Positions 1 to 47,858 of a DNA stretch of 47,858 bases are shown here, in pieces; the stretch's first letter is position 1; every line of letters starts with the position of its first letter. Location: assembly GCA_903896675.1 (NCBI GenBank), contig CAITYU010000005.1:1-47858 (forward strand). The letters are read 5' to 3'. This stretch comes from an uncultured Planctomycetaceae bacterium. GTDB taxonomy: Bacteria > Planctomycetota > Planctomycetia > Planctomycetales > Planctomycetaceae. The notes under the pieces were generated by a model, which saw only the letters and a list, made by a program, of their open reading frames with translations, was not told the origin of the DNA and made no database searches. Position numbers and translations under genes: made by a program.

Positions 1-1
1 G

Positions 2-328
2 CTGATTTTCGAGCAGTCGTGTGTGGGGAATTCGCAGGAAGTGCCGGGCGGTTCCGGCTTCAAGGCTGCGCTCAGTGACGATCACGACTGGTGGTATTTT
101 CCGCCCGAACTGGTACTGCGACCGGCCACCACTTACTGTCTTCTGGCCCAGACTCCGATGTCGTTCGCGATCGGCTGCGGAGAATCTGCGGGGCAGATGC
201 TGGCGGCAGACGCCCCGGGTCGTCCTTTCCAGCAATTGTCGGGGTTTTCCCCACTGTTCTGTCTGCGTGGCACTCCGCTTCAGCCACTCCCGATCACTTC
301 GCTGAACGATTCCGTCACGGCGGTGTGA
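2..328 (+). CDS. C-terminal fragment of an unidentified protein (runs off the left edge)
   Basis: An open frame enters from the window edge and stops with TGA at 326-328, giving about 108 residues. I do not recognise the family. The segment is rich in Trp, Tyr, Pro and Cys (for example DDHDWWYFPPELVL followed by RPATTYCLLAQ), which looks more like a folded extracellular beta-rich domain than a chance frame, and its codons favour G/C at third positions as the neighbouring genes do. Competing frames over the same stretch (for example from 91 to 645) are Arg/Ser-rich and look like shadows. No start is visible because it lies outside the window. It is followed by about 450 bases without a convincing gene. 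Reality of the gene is uncertain. Confidence 0.42.
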   Translation: MIFEQSCVGNSQEVPGGSGFKAALSDDHDWWYFPPELVLRPATTYCLLAQTPMSFAIGCGESAGQMLAADAPGRPFQQLSGFSPLFCLRGTPLQPLPITSLNDSVTAV

Positions 329-783
329 TCGTCAAATCCCGATCGGCAGGATCTGCCGGAGTTCAGGGCACGACTGGTGCAGACCGATCTCTGGAAAGTT
401 CTGCAAATTCTGCTGCTGTCAGCTTCCGAAACATCGAAGAGCCTCCGGTCCGGGGAGCGGAATGTGTGTGTTGTTTCTCCGGGTCTGAAGCACTGCCGGT
501 GTCCTTCCGCAAAAAACTCGCGGCATTTCTCCCTGCCACGTGGCTTTTGACTGGACCCCTGCGGTGGTTCGCAGCATACTATTTATCCCAGATTCCCTCA
601 CTTTCCGCCACAAACCTCGCTTGTGTACTGATCGGCCCCGGCTGATCGGCCTCGCCTCGGGGGGGCATTGAACCTGCTGGCGTGGAAGTTGCGGGCATGA
701 AATCTGGCAAGGCTCTGGTGCTGGTCGTTTGGTTGTTCTGAAAGTTGTCTGGTCCTGCGGGTCCGACTTTTTGGGGTTCCATC
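329..783. other. Intergenic stretch with no recognisable gene
   Basis: About 455 bases between the fragment at the left edge and the coiled-coil protein. Open frames here have poor composition and no family resemblance. A TTGACT (547-552) and a TACTAT (577-582) are visible, but the 24-base spacer between them is too long for a standard sigma-70 promoter. I see no clear terminator, RNA gene or repeat. Confidence 0.5.
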
Positions 784-2325
784 ATGGCGTCAAAAGACAG
801 CAACGGTCTGGTGATTTCACTGTCCGTTTTCGTTTTGTTAACGGTCGGACTGGGCGTTGCGTGGTACATGACGTGGTCTCACAGCACCGACCTCGCGCGG
901 GATCTGGCGGCAGCGAAGAAGGGTGAAGATGGTGCCAACACGGCGGTCAAGCAGTTGAACGCCGACCTGACGTCATTGAAAGCCACCGTGGGGCGACCTG
1001 AGCCGGAAGTTGACGATATCGTCACGAACACCAAGCTTGAAATTGCTCGACGTGCCGGCAACGAGACGTCCATTCCCGATACGCTTGAAGGCGCTATGAT
1101 CACCAACGCCAACGACCGGGATGCAGAGAAGGCTGCAGCGGCCGAGCGGCTTGTGCAGTTGAACACGAAGATTGCCGAGTTGCAGGCTGCGGTTGTGAAT
1201 CATCAGAATTCCATGAAGTCGCTGCAGGATAAGGTGGCCGCCAAGGAAGCCGAGCTGCTGGCCCGCGAGAAAACTCATGGCGAGCAGCTGAGGCAGCGGG
1301 AAGATCAGATCGACGAGCTGAAGACGCAGTTAACAACGACTCAGACCGAGTTTTCGGATTTCCGTGAAGAGAAAGAGCGTGAAGTTGCGACGCTGAGGGA
1401 CGAGATCAGTCTGCAGCGTGACACTCTGAAAAAACTGCGTGCAGCCAAGTTCAGTCTGGAAAACCTGAACTTTGAGCGTCCTGCCGGTCGGCTGACCTTC
1501 ATTGACCAGCAGAACCTGACGGCCTTCGTGGACATCGGGTCACGTGACAAGCTGCGAGTCGGCACAACGTTTTCCGTCTACAGCCAGAACAACTCCGGTG
1601 TTGGTTTGCCCCAAAGCGATGACGATCTGAAGGGGAAGATTGTGATCACGGAGATTCTGGGCCCGTCTCTGGCCAAGGCCGACATTGTTGACCCGAAACT
1701 GGGTGAACCGATGGCCGTGGGTGATCCGATCTATTCGCCGGTGTTTTCGCCGGGTCGTGCGATGGAAATTGCGGTGGTGGGCGGACTGGACTTCGACGGA
1801 AATCCGGGCAGCGATCGCGAAGAGTTCCGACGGATGGTCTCTGCCAACGGGGCATCCATTGTGCTGGAAGTCAACGACGAAGCCAAAATCCTTGGGCGTG
1901 ATGGCGAAGAGGTCGCCGACGCTGACATTTCCTCGCTGATCTCTTCCAACACGCGTTTTGTGCTGGTGGGTGATCTTGGTGACGAGGACACTCAGGACAC
2001 GATTCAGCGTGAGCTGAACAACAAGATTCGGATTATCAAGGTGCGGATGGAGCAGGCAGCGACGGACAACGGCGTCTATGTACTCAGCCTGTCCCGCTTC
2101 CTCGACTACATCGGTTATTCCCGCAAGGCTCTGGCGTGGAGCCCGACAAAGCCATTCCCGGCGACTCTGCCCAATGGCAGCAAAAGCACTTCCGTAAACG
2201 CAACGTTTGGGAATCGTCAAAGTTCCGCGGCGATTTCCGGAGCGGTTGGTGGTCGGGCCAAGCGTCCGCTGCCCTCAACCGGCTCCACCAGTGCTCTGTA
2301 CAAGAACACCAACACCCCGGAATGA
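784..2325 (+). CDS. Membrane-anchored coiled-coil protein with possible BRCT-like C-terminal region
   Basis: A 513-residue protein with one N-terminal membrane helix (about residues 8-30), then a long Glu/Lys/Gln-rich heptad region (about 110-225) predicted to be coiled coil, then a globular C-terminal half. In that half, residues about 235-330 look like a small beta-barrel (pattern VGTTFSVY ... AVGDPIYSPVF). The part after GRAMEIAVVGG resembles a BRCT-like fold, with a glycine-rich NGASIV, a TRFVLVGD strand and a final FLDYIGY helix; this is pattern resemblance only. I chose ATG 784 (MASKDSNGLV) because the membrane helix then lies at the N terminus; a TTG at 745 would add 13 residues. The probable topology is a cytoplasmic anchor with the bulk of the protein on one side of the inner membrane. 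The Ser/Thr/Gly-rich tail looks disordered. A perfect hairpin terminator follows. Function unknown. Confidence 0.85.
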   Translation: MASKDSNGLVISLSVFVLLTVGLGVAWYMTWSHSTDLARDLAAAKKGEDGANTAVKQLNADLTSLKATVGRPEPEVDDIVTNTKLEIARRAGNETSIPDTLEGAMITNANDRDAEKAAAAERLVQLNTKIAELQAAVVNHQNSMKSLQDKVAAKEAELLAREKTHGEQLRQREDQIDELKTQLTTTQTEFSDFREEKEREVATLRDEISLQRDTLKKLRAAKFSLENLNFERPAGRLTFIDQQNLTAFVDIGSRDKLRVGTTFSVYSQNNSGVGLPQSDDDLKGKIVITEILGPSLAKADIVDPKLGEPMAVGDPIYSPVFSPGRAMEIAVVGGLDFDGNPGSDREEFRRMVSANGASIVLEVNDEAKILGRDGEEVADADISSLISSNTRFVLVGDLGDEDTQDTIQRELNNKIRIIKVRMEQAATDNGVYVLSLSRFLDYIGYSRKALAWSPTKPFPATLPNGSKSTSVNATFGNRQSSAAISGAVGGRAKRPLPSTGSTSALYKNTNTPE

Positions 2326-2350
2326 ACTCGGCTCCCGATCTTTCATCCTG

Positions 2351-2378
2351 AACGCCTGCCTCAGCAGGCGTTTTTTTG
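2351..2378 (+). terminator. Intrinsic terminator
   Basis: A perfect 9-bp stem (AACGCCTGC with GCAGGCGTT) closes a CTCA tetraloop and is followed by a run of seven T. It lies 25 bases after the coiled-coil gene and 29 bases before the AroDE-like gene, so the two genes are probably separate transcription units. Confidence 0.9.
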
Positions 2379-2406
2379 TTACCGCTCGTCAGTTCGGAAA
2401 CAAATC

Positions 2407-3852
2407 ATGATCTGTATCACAGTCACCCCGGAAAGTCGTACGCTGGCCCCTGTGGATCTTTATAACGCCAGCAGTCGCTGTGATCTGATCGAACTTTGTC
2501 TGGATCATTTCATCAACGAGCCGAATGTTGGGGAGCTGCTGCGAGTTGTTGACAAACCGATCATGGTGTCCTGTCGGTCTGAAAAGGATGGTGGAGCGTG
2601 GAAGGGGACTGAGCAGCAGCGCATCCAGTTGTTGCGGGAAGCGATTGTCGCCGGCCCGGCGTACGTTGAGCTGGATCTGGAAGTGGCCTCCAGTATCCCC
2701 CGTTTCGGAAAAACGCAGCGAGTGGTCTCATTCACCAGTCTCAATCGACCACTCAATCGCATTGACGACGTGTTTGAGCAGTGTCGGCAGGCGAAAGCGG
2801 ATGTTGTGAAATTCACGTGGCTGACGGAGGACATGGATGCCGCGTGGCCGCTGCTGGCTGCCGTCACACAGCCGCGAGATTTACCCATCGTGGGACTGGG
2901 AGTTGGCAGGGCGGGTCTGACGTTTTCACTGCTGGGCCGGAAGTACGGATCGCCGTGGATCTATGCGGCACTGGAACCTGGCATGGAAGCATTTTCCCGG
3001 CAGCCCACTGTGTGGCAACTGCGGGACGACTATCATTGGGATTCCATTGGCGGCAAGACTCGATTCCTGGGAATCATCGGATACGGCGAGTCTGAAAACA
3101 TAGCAGCGCGGGTTCTGAATGCCGCCTTTCAGCAGATGGATCGGCCCATACGCTGCCTGCCGCTGCAGCCAGGCGATCTGAGTCGTTTCCCCAAAATGCT
3201 GGAGAAGCTGGGGATCAACGGTCTGGTGGTGGATCCGGCGTGGCGTGGTGATCTGTTTGAGCTGGCAGATTCGTGTGATGAATTCGGAACGCTGGGCCGC
3301 CGAGTTGATGTGCTGATGGAAGGTCAGCAGGGACGGCGCGGCGTGTGTACGATTTTCAATGCGGTCGATGTTGCAGGACAGACCCTGACTGGAAATGCGG
3401 AATGGACGGGTCGAGGTGCTGTGACAGTGCTGGGTCACGGTCCGATGGCTCGCGCAGCTGCCGCCTTCTTTGGACAGCGGGGTGCTGCGGTAAGTCTTGC
3501 GGGGATGTCGGATAACGCGGCTGCCGGCATGGCTCGTGAAGCCGGTTGCCGGCACGTTGTCTGGAACGCCGTGTATGATCTGCGATGTGACACACTTGTG
3601 CTGGCCGATCCGGATATGCCCTGCGGGCTCTCGAAGGGCCAGGTGAATCCGGGGATCATCCGTGAGCGACAGACGGTGGTGGATCTGACTGTCGGCCTGT
3701 CCGGTTCGCCTTTTGCGGAAGAAGCGGTTGCCCGCGGAGCGAGGTATCTTGATCCCGTCTCAGTCTTTGCCGCGAACCTGAATCTTCAGTTCCGACAGTT
3801 GACCGGTCGTGATCTGCCGCCGAATGCTTTTGAAAAGGGTCTGGCGGAATAA
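2407..3852 (+). CDS. AroD/AroE-like fusion (type I 3-dehydroquinase + shikimate dehydrogenase folds), probable pseudoenzyme
   Basis: A 481-residue protein collinear with plant-type DHQ dehydratase/shikimate dehydrogenase fusions. Residues 1-210 match the type I dehydroquinase barrel and 218-475 match the shikimate dehydrogenase fold with a C-terminal NADP Rossmann motif (VLGHGPMARA, 341-350). By eye, Schiff-base lysine K135 (ADVVKF), E29 and Q199 are kept. However, the Arg of the ExRxD motif is C31, the general-base His is T110 (VVSFTSL) and the substrate-binding Arg is S174. In the second half the HSxSP loop is lost (IIGYGESENIAAR), the catalytic Lys is R280, the GAVN Asn is D301 and the catalytic Asp is E332. 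A database search would probably name it AroDE, but the normal shikimate reactions look unlikely. It may have a regulatory or new role. Start is the ATG just after the upstream terminator. Confidence 0.85.
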   Translation: MICITVTPESRTLAPVDLYNASSRCDLIELCLDHFINEPNVGELLRVVDKPIMVSCRSEKDGGAWKGTEQQRIQLLREAIVAGPAYVELDLEVASSIPRFGKTQRVVSFTSLNRPLNRIDDVFEQCRQAKADVVKFTWLTEDMDAAWPLLAAVTQPRDLPIVGLGVGRAGLTFSLLGRKYGSPWIYAALEPGMEAFSRQPTVWQLRDDYHWDSIGGKTRFLGIIGYGESENIAARVLNAAFQQMDRPIRCLPLQPGDLSRFPKMLEKLGINGLVVDPAWRGDLFELADSCDEFGTLGRRVDVLMEGQQGRRGVCTIFNAVDVAGQTLTGNAEWTGRGAVTVLGHGPMARAAAAFFGQRGAAVSLAGMSDNAAAGMAREAGCRHVVWNAVYDLRCDTLVLADPDMPCGLSKGQVNPGIIRERQTVVDLTVGLSGSPFAEEAVARGARYLDPVSVFAANLNLQFRQLTGRDLPPNAFEKGLAE

Positions 3853-3853
3853 T

Positions 3854-3886
3854 CAGCCCTGAAAGCCGAGCGGGCTTTCAGGGCTG
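3854..3886. terminator. Long hairpin between convergent genes, likely bidirectional terminator
   Basis: A perfect 14-bp stem (CAGCCCTGAAAGCC pairs with 3873-3886) with a 5-base loop starts one base after the AroDE-like stop codon and lies 28 bases beyond the stop of the convergent EF-hand gene. There is no T-run on either side, so termination efficiency is uncertain; the position and perfect pairing argue for a terminator or a 3-prime end stabiliser. Confidence 0.65.
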
Positions 3887-3914
3887 TGTTGAGGGACAGA
3901 GTTTCAGGCTGCCT

Positions 3915-4697
3915 TCATTCTGATGCGGGGCGTCGTGGGCGCTCTGGTGTGGCCCCGTCTTCTGCACGTGGTCGACCCGGGCGTCCGCCGGCTCCCGGAG
4001 CCCCACCGGCCCCTGGTCCTCGTCCTCCCGGAGGTCCACCACCCTGTCCGGGTCGCATGCCCTGACCCGGCCGTGGTGGCGGTGACTGCGCCAGCTTCAG
4101 CAGTTCATCGCGATCCAGTTTGCCATCGCCGTCGGCGTCAAACGACATGGCGTGTCGAACGAACCCTTCCGGCCCGCCGCCCTCAGGACCACCCGGTGGG
4201 CGGCCTTCGCCCTCAGGACCACGTGGCGGTCGGCCCGGTGGGCGACCTTCACCCTCGGGGCCACCCGGTGGAGGTCCCGGTGGACGGCCTTCACCTTCGG
4301 GGCCACCCGGCGGAGGTCCCGGTGGACGGCCTTCACCATCGGGGCCACCCGGCGGAGGTCCCGGTGGACGGCCTTCACCATCGGGGCCACCCGGCGGCCG
4401 GCCTGGCGGACGCATTTCTTCCCGCGAAATGACGCCGTCCTGATTGGCATCCAGAGTCTGCAGTGACGCGGTGGCCTCTTTCAATTCCTCGGCAGAGATG
4501 TCCCCGTCGCGGTTCCTGTCCAGTGCCTCCACCAGCGGATTCGGTCGGGGCCCGCGGCCACCTCCCGGTGGCTGTCCCTCACCGGGTGGCGGAGGATTGC
4601 CGCCACCTTCCGGCGGCTGTGCCGAAACCAGTGATGCACCCGCCAGCGACAGGCCCAGCAGGGCTGCCGTTAACATTGACCACGCATACTTTTTCAT
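3915..4697 (-). CDS. Secreted EF-hand protein with collagen-like Pro/Gly repeats
   Basis: A 260-residue protein with a signal peptide (MKKYAWSMLTAALLGLSLAG, cleaved after about VSA). Three EF-hand calcium loops are visible: DRNRDGDISAEEL, DANQDGVISREEM and, after the repeats, DADGDGKLDRDEL. Between the second and third loops lies a low-complexity region of 14-residue units of the type RPPGPPPGGPDGEG. Another Pro/Gly/Arg-rich tail follows. The start at 4697 is supported by a CAGGAG Shine-Dalgarno 7 bases upstream and by the signal peptide. It is the last gene of a probable operon: 35 bases after the YHYH gene, itself overlapping a two-component pair. Likely role: calcium-binding periplasmic or extracellular protein; the partner is unknown. 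Confidence 0.88.
   Translation of the reverse strand: MKKYAWSMLTAALLGLSLAGASLVSAQPPEGGGNPPPPGEGQPPGGGRGPRPNPLVEALDRNRDGDISAEELKEATASLQTLDANQDGVISREEMRPPGRPPGGPDGEGRPPGPPPGGPDGEGRPPGPPPGGPEGEGRPPGPPPGGPEGEGRPPGRPPRGPEGEGRPPGGPEGGGPEGFVRHAMSFDADGDGKLDRDELLKLAQSPPPRPGQGMRPGQGGGPPGGRGPGAGGAPGAGGRPGRPRAEDGATPERPRRPASE
4194..4408 (-). repeat. 42-bp in-frame tandem repeat (about five units) in the EF-hand gene
   Basis: The unit encodes 14 residues, RPPGPPPGGP followed by D or E and GEG. The central two to three copies are nearly identical at the DNA level, and the flanking copies are more diverged (RPPGRPPRGPEGEG, RPPGGPEG). Such an array can change copy number by slippage or unequal recombination without breaking the frame. 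Confidence 0.85.
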
Positions 4698-4732
4698 CTC
4701 TCGGCTCCTGAAAAAAACACTTTGAACCACAA

Positions 4733-5932
4733 CTAAGGCTGCTCTTCCAGCGTTACTCGAAACACATCATTCGCCTTGTAGACCCGACGAACTCCCGTTC
4801 CGGCAAATTCCATGTGGCAGTCGAAAAGTACCCCGATGGGGGCGTCCTCGGCGATTTCCACATCCACCAGCAACTGATTGCCTGCACGCTCAATCTTCAG
4901 GGCTTCAAATGGCCCGATTTGTACCCACTCAGGTGCGCCTGCGGGGAGCGGCTGACGCACGGCTTGTGCCGGATCCAGAGTGATCACGAGGCGATGCTTT
5001 TGTCCGCGGACTGCCGAGCCCGGTACAACAGACTGAATGACTCGCGGCAGACGACTTTCCCCGCTGGCATTGTCTTCGATGGCCCCGGTGCGCAGATTGC
5101 CACGAGCCCGAATGTTGGACATTTCCAGCACCCCTCGATAGCCACCCAGAACATACGGGAACCGGCCCGGAGTGACGTGGTAGTGATAGCCGCGTTCACT
5201 GTCGCTGTGCCCATTGCAGACATCCAGTGCCTGCTCACCCTGCAAGTCCTTAGCCTGCACACCGGCAGACTCCCACGGACCATAGATCGGGAATCCGTCG
5301 AAGGCGAAGCCGATGATCGGCGAGTGCTGCCGACCATCATCCCGAAAGGGTGACTTCACGCAGACCGGATATTTGTGGTAATGGTAAACGCCGGTCTGCT
5401 GAGGATGCCCGCAGCAGGAGTCCAGCCAGACTTCTGAGTAACCGGCGACGGCATTCATGCCACCCTGCTCAAACGGATTGAAGAAGACGACACCATTCAG
5501 CGCCATTCCAATCGGCCCCATGGGCAATGTTGTGATCTGGTCACTCTGTTGCGGTTTCAGCGGCAGTCGAAACCGAAAATTCTGCACCCGGATCGAATTG
5601 GGATTGCCGGCGTTCGGGAAGATTGCCGTGGGATGATTGGGGTATCCCTGACTTTCAATGATCAGAAAGTTCTGATCATGCTGCAGACGCACATTGGCGA
5701 TACCGTCGTTGTTTGAGTCCCTCTGATGCCATGAAAACAAATCGACAAAGCGACCCGCATCACGAAAATAGTACACCGCAGGCTGTGTCTGTGACACATA
5801 CCAGTTGCCCGCCAGCGGTGTGAGCGTGGCAGGATCCACCGGGCTGTCATCGGCCGTGGCCACAGGCAGCAGCAGAACTGCCACCAGCAGTCGTATCAAT
5901 CCATTCGTCAGCATGCTGCTCATATCAGCCAT
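4733..5932 (-). CDS. Secreted YHYH-domain protein
   Basis: A 399-residue protein with an N-terminal signal peptide (LIRLLVAVLLLPVATA) and the YHYH signature twice: GVYHYHKYPVCV and RGYHYHVTPGRFPYVLGGYRG. Between them lies GFAFDGFPIYGP, a conserved stretch of this family (YHYH, PF14240). His-rich clusters and the pair HPQQTGVYHYH suggest metal binding, which is inference. The C-terminal 100 residues (VPGSAVRGQKHRLVITLD onward) look like a separate beta domain. The start overlaps the histidine kinase stop by 8 bases; a second ATG at 5923 would remove the overlap. The tight coupling suggests its amount is controlled by, or matters to, the adjacent two-component system. Confidence 0.9.
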   Translation of the reverse strand: MADMSSMLTNGLIRLLVAVLLLPVATADDSPVDPATLTPLAGNWYVSQTQPAVYYFRDAGRFVDLFSWHQRDSNNDGIANVRLQHDQNFLIIESQGYPNHPTAIFPNAGNPNSIRVQNFRFRLPLKPQQSDQITTLPMGPIGMALNGVVFFNPFEQGGMNAVAGYSEVWLDSCCGHPQQTGVYHYHKYPVCVKSPFRDDGRQHSPIIGFAFDGFPIYGPWESAGVQAKDLQGEQALDVCNGHSDSERGYHYHVTPGRFPYVLGGYRGVLEMSNIRARGNLRTGAIEDNASGESRLPRVIQSVVPGSAVRGQKHRLVITLDPAQAVRQPLPAGAPEWVQIGPFEALKIERAGNQLLVDVEIAEDAPIGVLFDCHMEFAGTGVRRVYKANDVFRVTLEEQP

Positions 5933-7526
5933 TCCCCTGATTCACTGTCTGGTCGGAAGCGAGGCCACGTGGTGGCTGTGGAAACTGCACTGTAAATACG
6001 CTGCCCTTGTCAGGTTCTGAGCGACATTCGATGACGGCTCCGTGCAACTCAGCCAGACTGCGGCAGATGGCCAGTCCCAGTCCATTACCACCACTGCGGC
6101 GACCACGCGATTCATCCACTCGATAGAACCGATCAAAGATCCGCGGCAGGTATTCTGCGGCAATACCGCAGCCACTGTCGACCACCTGCAGCTCTGGTTG
6201 CTCAGGATTGCTGACCTGCACCCTAACGGTGCCACCGCCCGGAGTATGCTGTATCCCGTTACTGATCAGGTTTCCGACGATTTGTCCCAGCAGGTCGGCG
6301 TCACCGGCAACGCGGGCAGACACTGCGGGGTTTATCAGTTCCAGACGGACTCCGGCGGCATCGGCCCTGGACTGCAGTTGCGCACAGGCTTCCCCCGCCA
6401 CGTCCCGCAGATCCACCAGCGTTCCGGTCAGTTGCAGTTGTCGGGCATCACCACGTGCCAGCAGCAGGAGTGCATCCACCAGGCCGCGCATCCGTTCTGC
6501 AGAACGCAGGCAGGTCCTGAGTATGTCCTGATACTGTTCGGCAGTTCGCGGCTGCAGCAGCGCCAGTTCTGTCTCAGCGTGAATGACGGCAAGTGGTGTA
6601 CGCAGTTCGTGCGAGGCATCAGCGGTGAACTGTGTCAGTTGCTGAAAGGATAACTGCAGTCGTTCAAACGTCTGATTCAGCACCTGTGCCAGTGGCACCA
6701 GCTCCTGCTCCAGCCCGCTGGTTTCAATGCGACGATCCAGTCGAGCGGCTGAAATTGTGGCTGCCGTACCGGCAATGCCGTCGATGGGTCTGACCATCCG
6801 TCCGGCAATCCAGCGTCCTCCCAGCACCGCAGTGGCAATCGTCAGTCCGCCGATACCGGCGATCATGCCACCGAACAGGCGCAGTCCGGCACGATCATCG
6901 GACAGGGTTCTGTGCACCAGCAGGACGGTATCTGCCGGGCCGAGCTGGAACACCTGCAGAGCCTGGTCTGTCTGCCGAACCTGAGGTTCCGGGAGGGCCG
7001 TCGGCCGTTCGAGTGATGCCAGCACGGCGGCCCCGGGACCGCGACTCTGCAGCATGCGGCTGCCGTCGGGATTCCAGATCACAAACTCGAGACGATCCGG
7101 TGGTCCGCGACGTCCCAGTGGCGGACGCGCCCCATCGGGAGGCGGTCCCTGTCGCGGCCCACCGACACCGGGTCGTGGCGGTCGACCACGAAACATGCCG
7201 CCTGCAGATTCGCCATCGGCTGCAGGTGGAGGCGGCTGTGGCGGAGGTGGCACAGGAAACAACAGCTCGGCCGGCAATGGCAGACCGCCCGCATTTTCCA
7301 GCAGTGATTCTCCGCGGAAGCCGGGATGTCCACCCCGTGGATGTCGAGGCCGGGCGGCACGCAGACCGGCCGCCAGATCATCCAGAGCAGCCAGTGACTG
7401 CCGCATCGCCCGATCCCGCATGTCACGCTCAGCCTGCAGGTAGACCAGCGAACCAAAGCAGGTCAGAGCGACTGACAGGATGGAACCATACCACCATTGC
7501 AGACGGCCGCGGATGGATTTAGTCAT
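5925..7526 (-). CDS. Sensor histidine kinase (HAMP, HisKA, HATPase_c)
   Basis: A 533-residue membrane kinase. Transmembrane helix 1 is at about 10-30, a periplasmic domain unusually rich in Pro, Gly and Arg spans about 55-210 (PPPPQPPPPAADGES and similar), and helix 2 is at about 217-240. HAMP follows, then the H-box FTADASHELRTPL with phospho-acceptor H306, the N-box GNLISNGIQHTPGG, and G boxes VVDSGCGI and GNGLGLAI. This is the EnvZ/QseC-like layout. I chose ATG 7526 (MTKSIRGRLQWW) because it puts helix 1 at the N terminus and overlaps the response regulator stop by 8 bases. Signal unknown; the low-complexity sensor loop resembles the composition of the EF-hand protein in the same operon. 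Confidence 0.95.
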   Translation of the reverse strand: MTKSIRGRLQWWYGSILSVALTCFGSLVYLQAERDMRDRAMRQSLAALDDLAAGLRAARPRHPRGGHPGFRGESLLENAGGLPLPAELLFPVPPPPQPPPPAADGESAGGMFRGRPPRPGVGGPRQGPPPDGARPPLGRRGPPDRLEFVIWNPDGSRMLQSRGPGAAVLASLERPTALPEPQVRQTDQALQVFQLGPADTVLLVHRTLSDDRAGLRLFGGMIAGIGGLTIATAVLGGRWIAGRMVRPIDGIAGTAATISAARLDRRIETSGLEQELVPLAQVLNQTFERLQLSFQQLTQFTADASHELRTPLAVIHAETELALLQPRTAEQYQDILRTCLRSAERMRGLVDALLLLARGDARQLQLTGTLVDLRDVAGEACAQLQSRADAAGVRLELINPAVSARVAGDADLLGQIVGNLISNGIQHTPGGGTVRVQVSNPEQPELQVVDSGCGIAAEYLPRIFDRFYRVDESRGRRSGGNGLGLAICRSLAELHGAVIECRSEPDKGSVFTVQFPQPPRGLASDQTVNQGNG

Positions 7527-8172
7527 GCAGCAGGTATCCCTGACCACGGCGAGTGGTGATGAAGTCACCCCCCAGCTTTCGCCGCAGGTTCGAGACGTGT
7601 ACGTCCACCAGATTCGAAAAACTTTCTTCCTGCTCCTCAAACAAATGCTCATAGATCTGCGTCCGCGTCACCAGAGAACCGCGATTGAGCGCCAGCAGTT
7701 CCAGCAGGGAATATTCGCGAGGCGTCAGAGGAATTACGGACCCATCGCGACTGACGGTGCGACTGCGAGTATCAATCACCAGTTGCCCGATCTGCATCTC
7801 GCTGACTGCCAGTCCCGCTGAACGCCGAATCAGTGCCCGAACTCGAGCCAGCAGTTCTGTGAGGTGAAAGGGCTTTGCCAGATAGTCGTCGGCTCCGCTG
7901 TCCAGGCCGCGAACACGGTCCTGAACGCCGTCGCGAGCTGTCAGAATCAGCACCGGAGTTTTGCGTTCCTGCCGCAGTCGCTGCAGCACCTCCCAGCCAT
8001 TCAGTTTCGGCAGCAGCAGATCCAGAATGATTGCGTCGTATTCCCAGGCCCTCGCCTTGTACAGCCCCTCTTCGCCGTCTGCTGCTTCGTCTACGGCATA
8101 ACCGGACTCACGCAGTGCCTGAGCCAGCACCCGCAGCAGATCAGGTTCGTCCTCCACCACCAGAATTTTCAT
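7519..8172 (-). CDS. OmpR/PhoB-family response regulator
   Basis: A 217-residue two-domain regulator. The receiver domain (1-115) has the acidic pair in VVEDEPD, phospho-acceptor D51 (AIILDLLLPKLNGWE), the conserved Thr in LILTARDG and the conserved Lys in YLAKPF. A winged-helix DNA-binding domain (about 125-217) ends with VDVHVSNLRRKLGGDFITTRRGQGY, typical of the PhoB recognition helix and wing. It is the first gene of a probable operon with its cognate kinase, the YHYH protein and the EF-hand protein; autoregulation is likely but I could not identify an operator. The nearest upstream gene on the same strand ends about 105 bases away. Confidence 0.96.
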   Translation of the reverse strand: MKILVVEDEPDLLRVLAQALRESGYAVDEAADGEEGLYKARAWEYDAIILDLLLPKLNGWEVLQRLRQERKTPVLILTARDGVQDRVRGLDSGADDYLAKPFHLTELLARVRALIRRSAGLAVSEMQIGQLVIDTRSRTVSRDGSVIPLTPREYSLLELLALNRGSLVTRTQIYEHLFEEQEESFSNLVDVHVSNLRRKLGGDFITTRRGQGYLLHD

Positions 8173-8276
8173 ACCCGCACCGCTGTCACCGCTGGAGTCT
8201 GCCGGAACGGAATACGGTCCGCGCCGCGCCCTGATTCTACGGACCGCGCCTTAAGCCAGCATGAAGGACGCGAGAT

Positions 8277-8687
8277 TCAGGTGGGAATTGAAAAGAAATC
8301 GGCCCACGTGCCGGGGGGCCGCAGATAACCCCAGACTGCCGCCACGGCATCGGCCGCCTCTTCCACGTCGGAAATTTCACCCCACGGGCCGTTTCGCAGC
8401 CACGCATGCGCGAACTCATGAGCAATCACCCACGCCGCGAAACCCGCGTGACACCATTCCAGCCGCTTTCTGAGCACAACACAGCGACTGCCTTCACCCG
8501 GTGGTCCCGGCACCGGCATCCACAGCGTCCAGCCGGTTTCCGGAGTGTAATTGTCGATGGTGATCTGAAAACGCGGATCGTCCAGAAAATCCCGCTGCAC
8601 CGCAACAGGGAGACTTTCGAGCACTGCCCACGTGCGAGCATGCAATCCCGGCCACGGTTCCAGATCCTGCAGCAGCTCTGCATACAT
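8277..8687 (-). CDS. Small HExxH-type putative zinc metallopeptidase-like protein
   Basis: A 136-residue protein whose C-terminal half contains AWVIAHEFAHAWLRNG, a HExxH motif, followed 17 residues after the second His by DVEEAADAVAAVWGY, which could supply a third zinc ligand (E109 or E110). This is the arrangement of gluzincin-type peptidases, but the protein is much shorter than known peptidases, so it may be an ImmA/IrrE-like minimal protease or a non-peptidase zinc protein. No signal peptide is seen. Start is uncertain: ATG 8687, or GTG 8702, which would leave only 4 bases after the GH57 stop codon. It is probably translationally coupled to that gene. Longer readings upstream overlap the GH57 frame and are unlikely. 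Confidence 0.75.
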   Translation of the reverse strand: MYAELLQDLEPWPGLHARTWAVLESLPVAVQRDFLDDPRFQITIDNYTPETGWTLWMPVPGPPGEGSRCVVLRKRLEWCHAGFAAWVIAHEFAHAWLRNGPWGEISDVEEAADAVAAVWGYLRPPGTWADFFSIPT

Positions 8688-8706
8688 CCGCTGTAACTCC
8701 ACTCGA

Positions 8707-10950
8707 CTATCCGGAAAACCCTGATGATACCGAGACTGTTGGCTCGCCTCCCGCCTCTTCCCGTCGGCGTCGCGCGGATTCCGCGAGCTGGCGAGCGACG
8801 GCCATCGCGGTATCCGGAACCAGCCGCAGCTCCACCGCCCAGCGTCCGTCCACTGGCATCGTAAACTCCCAGTGCGGCACAACACAAACGCTTTGATGAA
8901 TTGCTTCAAAGCCATCTTCCGACTGACTGATCGTTTCCAGCGGAAACGCCCAGAAACCAGCCCGCACCGAACTTTCCACACTCACATCCAGCCCCAGCCA
9001 CTCATCGACAAGGCTGAGTCTTTCGGCGGAATTGAGATTGTGCACTGAGTCGAGTGTGCCAATGCGAGTGCCGGCTTCGTCGTAGAAATATCTGTCCGCA
9101 GCTCCGCCTGGCATGGCTGCAAAATTCAATTCCACTCCGAAATGCAGCGGCATGCCAGCCGGAAATCCCGTCAGCTCATACTGCACAATCAGTTCACTGG
9201 GACGATCTGCAGAGATGGTCACCGTCTTGCGAACTTCGCCCGACAGCTCTCCCACCCGCCCCGTGCGATGCATTTCCAGAAGGATTCGGCGTTCGCCCTT
9301 CCGGACGCCCGCTTCAAACTCGCCCATCGCAAAGTCGCCGATCACGCCTTCGCTGCGGCGAAACTCCGACAGCGACAAATGCGGTCTGAAGAAATGATCA
9401 ACCAGGCTTTTGCGGGACCACCGATCGTACTGAATCCGACGGTCAAGATCCGGCTGTCGAAAACGTACCTCGCGACTGATTGCAGCCAGCTCTTCACCAG
9501 CCGCACTGCCGGCACTGGCCACATAGTCCAGAATCCGCTGGTGGTAGGGTTCCGGACGACGGTTCAAAGTTGCCAGCAGATTCACCGCATTCGTACGCAG
9601 ATCCAGTTCATACATCTGACCGCCACAGGCCGGAGCAAATGCTGCAGACAGTCGGTGGTTGCTCAGCCTGACTTCCGGCCGAGCATCCATATTCAGATCA
9701 CCGACCTCCACATCCACCCATGCCGCATCACCCCGTACGCACTGCTCCAGCAGGTTGTCAGCACGGATCAGCTCGGCATACACGGCATTTCGCAGATGCG
9801 GCAGATACAGTCCGCCGAAAGCTCCGTGCCAGTAGGAACAGTTGCATTGTCCGCGGTGCAGGTGAGTCCGCGCCTGCTGCAGCAGACTGCGGCGCTGCAC
9901 ATCCCCGTCGTCAGCTGCTGCCAGTCGCGACAGACGATTGCTGATTCCAATCATGCGGGAATACATCTCGTGGCTTTCGGAATACCGCGTCCGGAAATTC
10001 CGCCAGTAGCCTCCGCGGGTAAAGCGAACCAGTTTCTGCCATTCCGCATTGTCCGGATGCATGCGCGTCAGTGCCACGAATTCACGCTGCGTATCCGGTG
10101 GCAGCACCCACTCCGTCATCTCACGATAACTGGCGTCCGGGAGATAACACCGGCCAGCCGGAGCAACCGAATCAATCACCTCGCCGGGCGTCGTCACGTG
10201 GATCCAGTCACGATTGGCCAGCAGCAGTTCCAGAAAATCCCGCAACCAGCGATCTTCATACACATGCTTTTTCGTTTCAGGCCACGAGCCGAATTTTTCA
10301 CCGTCGTCTCCGAACACCAGCACAGGGTTCGTGTGCTGTGCAGCGGCCTCCCGCAGATACTCAATCACCTCCGCCGGTTTCGAGAATGGAATCAGATAAC
10401 GCAGTCGCTCACTGTCCGGGAACACAAACAGAGTCCGGCCTTCGTCCTCAGTCACGTAGTGCCGATACAGCTCTGACTGCGGCATGCCCGCGCAGCGGAA
10501 GTGGTAATCGTCAATGATCGTGTACTGAATGCCGGCAGCGGCGATATCCGAAGCAAACTGCTGCTCCCAGACACGCTCAGGAAGCCACATTCCCCGAATC
10601 ACCTGGCCGAACAGTGATCGCAGATGCTGTGAATAGGACTGAATCTGTGCGATCCTGTCACGACGCGGAATGTTTGCCAGGATCGGCTCGTAAAAGGCAC
10701 CACCGATGATTTCCACCTGACCGGTCGCCGCCAGCCCTCGCAGACGCTCAACATACTCCGGTCGCCGAGCCTCCAGCCACTCCAGCAGACTGCCCGACGT
10801 GTGCAGCGCAAACCGAATGTCAGGATAATCCTGCATGACATCCAGAAACGGCAGATACGCGTCCCGGTAAGCCTGCTCGAAGACACCGTCAAAATTGCCG
10901 ACCGGTTGATGATTATGAAAACTCAGTATCAGCCGCACCGAACCACTCAT
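8707..10950 (-). CDS. GH57 glycoside hydrolase (4-alpha-glucanotransferase / alpha-amylase type)
   Basis: A 747-residue cytoplasmic protein of glycoside hydrolase family 57. Four conserved regions are visible: FHNHQPVGNF near the N terminus, GGAFYEPILANIP (83-95), GMWLPERVWE with predicted nucleophile E125, and VFGDDGEKFGSWP with predicted acid/base D215 or D216. These positions correspond closely to E123 and D214 of the Thermococcus litoralis 4-alpha-glucanotransferase. The C-terminal 350 residues look like the DUF1925/DUF1926 beta-sandwich domains of the same enzymes. It should disproportionate or hydrolyse alpha-1,4-glucans such as glycogen. ATG 10950 is chosen since the family begins right before the HQP motif; the frame upstream lacks similarity. 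No signal peptide. The metallopeptidase-like gene follows immediately. Confidence 0.93.
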   Translation of the reverse strand: MSGSVRLILSFHNHQPVGNFDGVFEQAYRDAYLPFLDVMQDYPDIRFALHTSGSLLEWLEARRPEYVERLRGLAATGQVEIIGGAFYEPILANIPRRDRIAQIQSYSQHLRSLFGQVIRGMWLPERVWEQQFASDIAAAGIQYTIIDDYHFRCAGMPQSELYRHYVTEDEGRTLFVFPDSERLRYLIPFSKPAEVIEYLREAAAQHTNPVLVFGDDGEKFGSWPETKKHVYEDRWLRDFLELLLANRDWIHVTTPGEVIDSVAPAGRCYLPDASYREMTEWVLPPDTQREFVALTRMHPDNAEWQKLVRFTRGGYWRNFRTRYSESHEMYSRMIGISNRLSRLAAADDGDVQRRSLLQQARTHLHRGQCNCSYWHGAFGGLYLPHLRNAVYAELIRADNLLEQCVRGDAAWVDVEVGDLNMDARPEVRLSNHRLSAAFAPACGGQMYELDLRTNAVNLLATLNRRPEPYHQRILDYVASAGSAAGEELAAISREVRFRQPDLDRRIQYDRWSRKSLVDHFFRPHLSLSEFRRSEGVIGDFAMGEFEAGVRKGERRILLEMHRTGRVGELSGEVRKTVTISADRPSELIVQYELTGFPAGMPLHFGVELNFAAMPGGAADRYFYDEAGTRIGTLDSVHNLNSAERLSLVDEWLGLDVSVESSVRAGFWAFPLETISQSEDGFEAIHQSVCVVPHWEFTMPVDGRWAVELRLVPDTAMAVARQLAESARRRREEAGGEPTVSVSSGFSG

Positions 10951-11185
10951 GTTCCCGCACTCCCCGCCCGCGGAACTGTCCGGCCTGACCGCGCGGACAC
11001 AGATTCCTGTACAAACATTACAAAATCCGGCAGCAGAATTGCGAGACCGATGGGGGGCTTCTGACGGAATCCGGCACCATAGCACAGGCCCATTCGGCAG
11101 GGTTCCCCGGGTTTTCCGACCGCACCAAAGCCAGCCCGACACCCCAGACTTCGCAAACCCCCAGACCGAATATCTCCTGAACAGC

Positions 11186-11815
11186 TCAGACGGTCCTGAC
11201 CAGCTTCTCAAGTGCCGCCAGATAATCCTGCGGCTCGTTCAGATTCTGCAGACTGCTCAGGTCAGCATCCACCGCCCGAAGTTCGTCGACCTCCAGTTGT
11301 GCGACATCCGTCAGTTCCGCGAGGGCCCGCATCCGCCGCTCCCCGGATGCCAGCAGCTGCCGGACATCGGCCAGCAAACGTGGCACATACACCGCACACA
11401 ACGGATGCAGCCGACCAGTCGAACGCTCGGAAACCATCAACCCACGCCTGCCCTGCAGCCTCCGCAGCAGCAGTTCAATCACCGCCGGTTCAAGAAATGG
11501 TGCATCGCAGGCAGTCAGAAAGACGCAGTCGACGGTTCCGGATAAAGCCGATAACCCGGCTTCCAGACCCCGTAACGGTCCTTCACACGGTGCAGAATCA
11601 ACGACTGTCTGCACGCCAGCCGGCAGCGGCCCCAGCACCTGGTCCGCAGCCGCGACCACCACAATCCGCGGGTCGTCACAGACTTTCTGCAATCCCGCTG
11701 CGACACGCCGCAGCACCCGCTGCAACAGCGTCTCTTCGCCAAACAGCAGTTGCGATTTGTCCCGGCCCATGCGAGTCGAAAGTCCACCGCACAACAGGAC
11801 TGCGCCAGGCCGCAT
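11186..11815 (-). CDS. mobA: Molybdenum cofactor guanylyltransferase MobA
   Basis: A 209-residue protein with the MobA nucleotide-binding signature near the N terminus (LCGGLSTRMGRDKSQL, residues 8-23), the central DxD-like metal site FLTACDAPF, and the usual length of the family. It transfers GMP from GTP to molybdopterin to make the guanine dinucleotide form of the cofactor for DMSO-reductase-type molybdoenzymes. The ATG at 11815 lies 22 bases after the stop of the Cys-rich membrane peptide, so both are probably on the DUF1592/DUF1552 transcript. No molybdoenzyme is visible in the window. Confidence 0.93.
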   Translation of the reverse strand: MRPGAVLLCGGLSTRMGRDKSQLLFGEETLLQRVLRRVAAGLQKVCDDPRIVVVAAADQVLGPLPAGVQTVVDSAPCEGPLRGLEAGLSALSGTVDCVFLTACDAPFLEPAVIELLLRRLQGRRGLMVSERSTGRLHPLCAVYVPRLLADVRQLLASGERRMRALAELTDVAQLEVDELRAVDADLSSLQNLNEPQDYLAALEKLVRTV

Positions 11816-11837
11816 CGCTTAAGCCTTTGGCAAAACT

Positions 11838-12071
11838 TCAATCATGCCCCTCGGCTGCCACACCAGCAGTCGGACCCGACACACCACCCACGCCCAGTTG
11901 CACCAGAGGTGTGGCTGTGCCGGAACCGCGTGTGACACTGCTACAGCCCCCGCAGCCTCCGCAACCGGCAGAGGATCGGCCGACCGAACCGCGCAAACCC
12001 GGAATCCGCCGCAGAACCGTGACTGCGGAAAACAGGATCACCAGCCATGTTGCCAGCCACTGCCAGTCCAT
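11838..12071 (-). CDS. Small Cys-rich single-pass membrane protein (FeoB-associated-like)
   Basis: A 77-residue protein: one N-terminal membrane helix (WQWLATWLVILFSAVTVL), a short basic stretch, then a cysteine cluster CGGCGGC (residues 37-43) and a Gly/Thr-rich tail. This layout resembles the FeoB-associated Cys-rich membrane proteins, but no feoB gene is seen. It starts 16 bases after the DUF1552 stop and ends 22 bases before mobA, suggesting co-transcription. A role in metal handling or redox chemistry at the inner face of the membrane is possible; it is inference only. Confidence 0.65.
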   Translation of the reverse strand: MDWQWLATWLVILFSAVTVLRRIPGLRGSVGRSSAGCGGCGGCSSVTRGSGTATPLVQLGVGGVSGPTAGVAAEGHD

Positions 12072-12087
12072 CAGAACCTCGATTCAC

Positions 12088-13401
12088 TCACACCAGGCCT
12101 GTCAGGACTCCGTCTTTGCAGAAACCCGGATTGCCGAAGGTTTCCAGATGATGGCCGAAACCATGCGCCAGTGCCAGCAGCAGTCGATTGTGTGGCACCC
12201 TCGGATACACCAACGACCGGCCCATACGGAAATCCAGCCCATTACCCACCATCAGGAAGGGGATGTTGTCAAGAGTGTGCGAGTTACCCTGCCCCAGCTC
12301 GTTGCCCCAGACGATCAGAGTGTTATCCAGGAGCGAGCCGTGGCCACCCGGCTCTGGTGTCTCTGCCAGCCGACGCACCAGAAAGGCCAGTTGCTCGCAG
12401 TACCACGTGTTGATCTTCGTGAGCTTTTCATGAGCCTCCTTGTTTTCATTCGGCTCATGCGAAAGTTCGTGATGCCCCTCATCAATCCCCAGCCAGCGCA
12501 TTTTAGGCTGGCCGACGGAATTCGTGATCTGAAATGTGGCCACCCGGGCAAAGTCATTGACAAAACTGTTCACCAGCAGCTCCATCTGCATGCGGGTGAT
12601 CTGCGGGATGCTGTCGTTTTCTTCCCGAATCCCCGGCTCCAGCACCGGCAGCACATGCGTTGCCTCGACATCCTTTGCCGACCGCAGCTGCTGCTCCATC
12701 CCACGCACAAATTCCGCATGCTCTTCCAGCAACTGTCGGTCCGCACGTGAAATCACGCGGCTGATCTTCTGCAGGTCCTGGTGCACCACATCCAGCACGC
12801 CGGTCAGAACTTCACGCTGCTGCACCTGACCGTACAGGCGACGGAACATCTGATACGGGTCGTCAATCGGAGCCACCGGTTTGTTGGGCCCCAGATAGCT
12901 CATGCGAGTCCACGTATCGGCGCGATCAGGCACCATCACGCCAAACTCAAGCGAACCAAAACGCGTCCTCGTTTCTTCACGCGACTGCAGAAAACGAGCG
13001 ATCTCCTGGTCAATGGAAATCCCGCTGGCCCAGCCTGCCGGAGTATCAGAACCACCCTGAATGTTCCCCGGATACAGCTCAATCCCCGTCAGCAGACAAC
13101 CCATGCCCCGCATGTGATTGTCGCCGTCACCCCGCACCTTGTCGCACACACCTTTCACAACCAGCAGGCGATCCTGGAAGTCCTTCAGCGGTTCAAGGAT
13201 CCTTTTCAGAGTGAAGTTTTCACCCTCTTCATCAGGCCAGAAATCCCAGGGAACTGTGCCATTGGGACTGAACAGCACAACCAGTCGCTGCTTGCGGACA
13301 TGACGAGCTTCCGCGGCGGCGAATGTGCTGAGATTGGAGACGAACGGCAAAGCGGCAGCACTGAGCCCCAGTTTGCGGATAAAATCGCGGCGAGTCTGCA
13401 T
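12088..13401 (-). CDS. DUF1552 family protein with Tat signal
   Basis: A 437-residue exported protein. It starts with a twin-arginine motif ([19 protein letters not shown]), and the body matches the DUF1552 family (PF07586) of planctomycetes: [17 protein letters not shown] near the N terminus, the conserved [12 protein letters not shown] block, and [24 protein letters not shown] with its His cluster. DUF1552 proteins are usually encoded directly beside DUF1592/DUF1588/DUF1585 cytochromes, as here (113 bases downstream of one). Function is not known; Tat export suggests a folded, possibly cofactor-bearing periplasmic partner of the cytochrome. A second, diverged DUF1552 gene is at 29058-30362. 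Confidence 0.93.
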
Positions 13402-13514
13402 GGCGGGGTCCGAAAACAGGTGGGATCAACAGGCTGGAGAGACGATCGGCGGCAAAACAGTGGGCGGCAGTCCCTGCTGCGATCTGATCGACCGCTGCAG
13501 GCTGTTTGATATTA

Positions 13515-15872
13515 TCATCGGGTTTCCCTGCGATCTGCAACAGTCTGTTCAGAATTCGTACTCCACCCCCGCAAAGCGGAAATCACGGCGATTTCCACCT
13601 GCAGTCGGCGAATGTTGAATTCTCCCTGCTCCAGCAGGTCCGACAGGCGCTGGATCGTCTCTGGTCCATAGGCCAGAATCGGCTGCTGCACCTGATGGTG
13701 AAACAGTTGCCGCACAAACGAACGTCGGGTTTCTTCGCTGCGGGCGAGAAAGCCGGCCAGCTCGCGAGCACCGTTGAATCGCACCAACTGACCATTCCGC
13801 TGTTCATACTGCCCGGTCGCATCGATCGCTCGCTCACGTTCGCGTTCACGAAATCGGCCGACGGCGTCGAAGTTTTCCAGCGCAAAGCCGGCGGAATTGA
13901 TCATCCGATGACAACTGGCACACAATTCCGGGCTGGTCTGCACGGCAACTCGCTCCCGCGTGGTCAGTTCCGGGGCCAGGTCCGGAGCCGTCGGTGCGAC
14001 AGCCACCGGCGGTGGCTTGATGCCGCGTCCAAGCACCGATCGTGTCAGAAACACGCCACGATGAATCGGTGAGCTGGTATCCATGTACGCCAGACCGGAC
14101 AGCAGCAACGGATGCGAAATGACCCCCGCTCGTCGCTCCGGCTCGAAGCTCAGTGGCACAAAGTCGCCGCCAGTCTCAGGCCACGGCACACCATAGAATT
14201 CGGCCATGCGGCGATTCATCCACGTGCGATCGGCCAGCAGCAACCGCCGGAAATCAGCCTGCTCTGAATTCACAATCTCCTCCAGAGCCAGTTCCAGCGA
14301 AGTACGCAGATCGGCTGCCAGCGCGGGAGTAAAGCCGGGATAGTGTTCATCGTTTTTGTCGAGATCCTGCAGGCGTTCGAGATTCAGCCAGGAGCGGAGA
14401 AATTCAAGCAGGCGCGACTTCGCCCGCGGATCATTCACCAGCCGCCACGCCTGCTCACGCAATTGCTGCTCTGTCTGCAACTGCCCCGCTGCCGCCGCTT
14501 CACGCAGGGCGACATCCGGTATCGAGTTGACGACCGCGAAGGACAGCCTCGCAGCACGATCATACTGATCATCCAGCCCCTCGACCTCGCGATACAGAAA
14601 ACGGGGCGACAGCAGAGTCACCAGCAGCGAACGCCGCAGTCCATCTTCCGGCGACTTTGCCGCTGCAAACTGTTCATCCACATGCCGCTGCCGCAACTCG
14701 GCAGATAACGGACGCCGAAATGCCTTCTCGGCGAACTGCCCGGCAAATTCCTGCATGCGTTTTCCCGAGTCCTCGCCATCCCGCAGCTTCAGGAAATCCT
14801 TCAGGCCTGACACTACGCGATCCGCAACCTCGATCGCAGCCCCTGTCGCCGCTTCATCCCATTCCTTCGACACACTGATTCCTCGCTCGTATCCCGCACT
14901 GCGGTCGTCCGGAGGAAACGGAGTCTCCACCACAAGCACTTCGGGAGAATTCTTTGGAATCAGATGCCTCGCCGGCAGCAGCTCGTCCACGCCTCCAGGA
15001 GGCTTCCAGAACAACTGCACCGAGGCTGTCTTTTCGCGGAACTTGAACCACTCCAGACGCAGCGGATACAACCGACCCGCCAGCAGATAACAAGTCCCAC
15101 GGAACTCCGTGTCCACTCCCGAACGAACCCACGCATCGATCAGCGGCGTGCTGCGACCGTTGACGTACAGGCGAGCCGCGTTTTCCGTCCTGACAACAAA
15201 CTCGTACCAGCCACTTTCACGGGCCAGTACGGACCCGTCCCAGGCGATGGCGAAAGCCTCTTCCTCAATCTTTTCACCATCAGGACTGAAGGCACCGAAC
15301 TGAAAGTCCACAACCGCGTCCTGGCGCTGAAAGACGCGTTTGTCCCGCCGCAGGCCACGACCTGCAAAGTACTCGGCATTCAGTCCCCGTTCGGCATCGA
15401 TTGACTGACGCCAGCGGAATTCCACTGCCAGGTCCGCGACGGCATTGCGGTACTGGTGAACTGTGAGTCGTGTGAGGTCAAGTCGCGGAGGATTCAGCCG
15501 AGCCTGGGCTTCCGGCGAATAAAATGCCTGCTGCATCCATTCGGCCACAGCCACCGCGTCGTCCCCGACACAGTCCTCAGGAGACCCCTCGGGCATGGTG
15601 CGAGTGATCAGATCGGCCAGATCGGCCAGCGAACGATCACCGAAGATCGGGGCCGGGGCCTGCGGAGTCCCGTGGCCGTTGACACCGTGACAGGAAATGC
15701 AGCGATCGTGGTAGATCTGCTGCCCGCGAGCCGTGGCAGGGGTGCCGGTGGAGCTTTGCTGCGGTTCGTCCGGGGCAGCAGCAGTTGCAGTTGCCGGATG
15801 CACTGCGAGCAGCAGGAGCACAGTGCTGATGGTCACTGCGCTACAGACGAGCCGGCAGGAATCAATTCGCAT
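13515..15872 (-). CDS. DUF1592/PA14 c-type cytochrome (DUF1587-1592-1588-1585 family)
   Basis: A 785-residue exported protein. A signal peptide (about 1-32) precedes a cytochrome c domain with one heme site, CISCH at 58-62, followed by a Met-containing segment (TRTMPEGSPEDC). Then come the DUF1587 region (LTRLTVHQYRNAV), a PA14-like sugar-binding insertion (NAEYFAGRGLRRDKRVF to VNGRSTPLIDAW), and the DUF1595, DUF1592, DUF1588 and DUF1585 segments. The latter include a second CxxCH, CASCHRMINSAGFALENFD. So it could bind two hemes. This architecture is characteristic of planctomycetes, where it pairs with DUF1552. ATG 15872 is chosen because it begins the signal peptide; the open frame upstream is repeat-derived. 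Probable role: periplasmic electron transfer linked to polysaccharide breakdown, which is inferred. Confidence 0.93.
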   Translation of the reverse strand: MRIDSCRLVCSAVTISTVLLLLAVHPATATAAAPDEPQQSSTGTPATARGQQIYHDRCISCHGVNGHGTPQAPAPIFGDRSLADLADLITRTMPEGSPEDCVGDDAVAVAEWMQQAFYSPEAQARLNPPRLDLTRLTVHQYRNAVADLAVEFRWRQSIDAERGLNAEYFAGRGLRRDKRVFQRQDAVVDFQFGAFSPDGEKIEEEAFAIAWDGSVLARESGWYEFVVRTENAARLYVNGRSTPLIDAWVRSGVDTEFRGTCYLLAGRLYPLRLEWFKFREKTASVQLFWKPPGGVDELLPARHLIPKNSPEVLVVETPFPPDDRSAGYERGISVSKEWDEAATGAAIEVADRVVSGLKDFLKLRDGEDSGKRMQEFAGQFAEKAFRRPLSAELRQRHVDEQFAAAKSPEDGLRRSLLVTLLSPRFLYREVEGLDDQYDRAARLSFAVVNSIPDVALREAAAAGQLQTEQQLREQAWRLVNDPRAKSRLLEFLRSWLNLERLQDLDKNDEHYPGFTPALAADLRTSLELALEEIVNSEQADFRRLLLADRTWMNRRMAEFYGVPWPETGGDFVPLSFEPERRAGVISHPLLLSGLAYMDTSSPIHRGVFLTRSVLGRGIKPPPVAVAPTAPDLAPELTTRERVAVQTSPELCASCHRMINSAGFALENFDAVGRFRERERERAIDATGQYEQRNGQLVRFNGARELAGFLARSEETRRSFVRQLFHHQVQQPILAYGPETIQRLSDLLEQGEFNIRRLQVEIAVISALRGWSTNSEQTVADRRETR

Positions 15873-16273
15873 GGTTGCTGCCTTTTGTCGGCGAAACAAG
15901 CTGCCCGCACTGCAGCACAATGAACTGGAAGTTACCCATTGCAGCCATAGTATCCGGCCCGCTGTCCGACAGACAACATCCGGGGCGCCTGCAATCCGAA
16001 CGATTACCAGAGGTGGCGACGTCGCCGGACCGCTCAGGCAACCCCGTGAGAGGGCGAGGCTCCCGCCGAGCCGCCAAACCCCTGGGAGGCGAAACGAGGA
16101 AAGAGGCGGCGGCGGAAACCCTTTTTTCAGGGTCGTCTCGGTTCTGCGCGGACCACTCTTTGTCAACACCTGTGACTATGCAATCGGCAGCGACTTACAT
16201 AACTTCGAGTTGGTCCGGAATTTCCAGTATCAGCCGCGCTCACGTTGTCCCATGAAATCCACGGAATCCCCCC
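15873..16273. other. Divergent intergenic region with one dispersed repeat copy
   Basis: 401 bases between the DUF1592 cytochrome (minus) and a membrane protein gene (plus). Promoters for both must lie here, but no convincing consensus pair is visible. The stretch holds a single forward copy of the dispersed GGCGAGGCTCC repeat (16049-16073). No small gene is supported. Confidence 0.6.
16049..16073 (+). repeat. Single copy of dispersed planctomycete repeat
   Basis: One forward copy (core GGCGAGGCTCCCGCCGAGCC), isolated from the two large clusters at 19.5-19.9 kb and 38.5-39.0 kb, in the 5-prime region of the DUF1592 gene. It can fold as GGCTC-loop-GAGCC. Confidence 0.85.
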
Positions 16274-16948
16274 ATGCCTGAAGACCTGCTGCCTCCTGAA
16301 GTCCGGGCGAGGCAACTGCTGCGGCTCGCCCGCTGGTGCGGCTTCGCACCAGCAGTTCTCGGAACAGGTTCACTTGCCGGCTGGCTGATCAGCGGCGGCG
16401 TCATCGCTGAAGTCGGCCTGTTCTATGCCACCGGGATGCTGGCCATCCTTGCCGGCCTGCTGCTCCTGCCACCCGCGATCTGGTGGCTGTTCCGAGCAAT
16501 GCGCCTCAAAGTACTTCCGCGGCAGTTGCTGATCACGGCGACTCTGCTGGCCTCCAACCTGCCGCTCGCTGTCCTTTGCTGGAGCATCGCATCGTCACTG
16601 ACGGCGTTGCAGATCATTCGCGTCGTCAACGAATCAGATCAGCCTGCCGGTCCTGTCGAAGTGTGGCTCCAGCCCCCACGGCAGCAAAGTCATCGACTCC
16701 GCATTCCGCTGCTGCAACCACACAGTACCGTCGTCAGGGCCTGTCTGTATGGTGGAGAAGGTGTGGCTGAGTTCCGAGCCACGCACGCTGGCCAAACTCT
16801 GACATCCACTCCGGACAATTCTGTCTTCCTTGGAGTCGGCCAGCCCACGGAGGCAAGGCTGACACTGTCAAACGGCGGGCAATACAGATTCGAAGGGTTT
16901 CATAATCCCCGCTGGGCATGGCTGGACGCACTGCTCTCACGCCTGTAG
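16274..16948 (+). CDS. Membrane protein of unknown function with C-terminal beta-rich domain
   Basis: A 224-residue protein. Three hydrophobic segments are visible at about 24-45, 52-73 and 84-110, followed by an extracytoplasmic tail of about 110 residues with alternating beta-strand character (GPVEVWLQPP, AEFRATHAGQTL, ARLTLSNGGQYRFEG). I do not recognise a family. The ATG at 16274 gives a short Glu/Arg-rich cytoplasmic start before the first helix. It precedes, on the same strand and at 102-171 bases, the secreted protein at 17120, so the two may be linked. Codon use is like that of neighbouring genes. Confidence 0.72.
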   Translation: MPEDLLPPEVRARQLLRLARWCGFAPAVLGTGSLAGWLISGGVIAEVGLFYATGMLAILAGLLLLPPAIWWLFRAMRLKVLPRQLLITATLLASNLPLAVLCWSIASSLTALQIIRVVNESDQPAGPVEVWLQPPRQQSHRLRIPLLQPHSTVVRACLYGGEGVAEFRATHAGQTLTSTPDNSVFLGVGQPTEARLTLSNGGQYRFEGFHNPRWAWLDALLSRL

Positions 16949-17119
16949 CAGGCACACACGATCGATCCGATTTCGGCGATAAAAACAGCCTCTCCACTCG
17001 ACAAATCTGCACGCCCACTGGCAGAATTCTGAACAATACGCAGATCCACAGTGGCCTCCGGCAGCACCCATCAGGGAACACCAGAAGTGACTCACACCCC
17101 CGCGTCCCGCAGCTCGCGA

Positions 17120-17698
17120 ATGCAACTGGCCCTGTTCACGGTCCTGACGCTGGTCGGCTTCGCCGGACTGCTGCAAACGGCCACTCCCCCTGGGGTCTCC
17201 TTTGCCGCCCAGCAAAACCCGGCAACGCCCGAGGCGTCCCGATCGTCAGGCAAGGCGTCGACAGCCGCATCGCAACAGCAGCCCGGAAAAAAACAGGCGG
17301 CTGCATTCCAGCTGCGTGAGGTGCGGCGGGGTGTCTTTGAATCCCCAGCCGGTCTGCTGTACCTGCCGGGAAGTGAGGAGGGACATCGCATCGAACACGT
17401 ATCGCAGCACCTCGCAGACAATCCACGGAAGAAGCTGCACGGAGTATTCCAGGGTGACCGCAATCGCTGGCTGGCCACCATCGACGAAGCCTGGACCAGG
17501 TCTGCTGCCGGAGGTCCTCAGGTACAACGACAGCAACAGAACAATCGCACTGTCACCACGGTCAATCTGCAGCGACGGATCGGCTACGTCGGCGGTTCTG
17601 ACGGCGCACGCAGAGGGAATCCCGAGTGCCGCATGGTCAGAATCGTGACGGAAAACCGACGCGAAGTGATTACCGCTTACCCCGTACAGGCCTTCTGA
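17120..17698 (+). CDS. Secreted protein with toxin-like (BECR/EndoU-type) C-terminal pattern
   Basis: A 192-residue protein with an N-terminal hydrophobic export segment (MQLALFTVLTLVGFAGLLQT), a low-complexity Ala/Ser/Gln linker, and a globular C-terminal domain of about 125 residues. The domain has spaced histidines (EGHRIEHVSQHL, then KLHGVFQGD), a helix LATIDEAW, and terminal strands ending EVITAYPVQAF. Spaced His, an HGVF strand and a final iTAYP strand recall the small RNase toxins of polymorphic toxin systems (BECR or EndoU folds); this is pattern resemblance, not a family assignment. A GTG at 17051 would add 23 residues; I prefer ATG 17120 because the export signal then starts the protein. 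No obvious immunity gene follows; the membrane protein upstream is the only same-strand neighbour. Confidence 0.7.
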   Translation: MQLALFTVLTLVGFAGLLQTATPPGVSFAAQQNPATPEASRSSGKASTAASQQQPGKKQAAAFQLREVRRGVFESPAGLLYLPGSEEGHRIEHVSQHLADNPRKKLHGVFQGDRNRWLATIDEAWTRSAAGGPQVQRQQQNNRTVTTVNLQRRIGYVGGSDGARRGNPECRMVRIVTENRREVITAYPVQAF

Positions 17699-17710
17699 GC
17701 TGCAGTCCGC

Positions 17711-19279
17711 TTACACCTGTTCTGCTCCGGCACGCCCCGCTGCAACCGCCCACGTGGATCTGGTGACCAAAGGTGCCCCGGGCCGGTCCACGTATTCCAC
17801 CACCTGATACCGGCTGCGCCATTCCTTCGCTGTCACCTCGCAACTGACGTAGCCACGCTCAGAATTCTGGAACTTCACAAACGGGTTCTCGGACATCAGC
17901 AGAGCATGTCCGGTGGCCTTCTGCACTCCATTCCCCCCGGATGAAATGGACGAACAGACAAACTCGGTGGCCACCACCGGATCGCGAGGTCGGTCAAAGT
18001 CGACCAGCAGATCATTCACCCAGTTGGAATGGATATCACCGGTCAGCACGATCGGGTTGGAGATTCGACGTTCGCTCAGGGCCGTCAACAGACGCCTGCG
18101 CGGCACCTCGTAGCCGGACCACTGATCCATGCTGAATTTCTGATCCGTCCCCGGAACCCGATCCACTCGCGCCATCATCACCTGCTGCCCCAGCACGTTC
18201 CACAGTGACTTTGAACTGCTGAGTTCGCTGAGCAGCCACTGCTCCTGCTTTTCCCCCAGCATGGTCGCCTGAGGATCCAGCACAGCCCCTGTGAGTGGTT
18301 TCAGCCCATCACCGTTGGGCTGATCAGAGCGATACTGGCGAGTATCGAGCATTTCGATGCGGGCCAGTCGACCGAAGTCCAGTGTGCGATACAGCAGCAT
18401 ATCCGGCCCGCTGGGGATGGTCGGTCTGCGCAGCGGCATGCTCTCGTAATAGGCCTGATACGCATTCGCACGTCGCAGCAGAAACTCGGCCTCGCTCACA
18501 CCCCGCTCTTCCGAAATCGCTCCGGCACAGTTGTTATCGAACTCGTGATCGTCCCACACAACCAGCCACGGACACAGTGCATGCATCGTCTGCAGCTGCG
18601 GGTCCAGACGATACTGAGCATACCTGTTGCGATAATGCTCCAGCGTGGTGATTTCAGGGCCGGAATGCCTGCGGACTCGATTGTCCTTCCCCTCGTACTC
18701 ATAGATGTAATCACCAAGGTGCAGCACCAGATCAGGATTCTCAGCCGCCATGTGCTCATAGGCGGTGAACAGTCCGGTTTCATAGTGCTGGCAGGATGCA
18801 AAGCACAATTTCAAACGGTCAGGCAGCATATCAGCAGCAGGCATGGTGCGAGTCCTGCCGGTGCGACTGACGGCATCACCGGAATGGAATCGGTACCAGT
18901 ACCAGCAGTCCGGCCGCAGCCCACGAACCTCGACATGCACCGAATGCCCGAGGGCTGCCGTAGCCAACTCCGTGCCACTCTGCACCACCTTCCGGAATCC
19001 CTCGTCCTCCGCCAGTTCCCAGCGGACCGGAAAGTTTTCGGGGGGCAGACCGCCACCGTGCAATGGTTCGGGAGCCAGTCGAGTCCAGAGGACGACACCA
19101 TCACTGGTGGGATCGCCGGAAGCAACTCCGAGTGTGAACGGGTTGTCGGCAAATCGCGGCTGCACAGTCACCGCGCCCGCGCTCTGCCGCCCCAGCCACG
19201 GCAACGCCGCCACGGAAACTCCGGAAAGAATCATCTGCCGTCGCTTCCACTGGTGCTGCTGCATCTGTTGCTTGTTCAT
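17711..19279 (-). CDS. phoD: PhoD-family alkaline phosphatase/phosphodiesterase
   Basis: A 522-residue exported phosphoesterase. An Arg-Arg export motif (KRRQMILSGVSVAALPWLG) suggests the Tat route, usual for PhoD. An N-terminal beta domain (NPFTLGVASGDPTSDGVVLWTRL, the PhoD_N signature) precedes the metallophosphatase domain with metal-ligand motifs FASCQHYETG, LHLGDYIYEY, VWDDHEFDNN and LTGDIHSNW. It should hydrolyse phosphate mono- and diesters in the periplasm with Ca and Fe. It converges on the secreted protein upstream, with only 12 bases between stops. No Pho box could be recognised upstream; the 5-prime region leads into the repeat cluster. Confidence 0.95.
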   Translation of the reverse strand: MNKQQMQQHQWKRRQMILSGVSVAALPWLGRQSAGAVTVQPRFADNPFTLGVASGDPTSDGVVLWTRLAPEPLHGGGLPPENFPVRWELAEDEGFRKVVQSGTELATAALGHSVHVEVRGLRPDCWYWYRFHSGDAVSRTGRTRTMPAADMLPDRLKLCFASCQHYETGLFTAYEHMAAENPDLVLHLGDYIYEYEGKDNRVRRHSGPEITTLEHYRNRYAQYRLDPQLQTMHALCPWLVVWDDHEFDNNCAGAISEERGVSEAEFLLRRANAYQAYYESMPLRRPTIPSGPDMLLYRTLDFGRLARIEMLDTRQYRSDQPNGDGLKPLTGAVLDPQATMLGEKQEQWLLSELSSSKSLWNVLGQQVMMARVDRVPGTDQKFSMDQWSGYEVPRRRLLTALSERRISNPIVLTGDIHSNWVNDLLVDFDRPRDPVVATEFVCSSISSGGNGVQKATGHALLMSENPFVKFQNSERGYVSCEVTAKEWRSRYQVVEYVDRPGAPLVTRSTWAVAAGRAGAEQV

Positions 19280-19440
19280 GAAAGTCCTCTGGAGTTCCCG
19301 TTCCGACGTTAACTGATGCGAATGCCGCAGAGATCCGTCTGCGGTTTCGACCTATCTGAGGCCAACTGCGTTAGGGTTCCGTTAACGCTGTCTGAAAAAA
19401 TGACTCAACGTGAAATGACGTGCGCGTGAGGAAGTATTCT

Positions 19441-19474
19441 AACCACGAAAGACAAGAAAGACACGAAACGAACC
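19441..19474 (-). repeat. CGTGTCTTTC-type short element
   Basis: On the minus strand this reads as tandem TTTCGTGTCTTTC / TTGTCTTTCGTGGTT, a short low-complexity element. A related element is at 38770-38802 beside the second repeat cluster. Both occurrences lie next to the GGCGAGGCTCC repeats. Confidence 0.65.
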
Positions 19475-19510
19475 AATTGCAGAGACACCCCATGCCGAGC
19501 CCTCAACCCC

Positions 19511-19611
19511 CTGGTAGGGCGAGGCCACCGCCGAGCCGTCAAACCCTCGGGAGGGCGAGGCTCCCGCCGAGCCGCCAAACCCCTCGGGAGGGCGAGGCTC
19601 CCGCCGAGCCG
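19511..19611 (+). repeat. Three forward copies of dispersed repeat
   Basis: Copies at about 19511-19538, 19546-19574 and 19583-19611 share the core GGCGAGGCTCCCGCCGAGCC; the first copy differs (GGCCACC). They are spaced about 36 bases apart by CAAACC-type spacers. They are oriented toward the three reverse copies at 19730-19870. Confidence 0.9.
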
Positions 19612-19729
19612 GTAAACAACTGGCATCCAAACAACCGCCGCCCCGCCAGCTCGATCTACCGAAAGGCCGGGGGCAAAAAGAAAGCAATTACGCAACTCAA
19701 CGGGAGTGAGGAAGGTCGGGGTGAATGTC

Positions 19730-19870
19730 CGGCTCGGCAGGAGCCTCGCCCTCCCAAGGTGGGACTTTGCTATTACTGAACACTGAACACTGACGTCCGG
19801 CTCGGCAGGAGCCTCGCCCTCCCAAGGGGGGCCGGCACAAGGGCGGAGGCAGGAGCCTCGCCCTCCCAAG
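19730..19870 (-). repeat. Three reverse copies of dispersed repeat
   Basis: Copies at about 19730-19760, 19799-19827 and 19845-19870 (the last truncated) read GGCTCGGCAGGAGCCTCGCC on the plus strand, the reverse complement of the forward set. Together with the forward set they form a mirrored array with a centre near 19670. Confidence 0.9.
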
Positions 19871-19901
19871 GGCCGGCTGCGCACAGGATTTCGCGTTGAT
19901 C

Positions 19902-19932
19902 CAAAAAAGAAGGCGACCCGTCTGGATCGCCT
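19902..19932 (-). terminator. Intrinsic terminator of the coiled-coil gene
   Basis: Read on the minus strand: stem AGGCGA, 10-base loop, TCGCCT, followed by TCTTTTTT. It lies 34 bases past the stop of the secreted coiled-coil gene and separates it from the repeat cluster. Confidence 0.8.
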
Positions 19933-19965
19933 GAGACTGATTGAGCCGGATTGGAAACGTGGCGG

Positions 19966-20682
19966 TCAGCGACCGCCTTCTGCTTTCAGTTTTTCCACCA
20001 GCCCACGCAACTCTCGCAGCTCATTCTGAAGCTGTCGATTTTCGTTTCGCAGTGCTTCAGCTTCTTCCGGCTGTCCCTTTTTCGGGCCCCCATGCTCGCC
20101 GTGCATTCTGTGCATCAGCTCTTCCTTTCCGACTGCCACTTCCCGCTCCATCCCCTCCGCTCGCTGCAGCAGTTCGTGAGCCATGTCGGGCATCTGGGCT
20201 GCCATCAGGTTTTCAGCAGCAATTCGCACATGTTTGATCCTGCGGGCAGCCAGTTCCAGCCGCTCGGCGTGTTCACGCAGCTCGGGCGGCAGTTCGGGTT
20301 TTGCTCCCGGTTTGGGCTGGCCCTTCTTCACAGGCGCCTGCTCAGCAGCCGCCTGCTTCAATCGCATTTCCAGTTGCTGGATTTCACGTTTCAGTTCACC
20401 GCGAGCTGCTTCCGGGGTTTCAGGATGCTGCGCTTTTTCGCGGAGAGCCACCAGTTCCTGCTTCATGCGGCCCAGCTCTTCTTCGCGTCGCGCCTGCTCG
20501 CGGCGCTGATCCTGGGCACGCTCCTCCACCATGCGGCGCTTCTTTTCTGACGCCTCTTCGTCACGAGCTCGCTCGGCCGCTTTACCCTCTGCAGCAGGCT
20601 GCGGCTTCTCGTCCGCCAGAGTCGGCTGGACAGTGGCAGTCAGGAATGAACACAGCAGAGCAGTCAGTGTCATTTGCAGCAT
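19966..20682 (-). CDS. Secreted coiled-coil protein of unknown function
   Basis: A 238-residue protein with a signal peptide (MLQMTLTALLCSFLTATVQPTLA) followed almost entirely by charged heptad-like helix rich in Glu, Arg, Lys and Gln. There are two coil segments (about 35-115 and 140-235), separated by a Pro/Lys linker (KKGQPKPGAKPELPPEL). The first coil is extremely Arg/Glu-rich (RRMVEERAQDQRREQARREEEL). The last 35 residues (ALRNENRQLQNELRELRGLVEKL) form a leucine-zipper-like coil. I do not recognise a family; planctomycetes encode many such periplasmic coils. A second ATG at 20673 is possible. It has its own terminator downstream. Confidence 0.85.
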   Translation of the reverse strand: MLQMTLTALLCSFLTATVQPTLADEKPQPAAEGKAAERARDEEASEKKRRMVEERAQDQRREQARREEELGRMKQELVALREKAQHPETPEAARGELKREIQQLEMRLKQAAAEQAPVKKGQPKPGAKPELPPELREHAERLELAARRIKHVRIAAENLMAAQMPDMAHELLQRAEGMEREVAVGKEELMHRMHGEHGGPKKGQPEEAEALRNENRQLQNELRELRGLVEKLKAEGGR

Positions 20683-20752
20683 GATTTTATGACCTTGAAA
20701 TACGTGGGACTACACTTTACACACAAGACTTTAGGGCGACTTTGAACAACTG

Positions 20753-21739
20753 TCACTTTGATGCCGGCAGTTCACCCAGCACCGACATGCCATTGACCTG
20801 CAGGATGACCGAGTTGGTCAGAGAATCTCCGAATCGTTCGAAGTCACGAAACGACCAGACGACTTTTTTGTCACGCGAAACTTCAATCAACTGGGGATTG
20901 GCGGGCCCGGCATGGCAGTTATTGATCAGCAGATTGCCCGACGGCAGCACCTGCAGCGAAGTCACCCACGCCAGCTGAATTCCCGGCAGATCGTTCTGAT
21001 GCAGACTCCAGACCACCTGACCCGCATTTGTCACTTCCAGAACCGAATGTCCATTGCCGGTACCGATCAGAGTATTTCCGTTGGGAAGTCGCAGTGCCGA
21101 AAACACCTGGTTGCCAAAGGCATCAACCCCATGTCCCGGGCGACGCTCACGACCAAACAAGGGCACCTGATATTCCCATGCCGTGGTCCCGTCAGGGCGG
21201 TATTCACGCACCAGCCCTTCAGCCTCATGACAGACAAGATAGTTGCCGGACTGAAGACGCCTGACAAGCCGCGTATCGTGGTGCGGATCCGGTTTTGCAA
21301 CCTGCAACGGAACGGTATGCCGCACCCGAAGATCCGGAGTCAGCTCAATCAGACGGGCGGGACCGGATTCGGCCACCATCGTTCCGCCATCCGGCAGTCG
21401 CTGAAACGCATGAATCTCAATCCGCACCCCCTGATTCCCCGGCTGCTTCGCTGCGTCGTACCGCCAGACAATTTCACCGGTCCCCGGAACAATCTCAACG
21501 ACCTCGGTCCAGTTGAGCTGCATCAGGATGTGACCATCGGGCAATACATGCAGATCATGGAGCGGACCAATTTTCTGCTGCCAGATCGTCTGACCGTCTG
21601 CCCCGATCAAAGCCACACGCTGCCGTGAAGAATCCGCTGCGATGAACTGACGCGTCTCTGCGGAAGGCTGGCCCGCTGGACAGATCAGTCCCAGGACTTC
21701 CAGCCATAGAATGCCTGTAAGAAGAGTACGCAGCAGCAT
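20753..21739 (-). CDS. Secreted beta-propeller protein (arylsulfotransferase/PQQ-like repeats)
   Basis: A 328-residue exported protein with a signal peptide (MLLRTLLTGILWLEVLGLIC...). It has repeating beta-blade units with the pattern G-x-[VI]-W-x-[YF], each preceded by LPDGxxLM-type strands: VLPDGHILMQ, TGEIVWRYD, RLPDGGTMV, DGTTAWEYQ, RLPNGNTLIGTGNGHSVLEV, AGQVVWSLHQ and VLPSGNLLIN. This is typical of planctomycete arylsulfotransferase-like or PQQ-like propellers. I see no evidence for the catalytic histidines of true arylsulfate sulfotransferases, so an enzymatic role is not claimed. The start at 21739 puts the signal peptide first; the open frame extends 31 codons further upstream without similarity. 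Confidence 0.88.
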   Translation of the reverse strand: MLLRTLLTGILWLEVLGLICPAGQPSAETRQFIAADSSRQRVALIGADGQTIWQQKIGPLHDLHVLPDGHILMQLNWTEVVEIVPGTGEIVWRYDAAKQPGNQGVRIEIHAFQRLPDGGTMVAESGPARLIELTPDLRVRHTVPLQVAKPDPHHDTRLVRRLQSGNYLVCHEAEGLVREYRPDGTTAWEYQVPLFGRERRPGHGVDAFGNQVFSALRLPNGNTLIGTGNGHSVLEVTNAGQVVWSLHQNDLPGIQLAWVTSLQVLPSGNLLINNCHAGPANPQLIEVSRDKKVVWSFRDFERFGDSLTNSVILQVNGMSVLGELPASK

Positions 21740-22090
21740 CAGTGGGGTCCGCAGTTGGCAGGAAGGGAGGGCGGGGAAGGTCAGAGAGAACCGCAGATTG
21801 TACGTGGCAGCAGACGTGGAATTCAACAACAACCCTCGCGATCTGTGCCATCACGCGGCAAATACTGCACACACGAACACGCCCCAATTCCTCGATTACA
21901 GGGTTTTCTGTGGGTGCTGGCTGCCAGTGTCCACCCTGCAATTCCAGGGCTCGGGGCGGTGGCAGATTGCCTGTTGGTTCGCTATGCTGCGAATTCGTTC
22001 GAGGAACGGGGTGTCGCTGGAAATGAATTTCAGCCACGCTCTGTCACTGCAAATCCTCGGGGTCGAAATCGGGAAGAATGGAGTCAGGCC

Positions 22091-23257
22091 GTGAAAGATC
22101 CAGTGCAGAAACCTTCACCGTGGCTTGTTGCCGGACTGCAGAAACTGGTGGGTGATCTGCAGAAGGCGGCAGCGGCGGACCAGTACAGTCTCAGTGGTCG
22201 TGTGTGCGGCAGCACCAGTCTGCTCAGCTTTCCGGCGGATGGTGTTTCGTATCTGGGCTGCACGGTGGAATCACTGGTGCAGTTTCAGCGATTTGAGGAT
22301 GTGGCGTGGCTGCTGCTGCACGGCCAGCTTCCCTGTGCGGAGCAGATGTCTGACTGGGAATCACAGGTCTCGGAATCCGCAGTTGCCCTGAACGAGTCGA
22401 TCGGCGAGACCTTTTCACTGCTCCCGGTGGGAGTTCGTCCGGTTGAGTTGCTGCAGTTGAGCATGTCGCTGCTGTCATTCTTTGATCCTGCGCCGAATGA
22501 TGCGTGTGTGGAATCGTCTGTTGCGCGAGTCTGTCGCATACTGGGGCAGCTGCCGGAACTGCTGAACTACGCCATCAATGGAGTTCGATCGAAAGACAGT
22601 GCAGCAGCGTCAACGGAGCTGGCCGAACTTTCGTGGAGTGGACGGTTGCTGCGGATCCTGCGTGGTGGCACCGACGTGCCGACACTTGAGGAGGATGCGG
22701 CCATGAATACTCTGATGATCTGCCAGTGTCTGACGGAAATGCGTCCCGCCTGTTTTTCTGCCCGTGCAACCGCCGCGGCGACTCGCAGTCTGATGGCAGC
22801 ACTGCAGTCGGCGACCAGTGTCTTTGTGGGTCAGACGATCAATGATCCGTGGCAGTGGACGAGCGAACTTCTGCGCAGCTTTCTGACTCCGGATCAGGCT
22901 GAGTCGTGGTACAGATCGCGGGAGTCTCAGGGGATGCCATTCGGCTTTGCGGCTCATGTTCCGGATGCTCGCGTGCGGTTATTGCGGGAGTCAGCGGGAA
23001 CGCTGCTGGGCAGTGTCGATCGGATTCGAATTGCGGCAGCGGCTGTGCGGCTGGAAAAGATCCTCGCAACCGGGAATCAGTTGCCGACGCTCGACTGGGC
23101 TTCCGTGCGATTGATGACATTGCTGGATATTCCTGCGGATCGGCAGGCACTGGCAATTGGTGTGGCGCGAGTAGTGGGGTGGTCGGCGCAGGCGATTGAG
23201 CAGCAGAAATCTGGCATTAGTCTGCTTCCTGCCTTACGCTACGGGCAGGAAGAGTGA
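22091..23257 (+). CDS. Citrate/methylcitrate synthase-fold protein lacking catalytic histidines
   Basis: A protein of about 388 residues that follows the citrate synthase fold from end to end: [14 protein letters not shown] (69-81), [22 protein letters not shown] (113-133), the helix [13 protein letters not shown] (202-214) and the C-terminal [15 protein letters not shown] ... LLPALRYG. The active-site residues are gone: the His of the HExNAST motif is A203, the GPLHGGA motif reads [10 protein letters not shown] (about 243-252), and the His of GFGHRVYKxxDPR is A288 ([10 protein letters not shown]). The protein therefore should not make citrate by the usual chemistry. A GTG start at 22091 fits the family length; the frame stays open upstream, so the exact start is uncertain. 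It precedes thrC on the same strand by 88 bases. Confidence 0.8.
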
Positions 23258-23345
23258 TCCAGGGCGAGCGGAACGATCCGAGTCGAATGGCTCGCCAACC
23301 CGCATATCGCCAACCCTCTGCGACGTTCAGTCAGATAGCCCAGTC

Positions 23346-24755
23346 ATGTCCAGTGCTGCTTTTCAGACGGCATTCCAGCAGTGCCTGAATCCTGAGTGTC
23401 GGGCCACATTTGATGTGGGCCAGGTGCTCACGTCGTGCCCGCACTGCGGATCACTGCTGGATATCAGCTATGACTGGAACAGTATCCCGCTGCCGCGTCG
23501 ACTGTCGGATTTTCAGCAGCGCTGGTCTTCCCGCCTGAATCCGCTGGACTACAGCGGAGTCTGGCGATTTCGCGAGCTGCTGCGATTTGCCGCCGATGAA
23601 CAGCTCGTAACCATCGGTGAAGGCCAGACGATCCTGCAGCGGAACGACCGCCTTGCCACAGCCTGCAGTCTGCAGCCTGGCGGACTGTTTCTGCAGTATG
23701 AAGGTCTGAATCCGTCCGGCAGTTTCAAGGACAACGGCATGACCGCCGCGTCCACCCACGCCAGACTCGTGGGGGCTCAGATGACGGCCTGTGCCTCCAC
23801 CGGGAACACCAGTGCGTCTCTTGCGATCTACGCGGGCGTAACCGGCCTGTTTCGCTGCATCGTCTTTGTGGGCAGTGGAAAAATTGCCTTTGGCAAGCTG
23901 TCACAGGCGCTGGATTACGGTGCCATGACCATTCAGATTCGCGGCGATTTCGACGATGCTCTTGCGCGAGTGCGTCAGATCTGTGAGAAGCACCCGATCT
24001 ACCTGTGCAACAGCGTCAATCCATTTCGGCTGGAGGGTCAGAAAACGATCATGTATCGAGTCCTTGAGGGGCTCGGCTGGCAGGTGCCGGACTGGATTGT
24101 TGTGCCCGGCGGTAACCTCGGCAACAGCAGTGCCTTCGGAAAGGCGTTTCTTGAGCTGCGGCAACTGGGCCTGATCGATCGAGTGCCGCGGCTGGCGGTG
24201 ATCAATTCCGCCGGCGCTGCCACGCTGGATGAATTCTGGAACACGCTGGGCCTGCGCTGGAATGGTGGACGCCCGGATGCCGGCGTCATCCGTGATCGCT
24301 TTGAGCGGATGGATCGACAGGACGAACGTGCGGCGACACTGGCCAGTGCCATCGAAATCAATCGCCCTGTCAATCTCATCAAGGCGCTGCGGGCACTGGA
24401 GGTGTGCGATGGTGTTGTCCGCAGTGTGTCGGATCAGGAGATTGTCGACTGCCGAGCGCGGATTGCGGCCACCGGATTCGGTTGCGAACCGGCCAGCGGA
24501 GCCACGCTTGCCGGAGTTCTGAGGCTGCGTGAAGAAGGAGTGATTGCCAGCGGCGATCGAGTCGTATGTATCCTCACCGGACACCAGCTGAAGGACCCGG
24601 ATCTGACCATGGCCTATCACTCGGGCGATCCCGCACTGGCCGCAAAAAAACTGCATCCTGCCGGAGTGCTGAACACGCCCTTCGCAAACCCTCCCGTCGT
24701 TGTCGATAATGACGAAACTGCCATCGTGCAGGCCCTCGGGCTGGATCCCCGGTAA
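23346..24755 (+). CDS. thrC: Threonine synthase
   Basis: A 469-residue pyridoxal-phosphate enzyme converting O-phosphohomoserine to threonine and phosphate. An N-terminal zinc-ribbon-like cysteine set (C13, C18, C31, C34) precedes the fold-type II core. The PLP lysine is K128 in [11 protein letters not shown], and [10 protein letters not shown] forms the substrate phosphate site. The phosphate-binding glycine loop is [12 protein letters not shown]. The N-terminal ribbon and length match the class without the long yeast-type insertion. Start ATG 23346 is chosen because the Cys motif follows directly; the frame upstream overlaps the citrate-synthase-like gene. It may be co-transcribed with that gene. 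Confidence 0.95.
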
Positions 24756-24844
24756 TCTCCGCACAACACGTCAACGCCGCACTGACAGATGACCGCCGGG
24801 CGAAACGTCCTGCACAGGCGGCGGACTGGTTCCCGGCGTCTGCA

Positions 24845-26020
24845 CTACAGCCCGGTCAATCGCTTGACCAGAATCGTGGCGTAGCTGCCGCGAGGCAGGC
24901 TGAAACCGAGTGTCAGGCACTGCTTGCCGGGGTACAGTTCGTCATCCGCCACCGCCCACGTCAGTTGCTGAGGAAAAATCAGACTGCTGCGGCTGCCCCT
25001 CGAAAAAAAACTGTCGCGCGGGTATTTCACACGGATCTGCCGCAGTTCGATCCCCTCTGCCTGCAGCACCTGCCCCAGCAGCTCGCCGATCAGGCCTTCC
25101 GGATGATCAATTCGAGCACTGGGCAGGGGCAATTGAGCGGTGACCGAGGTCAGTTGTTCTGCTGACAGGGGAGTGGCCGGAAACATGGCGGGACCGCTGA
25201 GCAGGTCATACCCCACCAGCTTTTCAGCGGGCAGCACAGTCTGCAGGTATCGACTCAGCAGTCGATTCCAGAGAGCACTCTGCCATGCCGACAGATACAG
25301 ACCGCGGAGGTCGATGCTGATGCGTGCGAGAGCACCGCGGAAATCAACCGGATGCCCGGCCTTCACCTTGTCTGACAGGTAGGTGATGATGGAACGCCGA
25401 TGAGATCGTGCCAGCGCCTGCTGACACTCAGGCCAGCGTCCCCAGTGATCCCTCAGAATCTGCTTCTGCTGACGTTCGGTCCCTGAATCATCCGGATGAG
25501 GATCTGCCAGAGCCAGCCACAGAGCTCGTTCCCAGTCCCCCAGACACCACGCCCGCGCAATCCACTCGCCGGAGACTCCCAGAGATCCGAAACGCTGATC
25601 ATCAAAATAGTTCGGGATCCCGGAATTCTGCACGGTCACGCAGCCGGCTTCTGCCTGCTGCACCTCGGCTGCTGTCATGTCCCGCAGGACCAGTTGAAAA
25701 TGATTGGCATTGATCTCTGCCGCCGTAAATGGGGCGGGTACCTGGCCAAGATACTGCAGTTGCAGGGACTTCTGCTGCAGAGACTGTCGCGGACCGTTGT
25801 GAATGGTCAGGTGCTGCGTCGTCACAGCGTGCCGATCCTTCAGCCCGCCATAACTGATGCGTTTGCGATGCACATTCCAGCGAGTACAGACGGCCTGAAT
25901 GGCTTCCGGAGTTCCGAGGGACGTCTTGGTGAGCCGGTACAGGGCGAACGGGCCCGCAGCCGGATGCACTTCTGTCAGTTCGGTGACCTGAAAATCCTCG
26001 GGCTGGCGACGCAGTTTCAC
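24845..26020 (-). CDS. truD: tRNA pseudouridine(13) synthase TruD
   Basis: A 391-residue enzyme that makes pseudouridine at position 13 of tRNA(Glu). The N terminus (LRRQPEDFQVTEL) and the motif SYGGLKDRHAVTTQH with catalytic Asp D62 match the TruD family. The TRUD insertion domain follows (NYFDDQRFGSLGVSGEWIARA), then the conserved AWQSALWNRLLSRYL helix and the final SRSSLIFPQ. The start codon is GTG at 26020, overlapping the TerC stop by 4 bases (GTGA), which indicates translational coupling. Its 3-prime end converges on thrC with an 89-base gap and no clear terminator. Confidence 0.95.
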   Translation of the reverse strand: MKLRRQPEDFQVTELTEVHPAAGPFALYRLTKTSLGTPEAIQAVCTRWNVHRKRISYGGLKDRHAVTTQHLTIHNGPRQSLQQKSLQLQYLGQVPAPFTAAEINANHFQLVLRDMTAAEVQQAEAGCVTVQNSGIPNYFDDQRFGSLGVSGEWIARAWCLGDWERALWLALADPHPDDSGTERQQKQILRDHWGRWPECQQALARSHRRSIITYLSDKVKAGHPVDFRGALARISIDLRGLYLSAWQSALWNRLLSRYLQTVLPAEKLVGYDLLSGPAMFPATPLSAEQLTSVTAQLPLPSARIDHPEGLIGELLGQVLQAEGIELRQIRVKYPRDSFFSRGSRSSLIFPQQLTWAVADDELYPGKQCLTLGFSLPRGSYATILVKRLTGL

Positions 26021-26931
26021 GGTTTTCCTGTTCCGGCAGACTGCTGCTTCGGAGGAATGAAGCCGACACAGAGTGCCACAGCCATGGACAGCCAGAACAC
26101 CCAGAATTCAACGTGTGTGTAGTCGTGGAAATTGATGCGATGCGGATCAGCTTCGGTGTTGAAGCCCCAGTCCACCAGCAGTTTCAGACCGATCACGATC
26201 ACCAGCAGGTACGCTGAAACTTCGAAGCGCGGAAATTTTTCAAGCAGCCGAATAAACATGGCTGCGGCAACACGCATCAGCATCAAACCCACAACTCCGC
26301 CGGCAATGACGACCCACAGTTTCGGGTGGGGTGTCGTGGCGGCCGGACCACCGGGATGTGATCCCACGAGGGCGATTGCCGCCAGAATCGAATCCACGGC
26401 GAAGGCAATGTCCGTCAGTTCGATGACCAGTACTGTCCACCAGAAGCTGCGTCCGGACAGGACTTCTTCGTCTACGGGTACCGGCAGACGCTGTTCCAGC
26501 TCTTCCGCTTCCTGAGCCACGGTCAGAGCAGCGCCTGTTTCGGCAATTCGCAGCTCTGGTTCCCCGGCCGCAGAGACTGTGACGACTTCTTCGCGGTCCT
26601 CACGAGACTCAAAGAACAGGTGCTTGACGGCGATGTAAACCAGATAGCCTCCGCCGAACAGTTTCACGATTCGCCATTTCAGCAGATAGCTGGCTGTGGC
26701 CACGGCCAGAATTCGAAACACAAAAGCGCCGACCAGACCGTACGTCAAAGCCCGCTTCTGCAGTGGCTTGGGGACGCGTTTTGCCAGCAGTCCCAGCACC
26801 AGAGCATTGTCGATCGAAAGCATACCTTCAAGCAGTACCAGCAGGGCAATCACCACGAGGTCGTGGGAGTTGAAAGTCTGGTACCAGAAGCCGAGAGAAA
26901 CGTCGCTGGCTGCAAGCAAAGGCATAAACAT
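26017..26931 (-). CDS. TerC family integral membrane protein
   Basis: A 304-residue protein with seven or more membrane helices. The TerC signature LLEGMLSIDNALVLGLLAKRVP (about residues 30-51) carries the conserved acidic residues in helices, and a second acidic helix, VLVIELTDIAFAVDSILAAIAL, follows a hydrophilic cytoplasmic loop of about 60 residues rich in Glu. Members are thought to bind or export metal ions such as manganese (Alx/MntP-like functions) or to assist membrane protein insertion. ATG 26931 is chosen, with ATG 26925 two codons later possible. It is the first gene of a two-gene operon with truD. A manganese riboswitch was considered, but I see no yybP-ykoY-like structure in the 384 bases upstream. 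Confidence 0.93.
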   Translation of the reverse strand: MFMPLLAASDVSLGFWYQTFNSHDLVVIALLVLLEGMLSIDNALVLGLLAKRVPKPLQKRALTYGLVGAFVFRILAVATASYLLKWRIVKLFGGGYLVYIAVKHLFFESREDREEVVTVSAAGEPELRIAETGAALTVAQEAEELEQRLPVPVDEEVLSGRSFWWTVLVIELTDIAFAVDSILAAIALVGSHPGGPAATTPHPKLWVVIAGGVVGLMLMRVAAAMFIRLLEKFPRFEVSAYLLVIVIGLKLLVDWGFNTEADPHRINFHDYTHVEFWVFWLSMAVALCVGFIPPKQQSAGTGKP

Positions 26932-27081
26932 GGCGTGTATCGACCGGGGATGATACGAGGCAGAAGCTGGGGAACAGACCAACCGGGGTCAGCGCAGAGA
27001 TGACTGAGAGGCAAGTGTAGAACGAGCAGCACTGCAGTTCCAAATGCGGATTGCCGAGATCGGCGCCGATTTTTAAGAATG

Positions 27082-27093
27082 AACGAATGTTCG
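27082..27093. promoter_or_regulatory. Possible LexA-type inverted repeat
   Basis: GAAC-N4-GTTC matches the Gram-positive-type LexA operator core, in the shared intergenic region of terC and a DinB-family gene. Such a site is expected about once by chance in a window of this size, so this is only a candidate. Confidence 0.25.
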
Positions 27094-27239
27094 GATATTC
27101 CGCGAAAAATCCGAGGCCTTGGGCGCGAATTCCCGGTGTTTTACCGGTACCGCGGCGGTGTGTGGGCGGGCGATTGCTGGATTTCAGGGAATTCCCCGAC
27201 CTGTCAATCCGTACGATTCGGCTTTCCGGGCGAGGCGTC

Positions 27240-27245
27240 TACAAT
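27240..27245 (+). promoter_or_regulatory. Possible -10 element of the DinB-family gene
   Basis: TACAAT lies 71 bases before the start codon. The sequence 17 bases further upstream (TTCGGC) is a poor -35 match. Low confidence. Confidence 0.25.
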
Positions 27246-27315
27246 CACACAAACACCGGCGTCCTCTCTGCGGACGGTCGCCTTTCTGATTTTCCGGACC
27301 ACACAGGAGCTGTGC

Positions 27316-27837
27316 ATGAGTCGTTCAATTGGTAACTGCATTGCGGATTCACTGGACCTTTGTGTTGGTTATGCGGAACGCCTGCTGAAGGATGTCACTG
27401 CAGAGAACTTTGGACGATTGGCCAGTCCGGGTGGCACGCCGATTGATTCGAATCATCCGGCGTTTGTGCTGGGGCACCTCGCACTGTATGCCCCGCGAAT
27501 TCTCCGGGATCTTGGCGCCGCAGCCCCCGCAGTGCCCGCGGGTTTTGACGCAGTGTTCTCGAAGGACGCAAAGTGTGCCGACGACCCGCAGGCGACGATT
27601 TACCCGCCCATGGAATCGGTCAAAGCGGTGTTTTTCGAGGGCTATCGAGCGGCCAGTGCGGCACTGCGAGCGGCGTCGGACGAAACCTTTCAGGGACCGA
27701 ATCCCAATCCTGGACGACTGGCCGAACTGTTCCCGTCACTCGGTTCCATGCATGCCTTTTACTGTGGTGGCCACATGATGATGCATCTGGGCCAGCTCAG
27801 TGCGTGGCGCCGCATGGCCGGTTTGGGTGCTGCCTGA
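27316..27837 (+). CDS. DinB/YfiT-like metal-binding four-helix protein
   Basis: A 173-residue protein of the DinB superfamily (bacillithiol/mycothiol transferase fold). The three metal-ligand positions are recognisable: HPAFVLGHLALYAPRIL at the end of the second helix and GGHMMMHLGQLSAWRRM near the C terminus. The AGGAG site 7 bases upstream of ATG 27316 fixes the start. The family includes thiol transferases and damage-inducible proteins; no substrate can be inferred here. The gene is 62 bases before the membrane-anchored dehydrogenase-like gene on the same strand, and they may be co-transcribed. Confidence 0.87.
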   Translation: MSRSIGNCIADSLDLCVGYAERLLKDVTAENFGRLASPGGTPIDSNHPAFVLGHLALYAPRILRDLGAAAPAVPAGFDAVFSKDAKCADDPQATIYPPMESVKAVFFEGYRAASAALRAASDETFQGPNPNPGRLAELFPSLGSMHAFYCGGHMMMHLGQLSAWRRMAGLGAA

Positions 27838-27899
27838 ACCACCCCGTGTGAAGGACTCAGAGTCTTGTCGTGGATGGTCTTTTTTCGGCACCGAAACGC

Positions 27900-29051
27900 A
27901 TGAAAACTGCATTTGTCGGCAGCAGTGCTCTGGCCTGGCAGTTGCTGCAGGAAGCCAGTCGGGCCAGTGACCAGCCCCTGCCGCCGTCTGTCCTGCAGGG
28001 CCCACTGCGCGAGCGGGCGCTGGCTGCCGGCATCCCGCTGCGTCTGGCCGCCAGTGCCGAAGACGTGATGCTGGACCCTGCCAATCAGGTCGTGGTGCTG
28101 GCTCTGGAAGACTGTGATGAAATCCTGCGTTTGACGCGAGCAGCAGTGCAGGCGGAAAAGCATGTTGTGGTGGTACTGCCTGAGCTGACGGCGTCGCCCG
28201 CCCTGACATTCGAGCTGCAACTGGTGCTGGACGAATCGCAGACGGCCATCATCCCGTTGCTGGGGCGATGGCAACTGCCGCAACTGCCACCGGATCGCGT
28301 TGTGCTGGGTCTTGATCCGGACTCGATCCGCCAGTTGACACTGGAATTGCCCCTGCCGGAACTCAGCGATGCCGCCCTTGCAGTCGGACTGCGAACAGGC
28401 CTTGATCTGCTGACTGCCAGCGGATTTCTGTATTCGCAGGTGACCTGTCTGGATCAGGCTGTTCCGGGAGCCGGGTTGATTTCCCGCATGGTGTCGCTCA
28501 GCACCCAGCCCGAAGCCGAACGTTTGCTGCCACCGGCCTCATTGACGCTGCGACCGGCCAACGCCACCGACGGCTCTGCCGGTGTTCTGCTGACGGTGAC
28601 GTATCGTGATGGTCGGCAGCAGCAGTATCCGGTTGGCGAAGCCCCCATGCTGCCCAGAATTCTGCATCTTTGCCGCCACCGAGCGGACTGTTCGGCGTGG
28701 CTGGACGCCGCGTCAGCGACGCTGGAACTGTGCGAAGCCACAGCGCGGTCCATTCGCCGCAGACGCACAGTGGATGTGCACTTCGACGCCGGTACTGAAC
28801 GCAGCGTTTTCAAAAGTCAGATGACGGCCTTCGGCTGTGGAGTTCTGACATGGCTGCTGCTGGGTATGGTCTCCTACCTGATTGCCGGACAACTGCTGAC
28901 ACTGCCCAACTGGGCGTGGCACACGGCCAGAATCCTGTGGATGCTGCCACTGATTCTGTTTCTGATGGCGCAGTTGCTGCTGCCACTGACCCGGAATCGG
29001 GGCGGAAATGCGCGTGGCAACACGGGATCATCCGCAGACAACGACGGCTGA
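27900..29051 (+). CDS. Membrane-anchored, dehydrogenase-like (Gfo/Idh/MocA-like) protein
   Basis: A 383-residue protein whose order of secondary structure resembles Gfo/Idh/MocA oxidoreductases: an N-terminal Rossmann-like beta-alpha-beta (MKTAFVGSSALAWQLLQEAS), strand VVVLALEDCDEILRLTRAAVQAEKHVVVVLPELTASP (the EKP-loop region), then a mixed alpha/beta half. The canonical glycine motif GxGxxG is replaced by VGSSALA, the EKP by LPELTA, and two C-terminal hydrophobic helices (about 317-338 and 350-370) anchor it to the membrane. It is probably not a functional dehydrogenase. ATG 27900 is chosen before the first strand; ATG 27870 is possible. The stop lies 6 bases from the stop of the convergent DUF1552 gene. 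Confidence 0.8.
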   Translation: MKTAFVGSSALAWQLLQEASRASDQPLPPSVLQGPLRERALAAGIPLRLAASAEDVMLDPANQVVVLALEDCDEILRLTRAAVQAEKHVVVVLPELTASPALTFELQLVLDESQTAIIPLLGRWQLPQLPPDRVVLGLDPDSIRQLTLELPLPELSDAALAVGLRTGLDLLTASGFLYSQVTCLDQAVPGAGLISRMVSLSTQPEAERLLPPASLTLRPANATDGSAGVLLTVTYRDGRQQQYPVGEAPMLPRILHLCRHRADCSAWLDAASATLELCEATARSIRRRRTVDVHFDAGTERSVFKSQMTAFGCGVLTWLLLGMVSYLIAGQLLTLPNWAWHTARILWMLPLILFLMAQLLLPLTRNRGGNARGNTGSSADNDG

Positions 29052-29057
29052 ACCCGA

Positions 29058-30362
29058 TCACACTTCGGACAGACGTTCGGTTGAATCGCCGAAGGACGTC
29101 TGCTGCAGACCGAATTTGTCCAGCAGGGACAGATACAGACTGCACATTTTCCGATTGGGCTTGTCCAGATAGTCCAGCGTGCGCCCGGTTTCCAGTTTGC
29201 CACCGCCGCGACCGAGCAGGATCACGGGCAGCTTCGTGGCATCGTGACTGCCGGTCAGCATGCTGCTGCAGTACATGATGACGGAGTTATCGAGGGCGGT
29301 GCGTTCGCCTTCCTGCACCGCATCCAGCTTTGCGGCAATCCACGCCAGTTGTTCGATGAAGAAGCGATTGACCTTCAGCCAGTCATCAGATTCCTGATGA
29401 GACAACAGGTGGTGGATCATGTAATCCACACCCAGATTCGGAAATCGCAGTGAGGAGTGGTCGTTATTGAGTTTCAGAGTGCAGATGCGGGTGGTGTCGG
29501 TCTGGAAGGCCAGCACCAGAATCTCGCACATCAGGCGCATGTGTTCGGCGATGTCCTGAGGAATCCCGTCAGCCGGTCTGGCTTTATCGGGTTTCTCCAG
29601 TGCCGGTTTCCAGCCCTGCAGTTCGCCACGACTGCCGGCGCGAGCAATCCGCTGCTCGACTTCGCGGACCGAATTGAGATATTCATCCAGTTTCTGCTGA
29701 TCGAGGCGACTGATGCTGCGACGCAGATCACCGGCGTCTTCGAGGACCGCGTCGAGCACGCTTTTATCGGCCTTCGTAGCGTCATCACGGAACAGTCGAT
29801 CAAAGGCCAGTGCCGGAAAGACCTCGAGGGGGGTGGGAGTTGTCGGAGAACTCCACGAGATATGACTGCTGTACAGCATGGAGTAGTTTTTGTGGACGGA
29901 CGGGTTGGCTTTTTCACACCCGAGGACCAGGCTGGGGACTTTGGTGGTCTGGCCGTACGTCTGTGCCAGCAGCTGGTCGATGCTGGTGCCACTGCGAATG
30001 CCGCCACCGGCTTCCAGTGGAGCACCGCTGAGCAGGTTGCCGGTCTGGGAGCTGTGAATGTTGCCCTTCAGAGCTTCTTCGTTGTAGAGGCCACGGATGT
30101 AGAGCAGTTTTTCCCGGTGCGCCTGCAGCGGTTCAAGCACTTTGCCCAGTTCCATCTGCTGGCCTGTGCCACGGGCCCACCAGTGGTCTTTGTGGAAGCC
30201 GTTTCCGGAAAACAGAACGGCAAAGCGTGTCGGAGCCTGCCCGGTGGCGGCTGTGGTACCGGCTTCCTGCCCCCACACACGCAGCGATTCCATCCATGGC
30301 AGTGCCATGGAAACTCCGAGACCACGCAGCATGGTACGGCGGGACGTCAGGTGAGCAGACAT
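29058..30362 (-). CDS. Second DUF1552 family protein (without adjacent DUF1592 partner)
   Basis: A 434-residue exported protein with a Tat-like motif (TSRRTMLRGLGVSMALPWME) and the DUF1552 pattern: FAVLFSGNGFHKDHWW near the N terminus, KGNIHSSQTGNLLSGAP (equivalent of the [12 protein letters not shown] block), an RTTRxCTLK-like strand and LSHQESDDWLKVNRFFIEQLAWIA with the His/Glu cluster. Its closest relative in the window is the gene at 12088, but unlike that one it has no DUF1592 cytochrome next to it. The start at 30362 begins the signal; the open frame upstream has no similarity. Function unknown. Confidence 0.92.
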   Translation of the reverse strand: MSAHLTSRRTMLRGLGVSMALPWMESLRVWGQEAGTTAATGQAPTRFAVLFSGNGFHKDHWWARGTGQQMELGKVLEPLQAHREKLLYIRGLYNEEALKGNIHSSQTGNLLSGAPLEAGGGIRSGTSIDQLLAQTYGQTTKVPSLVLGCEKANPSVHKNYSMLYSSHISWSSPTTPTPLEVFPALAFDRLFRDDATKADKSVLDAVLEDAGDLRRSISRLDQQKLDEYLNSVREVEQRIARAGSRGELQGWKPALEKPDKARPADGIPQDIAEHMRLMCEILVLAFQTDTTRICTLKLNNDHSSLRFPNLGVDYMIHHLLSHQESDDWLKVNRFFIEQLAWIAAKLDAVQEGERTALDNSVIMYCSSMLTGSHDATKLPVILLGRGGGKLETGRTLDYLDKPNRKMCSLYLSLLDKFGLQQTSFGDSTERLSEV

Positions 30363-30572
30363 CAGAGGAACTCCGGTCCGAAAGGAGGGCGGACAATTGC
30401 GGGCTGTTGAGCAGTCTAACGGGAGGTGGCGGAATGTGCATCTGAAAATCGGGTGCTCGGGCGTGTTCCGCGGCGAGAAAAAACCGGGTGTGGCAGTTGT
30501 GGCGACGGCGGCGGCAGCAGAGAATGCCAGACCCGTCAAATTTCCCCTGTTTCTGCCGACTGCGGTGGCGTC

Positions 30573-31457
30573 ATGCGTTTGGGCATTTTTGGACAATCCG
30601 ACAGTCTGTATGTCCGGTTGCTGCAGCAGGCTGCTCTGGAACGCGGTGATGTTGTCACGATCCTGTCCTTTCAGCAGTTTTCGGCTCGTGTCCTCGCAGG
30701 CCGCCTCAGATTTTTCTGCGGTGATACGGAACTGACCGGGTTTGACGCCGTGATTGTCCGCACGATGCCCCCCGGATCACTGGAGCAGGTTGTGGCGCGA
30801 ATGGATCTGCTGTCCGGTCTGGAGGCTGCTGGCACGCGCATCGTGAATTCTCCGAGGGCACTGGAATGTGCCGTCGACAAGTACCTGACAACGCAGCGGT
30901 TGGCCGAGCAGGGACTTCCGGTTCCCGACACTGTTGTCTGCGAGGGTGCGGAAGCCGCCCTGCAGGCTTTTGAGCAACTGGGGCGTGACGTGGTCGTCAA
31001 GCCGCTGTTCGGTGCCGAGGGACGAGGCATTGTTCGTGTGACGGATCCGGAAATTGCCCTCCGCGTCTTCAGAACTCTGGAACGCATCAGTGCCGTGCTG
31101 TACGTGCAGAAATTCGTTACCGGGCCGGCATTTGATCTGCGACTGCTGATGCTGGATGGCCGGGTGCTGGGCGCCATGCAGAGGACTCCACGCCCCGGTG
31201 ACTTCCGCGCCAACATTTCGCAGCGGGGCACCGGAGCCCCCTGGAATCCCACCCCGCACGAAGTGCACCTGGCAACCGCCGCAGCAAATGTGGTGGGGGC
31301 GGTTTTTTCCGGAGTCGATCTGATGTACGATGCCGCAGGTCAGGCACAGGTCATTGAAGTCAACGCTGTGCCTGGCTGGCGCGGACTGCAGCAGGCCTGC
31401 GGCGTGGATGTCCCAGGTGTGCTGCTGGACTGGCTGCAGCAAACCGGAAGCTCCTGA
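30573..31457 (+). CDS. RimK-like ATP-grasp ligase
   Basis: A 294-residue protein of the RimK ATP-grasp family (PF08443). Strand-helix [15 protein letters not shown] is the ATP-binding glycine loop. [18 protein letters not shown] supplies the adenine hinge and metal-binding Arg/Asp, and the terminal [22 protein letters not shown] gives the Mg-binding E-x-N motif. Such enzymes add glutamate or a related amino acid to a carboxylate of a protein or cofactor, including methanopterin-type cofactors in planctomycetes; the substrate here cannot be assigned. ATG 30573 begins with [10 protein letters not shown], the pre-ATP-grasp domain. It is divergent from the DUF1552 gene and 83 bases before the dehydratase gene. 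Confidence 0.9.
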
Positions 31458-31540
31458 GCCCCTGCCCTGCATTGCCACTGCTGCCACTGTCCGCACTCTG
31501 CCCTTCAGACTTCCCCCAAACACCAGACACCGAATTTCTC

Positions 31541-32644
31541 ATGAAAATCCGACGCATCTTTGCACATCGAGTTGAACTGCCGCTCAACGAAGGTTCCTAC
31601 AAATGGTCCGGTGGAAAATCCGTGACTGTCTTTGACAGTACCATCGTGGGAATTGAAACTGAGTGTGGACTGCTGGGCTACGGTGAAGTCTGTCCGCTGG
31701 GTCCGTTCTATCTGCCGGCTTATGCGGAGGGTGTGCGTGCTGGACTGCGGGAACTGGCGCCCCACCTGATCGGCTGGGATCCCCGGGAAATCTCGCGTCT
31801 GAATCATCGCATGGATGCGGCACTCAAAGGACATCCCTACGTCAAATCCGGGATCGATATTGCCTGCTGGGACCTGCTGGGCAAAGCCAGTGGCCTGCCG
31901 GTTTGCACGCTGCTGGGGGGACGTTATGGTGAAAGCGTCCGCCTGTATCGCGCGATTTCTCAGGAGTCACCGGACGAGATGGCAAAGAAGGTGGCCGGTT
32001 ACCGCGCTGCCGGCTATACCCGCTTCCAGCTCAAAGTCGGCGGTGACCCCGATACCGATATTGAGCGAATTCACGCAGTACGTGACATGCTGAAGCCCTC
32101 GGACAGACTGGTGGCTGATGCCAACACCGGCTGGACTCAGCACGAAGCAGTCCGAGTCGTGCGGGCGGTGAAGAACGTTGACGTCTACATTGAACAACCC
32201 TGCCTGACCTACGAAGAGTGCCTCGCGGTGCGACGTCAGACGGATCACCCGTTTGTGCTCGACGAAAACGTTGACAGCCTCGAAATGCTGCTCCGCGGAC
32301 GCGCCGATCTGGCCATGGATGTTGTGAATCTGAAAATCAGCAAGCTGGGTGGCCTGACGAAAACGCGACAGGTCCGTGATCTGTGCGTCAGCATGGGAAT
32401 CGCCATGACTCTTGAAGACAGCTGGGGCGGTGACATCACCACCGCAGCCATCGCCCACCTGGCACACAGCACACCTGAAGAACTGCGGTTCACCAGCACC
32501 GATTTCAACAGTTATGTCACGGTCAGCACGGCCAGCAATGCGCCGCAGAGAATCAATGGATTCATGCAGGCTGGCACATCCGCCGGGCTGGGAATCGAGC
32601 CTCGTTTTGAGGTGCTTGGACCACGGCTGGTGGATGTCAGTTGA
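31541..32644 (+). CDS. Enolase-superfamily dehydratase/epimerase, cis-3-hydroxyproline dehydratase-like
   Basis: A 367-residue mandelate racemase/muconate lactonizing enzyme family protein. Metal ligands D193 (VADANTGW), E218 (YIEQP) and D241 (LDENVD) are visible, with catalytic lysines K165 (FQLKVGG) and K265 (NLKISKLGG) on opposite faces. The first Lys of the usual KxK motif is Q163. The N-terminal capping domain ([33 protein letters not shown]) resembles that of cis-3-hydroxy-L-proline dehydratase of alphaproteobacteria, so that activity or a betaine epimerase activity is possible. The stop codon overlaps the convergent adaptor gene by 8 bases. Start ATG 31541 ([13 protein letters not shown]) matches the family. 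Confidence 0.9.
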
Positions 32645-34196
32645 GCTGTGCGTGTCGCACAACCTGCATGCCGGCCGTCAGCCCCTCCAGAATCAGAACC
32701 TCACCGTCGTGCACTTCCCCCGGAATCACGGCCAGAGGCAGCAGTTCGGACTGATCGGCTGAAGGTACGAGGACACACGGGCGACCATTCAACCTGACGA
32801 CGGCGTCTTTCGGAACCACCAGAGCATCTGCATCGTCAGTGAGAGTGATTTCGACTCTGGCATCCAGTTGCGGGTGCAGATGGGTTCGCTGTTCGTCCGT
32901 CGGATACAGCAGAGCCTCCACCATGTACTCACGAATCTCCACACCGTTCGTCCACCGCTGTTTCGGGAAATTGCTGATGGACTGCACCTCAGCCTTCACC
33001 GGTGACTGCTCAAATCCCGGCAGCTTGACGTCGACGGTCATACCCGGAGTTGCCCGGGCAACCAGTGTTTCATCCAGACCAAAACTGATCTTCAGTTCGT
33101 GCTCATCCGGGATCTCAAAAATCGCCTGCGAATAGTACACCGAGCGACCTTCTTCAATGGTCCGTACGCCGCGACTGCGGTTGTACCAACTGTTCGCATG
33201 CATCACTCGACCGGCCCGCGGAGCCCGCAGGGTGCAGGCCTCAATGCTTTCCCGAGCCGTCCGGGCGTAGCGTTCGTAAATGTCCAGACGACGCTGGTCC
33301 GACAGCGAAACCATGCGGTAGCGAGTCTCGGCAAGAGAATTGGCCAGGTCCGTGCGAGCCAGATTCAGCCTGAGATGATCAACGTTGTATTCCAGTCGTC
33401 GGCGAGTCTTCGGGTCGGTGAATTTCTCCAGCAGCTCCTTCTGACCTGCCAGTCGTCCGGCCTGCACACTGCGGTTCGTCAGAGCCATGCCGGCCGCATT
33501 CACTTCCGCCCGATTGGCTACGCCCGTCATCCACATCCGGCGCGTGAATGCAAATTCATCCTCGGCCGATTGCCTTTGTGTTTCCGCCAGTTGCAGATCC
33601 CGATCCAGCTTGTCCACCTGCTTCGGGTGTGTCCCCTGCACATACTGCTGCAGATCCATTTCGGCAGACTGCAGTGCGAACTGAGCATCCGACAGGCGCC
33701 GCTCGGCCGCCGCCTGCTGCAGTTGTTCGGATTTCAGGGACGCGGTAACGGCTGCATTCGCACGAATCAGGGAAATCTCGCGAGAACGCAGAAACTCCTG
33801 AATCTCTGAAGAATCCAGTACACACACCACATCGCCGGCCTGCACCTCGGTGCCCTCAGGCACAAGACTGAGAATTGCCACGGTCCAGTGACAGCCGGAC
33901 TGCACCACAGAGCTGCTGACAGGTTCAATCACCCCCGAACACTCACGCGTGATTCGGAAACGTGAAGGATGTACGGTCAGCAGACGACTGTGCAGACCAC
34001 GCGCAGTGCCTGACCGAACTCTGGTGAAGCCGACCGCTGCAATCGCGATCACGCAGATCAACAGCAACATACGCCAGCGGATACGCAGCAGCATCGCCAG
34101 ACGGCCGACAGCGAAACCACGCCACGCAGGCATAACAACGGCGTAACGGCTGCGTCGTGGGAACGACACATCTGTAGAACCAAAGTGCATAGCCAT
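32637..34196 (-). CDS. HlyD-type periplasmic adaptor protein
   Basis: A 519-residue membrane-fusion/adaptor protein. A cytoplasmic N terminus and a single membrane helix (about 36-57, [15 protein letters not shown]) precede a lipoyl/barrel-sandwich half-motif ([21 protein letters not shown]), then a long coiled-coil hairpin (about 135-300, with [20 protein letters not shown]). The second lipoyl half follows ([17 protein letters not shown]), then a beta-barrel domain with [20 protein letters not shown] and [22 protein letters not shown]. It would link an inner-membrane transporter to an outer channel. No transporter gene is adjacent, so the partner lies elsewhere. Overlaps the convergent gene by 8 bases. 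Confidence 0.93.
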
Positions 34197-34767
34197 GATC
34201 GCCTCGCAGGGGGGATCGCTGACAGCATGGCACTGCAGCGACAGAGGTAAGGGCAGGAAGGCTGAAACAGAAGTCTCAGGTTGTCACCGTCATACCAACA
34301 GAGAATCGGCAGGAATCGGCATTCACCGCACCCGATTCTAACCGGCTGGAGGACTGCTCAGAGATGAAAAAACACAGGGAGTCCGCGGTTTCTCAGGCAT
34401 CCGCCGCCAAAGCACAAAAACTGCCAGATGTCAGAATCCGGTGTGCACGGCGGATTTGCTCGAAATCACGCGAAATTCAACGCACTTCGCCGGGCTTTTG
34501 CAGCCATCCGCACCACACTGACAGCAAGTTCACCTGAACGTCTGTTGCCGGGCAGATACCGGCAGTTTGTGCCGATTGTTCCAATTTCAACGATCCACAC
34601 GAACTTTCCGGAAGCCAGCGGAACCTGATCGAACAGACAGTTCCCACACAAATCCACACACGACACAGTTGAGATCCGGCAGCCCAAACGGCAGACTGTG
34701 TGGGTGATTCCTGATTGCTCCCTGCTGTCGATACCTGCTGTCACGTCTCAGTGAATTGGTGCCTGCC
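34197..34767. other. Divergent intergenic region, no gene recognised
   Basis: 571 bases between the adaptor gene (minus) and the sialidase (plus). Short open frames have no family resemblance and no ribosome-binding sites. I see no clear promoter, repeat or structured RNA. Confidence 0.5.
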
Positions 34768-35982
34768 ATGCGGATCCCGCTGCTTCCAGGAACTGTACTT
34801 CTGTTGTTGCTGGTGCTGGTGACCCACAGTCCGCGGGCACTGGCACAGGCCCCCGGAACTGCGGCATCCGCCACCGCAGAACCCTATCGCACCACGGTCT
34901 TCGCGGCCGGTCAGCACGATGTGTCGCTCTATCGGATTCCCGGCATCGCCGTAACAACTCGCGGCACAATCCTTGCATGGTGCGAAGCCCGCCGCAAAAG
35001 CCAAAGCGACTGGGGGGAAATCGAAGTGCACCTGCGACGCAGTACCGATGCCGGCCGCACATGGTCCCAGCCTCGGCACATTGCTCACCACGGACCGCGG
35101 ATTGCCGGAACTTCCGGGAACCCCACTGCGGATGCCGAACAAACTGTCAATAACCCGGTCGCGATCATTGATCGCGAGACGGAAGCCATCGAGTTTCTGT
35201 ACTGTGTCAACTACGCGCGCTGTTTTTCAATTCGCAGCATCGATGATGGACTCACCTGGTCCGCTCCTCGCGAAATCACTGCGGCCTTTGAAGCCTTCCG
35301 CAGTGGCTGCGACTGGAAAGTCCTCGCGACCGGCCCCGGTCACGGAATTCAACTGCAAAGCGGACGACTGGTGGTGCCGGTCTGGCTGGCCTATGGCGGT
35401 GTTCGCGATCATCATCCGTCGGTCTCAGCCACGATCTTCAGCGACGACCACGGCCAGACGTGGCAGGCTGGCGACATCGTGGTACCGGATGCCGGCGACT
35501 TCGAAGATCCCAATGAAACCACGCTGACGCAGTTGTCTGACGGGCGAGTGCTGTTGATTTCCCGCAATGAATCCAGGGCCAGTCGCAAACTGGTCGCGTA
35601 CAGTCCGGATGGTGCGTCCGCATGGACGACTCCGCAGTTTCACCCGCAGCTCTGGGAGCCCATCTGTATGGCCAGTGTGGCCAGTGTACCCGGCAAACCC
35701 GGCTGGGTGGTGTATTCCAACCCGCACACACTGGCTCGAGACAAACAGGGGCAGGAGATTCCCGGTGGTCGCGGCAAACGCGAAAACCTGACTGTGAAAC
35801 TCAGCCGGGACTTCGGCCGCACGTGGCCCGTTCAGCGCACGCTTGAACCCGGCAAAAGTGCCTACTCAGATCTTGCATTTCTGCCCGATGGTCGCCTGCT
35901 ATGCCTGTATGAAGCTGACAGTCGGCTGCAGTTGGCCGTATTTCCGCTGGATTGGCTTTCAGGAAAGGACAAGCAGCAGTAA
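34768..35982 (+). CDS. Exported sialidase-family (GH33/BNR) glycosidase
   Basis: A 404-residue protein with a signal peptide (MRIPLLPGTVLLLLLVLVTH, cleaved near ALA). The six-bladed sialidase fold is shown by an Arg in SLYRIPGIAV (first Arg of the triad) and four Asp-boxes: STDAGRTWSQ, SIDDGLTWSA, SDDHGQTWQA and SRDFGRTWPV. Further, NNPVAIIDRETEAIEF and DPNETTLTQLSDGRVLLISRNES supply the catalytic-site strand and a nearby Glu. It probably cleaves terminal sialic or related acids from glycans in the periplasm or outside. ATG 34768 is chosen; a TTG at 34756 would add four residues. The possible SLOG-like gene follows 32 bases later. Confidence 0.92.
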   Translation: MRIPLLPGTVLLLLLVLVTHSPRALAQAPGTAASATAEPYRTTVFAAGQHDVSLYRIPGIAVTTRGTILAWCEARRKSQSDWGEIEVHLRRSTDAGRTWSQPRHIAHHGPRIAGTSGNPTADAEQTVNNPVAIIDRETEAIEFLYCVNYARCFSIRSIDDGLTWSAPREITAAFEAFRSGCDWKVLATGPGHGIQLQSGRLVVPVWLAYGGVRDHHPSVSATIFSDDHGQTWQAGDIVVPDAGDFEDPNETTLTQLSDGRVLLISRNESRASRKLVAYSPDGASAWTTPQFHPQLWEPICMASVASVPGKPGWVVYSNPHTLARDKQGQEIPGGRGKRENLTVKLSRDFGRTWPVQRTLEPGKSAYSDLAFLPDGRLLCLYEADSRLQLAVFPLDWLSGKDKQQ

Positions 35983-36014
35983 CGGATGCGAGCTGTTCAG
36001 ACCACAGGTGCAGC

Positions 36015-37238
36015 ATGGTGCCACAGGTAAGCCCGGCCTTTGAGCTGAAGTCTGCGGACACGGCTCACACTGTTTCGGCCCTGCCGCGCTGGATGGGCCC
36101 CGCGGACTTTTCCGATCCGCTGTGCCTGGCCGGACGTCGCCGCGTCGCCATCGTCTCCAGTCGTCTCAGCAGAAGGCTGGATCAGGAAACACAGTGGCTC
36201 AGCCGACTGCGCAGCACCCTGGCCGCACTGCCACTCGACAGCACCCAGGTACTGATCTGCGAGCAGGCTGCCGGAGCCGATATGCTGACAGCCGGCTGCG
36301 ATCTGTTCGGACTTGCAAGGCTCACACTGCGGATCGATCGGAAACCCGGGCAGCGGGAAACGGGACTGCCGCAGGCGGATCTGGCTCTGTTTGCCATGGC
36401 TGACGAAATCCGCGTGCTGAGGTGCCGACCGCAGGGCAACGTGGCTCGGCTGATTCAGTGGCATCTGCAGGATCCCCAACGATGCAATGTACCACTGTAT
36501 GTGGCGTCTGAGTGTCTGTCCTGTCTTTCCGCGGATCAGCAGCAGCGGGTTCATCTGCTTGCGGATCCCGAGGATTGCGGGGGACATTCTGTCGGTCGCC
36601 GGCTGGACGCAGTGACTGCGAAGCGGGTGGAGTCGACGGTGTTCCCGCCGTTGCCCTCAGATCACCCACTGGCCTGCCCCGATCAGTGGCTTTGCCACTG
36701 GACACGTCCCGCTGCGGGGCCGTGGCCCGGCGAATCCCGGCAGCAGTACTGCGCATCGCTGCTGCAGAACCAGTCTGATCGTTCGGCCTCCGGTACTCTG
36801 CTGCGGATCCTGTCTGAGCGGCGGCTGCGGGCCTCGCGACTGGCCATCCGAGGCGGACACCACGTGGTCTCATTCACCGCAGTGCCCCTCAGCGAATTTC
36901 GCCAGCGTCGTGTTTTCCGGGGACATCGGCAGCGCTATGACTTTGAACCGTGGGGACTGGCCATCCGACGCTCAGCGCTCAGCCCCTGCGACCTGAGGCC
37001 TGTCTGCTACGGCTGTGACCAGACGTGGAAGTCACTGCCAGCGGCCGATCAACCGTGGTACCAGAAAGCCACACAGGATGGCATAACGGATACGGTCGCT
37101 GAGCGTGAGTGGCGAGTTCCCGAGGACGTGGACCTGTCGCTGCTGCACCCGACTGACGCGGTGGTCTTCGTCGACAGCACTGCGGCTGTCGACGTCGTGC
37201 AGCCATACAGCCCGTGGCCAGTGCTGGTGCTGCCCTGA
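36015..37238 (+). CDS. Two-domain protein of unknown function with possible SLOG-like nucleotide-sensing domain
   Basis: A 407-residue protein without signal peptide. The N-terminal domain (about 38-165) has a Rossmann-like beginning RRRVAIVSSRLSRRLD, then LICEQAAGADMLTAGCDLFG (80-99), whose AGAD-A pattern recalls the SLOG superfamily (DprA, YspA, LOG-like nucleotide sensors). The C-terminal domain (about 220-407) is separate: LCHWTRPAAGPWPGES, RRLRASRLAIRGGHHVVSFT, YDFEPWGLAIRRS, EREWRVPEDVDL, and a final AVVFVDSTAAV. I do not recognise this domain with confidence. SLOG domains in such fusions are often part of conflict or defence systems, but that is inference. Start ATG 36015 is chosen over TTG 35952, because the latter overlaps the sialidase. 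Confidence 0.75.
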   Translation: MVPQVSPAFELKSADTAHTVSALPRWMGPADFSDPLCLAGRRRVAIVSSRLSRRLDQETQWLSRLRSTLAALPLDSTQVLICEQAAGADMLTAGCDLFGLARLTLRIDRKPGQRETGLPQADLALFAMADEIRVLRCRPQGNVARLIQWHLQDPQRCNVPLYVASECLSCLSADQQQRVHLLADPEDCGGHSVGRRLDAVTAKRVESTVFPPLPSDHPLACPDQWLCHWTRPAAGPWPGESRQQYCASLLQNQSDRSASGTLLRILSERRLRASRLAIRGGHHVVSFTAVPLSEFRQRRVFRGHRQRYDFEPWGLAIRRSALSPCDLRPVCYGCDQTWKSLPAADQPWYQKATQDGITDTVAEREWRVPEDVDLSLLHPTDAVVFVDSTAAVDVVQPYSPWPVLVLP

Positions 37239-37281
37239 TGTTCTGCGGCCCCTGTTGCCCCTGTTGCCCCTGCAGGCAGAC

Positions 37282-38055
37282 TCAGGCCGAATGATCCAGC
37301 ACCCTGGCAATGACAGCCACGTGACATTCGACCGCTCCGGCCTGCAGCAGGACTGCGGCAACTTCGGAGCAGGTCGCACCGGTCGTCAGCACGTCATCCA
37401 CAATCAGAATTCGCTCTCCGCGAATGACGGCCGCATCCCGAATACTGTATGACCGTTTCTGATTTTCGAACCGCCGGGTCACGGAGACCCGTTTCTGCGG
37501 CCGCGTCCTGCGGGACTTTCGCAGAATGTGAATATCACAGGGAACTTTCAGGACACCAGCAAGCTGTTCGGCAACCAGCCATGCGGGGTTGAAGTGTCGC
37601 CACAGCCGCTGTCGCCAGTGCTGCGGAATCGGAATGATGCGGTCCACCTGCAGCGCCCGCAGCTGCGGTTCGCAGCGCTGTGCCAGCAATCGTGCCAGCG
37701 ACTGGATCTGCACGGATGAAAAGGACCATTTGGCTGACAGCAGGGCCCGTCTGAGATCTTCACTGTACATCCCGAGACACACTGCCGAACGAAACCGCAG
37801 AGTCCTGCCGCGACAGTGGACGCAGCCCTGCTGGGTGGAGGACCACGGGCCGACCACGGCAGAACACCGCTGACAACGGTCCCCCGTCTGCTCTGCCAGT
37901 CGCTGGCTGCACGCAAGACAATAACACACCGCGGTGCCCGCGGGCTGCGCCAGCACATCACGGCACAGGGGGCAGTACGGTGGAATTGCAAAATCCAGCA
38001 GATTTTCCGCCGTCGCAGCCAGTGACTTCAGCAGTGTCTGAGCAGACAGGGGCAT
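37282..38055 (-). CDS. comF: ComF family phosphoribosyltransferase-like protein
   Basis: A 257-residue protein with an N-terminal double zinc ribbon (CPLCRDVL, CLACSQRL, CQRCSAVV and CVHCRGRTL), then a type I phosphoribosyltransferase fold with PRPP loop ILIVDDVLTTGAT. This is the layout of ComF, which helps natural transformation (DprA/ComF pathway). It converges on the preceding gene. ATG 38055 is chosen since a GGAG site lies about 10 bases upstream; ATG 38113-38115 would give 277 residues and put two overlapping hairpins (38069-38099) inside the gene. Confidence 0.93.
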   Translation of the reverse strand: MPLSAQTLLKSLAATAENLLDFAIPPYCPLCRDVLAQPAGTAVCYCLACSQRLAEQTGDRCQRCSAVVGPWSSTQQGCVHCRGRTLRFRSAVCLGMYSEDLRRALLSAKWSFSSVQIQSLARLLAQRCEPQLRALQVDRIIPIPQHWRQRLWRHFNPAWLVAEQLAGVLKVPCDIHILRKSRRTRPQKRVSVTRRFENQKRSYSIRDAAVIRGERILIVDDVLTTGATCSEVAAVLLQAGAVECHVAVIARVLDHSA

Positions 38056-38068
38056 GACAGCAGTCTCC

Positions 38069-38099
38069 GGAACGCCGGAGGCAGCGTTCCTAAGCTGCC
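38069..38099 (-). promoter_or_regulatory. Two mutually exclusive hairpins upstream of comF
   Basis: GGAACGC/GCGTTCC (38069-38075 and 38084-38090) and GGCAGC/GCTGCC (38080-38085 and 38094-38099) overlap, so only one can form. If comF starts at 38055, they sit in its 5-prime leader and could affect translation; with the upstream start they would be coding. Confidence 0.25.
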
Positions 38100-38134
38100 C
38101 CGGTCGAAACGGCATCCTGTCGTAATCGCAGTCA

Positions 38135-38163
38135 GCAATTCAACCCCCAAGGGGGTCTATTGC
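38135..38163. other. Hairpin downstream of the small basic protein gene
   Basis: ACCCCC-AA-GGGGGT with an outer GCAAT/ATTGC stem (internal loop of 3 and 2 bases). It lies between the small basic protein stop and comF, both on the minus strand. There is no T-run, so it is not a typical terminator. Confidence 0.4.
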
Positions 38164-38198
38164 AATGGCCCCTGTAAACTGACTGCGGGCGGTAGGGT

Positions 38199-38384
38199 TT
38201 ATGAGGATTTTTTGCGGCCTTTCCCCCCCTTTGCCGCGGCTGACTTCGCCGCTGCTCCGCCAGCCGACTTCTTACCGCCCCCGGCTGCCGACTTGCCACC
38301 ACTGCTGCGTTCATCCCCGAAGACTCGATCCCAGCCACTGACAAACTTCTTCGAAGCACCCGTGTGAACCGTATAACCGGTCAT
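38199..38384 (-). CDS. Small basic Lys/Ala/Gly-rich protein, planctomycete-type
   Basis: A 61-residue protein: an ordered N-terminal half, MTGYTVHTGASKKFVSGWDRVFG, followed by a tail of almost only Gly, Ser, Ala, Lys and Arg (for example KSAAGGGKKSAGGAAAKSAAAK). Similar small proteins with a YTVHTG-type start are conserved in planctomycetes; their function is unknown. The tail resembles histone H1-like or nucleoid proteins, so DNA or RNA binding is plausible. An ATCAGGATAG site 7-10 bases upstream supports the start. The longer frame upstream (to 38480) begins without such a site. Confidence 0.75.
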   Translation of the reverse strand: MTGYTVHTGASKKFVSGWDRVFGDERSSGGKSAAGGGKKSAGGAAAKSAAAKGGKGRKKSS

Positions 38385-38537
38385 TGCCACTATCCTGATC
38401 TGAAAGCCACACTCTGATTTCCTCTGCGTTGTCGCAGAACCCACAGCCTGCATTCTAGCACTGTGAGACCGGGCTGCCACTGCGAGTCACCTGTCAGCGG
38501 GCTCAACGCGAAATCCTGAGTTTGCTGGGTTGCCTCC

Positions 38538-38730
38538 CCTTCGGGAGAGCGAAGCTCCTGCTGAGCCGAACTGTTCGTCTGGCCGCGGATTCCCACGGCT
38601 CGGCGGGAGCCTCGCCCTCACAAGTCTGGCTGCCGTACACCCCCTTCGGGAGGGCGAAGCTCCTGCTGAGCCGAACTACCAGTCTGGCCGCGGATTCTCA
38701 CGGCTCGACGGGAGCCTCGCCCTCACAAGG
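38538..38730. repeat. Two head-to-head pairs of dispersed repeat
   Basis: Forward copies at 38538-38571 and 38643-38676 (variant GGCGAAGCTCCTGCTGAGCC, the first with AGCGAAGC) each face a reverse copy at 38596-38624 and 38701-38730. The two pairs, with their spacers, look like a duplication of about 105 bp, since the flanking CTGGCCGCGGATTC is repeated too. Confidence 0.88.
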
Positions 38731-38769
38731 CCGGCACACGCAAACAGCGCAACCCTCACCACGTCGTTT

Positions 38770-38802
38770 TTCCGTGTTTTCCGTGTCCTTCCGTGGTGAA
38801 AT
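38770..38802 (+). repeat. CCGTGT-type short element
   Basis: TTCCGTGTTTTCCGTGTCCT followed by TCCGTGGTGAAAT, a tandem of a short motif. Related to the reverse-strand element at 19441-19474; in both places it sits beside the main repeat. Confidence 0.65.
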
Positions 38803-38846
38803 CAATCCAACCAAACACCACAATAACACCCGTTGGTTTCCACCTG

Positions 38847-38978
38847 CGGCTCGGCGGGAGCCTCGCCCTCCCAAGTTGACCGGCTCGGCGGAAGCCACGC
38901 CCTCCCAAGTTGAGCGGCTCGGCAGGAGCCTCGCCCTTCCAGGGTTGACCGGCTCGGCGGTGGCCTCGCCCTCACAGG
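38847..38978 (-). repeat. Four tandem reverse copies of dispersed repeat
   Basis: Copies at about 38847-38876, 38881-38910, 38915-38944 and 38950-38978, spaced 34 bases apart by TTGAC/TTGAG spacers. Cores differ slightly (GGAAGCCACGCC, GGTGGCCTCGCC), showing independent divergence of the copies. Confidence 0.88.
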
Positions 38979-39080
38979 GCCGGCATCCGCCAACGGCTCG
39001 CCTTGGGATGCCTCTGCAAGTGGTGCCTTCGTGCTTCAAATACTACTGCACACCGCGGACTGCATTTTACGTTGAACCCA

Positions 39081-40154
39081 TCAGCGGGGTTCCACCGTGA
39101 TCTCACGGTATTCCCCCTGACCAAGCTGGGCCAGTTTCTGCAGCCAGTTCAGCGACCGGCTGGTGAAGCTGCCATCGCCGAATCTGATGACATGGATCGT
39201 CGCACCGTTGCGATAATGCGCGATGTCCCGCAGGTCGGCCGGGCTCAGCTCCGGTTCGTCACCATCCGTCAGGAAGTACACGACGTCCGGTTTGAGTGCC
39301 AGTGCTTCCAGCAGGGCGGGCTGGTGGTCAGTTCCGCTGTCTGAAGCGATGCGGTCAATTTCCTGCGCAGCCAGTTGCTTGTTCACATCCGTGGCGAAAT
39401 ACATGGGCTGCTCGGCCTGGCGTCGCAGCTTCAGCCGCACCCGATACTCGTTGTAAAGAATGACTGCAAACTGCTGGTTGGGCTGCAGCAGACGCAGGCT
39501 GGCTTTCAGTTGTGCACGGGCCGTGCGCAGCCGCGGACCGTCCATGCTGCTGCTGGTGTCGATCACGTACACAAACGACTTGCCCACGCCGGCGATGTTC
39601 ATGAAGGTGGTTTCGCCGGGGCCGCCGACACCGCCAATCTTCCGCGCACCGCCGGACTGCAGCGGCTGAATCAGCGATTCACTGCCGCCGGCCGACCCGC
39701 CACTGCGTCCAGTATTTGCCGATCCCGGACCAATCAGCCCGGACAGCGGGGCGGACTGGCTGCCATCCTCTGCCCCCGTTTGCTCGGGATCCCTGAGTGT
39801 TCCGGTGTCAGGTATCTGCTGCGGTACACGACCTGCCGCGTTCTCGGCCACTGCCGTCTGACTGGCAGCGGTCGTGGCAGTGGCGGTATTCCGGGGTGCC
39901 GGCTGCGTCTGATCGTCCGAGCCAGCGTCGGGCTGCAGCCCGACGTCTCCCCGCCCGTCCTCGGAACCTTCCACGACAAACAGACCCACTTCGCGGAAAA
40001 CTTCTCCGCCCGCTGTTCCGGGACTGCCCTGCTGACAGCCTTTCAGCAGCAGGGTCGCCATGACCAGCAGCAGCAGATGCACGGCCAGCGACACGAAACT
40101 TCCCAGCAGAAAGTTCCCCGACGCAGCAGTGTTCGGTCGCGATGCGGAGCTCAT
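39081..40154 (-). CDS. VWA-domain protein anchored in the membrane
   Basis: A 357-residue protein with one membrane helix near the N terminus (GNFLLGSFVSLAVHLLLLVMATLLLKGC, about 13-40), a low-complexity Gly/Ser/Thr/Ala region (about 45-185), and a von Willebrand factor A domain. The MIDAS site is DTSSSM at 199-204, with supporting TDGDEPELS. The order resembles planctomycete proteins related to TonB-like or batA-like exported adhesion proteins, but it has no known partner. ATG 40154 places the membrane helix first. It converges on no gene; the repeat cluster follows. Confidence 0.9.
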   Translation of the reverse strand: MSSASRPNTAASGNFLLGSFVSLAVHLLLLVMATLLLKGCQQGSPGTAGGEVFREVGLFVVEGSEDGRGDVGLQPDAGSDDQTQPAPRNTATATTAASQTAVAENAAGRVPQQIPDTGTLRDPEQTGAEDGSQSAPLSGLIGPGSANTGRSGGSAGGSESLIQPLQSGGARKIGGVGGPGETTFMNIAGVGKSFVYVIDTSSSMDGPRLRTARAQLKASLRLLQPNQQFAVILYNEYRVRLKLRRQAEQPMYFATDVNKQLAAQEIDRIASDSGTDHQPALLEALALKPDVVYFLTDGDEPELSPADLRDIAHYRNGATIHVIRFGDGSFTSRSLNWLQKLAQLGQGEYREITVEPR

Positions 40155-40283
40155 GAGCAGACCGGAGGTAAGATCAGGAAAAGTCAGTGCCTGCGGAGCA
40201 CCGCCGACAGTCACGAATCATAGTTGCGGAATTTCGGCAGGGCCAGCCTTCCGCCGCGATGCCTGCACCGGGCTGCCAATGTT

Positions 40284-41672
40284 TCAGGGATTGAAGGACG
40301 GATCGGCCGCGGCGGGTGCCGCTGTCGCAGACGTCGGAGCTGCCAGCGCGGAGCGAATCCCGGCCGCTCGCGATCGGTCGGCTGCAGCTTCGGTGGCCTT
40401 TCCGGACTTTGCGTAAGCCGCTGCCCGCAGGTCATACGCCTGCGCCACCTGCTCATCAAACCGTTCAGCAGCTTCGTAGTCCGCCAGCGCCCGCTCCACA
40501 TCCTCGCGATGCAGCCACAGATCACCACGCAGTGACAGCGCTTCGTTGTCCTCGCGAATGGCGAGGCACGAATCACAGTCGGCCATGGCTCGCTCACGAT
40601 CGCCCATCGCAACCCACGCTCGCGCTCGCGCCGCAAGCGCATCCGCGTTCTTCGGCTGCAACAGCAGCACGCGAGTAAAATCCTGAGCGGCCGCTCCATA
40701 TTCACGGCCGGCCAGCAGGTGCCCGCCCCGCTGCATCCACACTTCGGTGCCACGCGGACTCTGCTGCGCCGCCACAGACAATCGCTGCAGCTCCTCCAGC
40801 CAGACAACTCGCGCTGCATCCGCCTGAGATTCCTCGTAGCGGCCCAGCTTCAGCAACGCTTCGCGGCGATGTCCAAGCCACCGTGAATCCAGTGGCTCCA
40901 GCTCAATCGCCCTCGAAAATGCCCGCACCGCCTCCTCCCAGTTCTCCTGACGCACGGCAATCAGCCCACAGTTGTTCCACGCCGTGGCGTATCGCTCATC
41001 CAGCCGCAGTGCCTGACGAATATCGTCCATCGCCGGCGCGAGGCGGTTCAGTTTCAGCCGGGCAAAAGCCCGGTTGTTCCACGCGTCCACAAACTTCTGG
41101 TCAGCATCCAGAGCCTTCGTGAAATCCGCCTCAGCCTCTTCCATTTTCTGATTGGCCAGATGCACCAGCCCGCGATTGTTCAGCGCCGCAGTATGCGCCG
41201 GCTGCAGTTGAATCGCACGGTTGAAATCACTCAGAGCTTCCGCTGTCAGACCCTGACTCATCAGAAAATAGCCGCGATTGTTCCAGAGATCCGGGTCATT
41301 CGGGGCCAGCCGCAACGCTGTGCTGAAGTCCGCTCGCGCACTCGCATTCTCACCCTGCAGCTTGTACACGTCAGCTCGCATCCGAAACAGACTGGCGTCT
41401 TCCGGAGTCTGTCCGATGGCCTGACACAACGACTCAATCGCCACGGCATTGCGTCCGGCGACCACCGCGGCATTCGCACGCTGCAGCAACGCACGGATCT
41501 CCGCTGGATACTCGTCCAGCTTTTTGGTCACTTTCACCGGAGTCTCAGACTGTTTTGCCGAAGCAATCGACAACGGAATACCGGCAGTTTTTGCCGCTGC
41601 ATCACCTTTGTCCGATCCGCCACAGCCAGCCACCAGTGTCGCCAGCAGTCCCGTCAACGCCAGATGTCGCAT
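40284..41672 (-). CDS. TPR-repeat lipoprotein
   Basis: A 462-residue protein with a lipoprotein signal peptide (MRHLALTGLLATLVAGC, lipobox cysteine C17). It has about ten to eleven tetratricopeptide repeats, visible as WNNRGYFLMSQG, ALNNRGLVHLANQK, AWNNRAFARLKLN, TAWNNCGLIAVRQEN, DALAARARAWVAMGD and others, so it should be a protein-interaction scaffold. The mature protein starts with a low-complexity stretch (GGSDKGDAAAKTAG). It is 130 bases upstream of the VWA gene on the same strand, so a functional pair is possible but not established. Confidence 0.9.
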   Translation of the reverse strand: MRHLALTGLLATLVAGCGGSDKGDAAAKTAGIPLSIASAKQSETPVKVTKKLDEYPAEIRALLQRANAAVVAGRNAVAIESLCQAIGQTPEDASLFRMRADVYKLQGENASARADFSTALRLAPNDPDLWNNRGYFLMSQGLTAEALSDFNRAIQLQPAHTAALNNRGLVHLANQKMEEAEADFTKALDADQKFVDAWNNRAFARLKLNRLAPAMDDIRQALRLDERYATAWNNCGLIAVRQENWEEAVRAFSRAIELEPLDSRWLGHRREALLKLGRYEESQADAARVVWLEELQRLSVAAQQSPRGTEVWMQRGGHLLAGREYGAAAQDFTRVLLLQPKNADALAARARAWVAMGDRERAMADCDSCLAIREDNEALSLRGDLWLHREDVERALADYEAAERFDEQVAQAYDLRAAAYAKSGKATEAAADRSRAAGIRSALAAPTSATAAPAAADPSFNP

Positions 41673-42107
41673 CCGATCGCTCCGTCGATCTCGAGTCAAT
41701 TTCCCGGAAAATCACGAAAATTCCGGGGAAATGGCTCCTCTCGGGCCCGCTCCAGAGACCCTCAGCCACCCCTTGTAGTCCCGGCCGGCGGACAGAGTCA
41801 ACCGGACTTATTCTGCCACCCGGGTTCCGTCACAGCCGACATTGCTGACCAGCAGGTCCTGAAAAGCTCTTTCCCAGCCTCCCCAACTGGATTGCTCGCT
41901 CTTTTCTGATTCCCCTTCTGAGACTTTCCGGCATTCAGGGCATTCCGGCAGATTTCTTCATCGATCCGCGGCATTTCACAGAATAGACTTGCACCACGGA
42001 AGACACTCCGCGCTGCGCACGCGGCCTGAACTCACCACCGGGAACAGGCGTACACGTCGCCGCTCGTAATTCACTTTGCAGGTATGCGTTGAAGTTGTGG
42101 AAGGGTG
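41673..42107. other. Divergent intergenic region upstream of ilvB
   Basis: 435 bases between the TPR gene (minus) and ilvB (plus). No leader peptide with runs of Leu, Ile or Val codons and no clear attenuator or promoter consensus was seen. Nothing else is recognised. Confidence 0.45.
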
Positions 42108-43889
42108 ATGACGTTGACTACCGTCGAAAATGCTACTCAGACAATCAATGGTGCTCAGATCCTGGTCGAGATGCTGGTCCGTCTGGGTGTTGAGACGATC
42201 TACGCTTATCCGGGCGGTGCCAGCATGCCTTTGCATCAGGCATTGCGTGAGCATCGCGAGCGGATTCGGACGATTCTGCCTCGTCACGAGCAGGGTGGCT
42301 GCTTTGCGGCCCAGGGGATTGCTCGTTCCACCGGCAAGATCGGTGTGGTGATGGGTACCAGCGGTCCTGGTGCCACCAATCTGGTGACGGGGATCGCTGA
42401 CGCGAAGCTGGACAGCATCCCGATGATCTGCATTACCGGTCAGGTACCGCAGGCGGTGATTGGCAGTGACGCCTTCCAGGAAACTCCGATGGTGGAGGTT
42501 TGCGGGGCGATCACGAAGCATCAGTACATGATCACGGACGTCCGCGATGTGGCGCGTGTGATGAAGGAAGCCTATTATGTGGCGATGACAGGTCGTCCGG
42601 GGCCGGTGCTGGTGGACGTTCCCAAGGACGTTCAGTTGCAGACAATTCCGCTTTCCGAAGTGGATTTTGATCCGCCGATGAATCTGCCTGGGTATCGCCC
42701 GCAGACTCGTGCGGTAGCCCCTGAGCAGGTGCGGCAGATTCTGGCTGCGGTGCGTCGGGCCAGGCGTCCGGTTTTGTACGTCGGTGGTGGCTGTATTCAC
42801 AGCAATGCCTCTGAAGAGCTGACAAAGTTCGCGCTGCGGACCGGCATTCCGGTGACGATGACGGTCATGGGTCTGGGGGTCTTCCCGGGGACGCATTCGC
42901 AGTCTTTGCACATGCTGGGCATGCACGGGACGGTTTACGCCAACTATGCGGTGGATCAGGCCGACCTGTTGCTGGCGTTTGGAGTGCGTTTTGATGACCG
43001 CGTGACCGGCAAGCTGGAAGAGTTTGCGAAGCACGGCAAGATTGTGCACGTGGACATCGACGCCTCAGAGATTCACAAGAACAAGGAAGCGCATATTCCG
43101 GTTCACGGCGACGTCCGTGAGGCACTGCAGGCCCTCAACGCGGCTCTGACGGACGAGGACATTCCGGATTTGTCCGAGTGGCATCAGCAGATTGCGGGCT
43201 GGAAGTCCAAATTTCCGCTCAGTTATGCGGACGCGGGGGATGCGATTCTGCAGCAGTACGCCATTGAAGAGCTCTGGCGACAGACTCAGCACCGCGACAC
43301 GTATGTTGCTGTGGGGGTTGGTCAGCATCAGATGTGGGCAGCACAGTTCTACAAGTTTGACAAGCCACGGCGCTGGCTCAGCAGCTCAGGCCTGGGCACG
43401 ATGGGCTTTGGTCTGCCGGCGGCCATGGGTGTGCAGACCGCATTCCCGGACTCGCTGGTGATCGACATTGACGGCGACGGTTCGTTTCAGATGAACATTC
43501 AGGAACTGGGGACGCTGTTCTGTGAAAAGCTGCCGGTGAAGATCCTGCTGCTGAACAATCAGCATCTGGGGATGGTGGTGCAGTGGGAGGATCGGTTTAT
43601 GTCCGGTCGCCGGGCTCACACCTACCTGGGCCCTGTGGATCATCCGGAAGCTTTGGGTGAAGGTGACGGGAAGATGCCCGAGGAGACCTTCCCGAACTTT
43701 GTGCGAATTGCTGAAGGCTACGGCATCAAGGCGCGTCAGGTCCGCAGTCGTGCTGAGTACCCGGCGGCGCTGGCGGAAATGCTGGCTTACGACGGTCCTT
43801 ACCTGCTGGACGTGATTTGTCCGTACCAGGAGCACGTGCTGCCGATGATTCCCAGTGGCCGTACGGTCCGCGAGATCATCACGAAGTAG
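42108..43889 (+). CDS. ilvB: Acetolactate synthase large subunit
   Basis: A 593-residue thiamine-diphosphate enzyme making acetolactate or acetohydroxybutyrate for valine, leucine and isoleucine synthesis. The N-terminal domain holds the catalytic Glu E61 in [12 protein letters not shown] and the [13 protein letters not shown] loop. The central FAD-binding domain carries [12 protein letters not shown]. The C-terminal ThDP motif is [21 protein letters not shown] ending with NN (NNQHLGM). Length matches the family. Synonymous codon choice (frequent CGT, GGT and GTG) suggests high expression. The small subunit ilvN does not follow, since the next gene is convergent. GTG 42105 directly precedes the chosen ATG. 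A strong terminator follows. Confidence 0.97.
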
Positions 43890-43925
43890 TGTGACACAGC
43901 CGGCTCAGCCGACGCATTGCAGATC

Positions 43926-43963
43926 ACAGGGCGGGCCGCTCAGATGGCCCGCCCTGTTCTTTT
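43926..43963 (+). terminator. Strong intrinsic terminator, probably bidirectional
   Basis: A perfect 12-bp stem (ACAGGGCGGGCC with GGCCCGCCCTGT) around an 8-base loop, followed by TCTTTTG, 36 bases after the ilvB stop and 5 bases before the stop of the convergent gene. It can serve both genes. Confidence 0.9.
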
Positions 43964-43968
43964 GCGGC

Positions 43969-44919
43969 TCACTGTTTGCGCAGTCGTTTGGCGATGTCGT
44001 CAAATGAAAACCCGCATTTGAATCGTTTGTCCAGCGATTTGCCGGCGGCGGAAAGCTGGGCGGCCGTCAGTCGGTCGGTCTGCATACTGCCCACAACCAC
44101 AACACCTTCGGAATTCGGCAGACTGAACACGTAGGTCTGCGGGAAGGATTCGCTGATGGTTTCGATATCAGCCCGCAACTGCGGGTGTGGATTGATGTTG
44201 AACACAACACTTCCCCCCGGTTTCAGCAGTCCCTGCAGTTGCTGATAGAAGGCCTGCGTTCTGAGTTTCAGCGGGACTCCGGTTTCATCCGTTGTGGCGG
44301 AAGGCTTCAGGAACGCGTCCATGTAAATCGTATCGTACTTTTTCGTCGTCTTTTTCAGGTAGTCAAAGGCATCGGCGATCACCAGTCGCACGTTCTGCTT
44401 TTGTTTGACGGCGAAGTAGCGTTCAGCCAGTTCGACGACCACTGGGTCAATTTCCACCGCTTCAATATTCACCTGCGGATCATATTTCTGCAGGAAGTGG
44501 ATCATGGACCCGCCACCCAGACCCACGATGATGGCATCCTGCTGTTCCGGCTGAAACAGGTAATTGGCGAACATGTGCTGCAGGTAACTGAATCTCAGCA
44601 CATGAGGCGTCTTCAGATTGACCTGACTTTCATAGGCTTCTTCCCCGGAATCTCTGACGAAGATCAGGGATCGCACGCTGCCACTGCGACGTACTCGAAT
44701 GTGCGAATACGCCGATTTCGTTTCCACTTCGATGGAACCGCCGCCGCTGCGTTGTGCCAGCGCCGTGGCGGGGGCCAGCGCCAGACAGCAGCAGGCTGCT
44801 GCCAGCAGTATGGACAGGGCGCGCCGGCGAAGTTGCGGCCGAGCGTTCACAGAGACGGCGGGGGCCCGAAACCGGTCAGTCCACAACATATTCACATTCC
44901 GATAAGCAGAGAATTTCAT
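43969..44919 (-). CDS. Exported spermidine-synthase-fold methyltransferase-like protein
   Basis: A 316-residue protein with a signal peptide (ALSILLAAACCCLALAPATALAQ) followed by the spermidine synthase-type Rossmann fold: AIIVGLGGGSMIHFLQKYDP (SAM-type glycine loop), VEIDPVVVELAERYF, VRLVIADAFDYL and YDTIYMDAF. It lacks the membrane transporter domain of the fused MFS/spermidine synthases. Because SAM-type substrates are not expected in the periplasm, the real ligand is unknown. ATG 44919 or 44889 (10 codons later, MLWTDRFRAP) are both possible. The gene converges on ilvB across the shared terminator. Confidence 0.85.
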   Translation of the reverse strand: MKFSAYRNVNMLWTDRFRAPAVSVNARPQLRRRALSILLAAACCCLALAPATALAQRSGGGSIEVETKSAYSHIRVRRSGSVRSLIFVRDSGEEAYESQVNLKTPHVLRFSYLQHMFANYLFQPEQQDAIIVGLGGGSMIHFLQKYDPQVNIEAVEIDPVVVELAERYFAVKQKQNVRLVIADAFDYLKKTTKKYDTIYMDAFLKPSATTDETGVPLKLRTQAFYQQLQGLLKPGGSVVFNINPHPQLRADIETISESFPQTYVFSLPNSEGVVVVGSMQTDRLTAAQLSAAGKSLDKRFKCGFSFDDIAKRLRKQ

Positions 44920-45079
44920 GAAAGCAGGCCCGAATCCGGCAGTCGCCGATGCATTCCGTACCGGTATTCTACGGACTGCCGTCGGCCATGGAAAGACTCG
45001 CCGGATACACCTGCAGCCATCTGCAGCCGGAAACGCGGATTCCACCCGGATTGAGCATGCTTTTTCCCCCCCAAAAGTC

Positions 45080-45085
45080 TATGAT
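45080..45085 (+). promoter_or_regulatory. Possible -10 element of the M29 gene
   Basis: TATGAT 57 bases upstream of ATG 45143, after a T5C7A4 stretch. No -35 match at normal spacing. Low confidence. Confidence 0.22.
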
Positions 45086-45142
45086 TTTCACCGGTGGACA
45101 GACTTTTCCCGGTGACTTTCACGCTGCTCCCCGGAACTCGCA

Positions 45143-46285
45143 ATGAAAGATCCTCGTATTGAACGGCTGGCTCAGGTGCTGCTGCACCACAGTTGCCGTA
45201 TTCAGGCCGGCCAGAAACTGCTGATTGAAGCCATTGATCTGCCTGATCCTGCACTGGTTTGTCGACTTGTCCAGATCGCCAGCGACGCCGGCGCCACGCC
45301 GGTTGTGATCGTCAAAAACAACGCCATCCAGCGGGCCTTGTATCGCACGGCCACGGAAGCCGGGATGCTGCTGGCTGGGGCTCACGAAGCCAGCCTGATG
45401 AAACAGATGGACGCCTACATCGGAATTCGTGGCTCGGCCAATTCCAACGAGTTTGCCGATGTCCCCGGCGAACGCATGGATCTGTACCAGAAACACTGGT
45501 GGCAGCCCGTGCATATTCAGATCCGTGTCCCGCACACGCGGTGGGTGGTCCTGCGCTACCCCACTCCCTCAATGGCTCAGGCGGCCAGCAAAAGCTGCGA
45601 AGCGTTTGAAGACTTCTACTTTGATGTCTGCACAGCCGACTACGCCGCAATGGCTCGCGATCTGCTCCCGCTGAAAGCCCGTATGGAAGCGGCCGATCAG
45701 GTCCGCATCACCGCACCCGGCACGGAACTCAGCTTCTCCATCCGCAACATCCCGGTCGTACCGTGCGCGGGAGAATGCAATATCCCTGACGGTGAAATCT
45801 TCACCGCTCCGGTCAGGGAAAGTGTGAACGGCACCATTCAGTTCAATACGGCCTCGCGGTATCAGGGCACTGTCTTTGAAGGCATTCGATTCGAACTGAA
45901 AAACGGTCGTATTGAGCACGCGGACTGTCGCAATGCTCCGGAACGACTGAACCAGATCCTCGACGCCGATCCCGGGGCCCGCTACATCGGCGAATGGTCA
46001 TTCGGCACCAACAACCGCATCCTGCATCCCATGCTGGATACCCTGTTCGACGAAAAAATCGGTGGCTCCTTCCACTTCACTCCGGGGAACGCCTACGAGG
46101 AGGCCGACAACGGCAACCGCAGCTGTGTGCACTGGGATCTGGTACTCATTCAGCGACCGGATTATGGTGGCGGAGAAATCTGGTTTGATGGGGAACTGAT
46201 CCGTCGTGACGGCTGGTTTCTGCCAGCCGATCTGCAGCCTCTGAACGCCGGCCTGCAGCCGCCAGCGTGGGTGCAGCCGTCATGA
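45143..46285 (+). CDS. M29-family aminopeptidase
   Basis: A 380-residue leucyl-aminopeptidase-type protein of family M29 (AmpS, AmpT, PepS). Metal-binding residues are recognisable: E in GECNIPDGEIFTAPVRESV (the GECNIPDGE motif), a second E in GEWSFGTNNRIL, H in GGSFHFTPGNAYEE, and D in CVHWDLV. It should remove N-terminal residues from peptides in the cytoplasm (no signal peptide). Start ATG 45143. The stop overlaps the start of the following gene by 4 bases (ATGA), indicating translational coupling with the secreted Pro/Gln-rich protein. Confidence 0.95.
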   Translation: MKDPRIERLAQVLLHHSCRIQAGQKLLIEAIDLPDPALVCRLVQIASDAGATPVVIVKNNAIQRALYRTATEAGMLLAGAHEASLMKQMDAYIGIRGSANSNEFADVPGERMDLYQKHWWQPVHIQIRVPHTRWVVLRYPTPSMAQAASKSCEAFEDFYFDVCTADYAAMARDLLPLKARMEAADQVRITAPGTELSFSIRNIPVVPCAGECNIPDGEIFTAPVRESVNGTIQFNTASRYQGTVFEGIRFELKNGRIEHADCRNAPERLNQILDADPGARYIGEWSFGTNNRILHPMLDTLFDEKIGGSFHFTPGNAYEEADNGNRSCVHWDLVLIQRPDYGGGEIWFDGELIRRDGWFLPADLQPLNAGLQPPAWVQPS

Positions 46286-47858
46286 GCACTGTACCCGGCA
46301 CTGTTCGATCACTGCAGGTCTGGCTGCTGTTGGCGGTACTGCAATGCAGTCTGCTGCCGGGCCGAATCTGCACGGGCCAGGATCAGACACAGCGTCCACT
46401 GCCACTGCCTGACCGGGCGGACAGTGTTCCGGCCGCTTCACGACAGTTGCTGCAGAAACTGCGGCAGACGATCGAGCAGCAGCAGCGAACTCCAGTGCCC
46501 CCCGCAGCGCTGGATCAACTGGGAAGCATGCTGAAAAAGCTGCAGGATCAGTTGCCGCCGGACGTTGTGCCGCCGGGATTGCAGGGCATGTCACCACAGG
46601 CTTTGCAGGAAAGTCTGCAGCAGCCACAGACACAGCAAAAGCTGAAGGACATGCTGCAGCAGTTCCGGCAGGATGGACTGTTGCCTCCCGTGTCGCCGCC
46701 AGGGACCTCGCCCCCACCAGCCGCTCCGCCCCTGCCGGCCCCCAGACTGACTCCGGAATCCACCGAATCACTCAAGGATTTTCTCCAGCAGTTGCAACAG
46801 CAGGCACAGCCCTTTCAGCCACCGCAGGAAACTCCGTCGTTGCCTGCCCAGCCTTCACAGCCAGAGAATCGCACACCTCAGGCTGCCCCTGTCGCACCTG
46901 CAGACTCGGAGTCATCGGCAAAGCCCGAAACCGCACCTGCTCCTGCCGGCCCGCCACCGCGAACCCTGCGGCGACGCGATAATCTCGGCCCGACCGCCCC
47001 CACGCCTCGCAGTCGCCTGCAACCGCCACGCCCACTTCCTCCTGCGGCCCCGGAAGTAACCCCGGAAGTCCCTTCCGAGTCCCGGACGCCGCGGTTGCGT
47101 CAACCAGTGCCCTTGCCAGACACTCCCGGGATGCAGCCACCGCAACCGGGCACTCAGCCACAACCGGGCACTCAGCCGCAACCGGGCACTCAGCCGCAAC
47201 CGGGTACTCAGCCGCAACCGGGAGTTCAGCCACAGCCGGGCACTCAGCCGCAACCGGGAACGCAGCCACAACCGGGCAATCAGCCACAGCCGGGCACTCA
47301 GCCACAGCCGGGCACTCAGCCGCAACCGGGCACTCAGCCGCAACCGGGAGCTCAGCCGCAACCGGGCACTCAGCCACAGCCGGGCACTCAGCCGCAACCG
47401 GGAGCTCAGCCGCAACCGGGCACTCAGCCACAGCCAGGCACTCAGCCACAACCGGGAACTCGACCACAGCCAGGCACTCAACCACAACCGGGCACTCAGC
47501 CACAGCCGGGCACTCAGCCGCAACCGGGAGCTCAGCCGCAACCGGGCACTCAGCCGCAACCGGGCACTCAGCCGCAACCGGGAACGCAGCCACAAACGGG
47601 CAATCAGCCACAACCGGGCAATCAGCCGCAACCGGGCACTCAGCCGCAACCGGGAGCTCAGCCGCAACCGGGCACTCAGCCGCAACCGGGAGCTCAGCCG
47701 CAACCGGGAGCTCAGCCGCAACCGGGCACTCAGCCACAACCGGGCAATCAGCCGCAACCGGGAACTCAACCGCAACCGGGAGTTCAGCCGCAACCGGGCA
47801 CTCAGCCACAGCCGGGCACTCAGCCGCAACCGGGCAATCAGCCACAGCCGGGCACTCA
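46282..47858 (+). CDS. Secreted Pro/Gln-rich protein with hexapeptide repeats, 3-prime end outside window
   Basis: The frame starts at ATG 46282 (overlapping the upstream TGA) and has no stop to the window end, 525 full codons. A signal-peptide-like start (VWLLLAVLQCSLLPGRICT) is followed by a Gln/Leu helical region (LQKLRQTIEQQQ, LKDFLQQLQQQ), a Pro/Ala-rich spacer (PPAAPPLPAPRL), and then, from about residue 288, hexapeptides of the type PGTQPQ with variants PGA, PGN and PGV, to the edge. Real function unknown; repeats of this kind may span the cell envelope or bind other molecules. Total length cannot be known. The long open frames on the opposite strand are repeat artefacts. Confidence 0.82.
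   Translation, partial: MSTVPGTVRSLQVWLLLAVLQCSLLPGRICTGQDQTQRPLPLPDRADSVPAASRQLLQKLRQTIEQQQRTPVPPAALDQLGSMLKKLQDQLPPDVVPPGLQGMSPQALQESLQQPQTQQKLKDMLQQFRQDGLLPPVSPPGTSPPPAAPPLPAPRLTPESTESLKDFLQQLQQQAQPFQPPQETPSLPAQPSQPENRTPQAAPVAPADSESSAKPETAPAPAGPPPRTLRRRDNLGPTAPTPRSRLQPPRPLPPAAPEVTPEVPSESRTPRLRQPVPLPDTPGMQPPQPGTQPQPGTQPQPGTQPQPGTQPQPGVQPQPGTQPQPGTQPQPGNQPQPGTQPQPGTQPQPGTQPQPGAQPQPGTQPQPGTQPQPGAQPQPGTQPQPGTQPQPGTRPQPGTQPQPGTQPQPGTQPQPGAQPQPGTQPQPGTQPQPGTQPQTGNQPQPGNQPQPGTQPQPGAQPQPGTQPQPGAQPQPGAQPQPGTQPQPGNQPQPGTQPQPGVQPQPGTQPQPGTQPQPGNQPQPGT
47146..47858 (+). repeat. 18-bp minisatellite of about 40 units
   Basis: CCGGGCACTCAGCCGCAA repeats with few variants; 713 bases, about 39.6 units, still running at the window end. 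Each unit encodes six residues (PGTQPQ). Variants differ mainly at the fourth and sixth codons. The array is in frame throughout. Confidence 0.95.

Follow-up and report, generated by a model that had tools for sequence, protein, structure and literature searches.

In type I dehydroquinases (AroD), a lysine forms an imine with the C3 ketone and a histidine handles proton transfer. Both catalytic residues are named in a study of Candida albicans Aro1, according to which the H143Q substitution abolished, and the H143A substitution severely cut, the activity of E. coli AroD (PMC9074039). In Aro1, the catalytic His is replaced in an inactive, fused type I dehydroquinase domain, a type II enzyme is available as a backup, and the Lys is also changed in three of seven Candida species (PMC9074039). 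Fusions of the AroD-AroE type that are kept beside a working enzyme and held to be inactive include the fungal proteins QutR/QA-1S, GaaX and TanX; QutR, GaaX and TanX are, as a working hypothesis, considered inactive yet inducer-binding (PMC10512348). These repressors resemble the last three domains of AROM, shikimate kinase included, the shikimate dehydrogenase (SDH) domains of GaaX are not recognised by Pfam, and four repressor genes of A. niger each lie next to an activator gene, of the Zn2Cys6 type (PMC10512348). Dead-site fusions of the AroD-AroE type are already known in fungi, and the kind is thus a known one.

In this work, profile searches, structure prediction and comparative genomics were applied to a fusion gene in the window, i.e. 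the whole stretch of 47,858 nucleotides that was analysed. Its product, AroDE2, is best explained as an ancient paralogue of the fused dehydroquinase-shikimate dehydrogenase of planctomycetes, and comparative sequence analysis showed it to belong to one clade distinct from the canonical AroDE1 of the same genomes. The alignments likewise showed that the His and Arg that serve dehydration, and the Lys and Asp that serve shikimate oxidation, are gone from AroDE2, while the Schiff-base Lys and several AroD pocket residues are kept. As in the fungal proteins, an AroD-AroE-type fusion is kept beside a working enzyme, and, as in GaaX, its SDH half is not recognised by Pfam. However, AroDE2 has no kinase part, its 481 amino acids being filled by the dehydroquinase-like and SDH-like halves; its clade lies within planctomycete AroDE, unlike the AROM-derived repressors; and it has no activator gene as a neighbour. 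With Candida Aro1 it shares the replaced catalytic His in a fused type I dehydroquinase, whereas its backup is a second type I AroDE, its Lys is kept, and its SDH site is also lost.

In the open-licence PMC literature searched, we found neither a description of the AroDE2 paralogue nor a bacterial clade with the Lys kept and the SDH site lost; the main text of an essential-gene paper on Planctopirus limnophila (PMC10632474) has no mention of shikimate, dehydroquinate or aromatic amino. Of interest here is that an ancient clade, present in nearly all sampled genomes of one bacterial family, retains the covalent Lys while lacking the dehydratase His and the substrate Arg, and carries along a second whole enzyme, the SDH half, that has no active site. 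As an enzyme, AroDE2 would fill in a missing reaction in the metabolism of planctomycetes; as a sensor, it would offer a bacterial counterpart to the fungal repressors derived from AROM.

Domain organization and active-site residues of AroDE2

The first-pass annotation of this DNA described an intact, well-framed gene for an AroD/AroE fusion. A single open frame of 481 codons at 2407-3852 (+ strand) agrees with the first part of this description, and the full-length fold considered below confirms the second. The gene and its two halves are as follows.

2407..3852, + strand: AroDE2 coding sequence, 481 aa (open frame, profile matches, fold model)
2407..3051, + strand: AroD half (residues 1-215), similar to type I dehydroquinase and under strong conservation (PF01487, E = 2.7e-32)
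3052..3849, + strand: AroE half (residues 216-481), similar to shikimate dehydrogenase, with the fold retained but no active site

The Pfam family DHquinase_I (PF01487) matches residues 3-207 (E = 2.7e-32). Because the score of 113.2 bits is well above the cut-off of 22.2, AroDE2 can be miscalled a dehydroquinase, a chemistry not expected of it. No SDH family was detected in AroDE2 by Pfam up to an E-value of 1. The NCBIfam AroDE model NF006802 spans residues 1-463 but reaches only 31.8 bits, far below its cut-off of 598, and the NCBIfam AroE model scores 28.1 bits on the second half, far below 200.2. In a Pfam scan of 21 AroDE2 members (E-value 0.001), DHquinase_I was found in all 21, F420_oxidored in three and Shikimate_DH in two, and a DNA-binding domain in none.

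An AlphaFold2 model of AroDE2 was obtained with a pTM of 0.88 and a mean pLDDT of 91.1. The solved structures closest to it are those of Arabidopsis DHQ-SDH (Foldseek TM 0.83-0.85; Z 34.5, rmsd 2.7 and 22% identity over 461 residues). The barrel of the AroD half matches the Salmonella and E. coli AroD structures with Z of about 25 over 213 residues, and the two-domain SDH fold of residues 213-481 matches 2hk8_A with Z of 24.5, the range for solved SDH structures being Z 22-25. Given the confident model and these best structural relatives, the predicted AroDE2 is a complete AroD-AroE fold, and a chance match can be dismissed.

Active-site residues were assigned by three alignments: MAFFT with E. 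coli AroD and AroE and 46 canonical planctomycete AroDE proteins; phmmer with Arabidopsis 2gpt, which covers the AroD half but only the beginning of the SDH one; and profile-profile hhalign with six canonical AroDE proteins. The structural comparison with solved enzymes gave aligned ranges rather than residue pairs. We take Arg213 of AroD to be the residue that binds the substrate carboxylate, Lys65 and Asp102 to be the catalytic residues of SDH, and the SxS loop of SDH to be substrate-binding. The main positions (E. coli numbering for the counterparts) are the following.

2497..2499, + strand: C31, replacing AroD Arg48 (MAFFT, hhalign)
2575..2577, + strand: R57, the counterpart of AroD Arg82, kept (alignment)
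2734..2736, + strand: T110, replacing catalytic His143 of AroD (alignments)
2809..2811, + strand: K135, the counterpart of Schiff-base Lys170 of AroD, kept (alignments)
2926..2928, + strand: S174, replacing substrate-binding Arg213 of AroD (alignments)
3001..3003, + strand: Q199, the counterpart of lid Gln236 of AroD, kept (alignments)
3244..3246, + strand: R280, replacing SDH Lys65, in a column that varies across the family (MAFFT, hhalign)
3307..3309, + strand: D301, replacing SDH Asn86 (alignments)
3352..3354, + strand: I316, replacing SDH Asp102 (MAFFT, hhalign)

In the MAFFT alignment, AroD Glu46 is also kept, as E29, Asp114 corresponds to E88, and Glu86 corresponds to D61, an Asp being present at this site in 45 of the 46 canonical planctomycete AroDE proteins as well. 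On the SDH side, Thr61 is replaced by D276, and the columns of Ser14 and Ser16 (the SxS loop) hold N231 and A233, i.e. the substrate loop is absent. The pairs recovered by phmmer against 2gpt include C31, T110, K135, S174 and R280, and hhalign reproduces the MAFFT pairs at the sites named in the first-pass annotation, I316 included. The alignments uphold its assignments of C31, T110, K135, S174 and Q199 in the dehydroquinase half, and of R280 for Lys65, D301 for Asn86 and a missing HSxSP loop in the SDH half. Its proposal of E332 as the counterpart of the SDH Asp is wrong, since the Asp102 column holds I316 in both MAFFT and hhalign. Catalytic residues at shifted positions, a possibility it had raised, were not seen, MAFFT, hhalign and phmmer (the latter over the AroD half and the SDH start) being concordant.

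Compared with Arabidopsis DHQ-SDH (2o7q, 2o7s and 2gpt) and canonical planctomycete AroDE, AroDE2 thus has the same domain order, fold, Schiff-base Lys, Glu46, Arg82 and Gln236, but lacks His143, Arg213, the SDH catalytic residues, the HSxSP loop and the NRT motif for NADP. The comparison with the Salmonella and E. coli AroD enzymes is analogous: the barrel, Lys170, Glu46, Arg82 and Gln236 are shared, whereas the catalytic His and Arg213 are missing.

Phylogeny and distribution of AroDE2

The source genome (5.89 Mb in 589 contigs, 95% complete) contains two DHquinase_I matches. One is the window gene; the other, here AroDE1, is a canonical AroDE of 505 aa that adjoins a semialdehyde-dehydrogenase (argC-like) gene on contig C289. 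The single Shikimate_dh_N match found in the genome lies in AroDE1, and no type II dehydroquinase was found in this 95% complete, 589-contig assembly. This genome-wide search bears out the expectation that normal aroD and aroE functions are encoded elsewhere. AroDE1 and AroDE2 are about 27% identical.

A quick IQ-TREE phylogeny, with SH-aLRT as the sole support measure, was inferred from 81 rows after 25 of 106 (fragments, odd rows and close relatives) had been removed. It splits 47 AroDE2 rows from 33 AroDE1 rows by a branch with SH-aLRT 100 and a stem length of 1.28. This stem is placed among planctomycete AroDE1 families, in a poorly resolved region of the tree. AroDE2 proteins come from four families, coded f1, f3, f4 and f8, so the duplication most likely predates the split of these families. 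Genome G039, from another family, carries three divergent AroDE2-like copies (L038, L039 and L040) in addition to a canonical AroDE; all three keep the Lys, have Thr at the His143 site and are without Arg213. Of these, L039 and L040 are very long rows that meet in the tree, and their position is unsure. The home-family genome G075 has two AroDE2 copies, L211 and L212, whose identities with the window gene are about 35% and 46%.

AroDE2 was searched for in three genome sets. Among 59 related genomes, it was found in 16 of 18 from the same genus (the source genome included) and in 18 of 19 others from the same family. In a class sample of 397 genomes, it was present in 120 of the 124 listed home-family genomes, a count that takes in fragments (G008 and G029) and two matches with an in-frame TGA (G030 and G262); the four home-family genomes without it are G014, G195, G326 and G353. 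In the other 273 genomes of this sample, AroDE2 was detected in at least 28 (23 from f3, four from f8 and one from f4) at E <= 4.3e-113, a lower bound, with G287 (1.4e-99) left uncounted and five unmatched genomes outside the matches listed. The phylum sample of 392 genomes gave 28 matches at E <= 1e-105, all from the home family, with 344 unmatched rows outside the listing. The profile used came from home-family members alone, and distant AroDE2 proteins may escape it. A second, AroDE1-level match accompanies AroDE2 in nearly all genomes that carry it, the exceptions seen being G010, G268 and G404 in the home family and G167 and G341 outside it, while most other families in the class sample have the AroDE1-level match only. 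The 80 named relatives taken up, out of 159 found, have planctomycete titles, among them Fuerstiella, Gimesia, Schlesneria, Planctomicrobium, Thalassoglobus neptunius and Planctomycetaceae MAGs, apart from a few with other or doubtful titles (for example Candidatus Kuenenia or plain "bacterium").

Residue conservation in the two halves

Residue counts were made over 101 AroDE2 representatives, selected from 129 rows at a 98% identity cut after exclusion of four rows (L017, L034, L036 and L053) that were fragmentary or odd; their pairwise identity is 24-98% (median 44%). The Schiff-base Lys is present in 100 of them, the exception being an Arg in L207. A 90% identity cut, leaving 87 representatives, gave a similar pattern (Lys in 86 of 87). 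His143 is lost in 100 of 101, its column holding Thr in 85, Ala in nine, Ser in four, and Asn and Arg in one each; the sole representative with this His, L037, still has Ser in place of Arg213. Arg213 is gone in all 101 proteins and replaced by Ser in 88. Glu46 is retained in all 101, Arg82 in 98 (Lys in the other three) and Gln236 in 93, and the Asp114 column holds Glu in 99. Arg48, present in canonical AroDE, is lost in most home-family AroDE2: its column holds Cys in 72 representatives, Arg in 20, Gly in seven and Ala in two, and the Arg is retained in 19 of 21 members from other families, so that its loss is mainly a home-family trait. W184 and E190, which differ from AroDE1, are invariant in 31 of 31 AroDE2 rows.

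In the SDH half, Thr61, Lys65 and Asp102 are jointly retained in none of the 101 representatives, and the Asn86 column holds Asp in 92. The three glycines of the GxGG motif for NADP are present, in order, in 100, 54 and 44 representatives, and the columns of the NRT motif hold mostly Ser, Gly or Ala, then Pro, then Asp, Ser or Asn. Because the GxGG glycines are partly lost and the NRT columns are altered in this way, binding of NADP by AroDE2 seems unlikely, while binding of NAD would be possible.

The paralogues were compared in 23 home-family genomes carrying both AroDE1 and AroDE2. In the AroD half, 70 of 215 positions are at least 95% conserved in AroDE2 versus 72 in AroDE1, with mean pairwise identities of 0.654 and 0.669, respectively. 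In the SDH half, the corresponding values are 16 of 266 positions versus 71, and 0.389 versus 0.580. The AroD pocket sites of AroDE2 have a mean conservation of 0.77 against 0.65 for the whole half (random sets equally high in 77 of 5000 draws), a value still lower than the 0.88 of the AroDE1 pocket. Its SDH pocket sites have 0.48 against 0.46 for the half (1885 of 5000), and the AroE pocket of AroDE1 has 1.00. By these measures the halves behave differently: conservation of the AroD half equals that seen in the working copy, whereas the SDH active site is freely variable.

dN/dS ratios were estimated by the NG86 method for same-genus pairs with dS < 1.5. Those of AroDE2, a comparison proposed in the first-pass annotation, are low, with medians of 0.021 for the AroD half and 0.067 for the SDH half, from five and six pairs only; the AroDE1 medians for the two halves are 0.046 (16 pairs) and 0.048 (nine pairs). 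The SDH half of AroDE2 is relaxed yet still constrained. Among the AroDE2 matches listed for the class sample, in-frame stops, both TGA, occur in G030, near the end of the gene, and in G262. Retention across the family and beyond, few stops and the low ratios, albeit from few pairs, support the earlier impression of a gene that is maintained rather than decaying.

Candidate functions and genomic context

A pseudoenzyme or a new reaction had been proposed for this protein, and the loss of residues of both reactions in a retained clade is in line with that. Dehydroquinate dehydration is not expected of AroDE2 because His143 and Arg213 are gone, and neither is shikimate oxidation, because Lys65 and Asp102 are gone. 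Imine chemistry with another carbonyl ligand would best account for a Lys that survives, within a conserved half, in 100 of 101 representatives. We consider it about an even chance (probability near 0.5) that AroDE2 is a Schiff-base barrel neofunctionalised to act on a different carbonyl compound, the SDH half being a scaffold. We are somewhat more tentative in proposing that it is a new class-I (lysine-imine) enzyme of planctomycetes, derived from the dehydroquinase barrel, with the dehydrogenase half as a fossil scaffold. The (beta/alpha)8 barrel would still make an imine through K135, and the partner would be a carbonyl compound that either has no carboxylate or places it elsewhere than where Arg213 binds. 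Without His143 there would be no elimination of water from dehydroquinate, and another lysine-imine reaction, such as an aldol or retro-aldol reaction, an isomerisation or a different elimination, may take place instead. The SDH half, its active site lost, may serve as a scaffold or interaction domain, and both original shikimate steps would be carried out by AroDE1.

The retained Lys argues for an enzyme, although a covalent or non-covalent sensor could likewise retain it. Further points against the enzyme reading are the Arg at the Lys site of L207, the His143 still present in L037, an AroD pocket less conserved than that of AroDE1, the absence of a conserved gene neighbour, the four home-family genomes without the gene and the two matches with an in-frame TGA. 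By analogy with the fungal QutR/QA-1S, GaaX and TanX, AroDE2 might be a catalytically dead metabolite sensor or regulator whose AroD pocket would take up a ligand of the shikimate or sugar type, perhaps held reversibly via the Lys, and which would control a partner protein. This is the main rival reading, possible but less likely than an enzyme: fungal fusions of this type are held to be inactive regulators in the working hypothesis of PMC10512348, the AroDE2 pocket is conserved despite the absent catalytic His, and the SDH half is available as an interaction domain, but the near-invariant Lys exceeds the needs of non-covalent binding, no DNA-binding domain was detected among the 21 scanned members (Pfam, E-value 0.001), and no neighbour is kept beyond near relatives, whereas the A. 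niger repressor genes adjoin those of activators (PMC10512348). AroDE2 might instead bind AroDE1 as a non-catalytic subunit and modulate the stability or activity of AroDE1, but the Schiff-base Lys would be superfluous in a mere partner. That role would fit the retained overall fold and the AroDE1-level match that accompanies AroDE2 in nearly all genomes, but we regard it as improbable; most other class-sample families show an AroDE1-level match only, so AroDE1 does not need AroDE2.

It is very improbable that AroDE2 still runs dehydroquinase or shikimate dehydrogenase chemistry via substitute residues. Lys170, Glu46, Arg82 and Gln236 are indeed kept, and D61 at the Glu86 site agrees with 45 of 46 canonical planctomycete AroDE proteins; against this stand the losses of His143 (100 of 101) and Arg213 (101 of 101), the Thr61/Lys65/Asp102 set being intact in none of 101, the presence of a canonical copy in the source genome, and the inactivation of E. 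coli AroD by H143Q (PMC9074039). A decaying duplicate, i.e. a pseudogene in the making, would account for the relaxed SDH half, the four same-family genomes without the gene and the in-frame TGA codons in G030 and G262. With no stop in the other AroDE2 matches listed, low dN/dS, and replacements that are specific and shared rather than random, this has hardly any likelihood.

The flanks of the gene contain two hairpins.

2350..2373, + strand: terminator-like hairpin with a T-run, between the upstream gene and aroDE2 (terminator scan)
3855..3885, + strand: perfect hairpin with a 13-bp stem, just past the stop codon, without a T-run (read by eye)

The upstream hairpin gave two overlapping rows in the scan against a shuffle mean of 1.2, a count not above chance. 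The hairpin reported earlier after the gene is present, at 3855-3885; it lacks a T-run and is not among the hits of the terminator scan.

Gene neighbourhoods were compared in 79 loci (78 of the 80 relatives, without L091 and L103, plus the window), where mechanical ORF picking recovered AroDE2 itself in 75, and in a second set of 46 loci with other families included. No gene neighbour conserved beyond near relatives was found in either set, and aroDE2 appears to stand alone, outside any conserved neighbourhood. Synteny among near relatives comprises a coiled-coil gene upstream of aroDE2 (8 of 79 loci), a gene that has no Pfam match (14 loci) and comes after a fabI-like one (8 loci), and, in Schlesneria-like genomes, a pfkB-like gene (6 loci). 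In the examples scanned, the adjoining genes that have a Pfam match fall into unrelated classes: fabI-like, pfkB, pyridine-nucleotide disulphide oxidoreductase, FMN-binding/ferredoxin protein and outer membrane efflux protein. A family judged sulfatase-like by eye lies near 8 of 46 loci, on the same strand in two and the opposite strand in six and at varying distances, and was given no weight. Opposite-strand clusters at distance 0 (39, 21 and 9 of 46 loci) are shadow frames of aroDE2.

In the window, the upstream gene (745-2325) encodes a 526-aa protein with a coiled coil and, by eye, an N-terminal membrane-like segment; its only Pfam match is a weak one to Golgin_A5 at 20.5 bits, below the cut-off of 31.7. 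The product of the minus-strand ORF 3915-4730 is rich in Gly and Pro, with stretches that by eye resemble EF-hands, and the ORF contains a 42-bp tandem repeat of about five copies (4192-4397). Two tandem arrays at 38536-38973, with 105-bp and 34/69-bp units, have a common core that by eye is GGGAGCCTCGCCCTC-like; a core resembling GGGAGCCTCGCCCTC is present in reverse at 19494-19611, and these may belong to a dispersed repeat family of the genome. An 18-bp tandem array of about 40 copies with 86% matches occupies 47140-47858, reaching the end of the window, and the long open frames there are likely products of the repeat.
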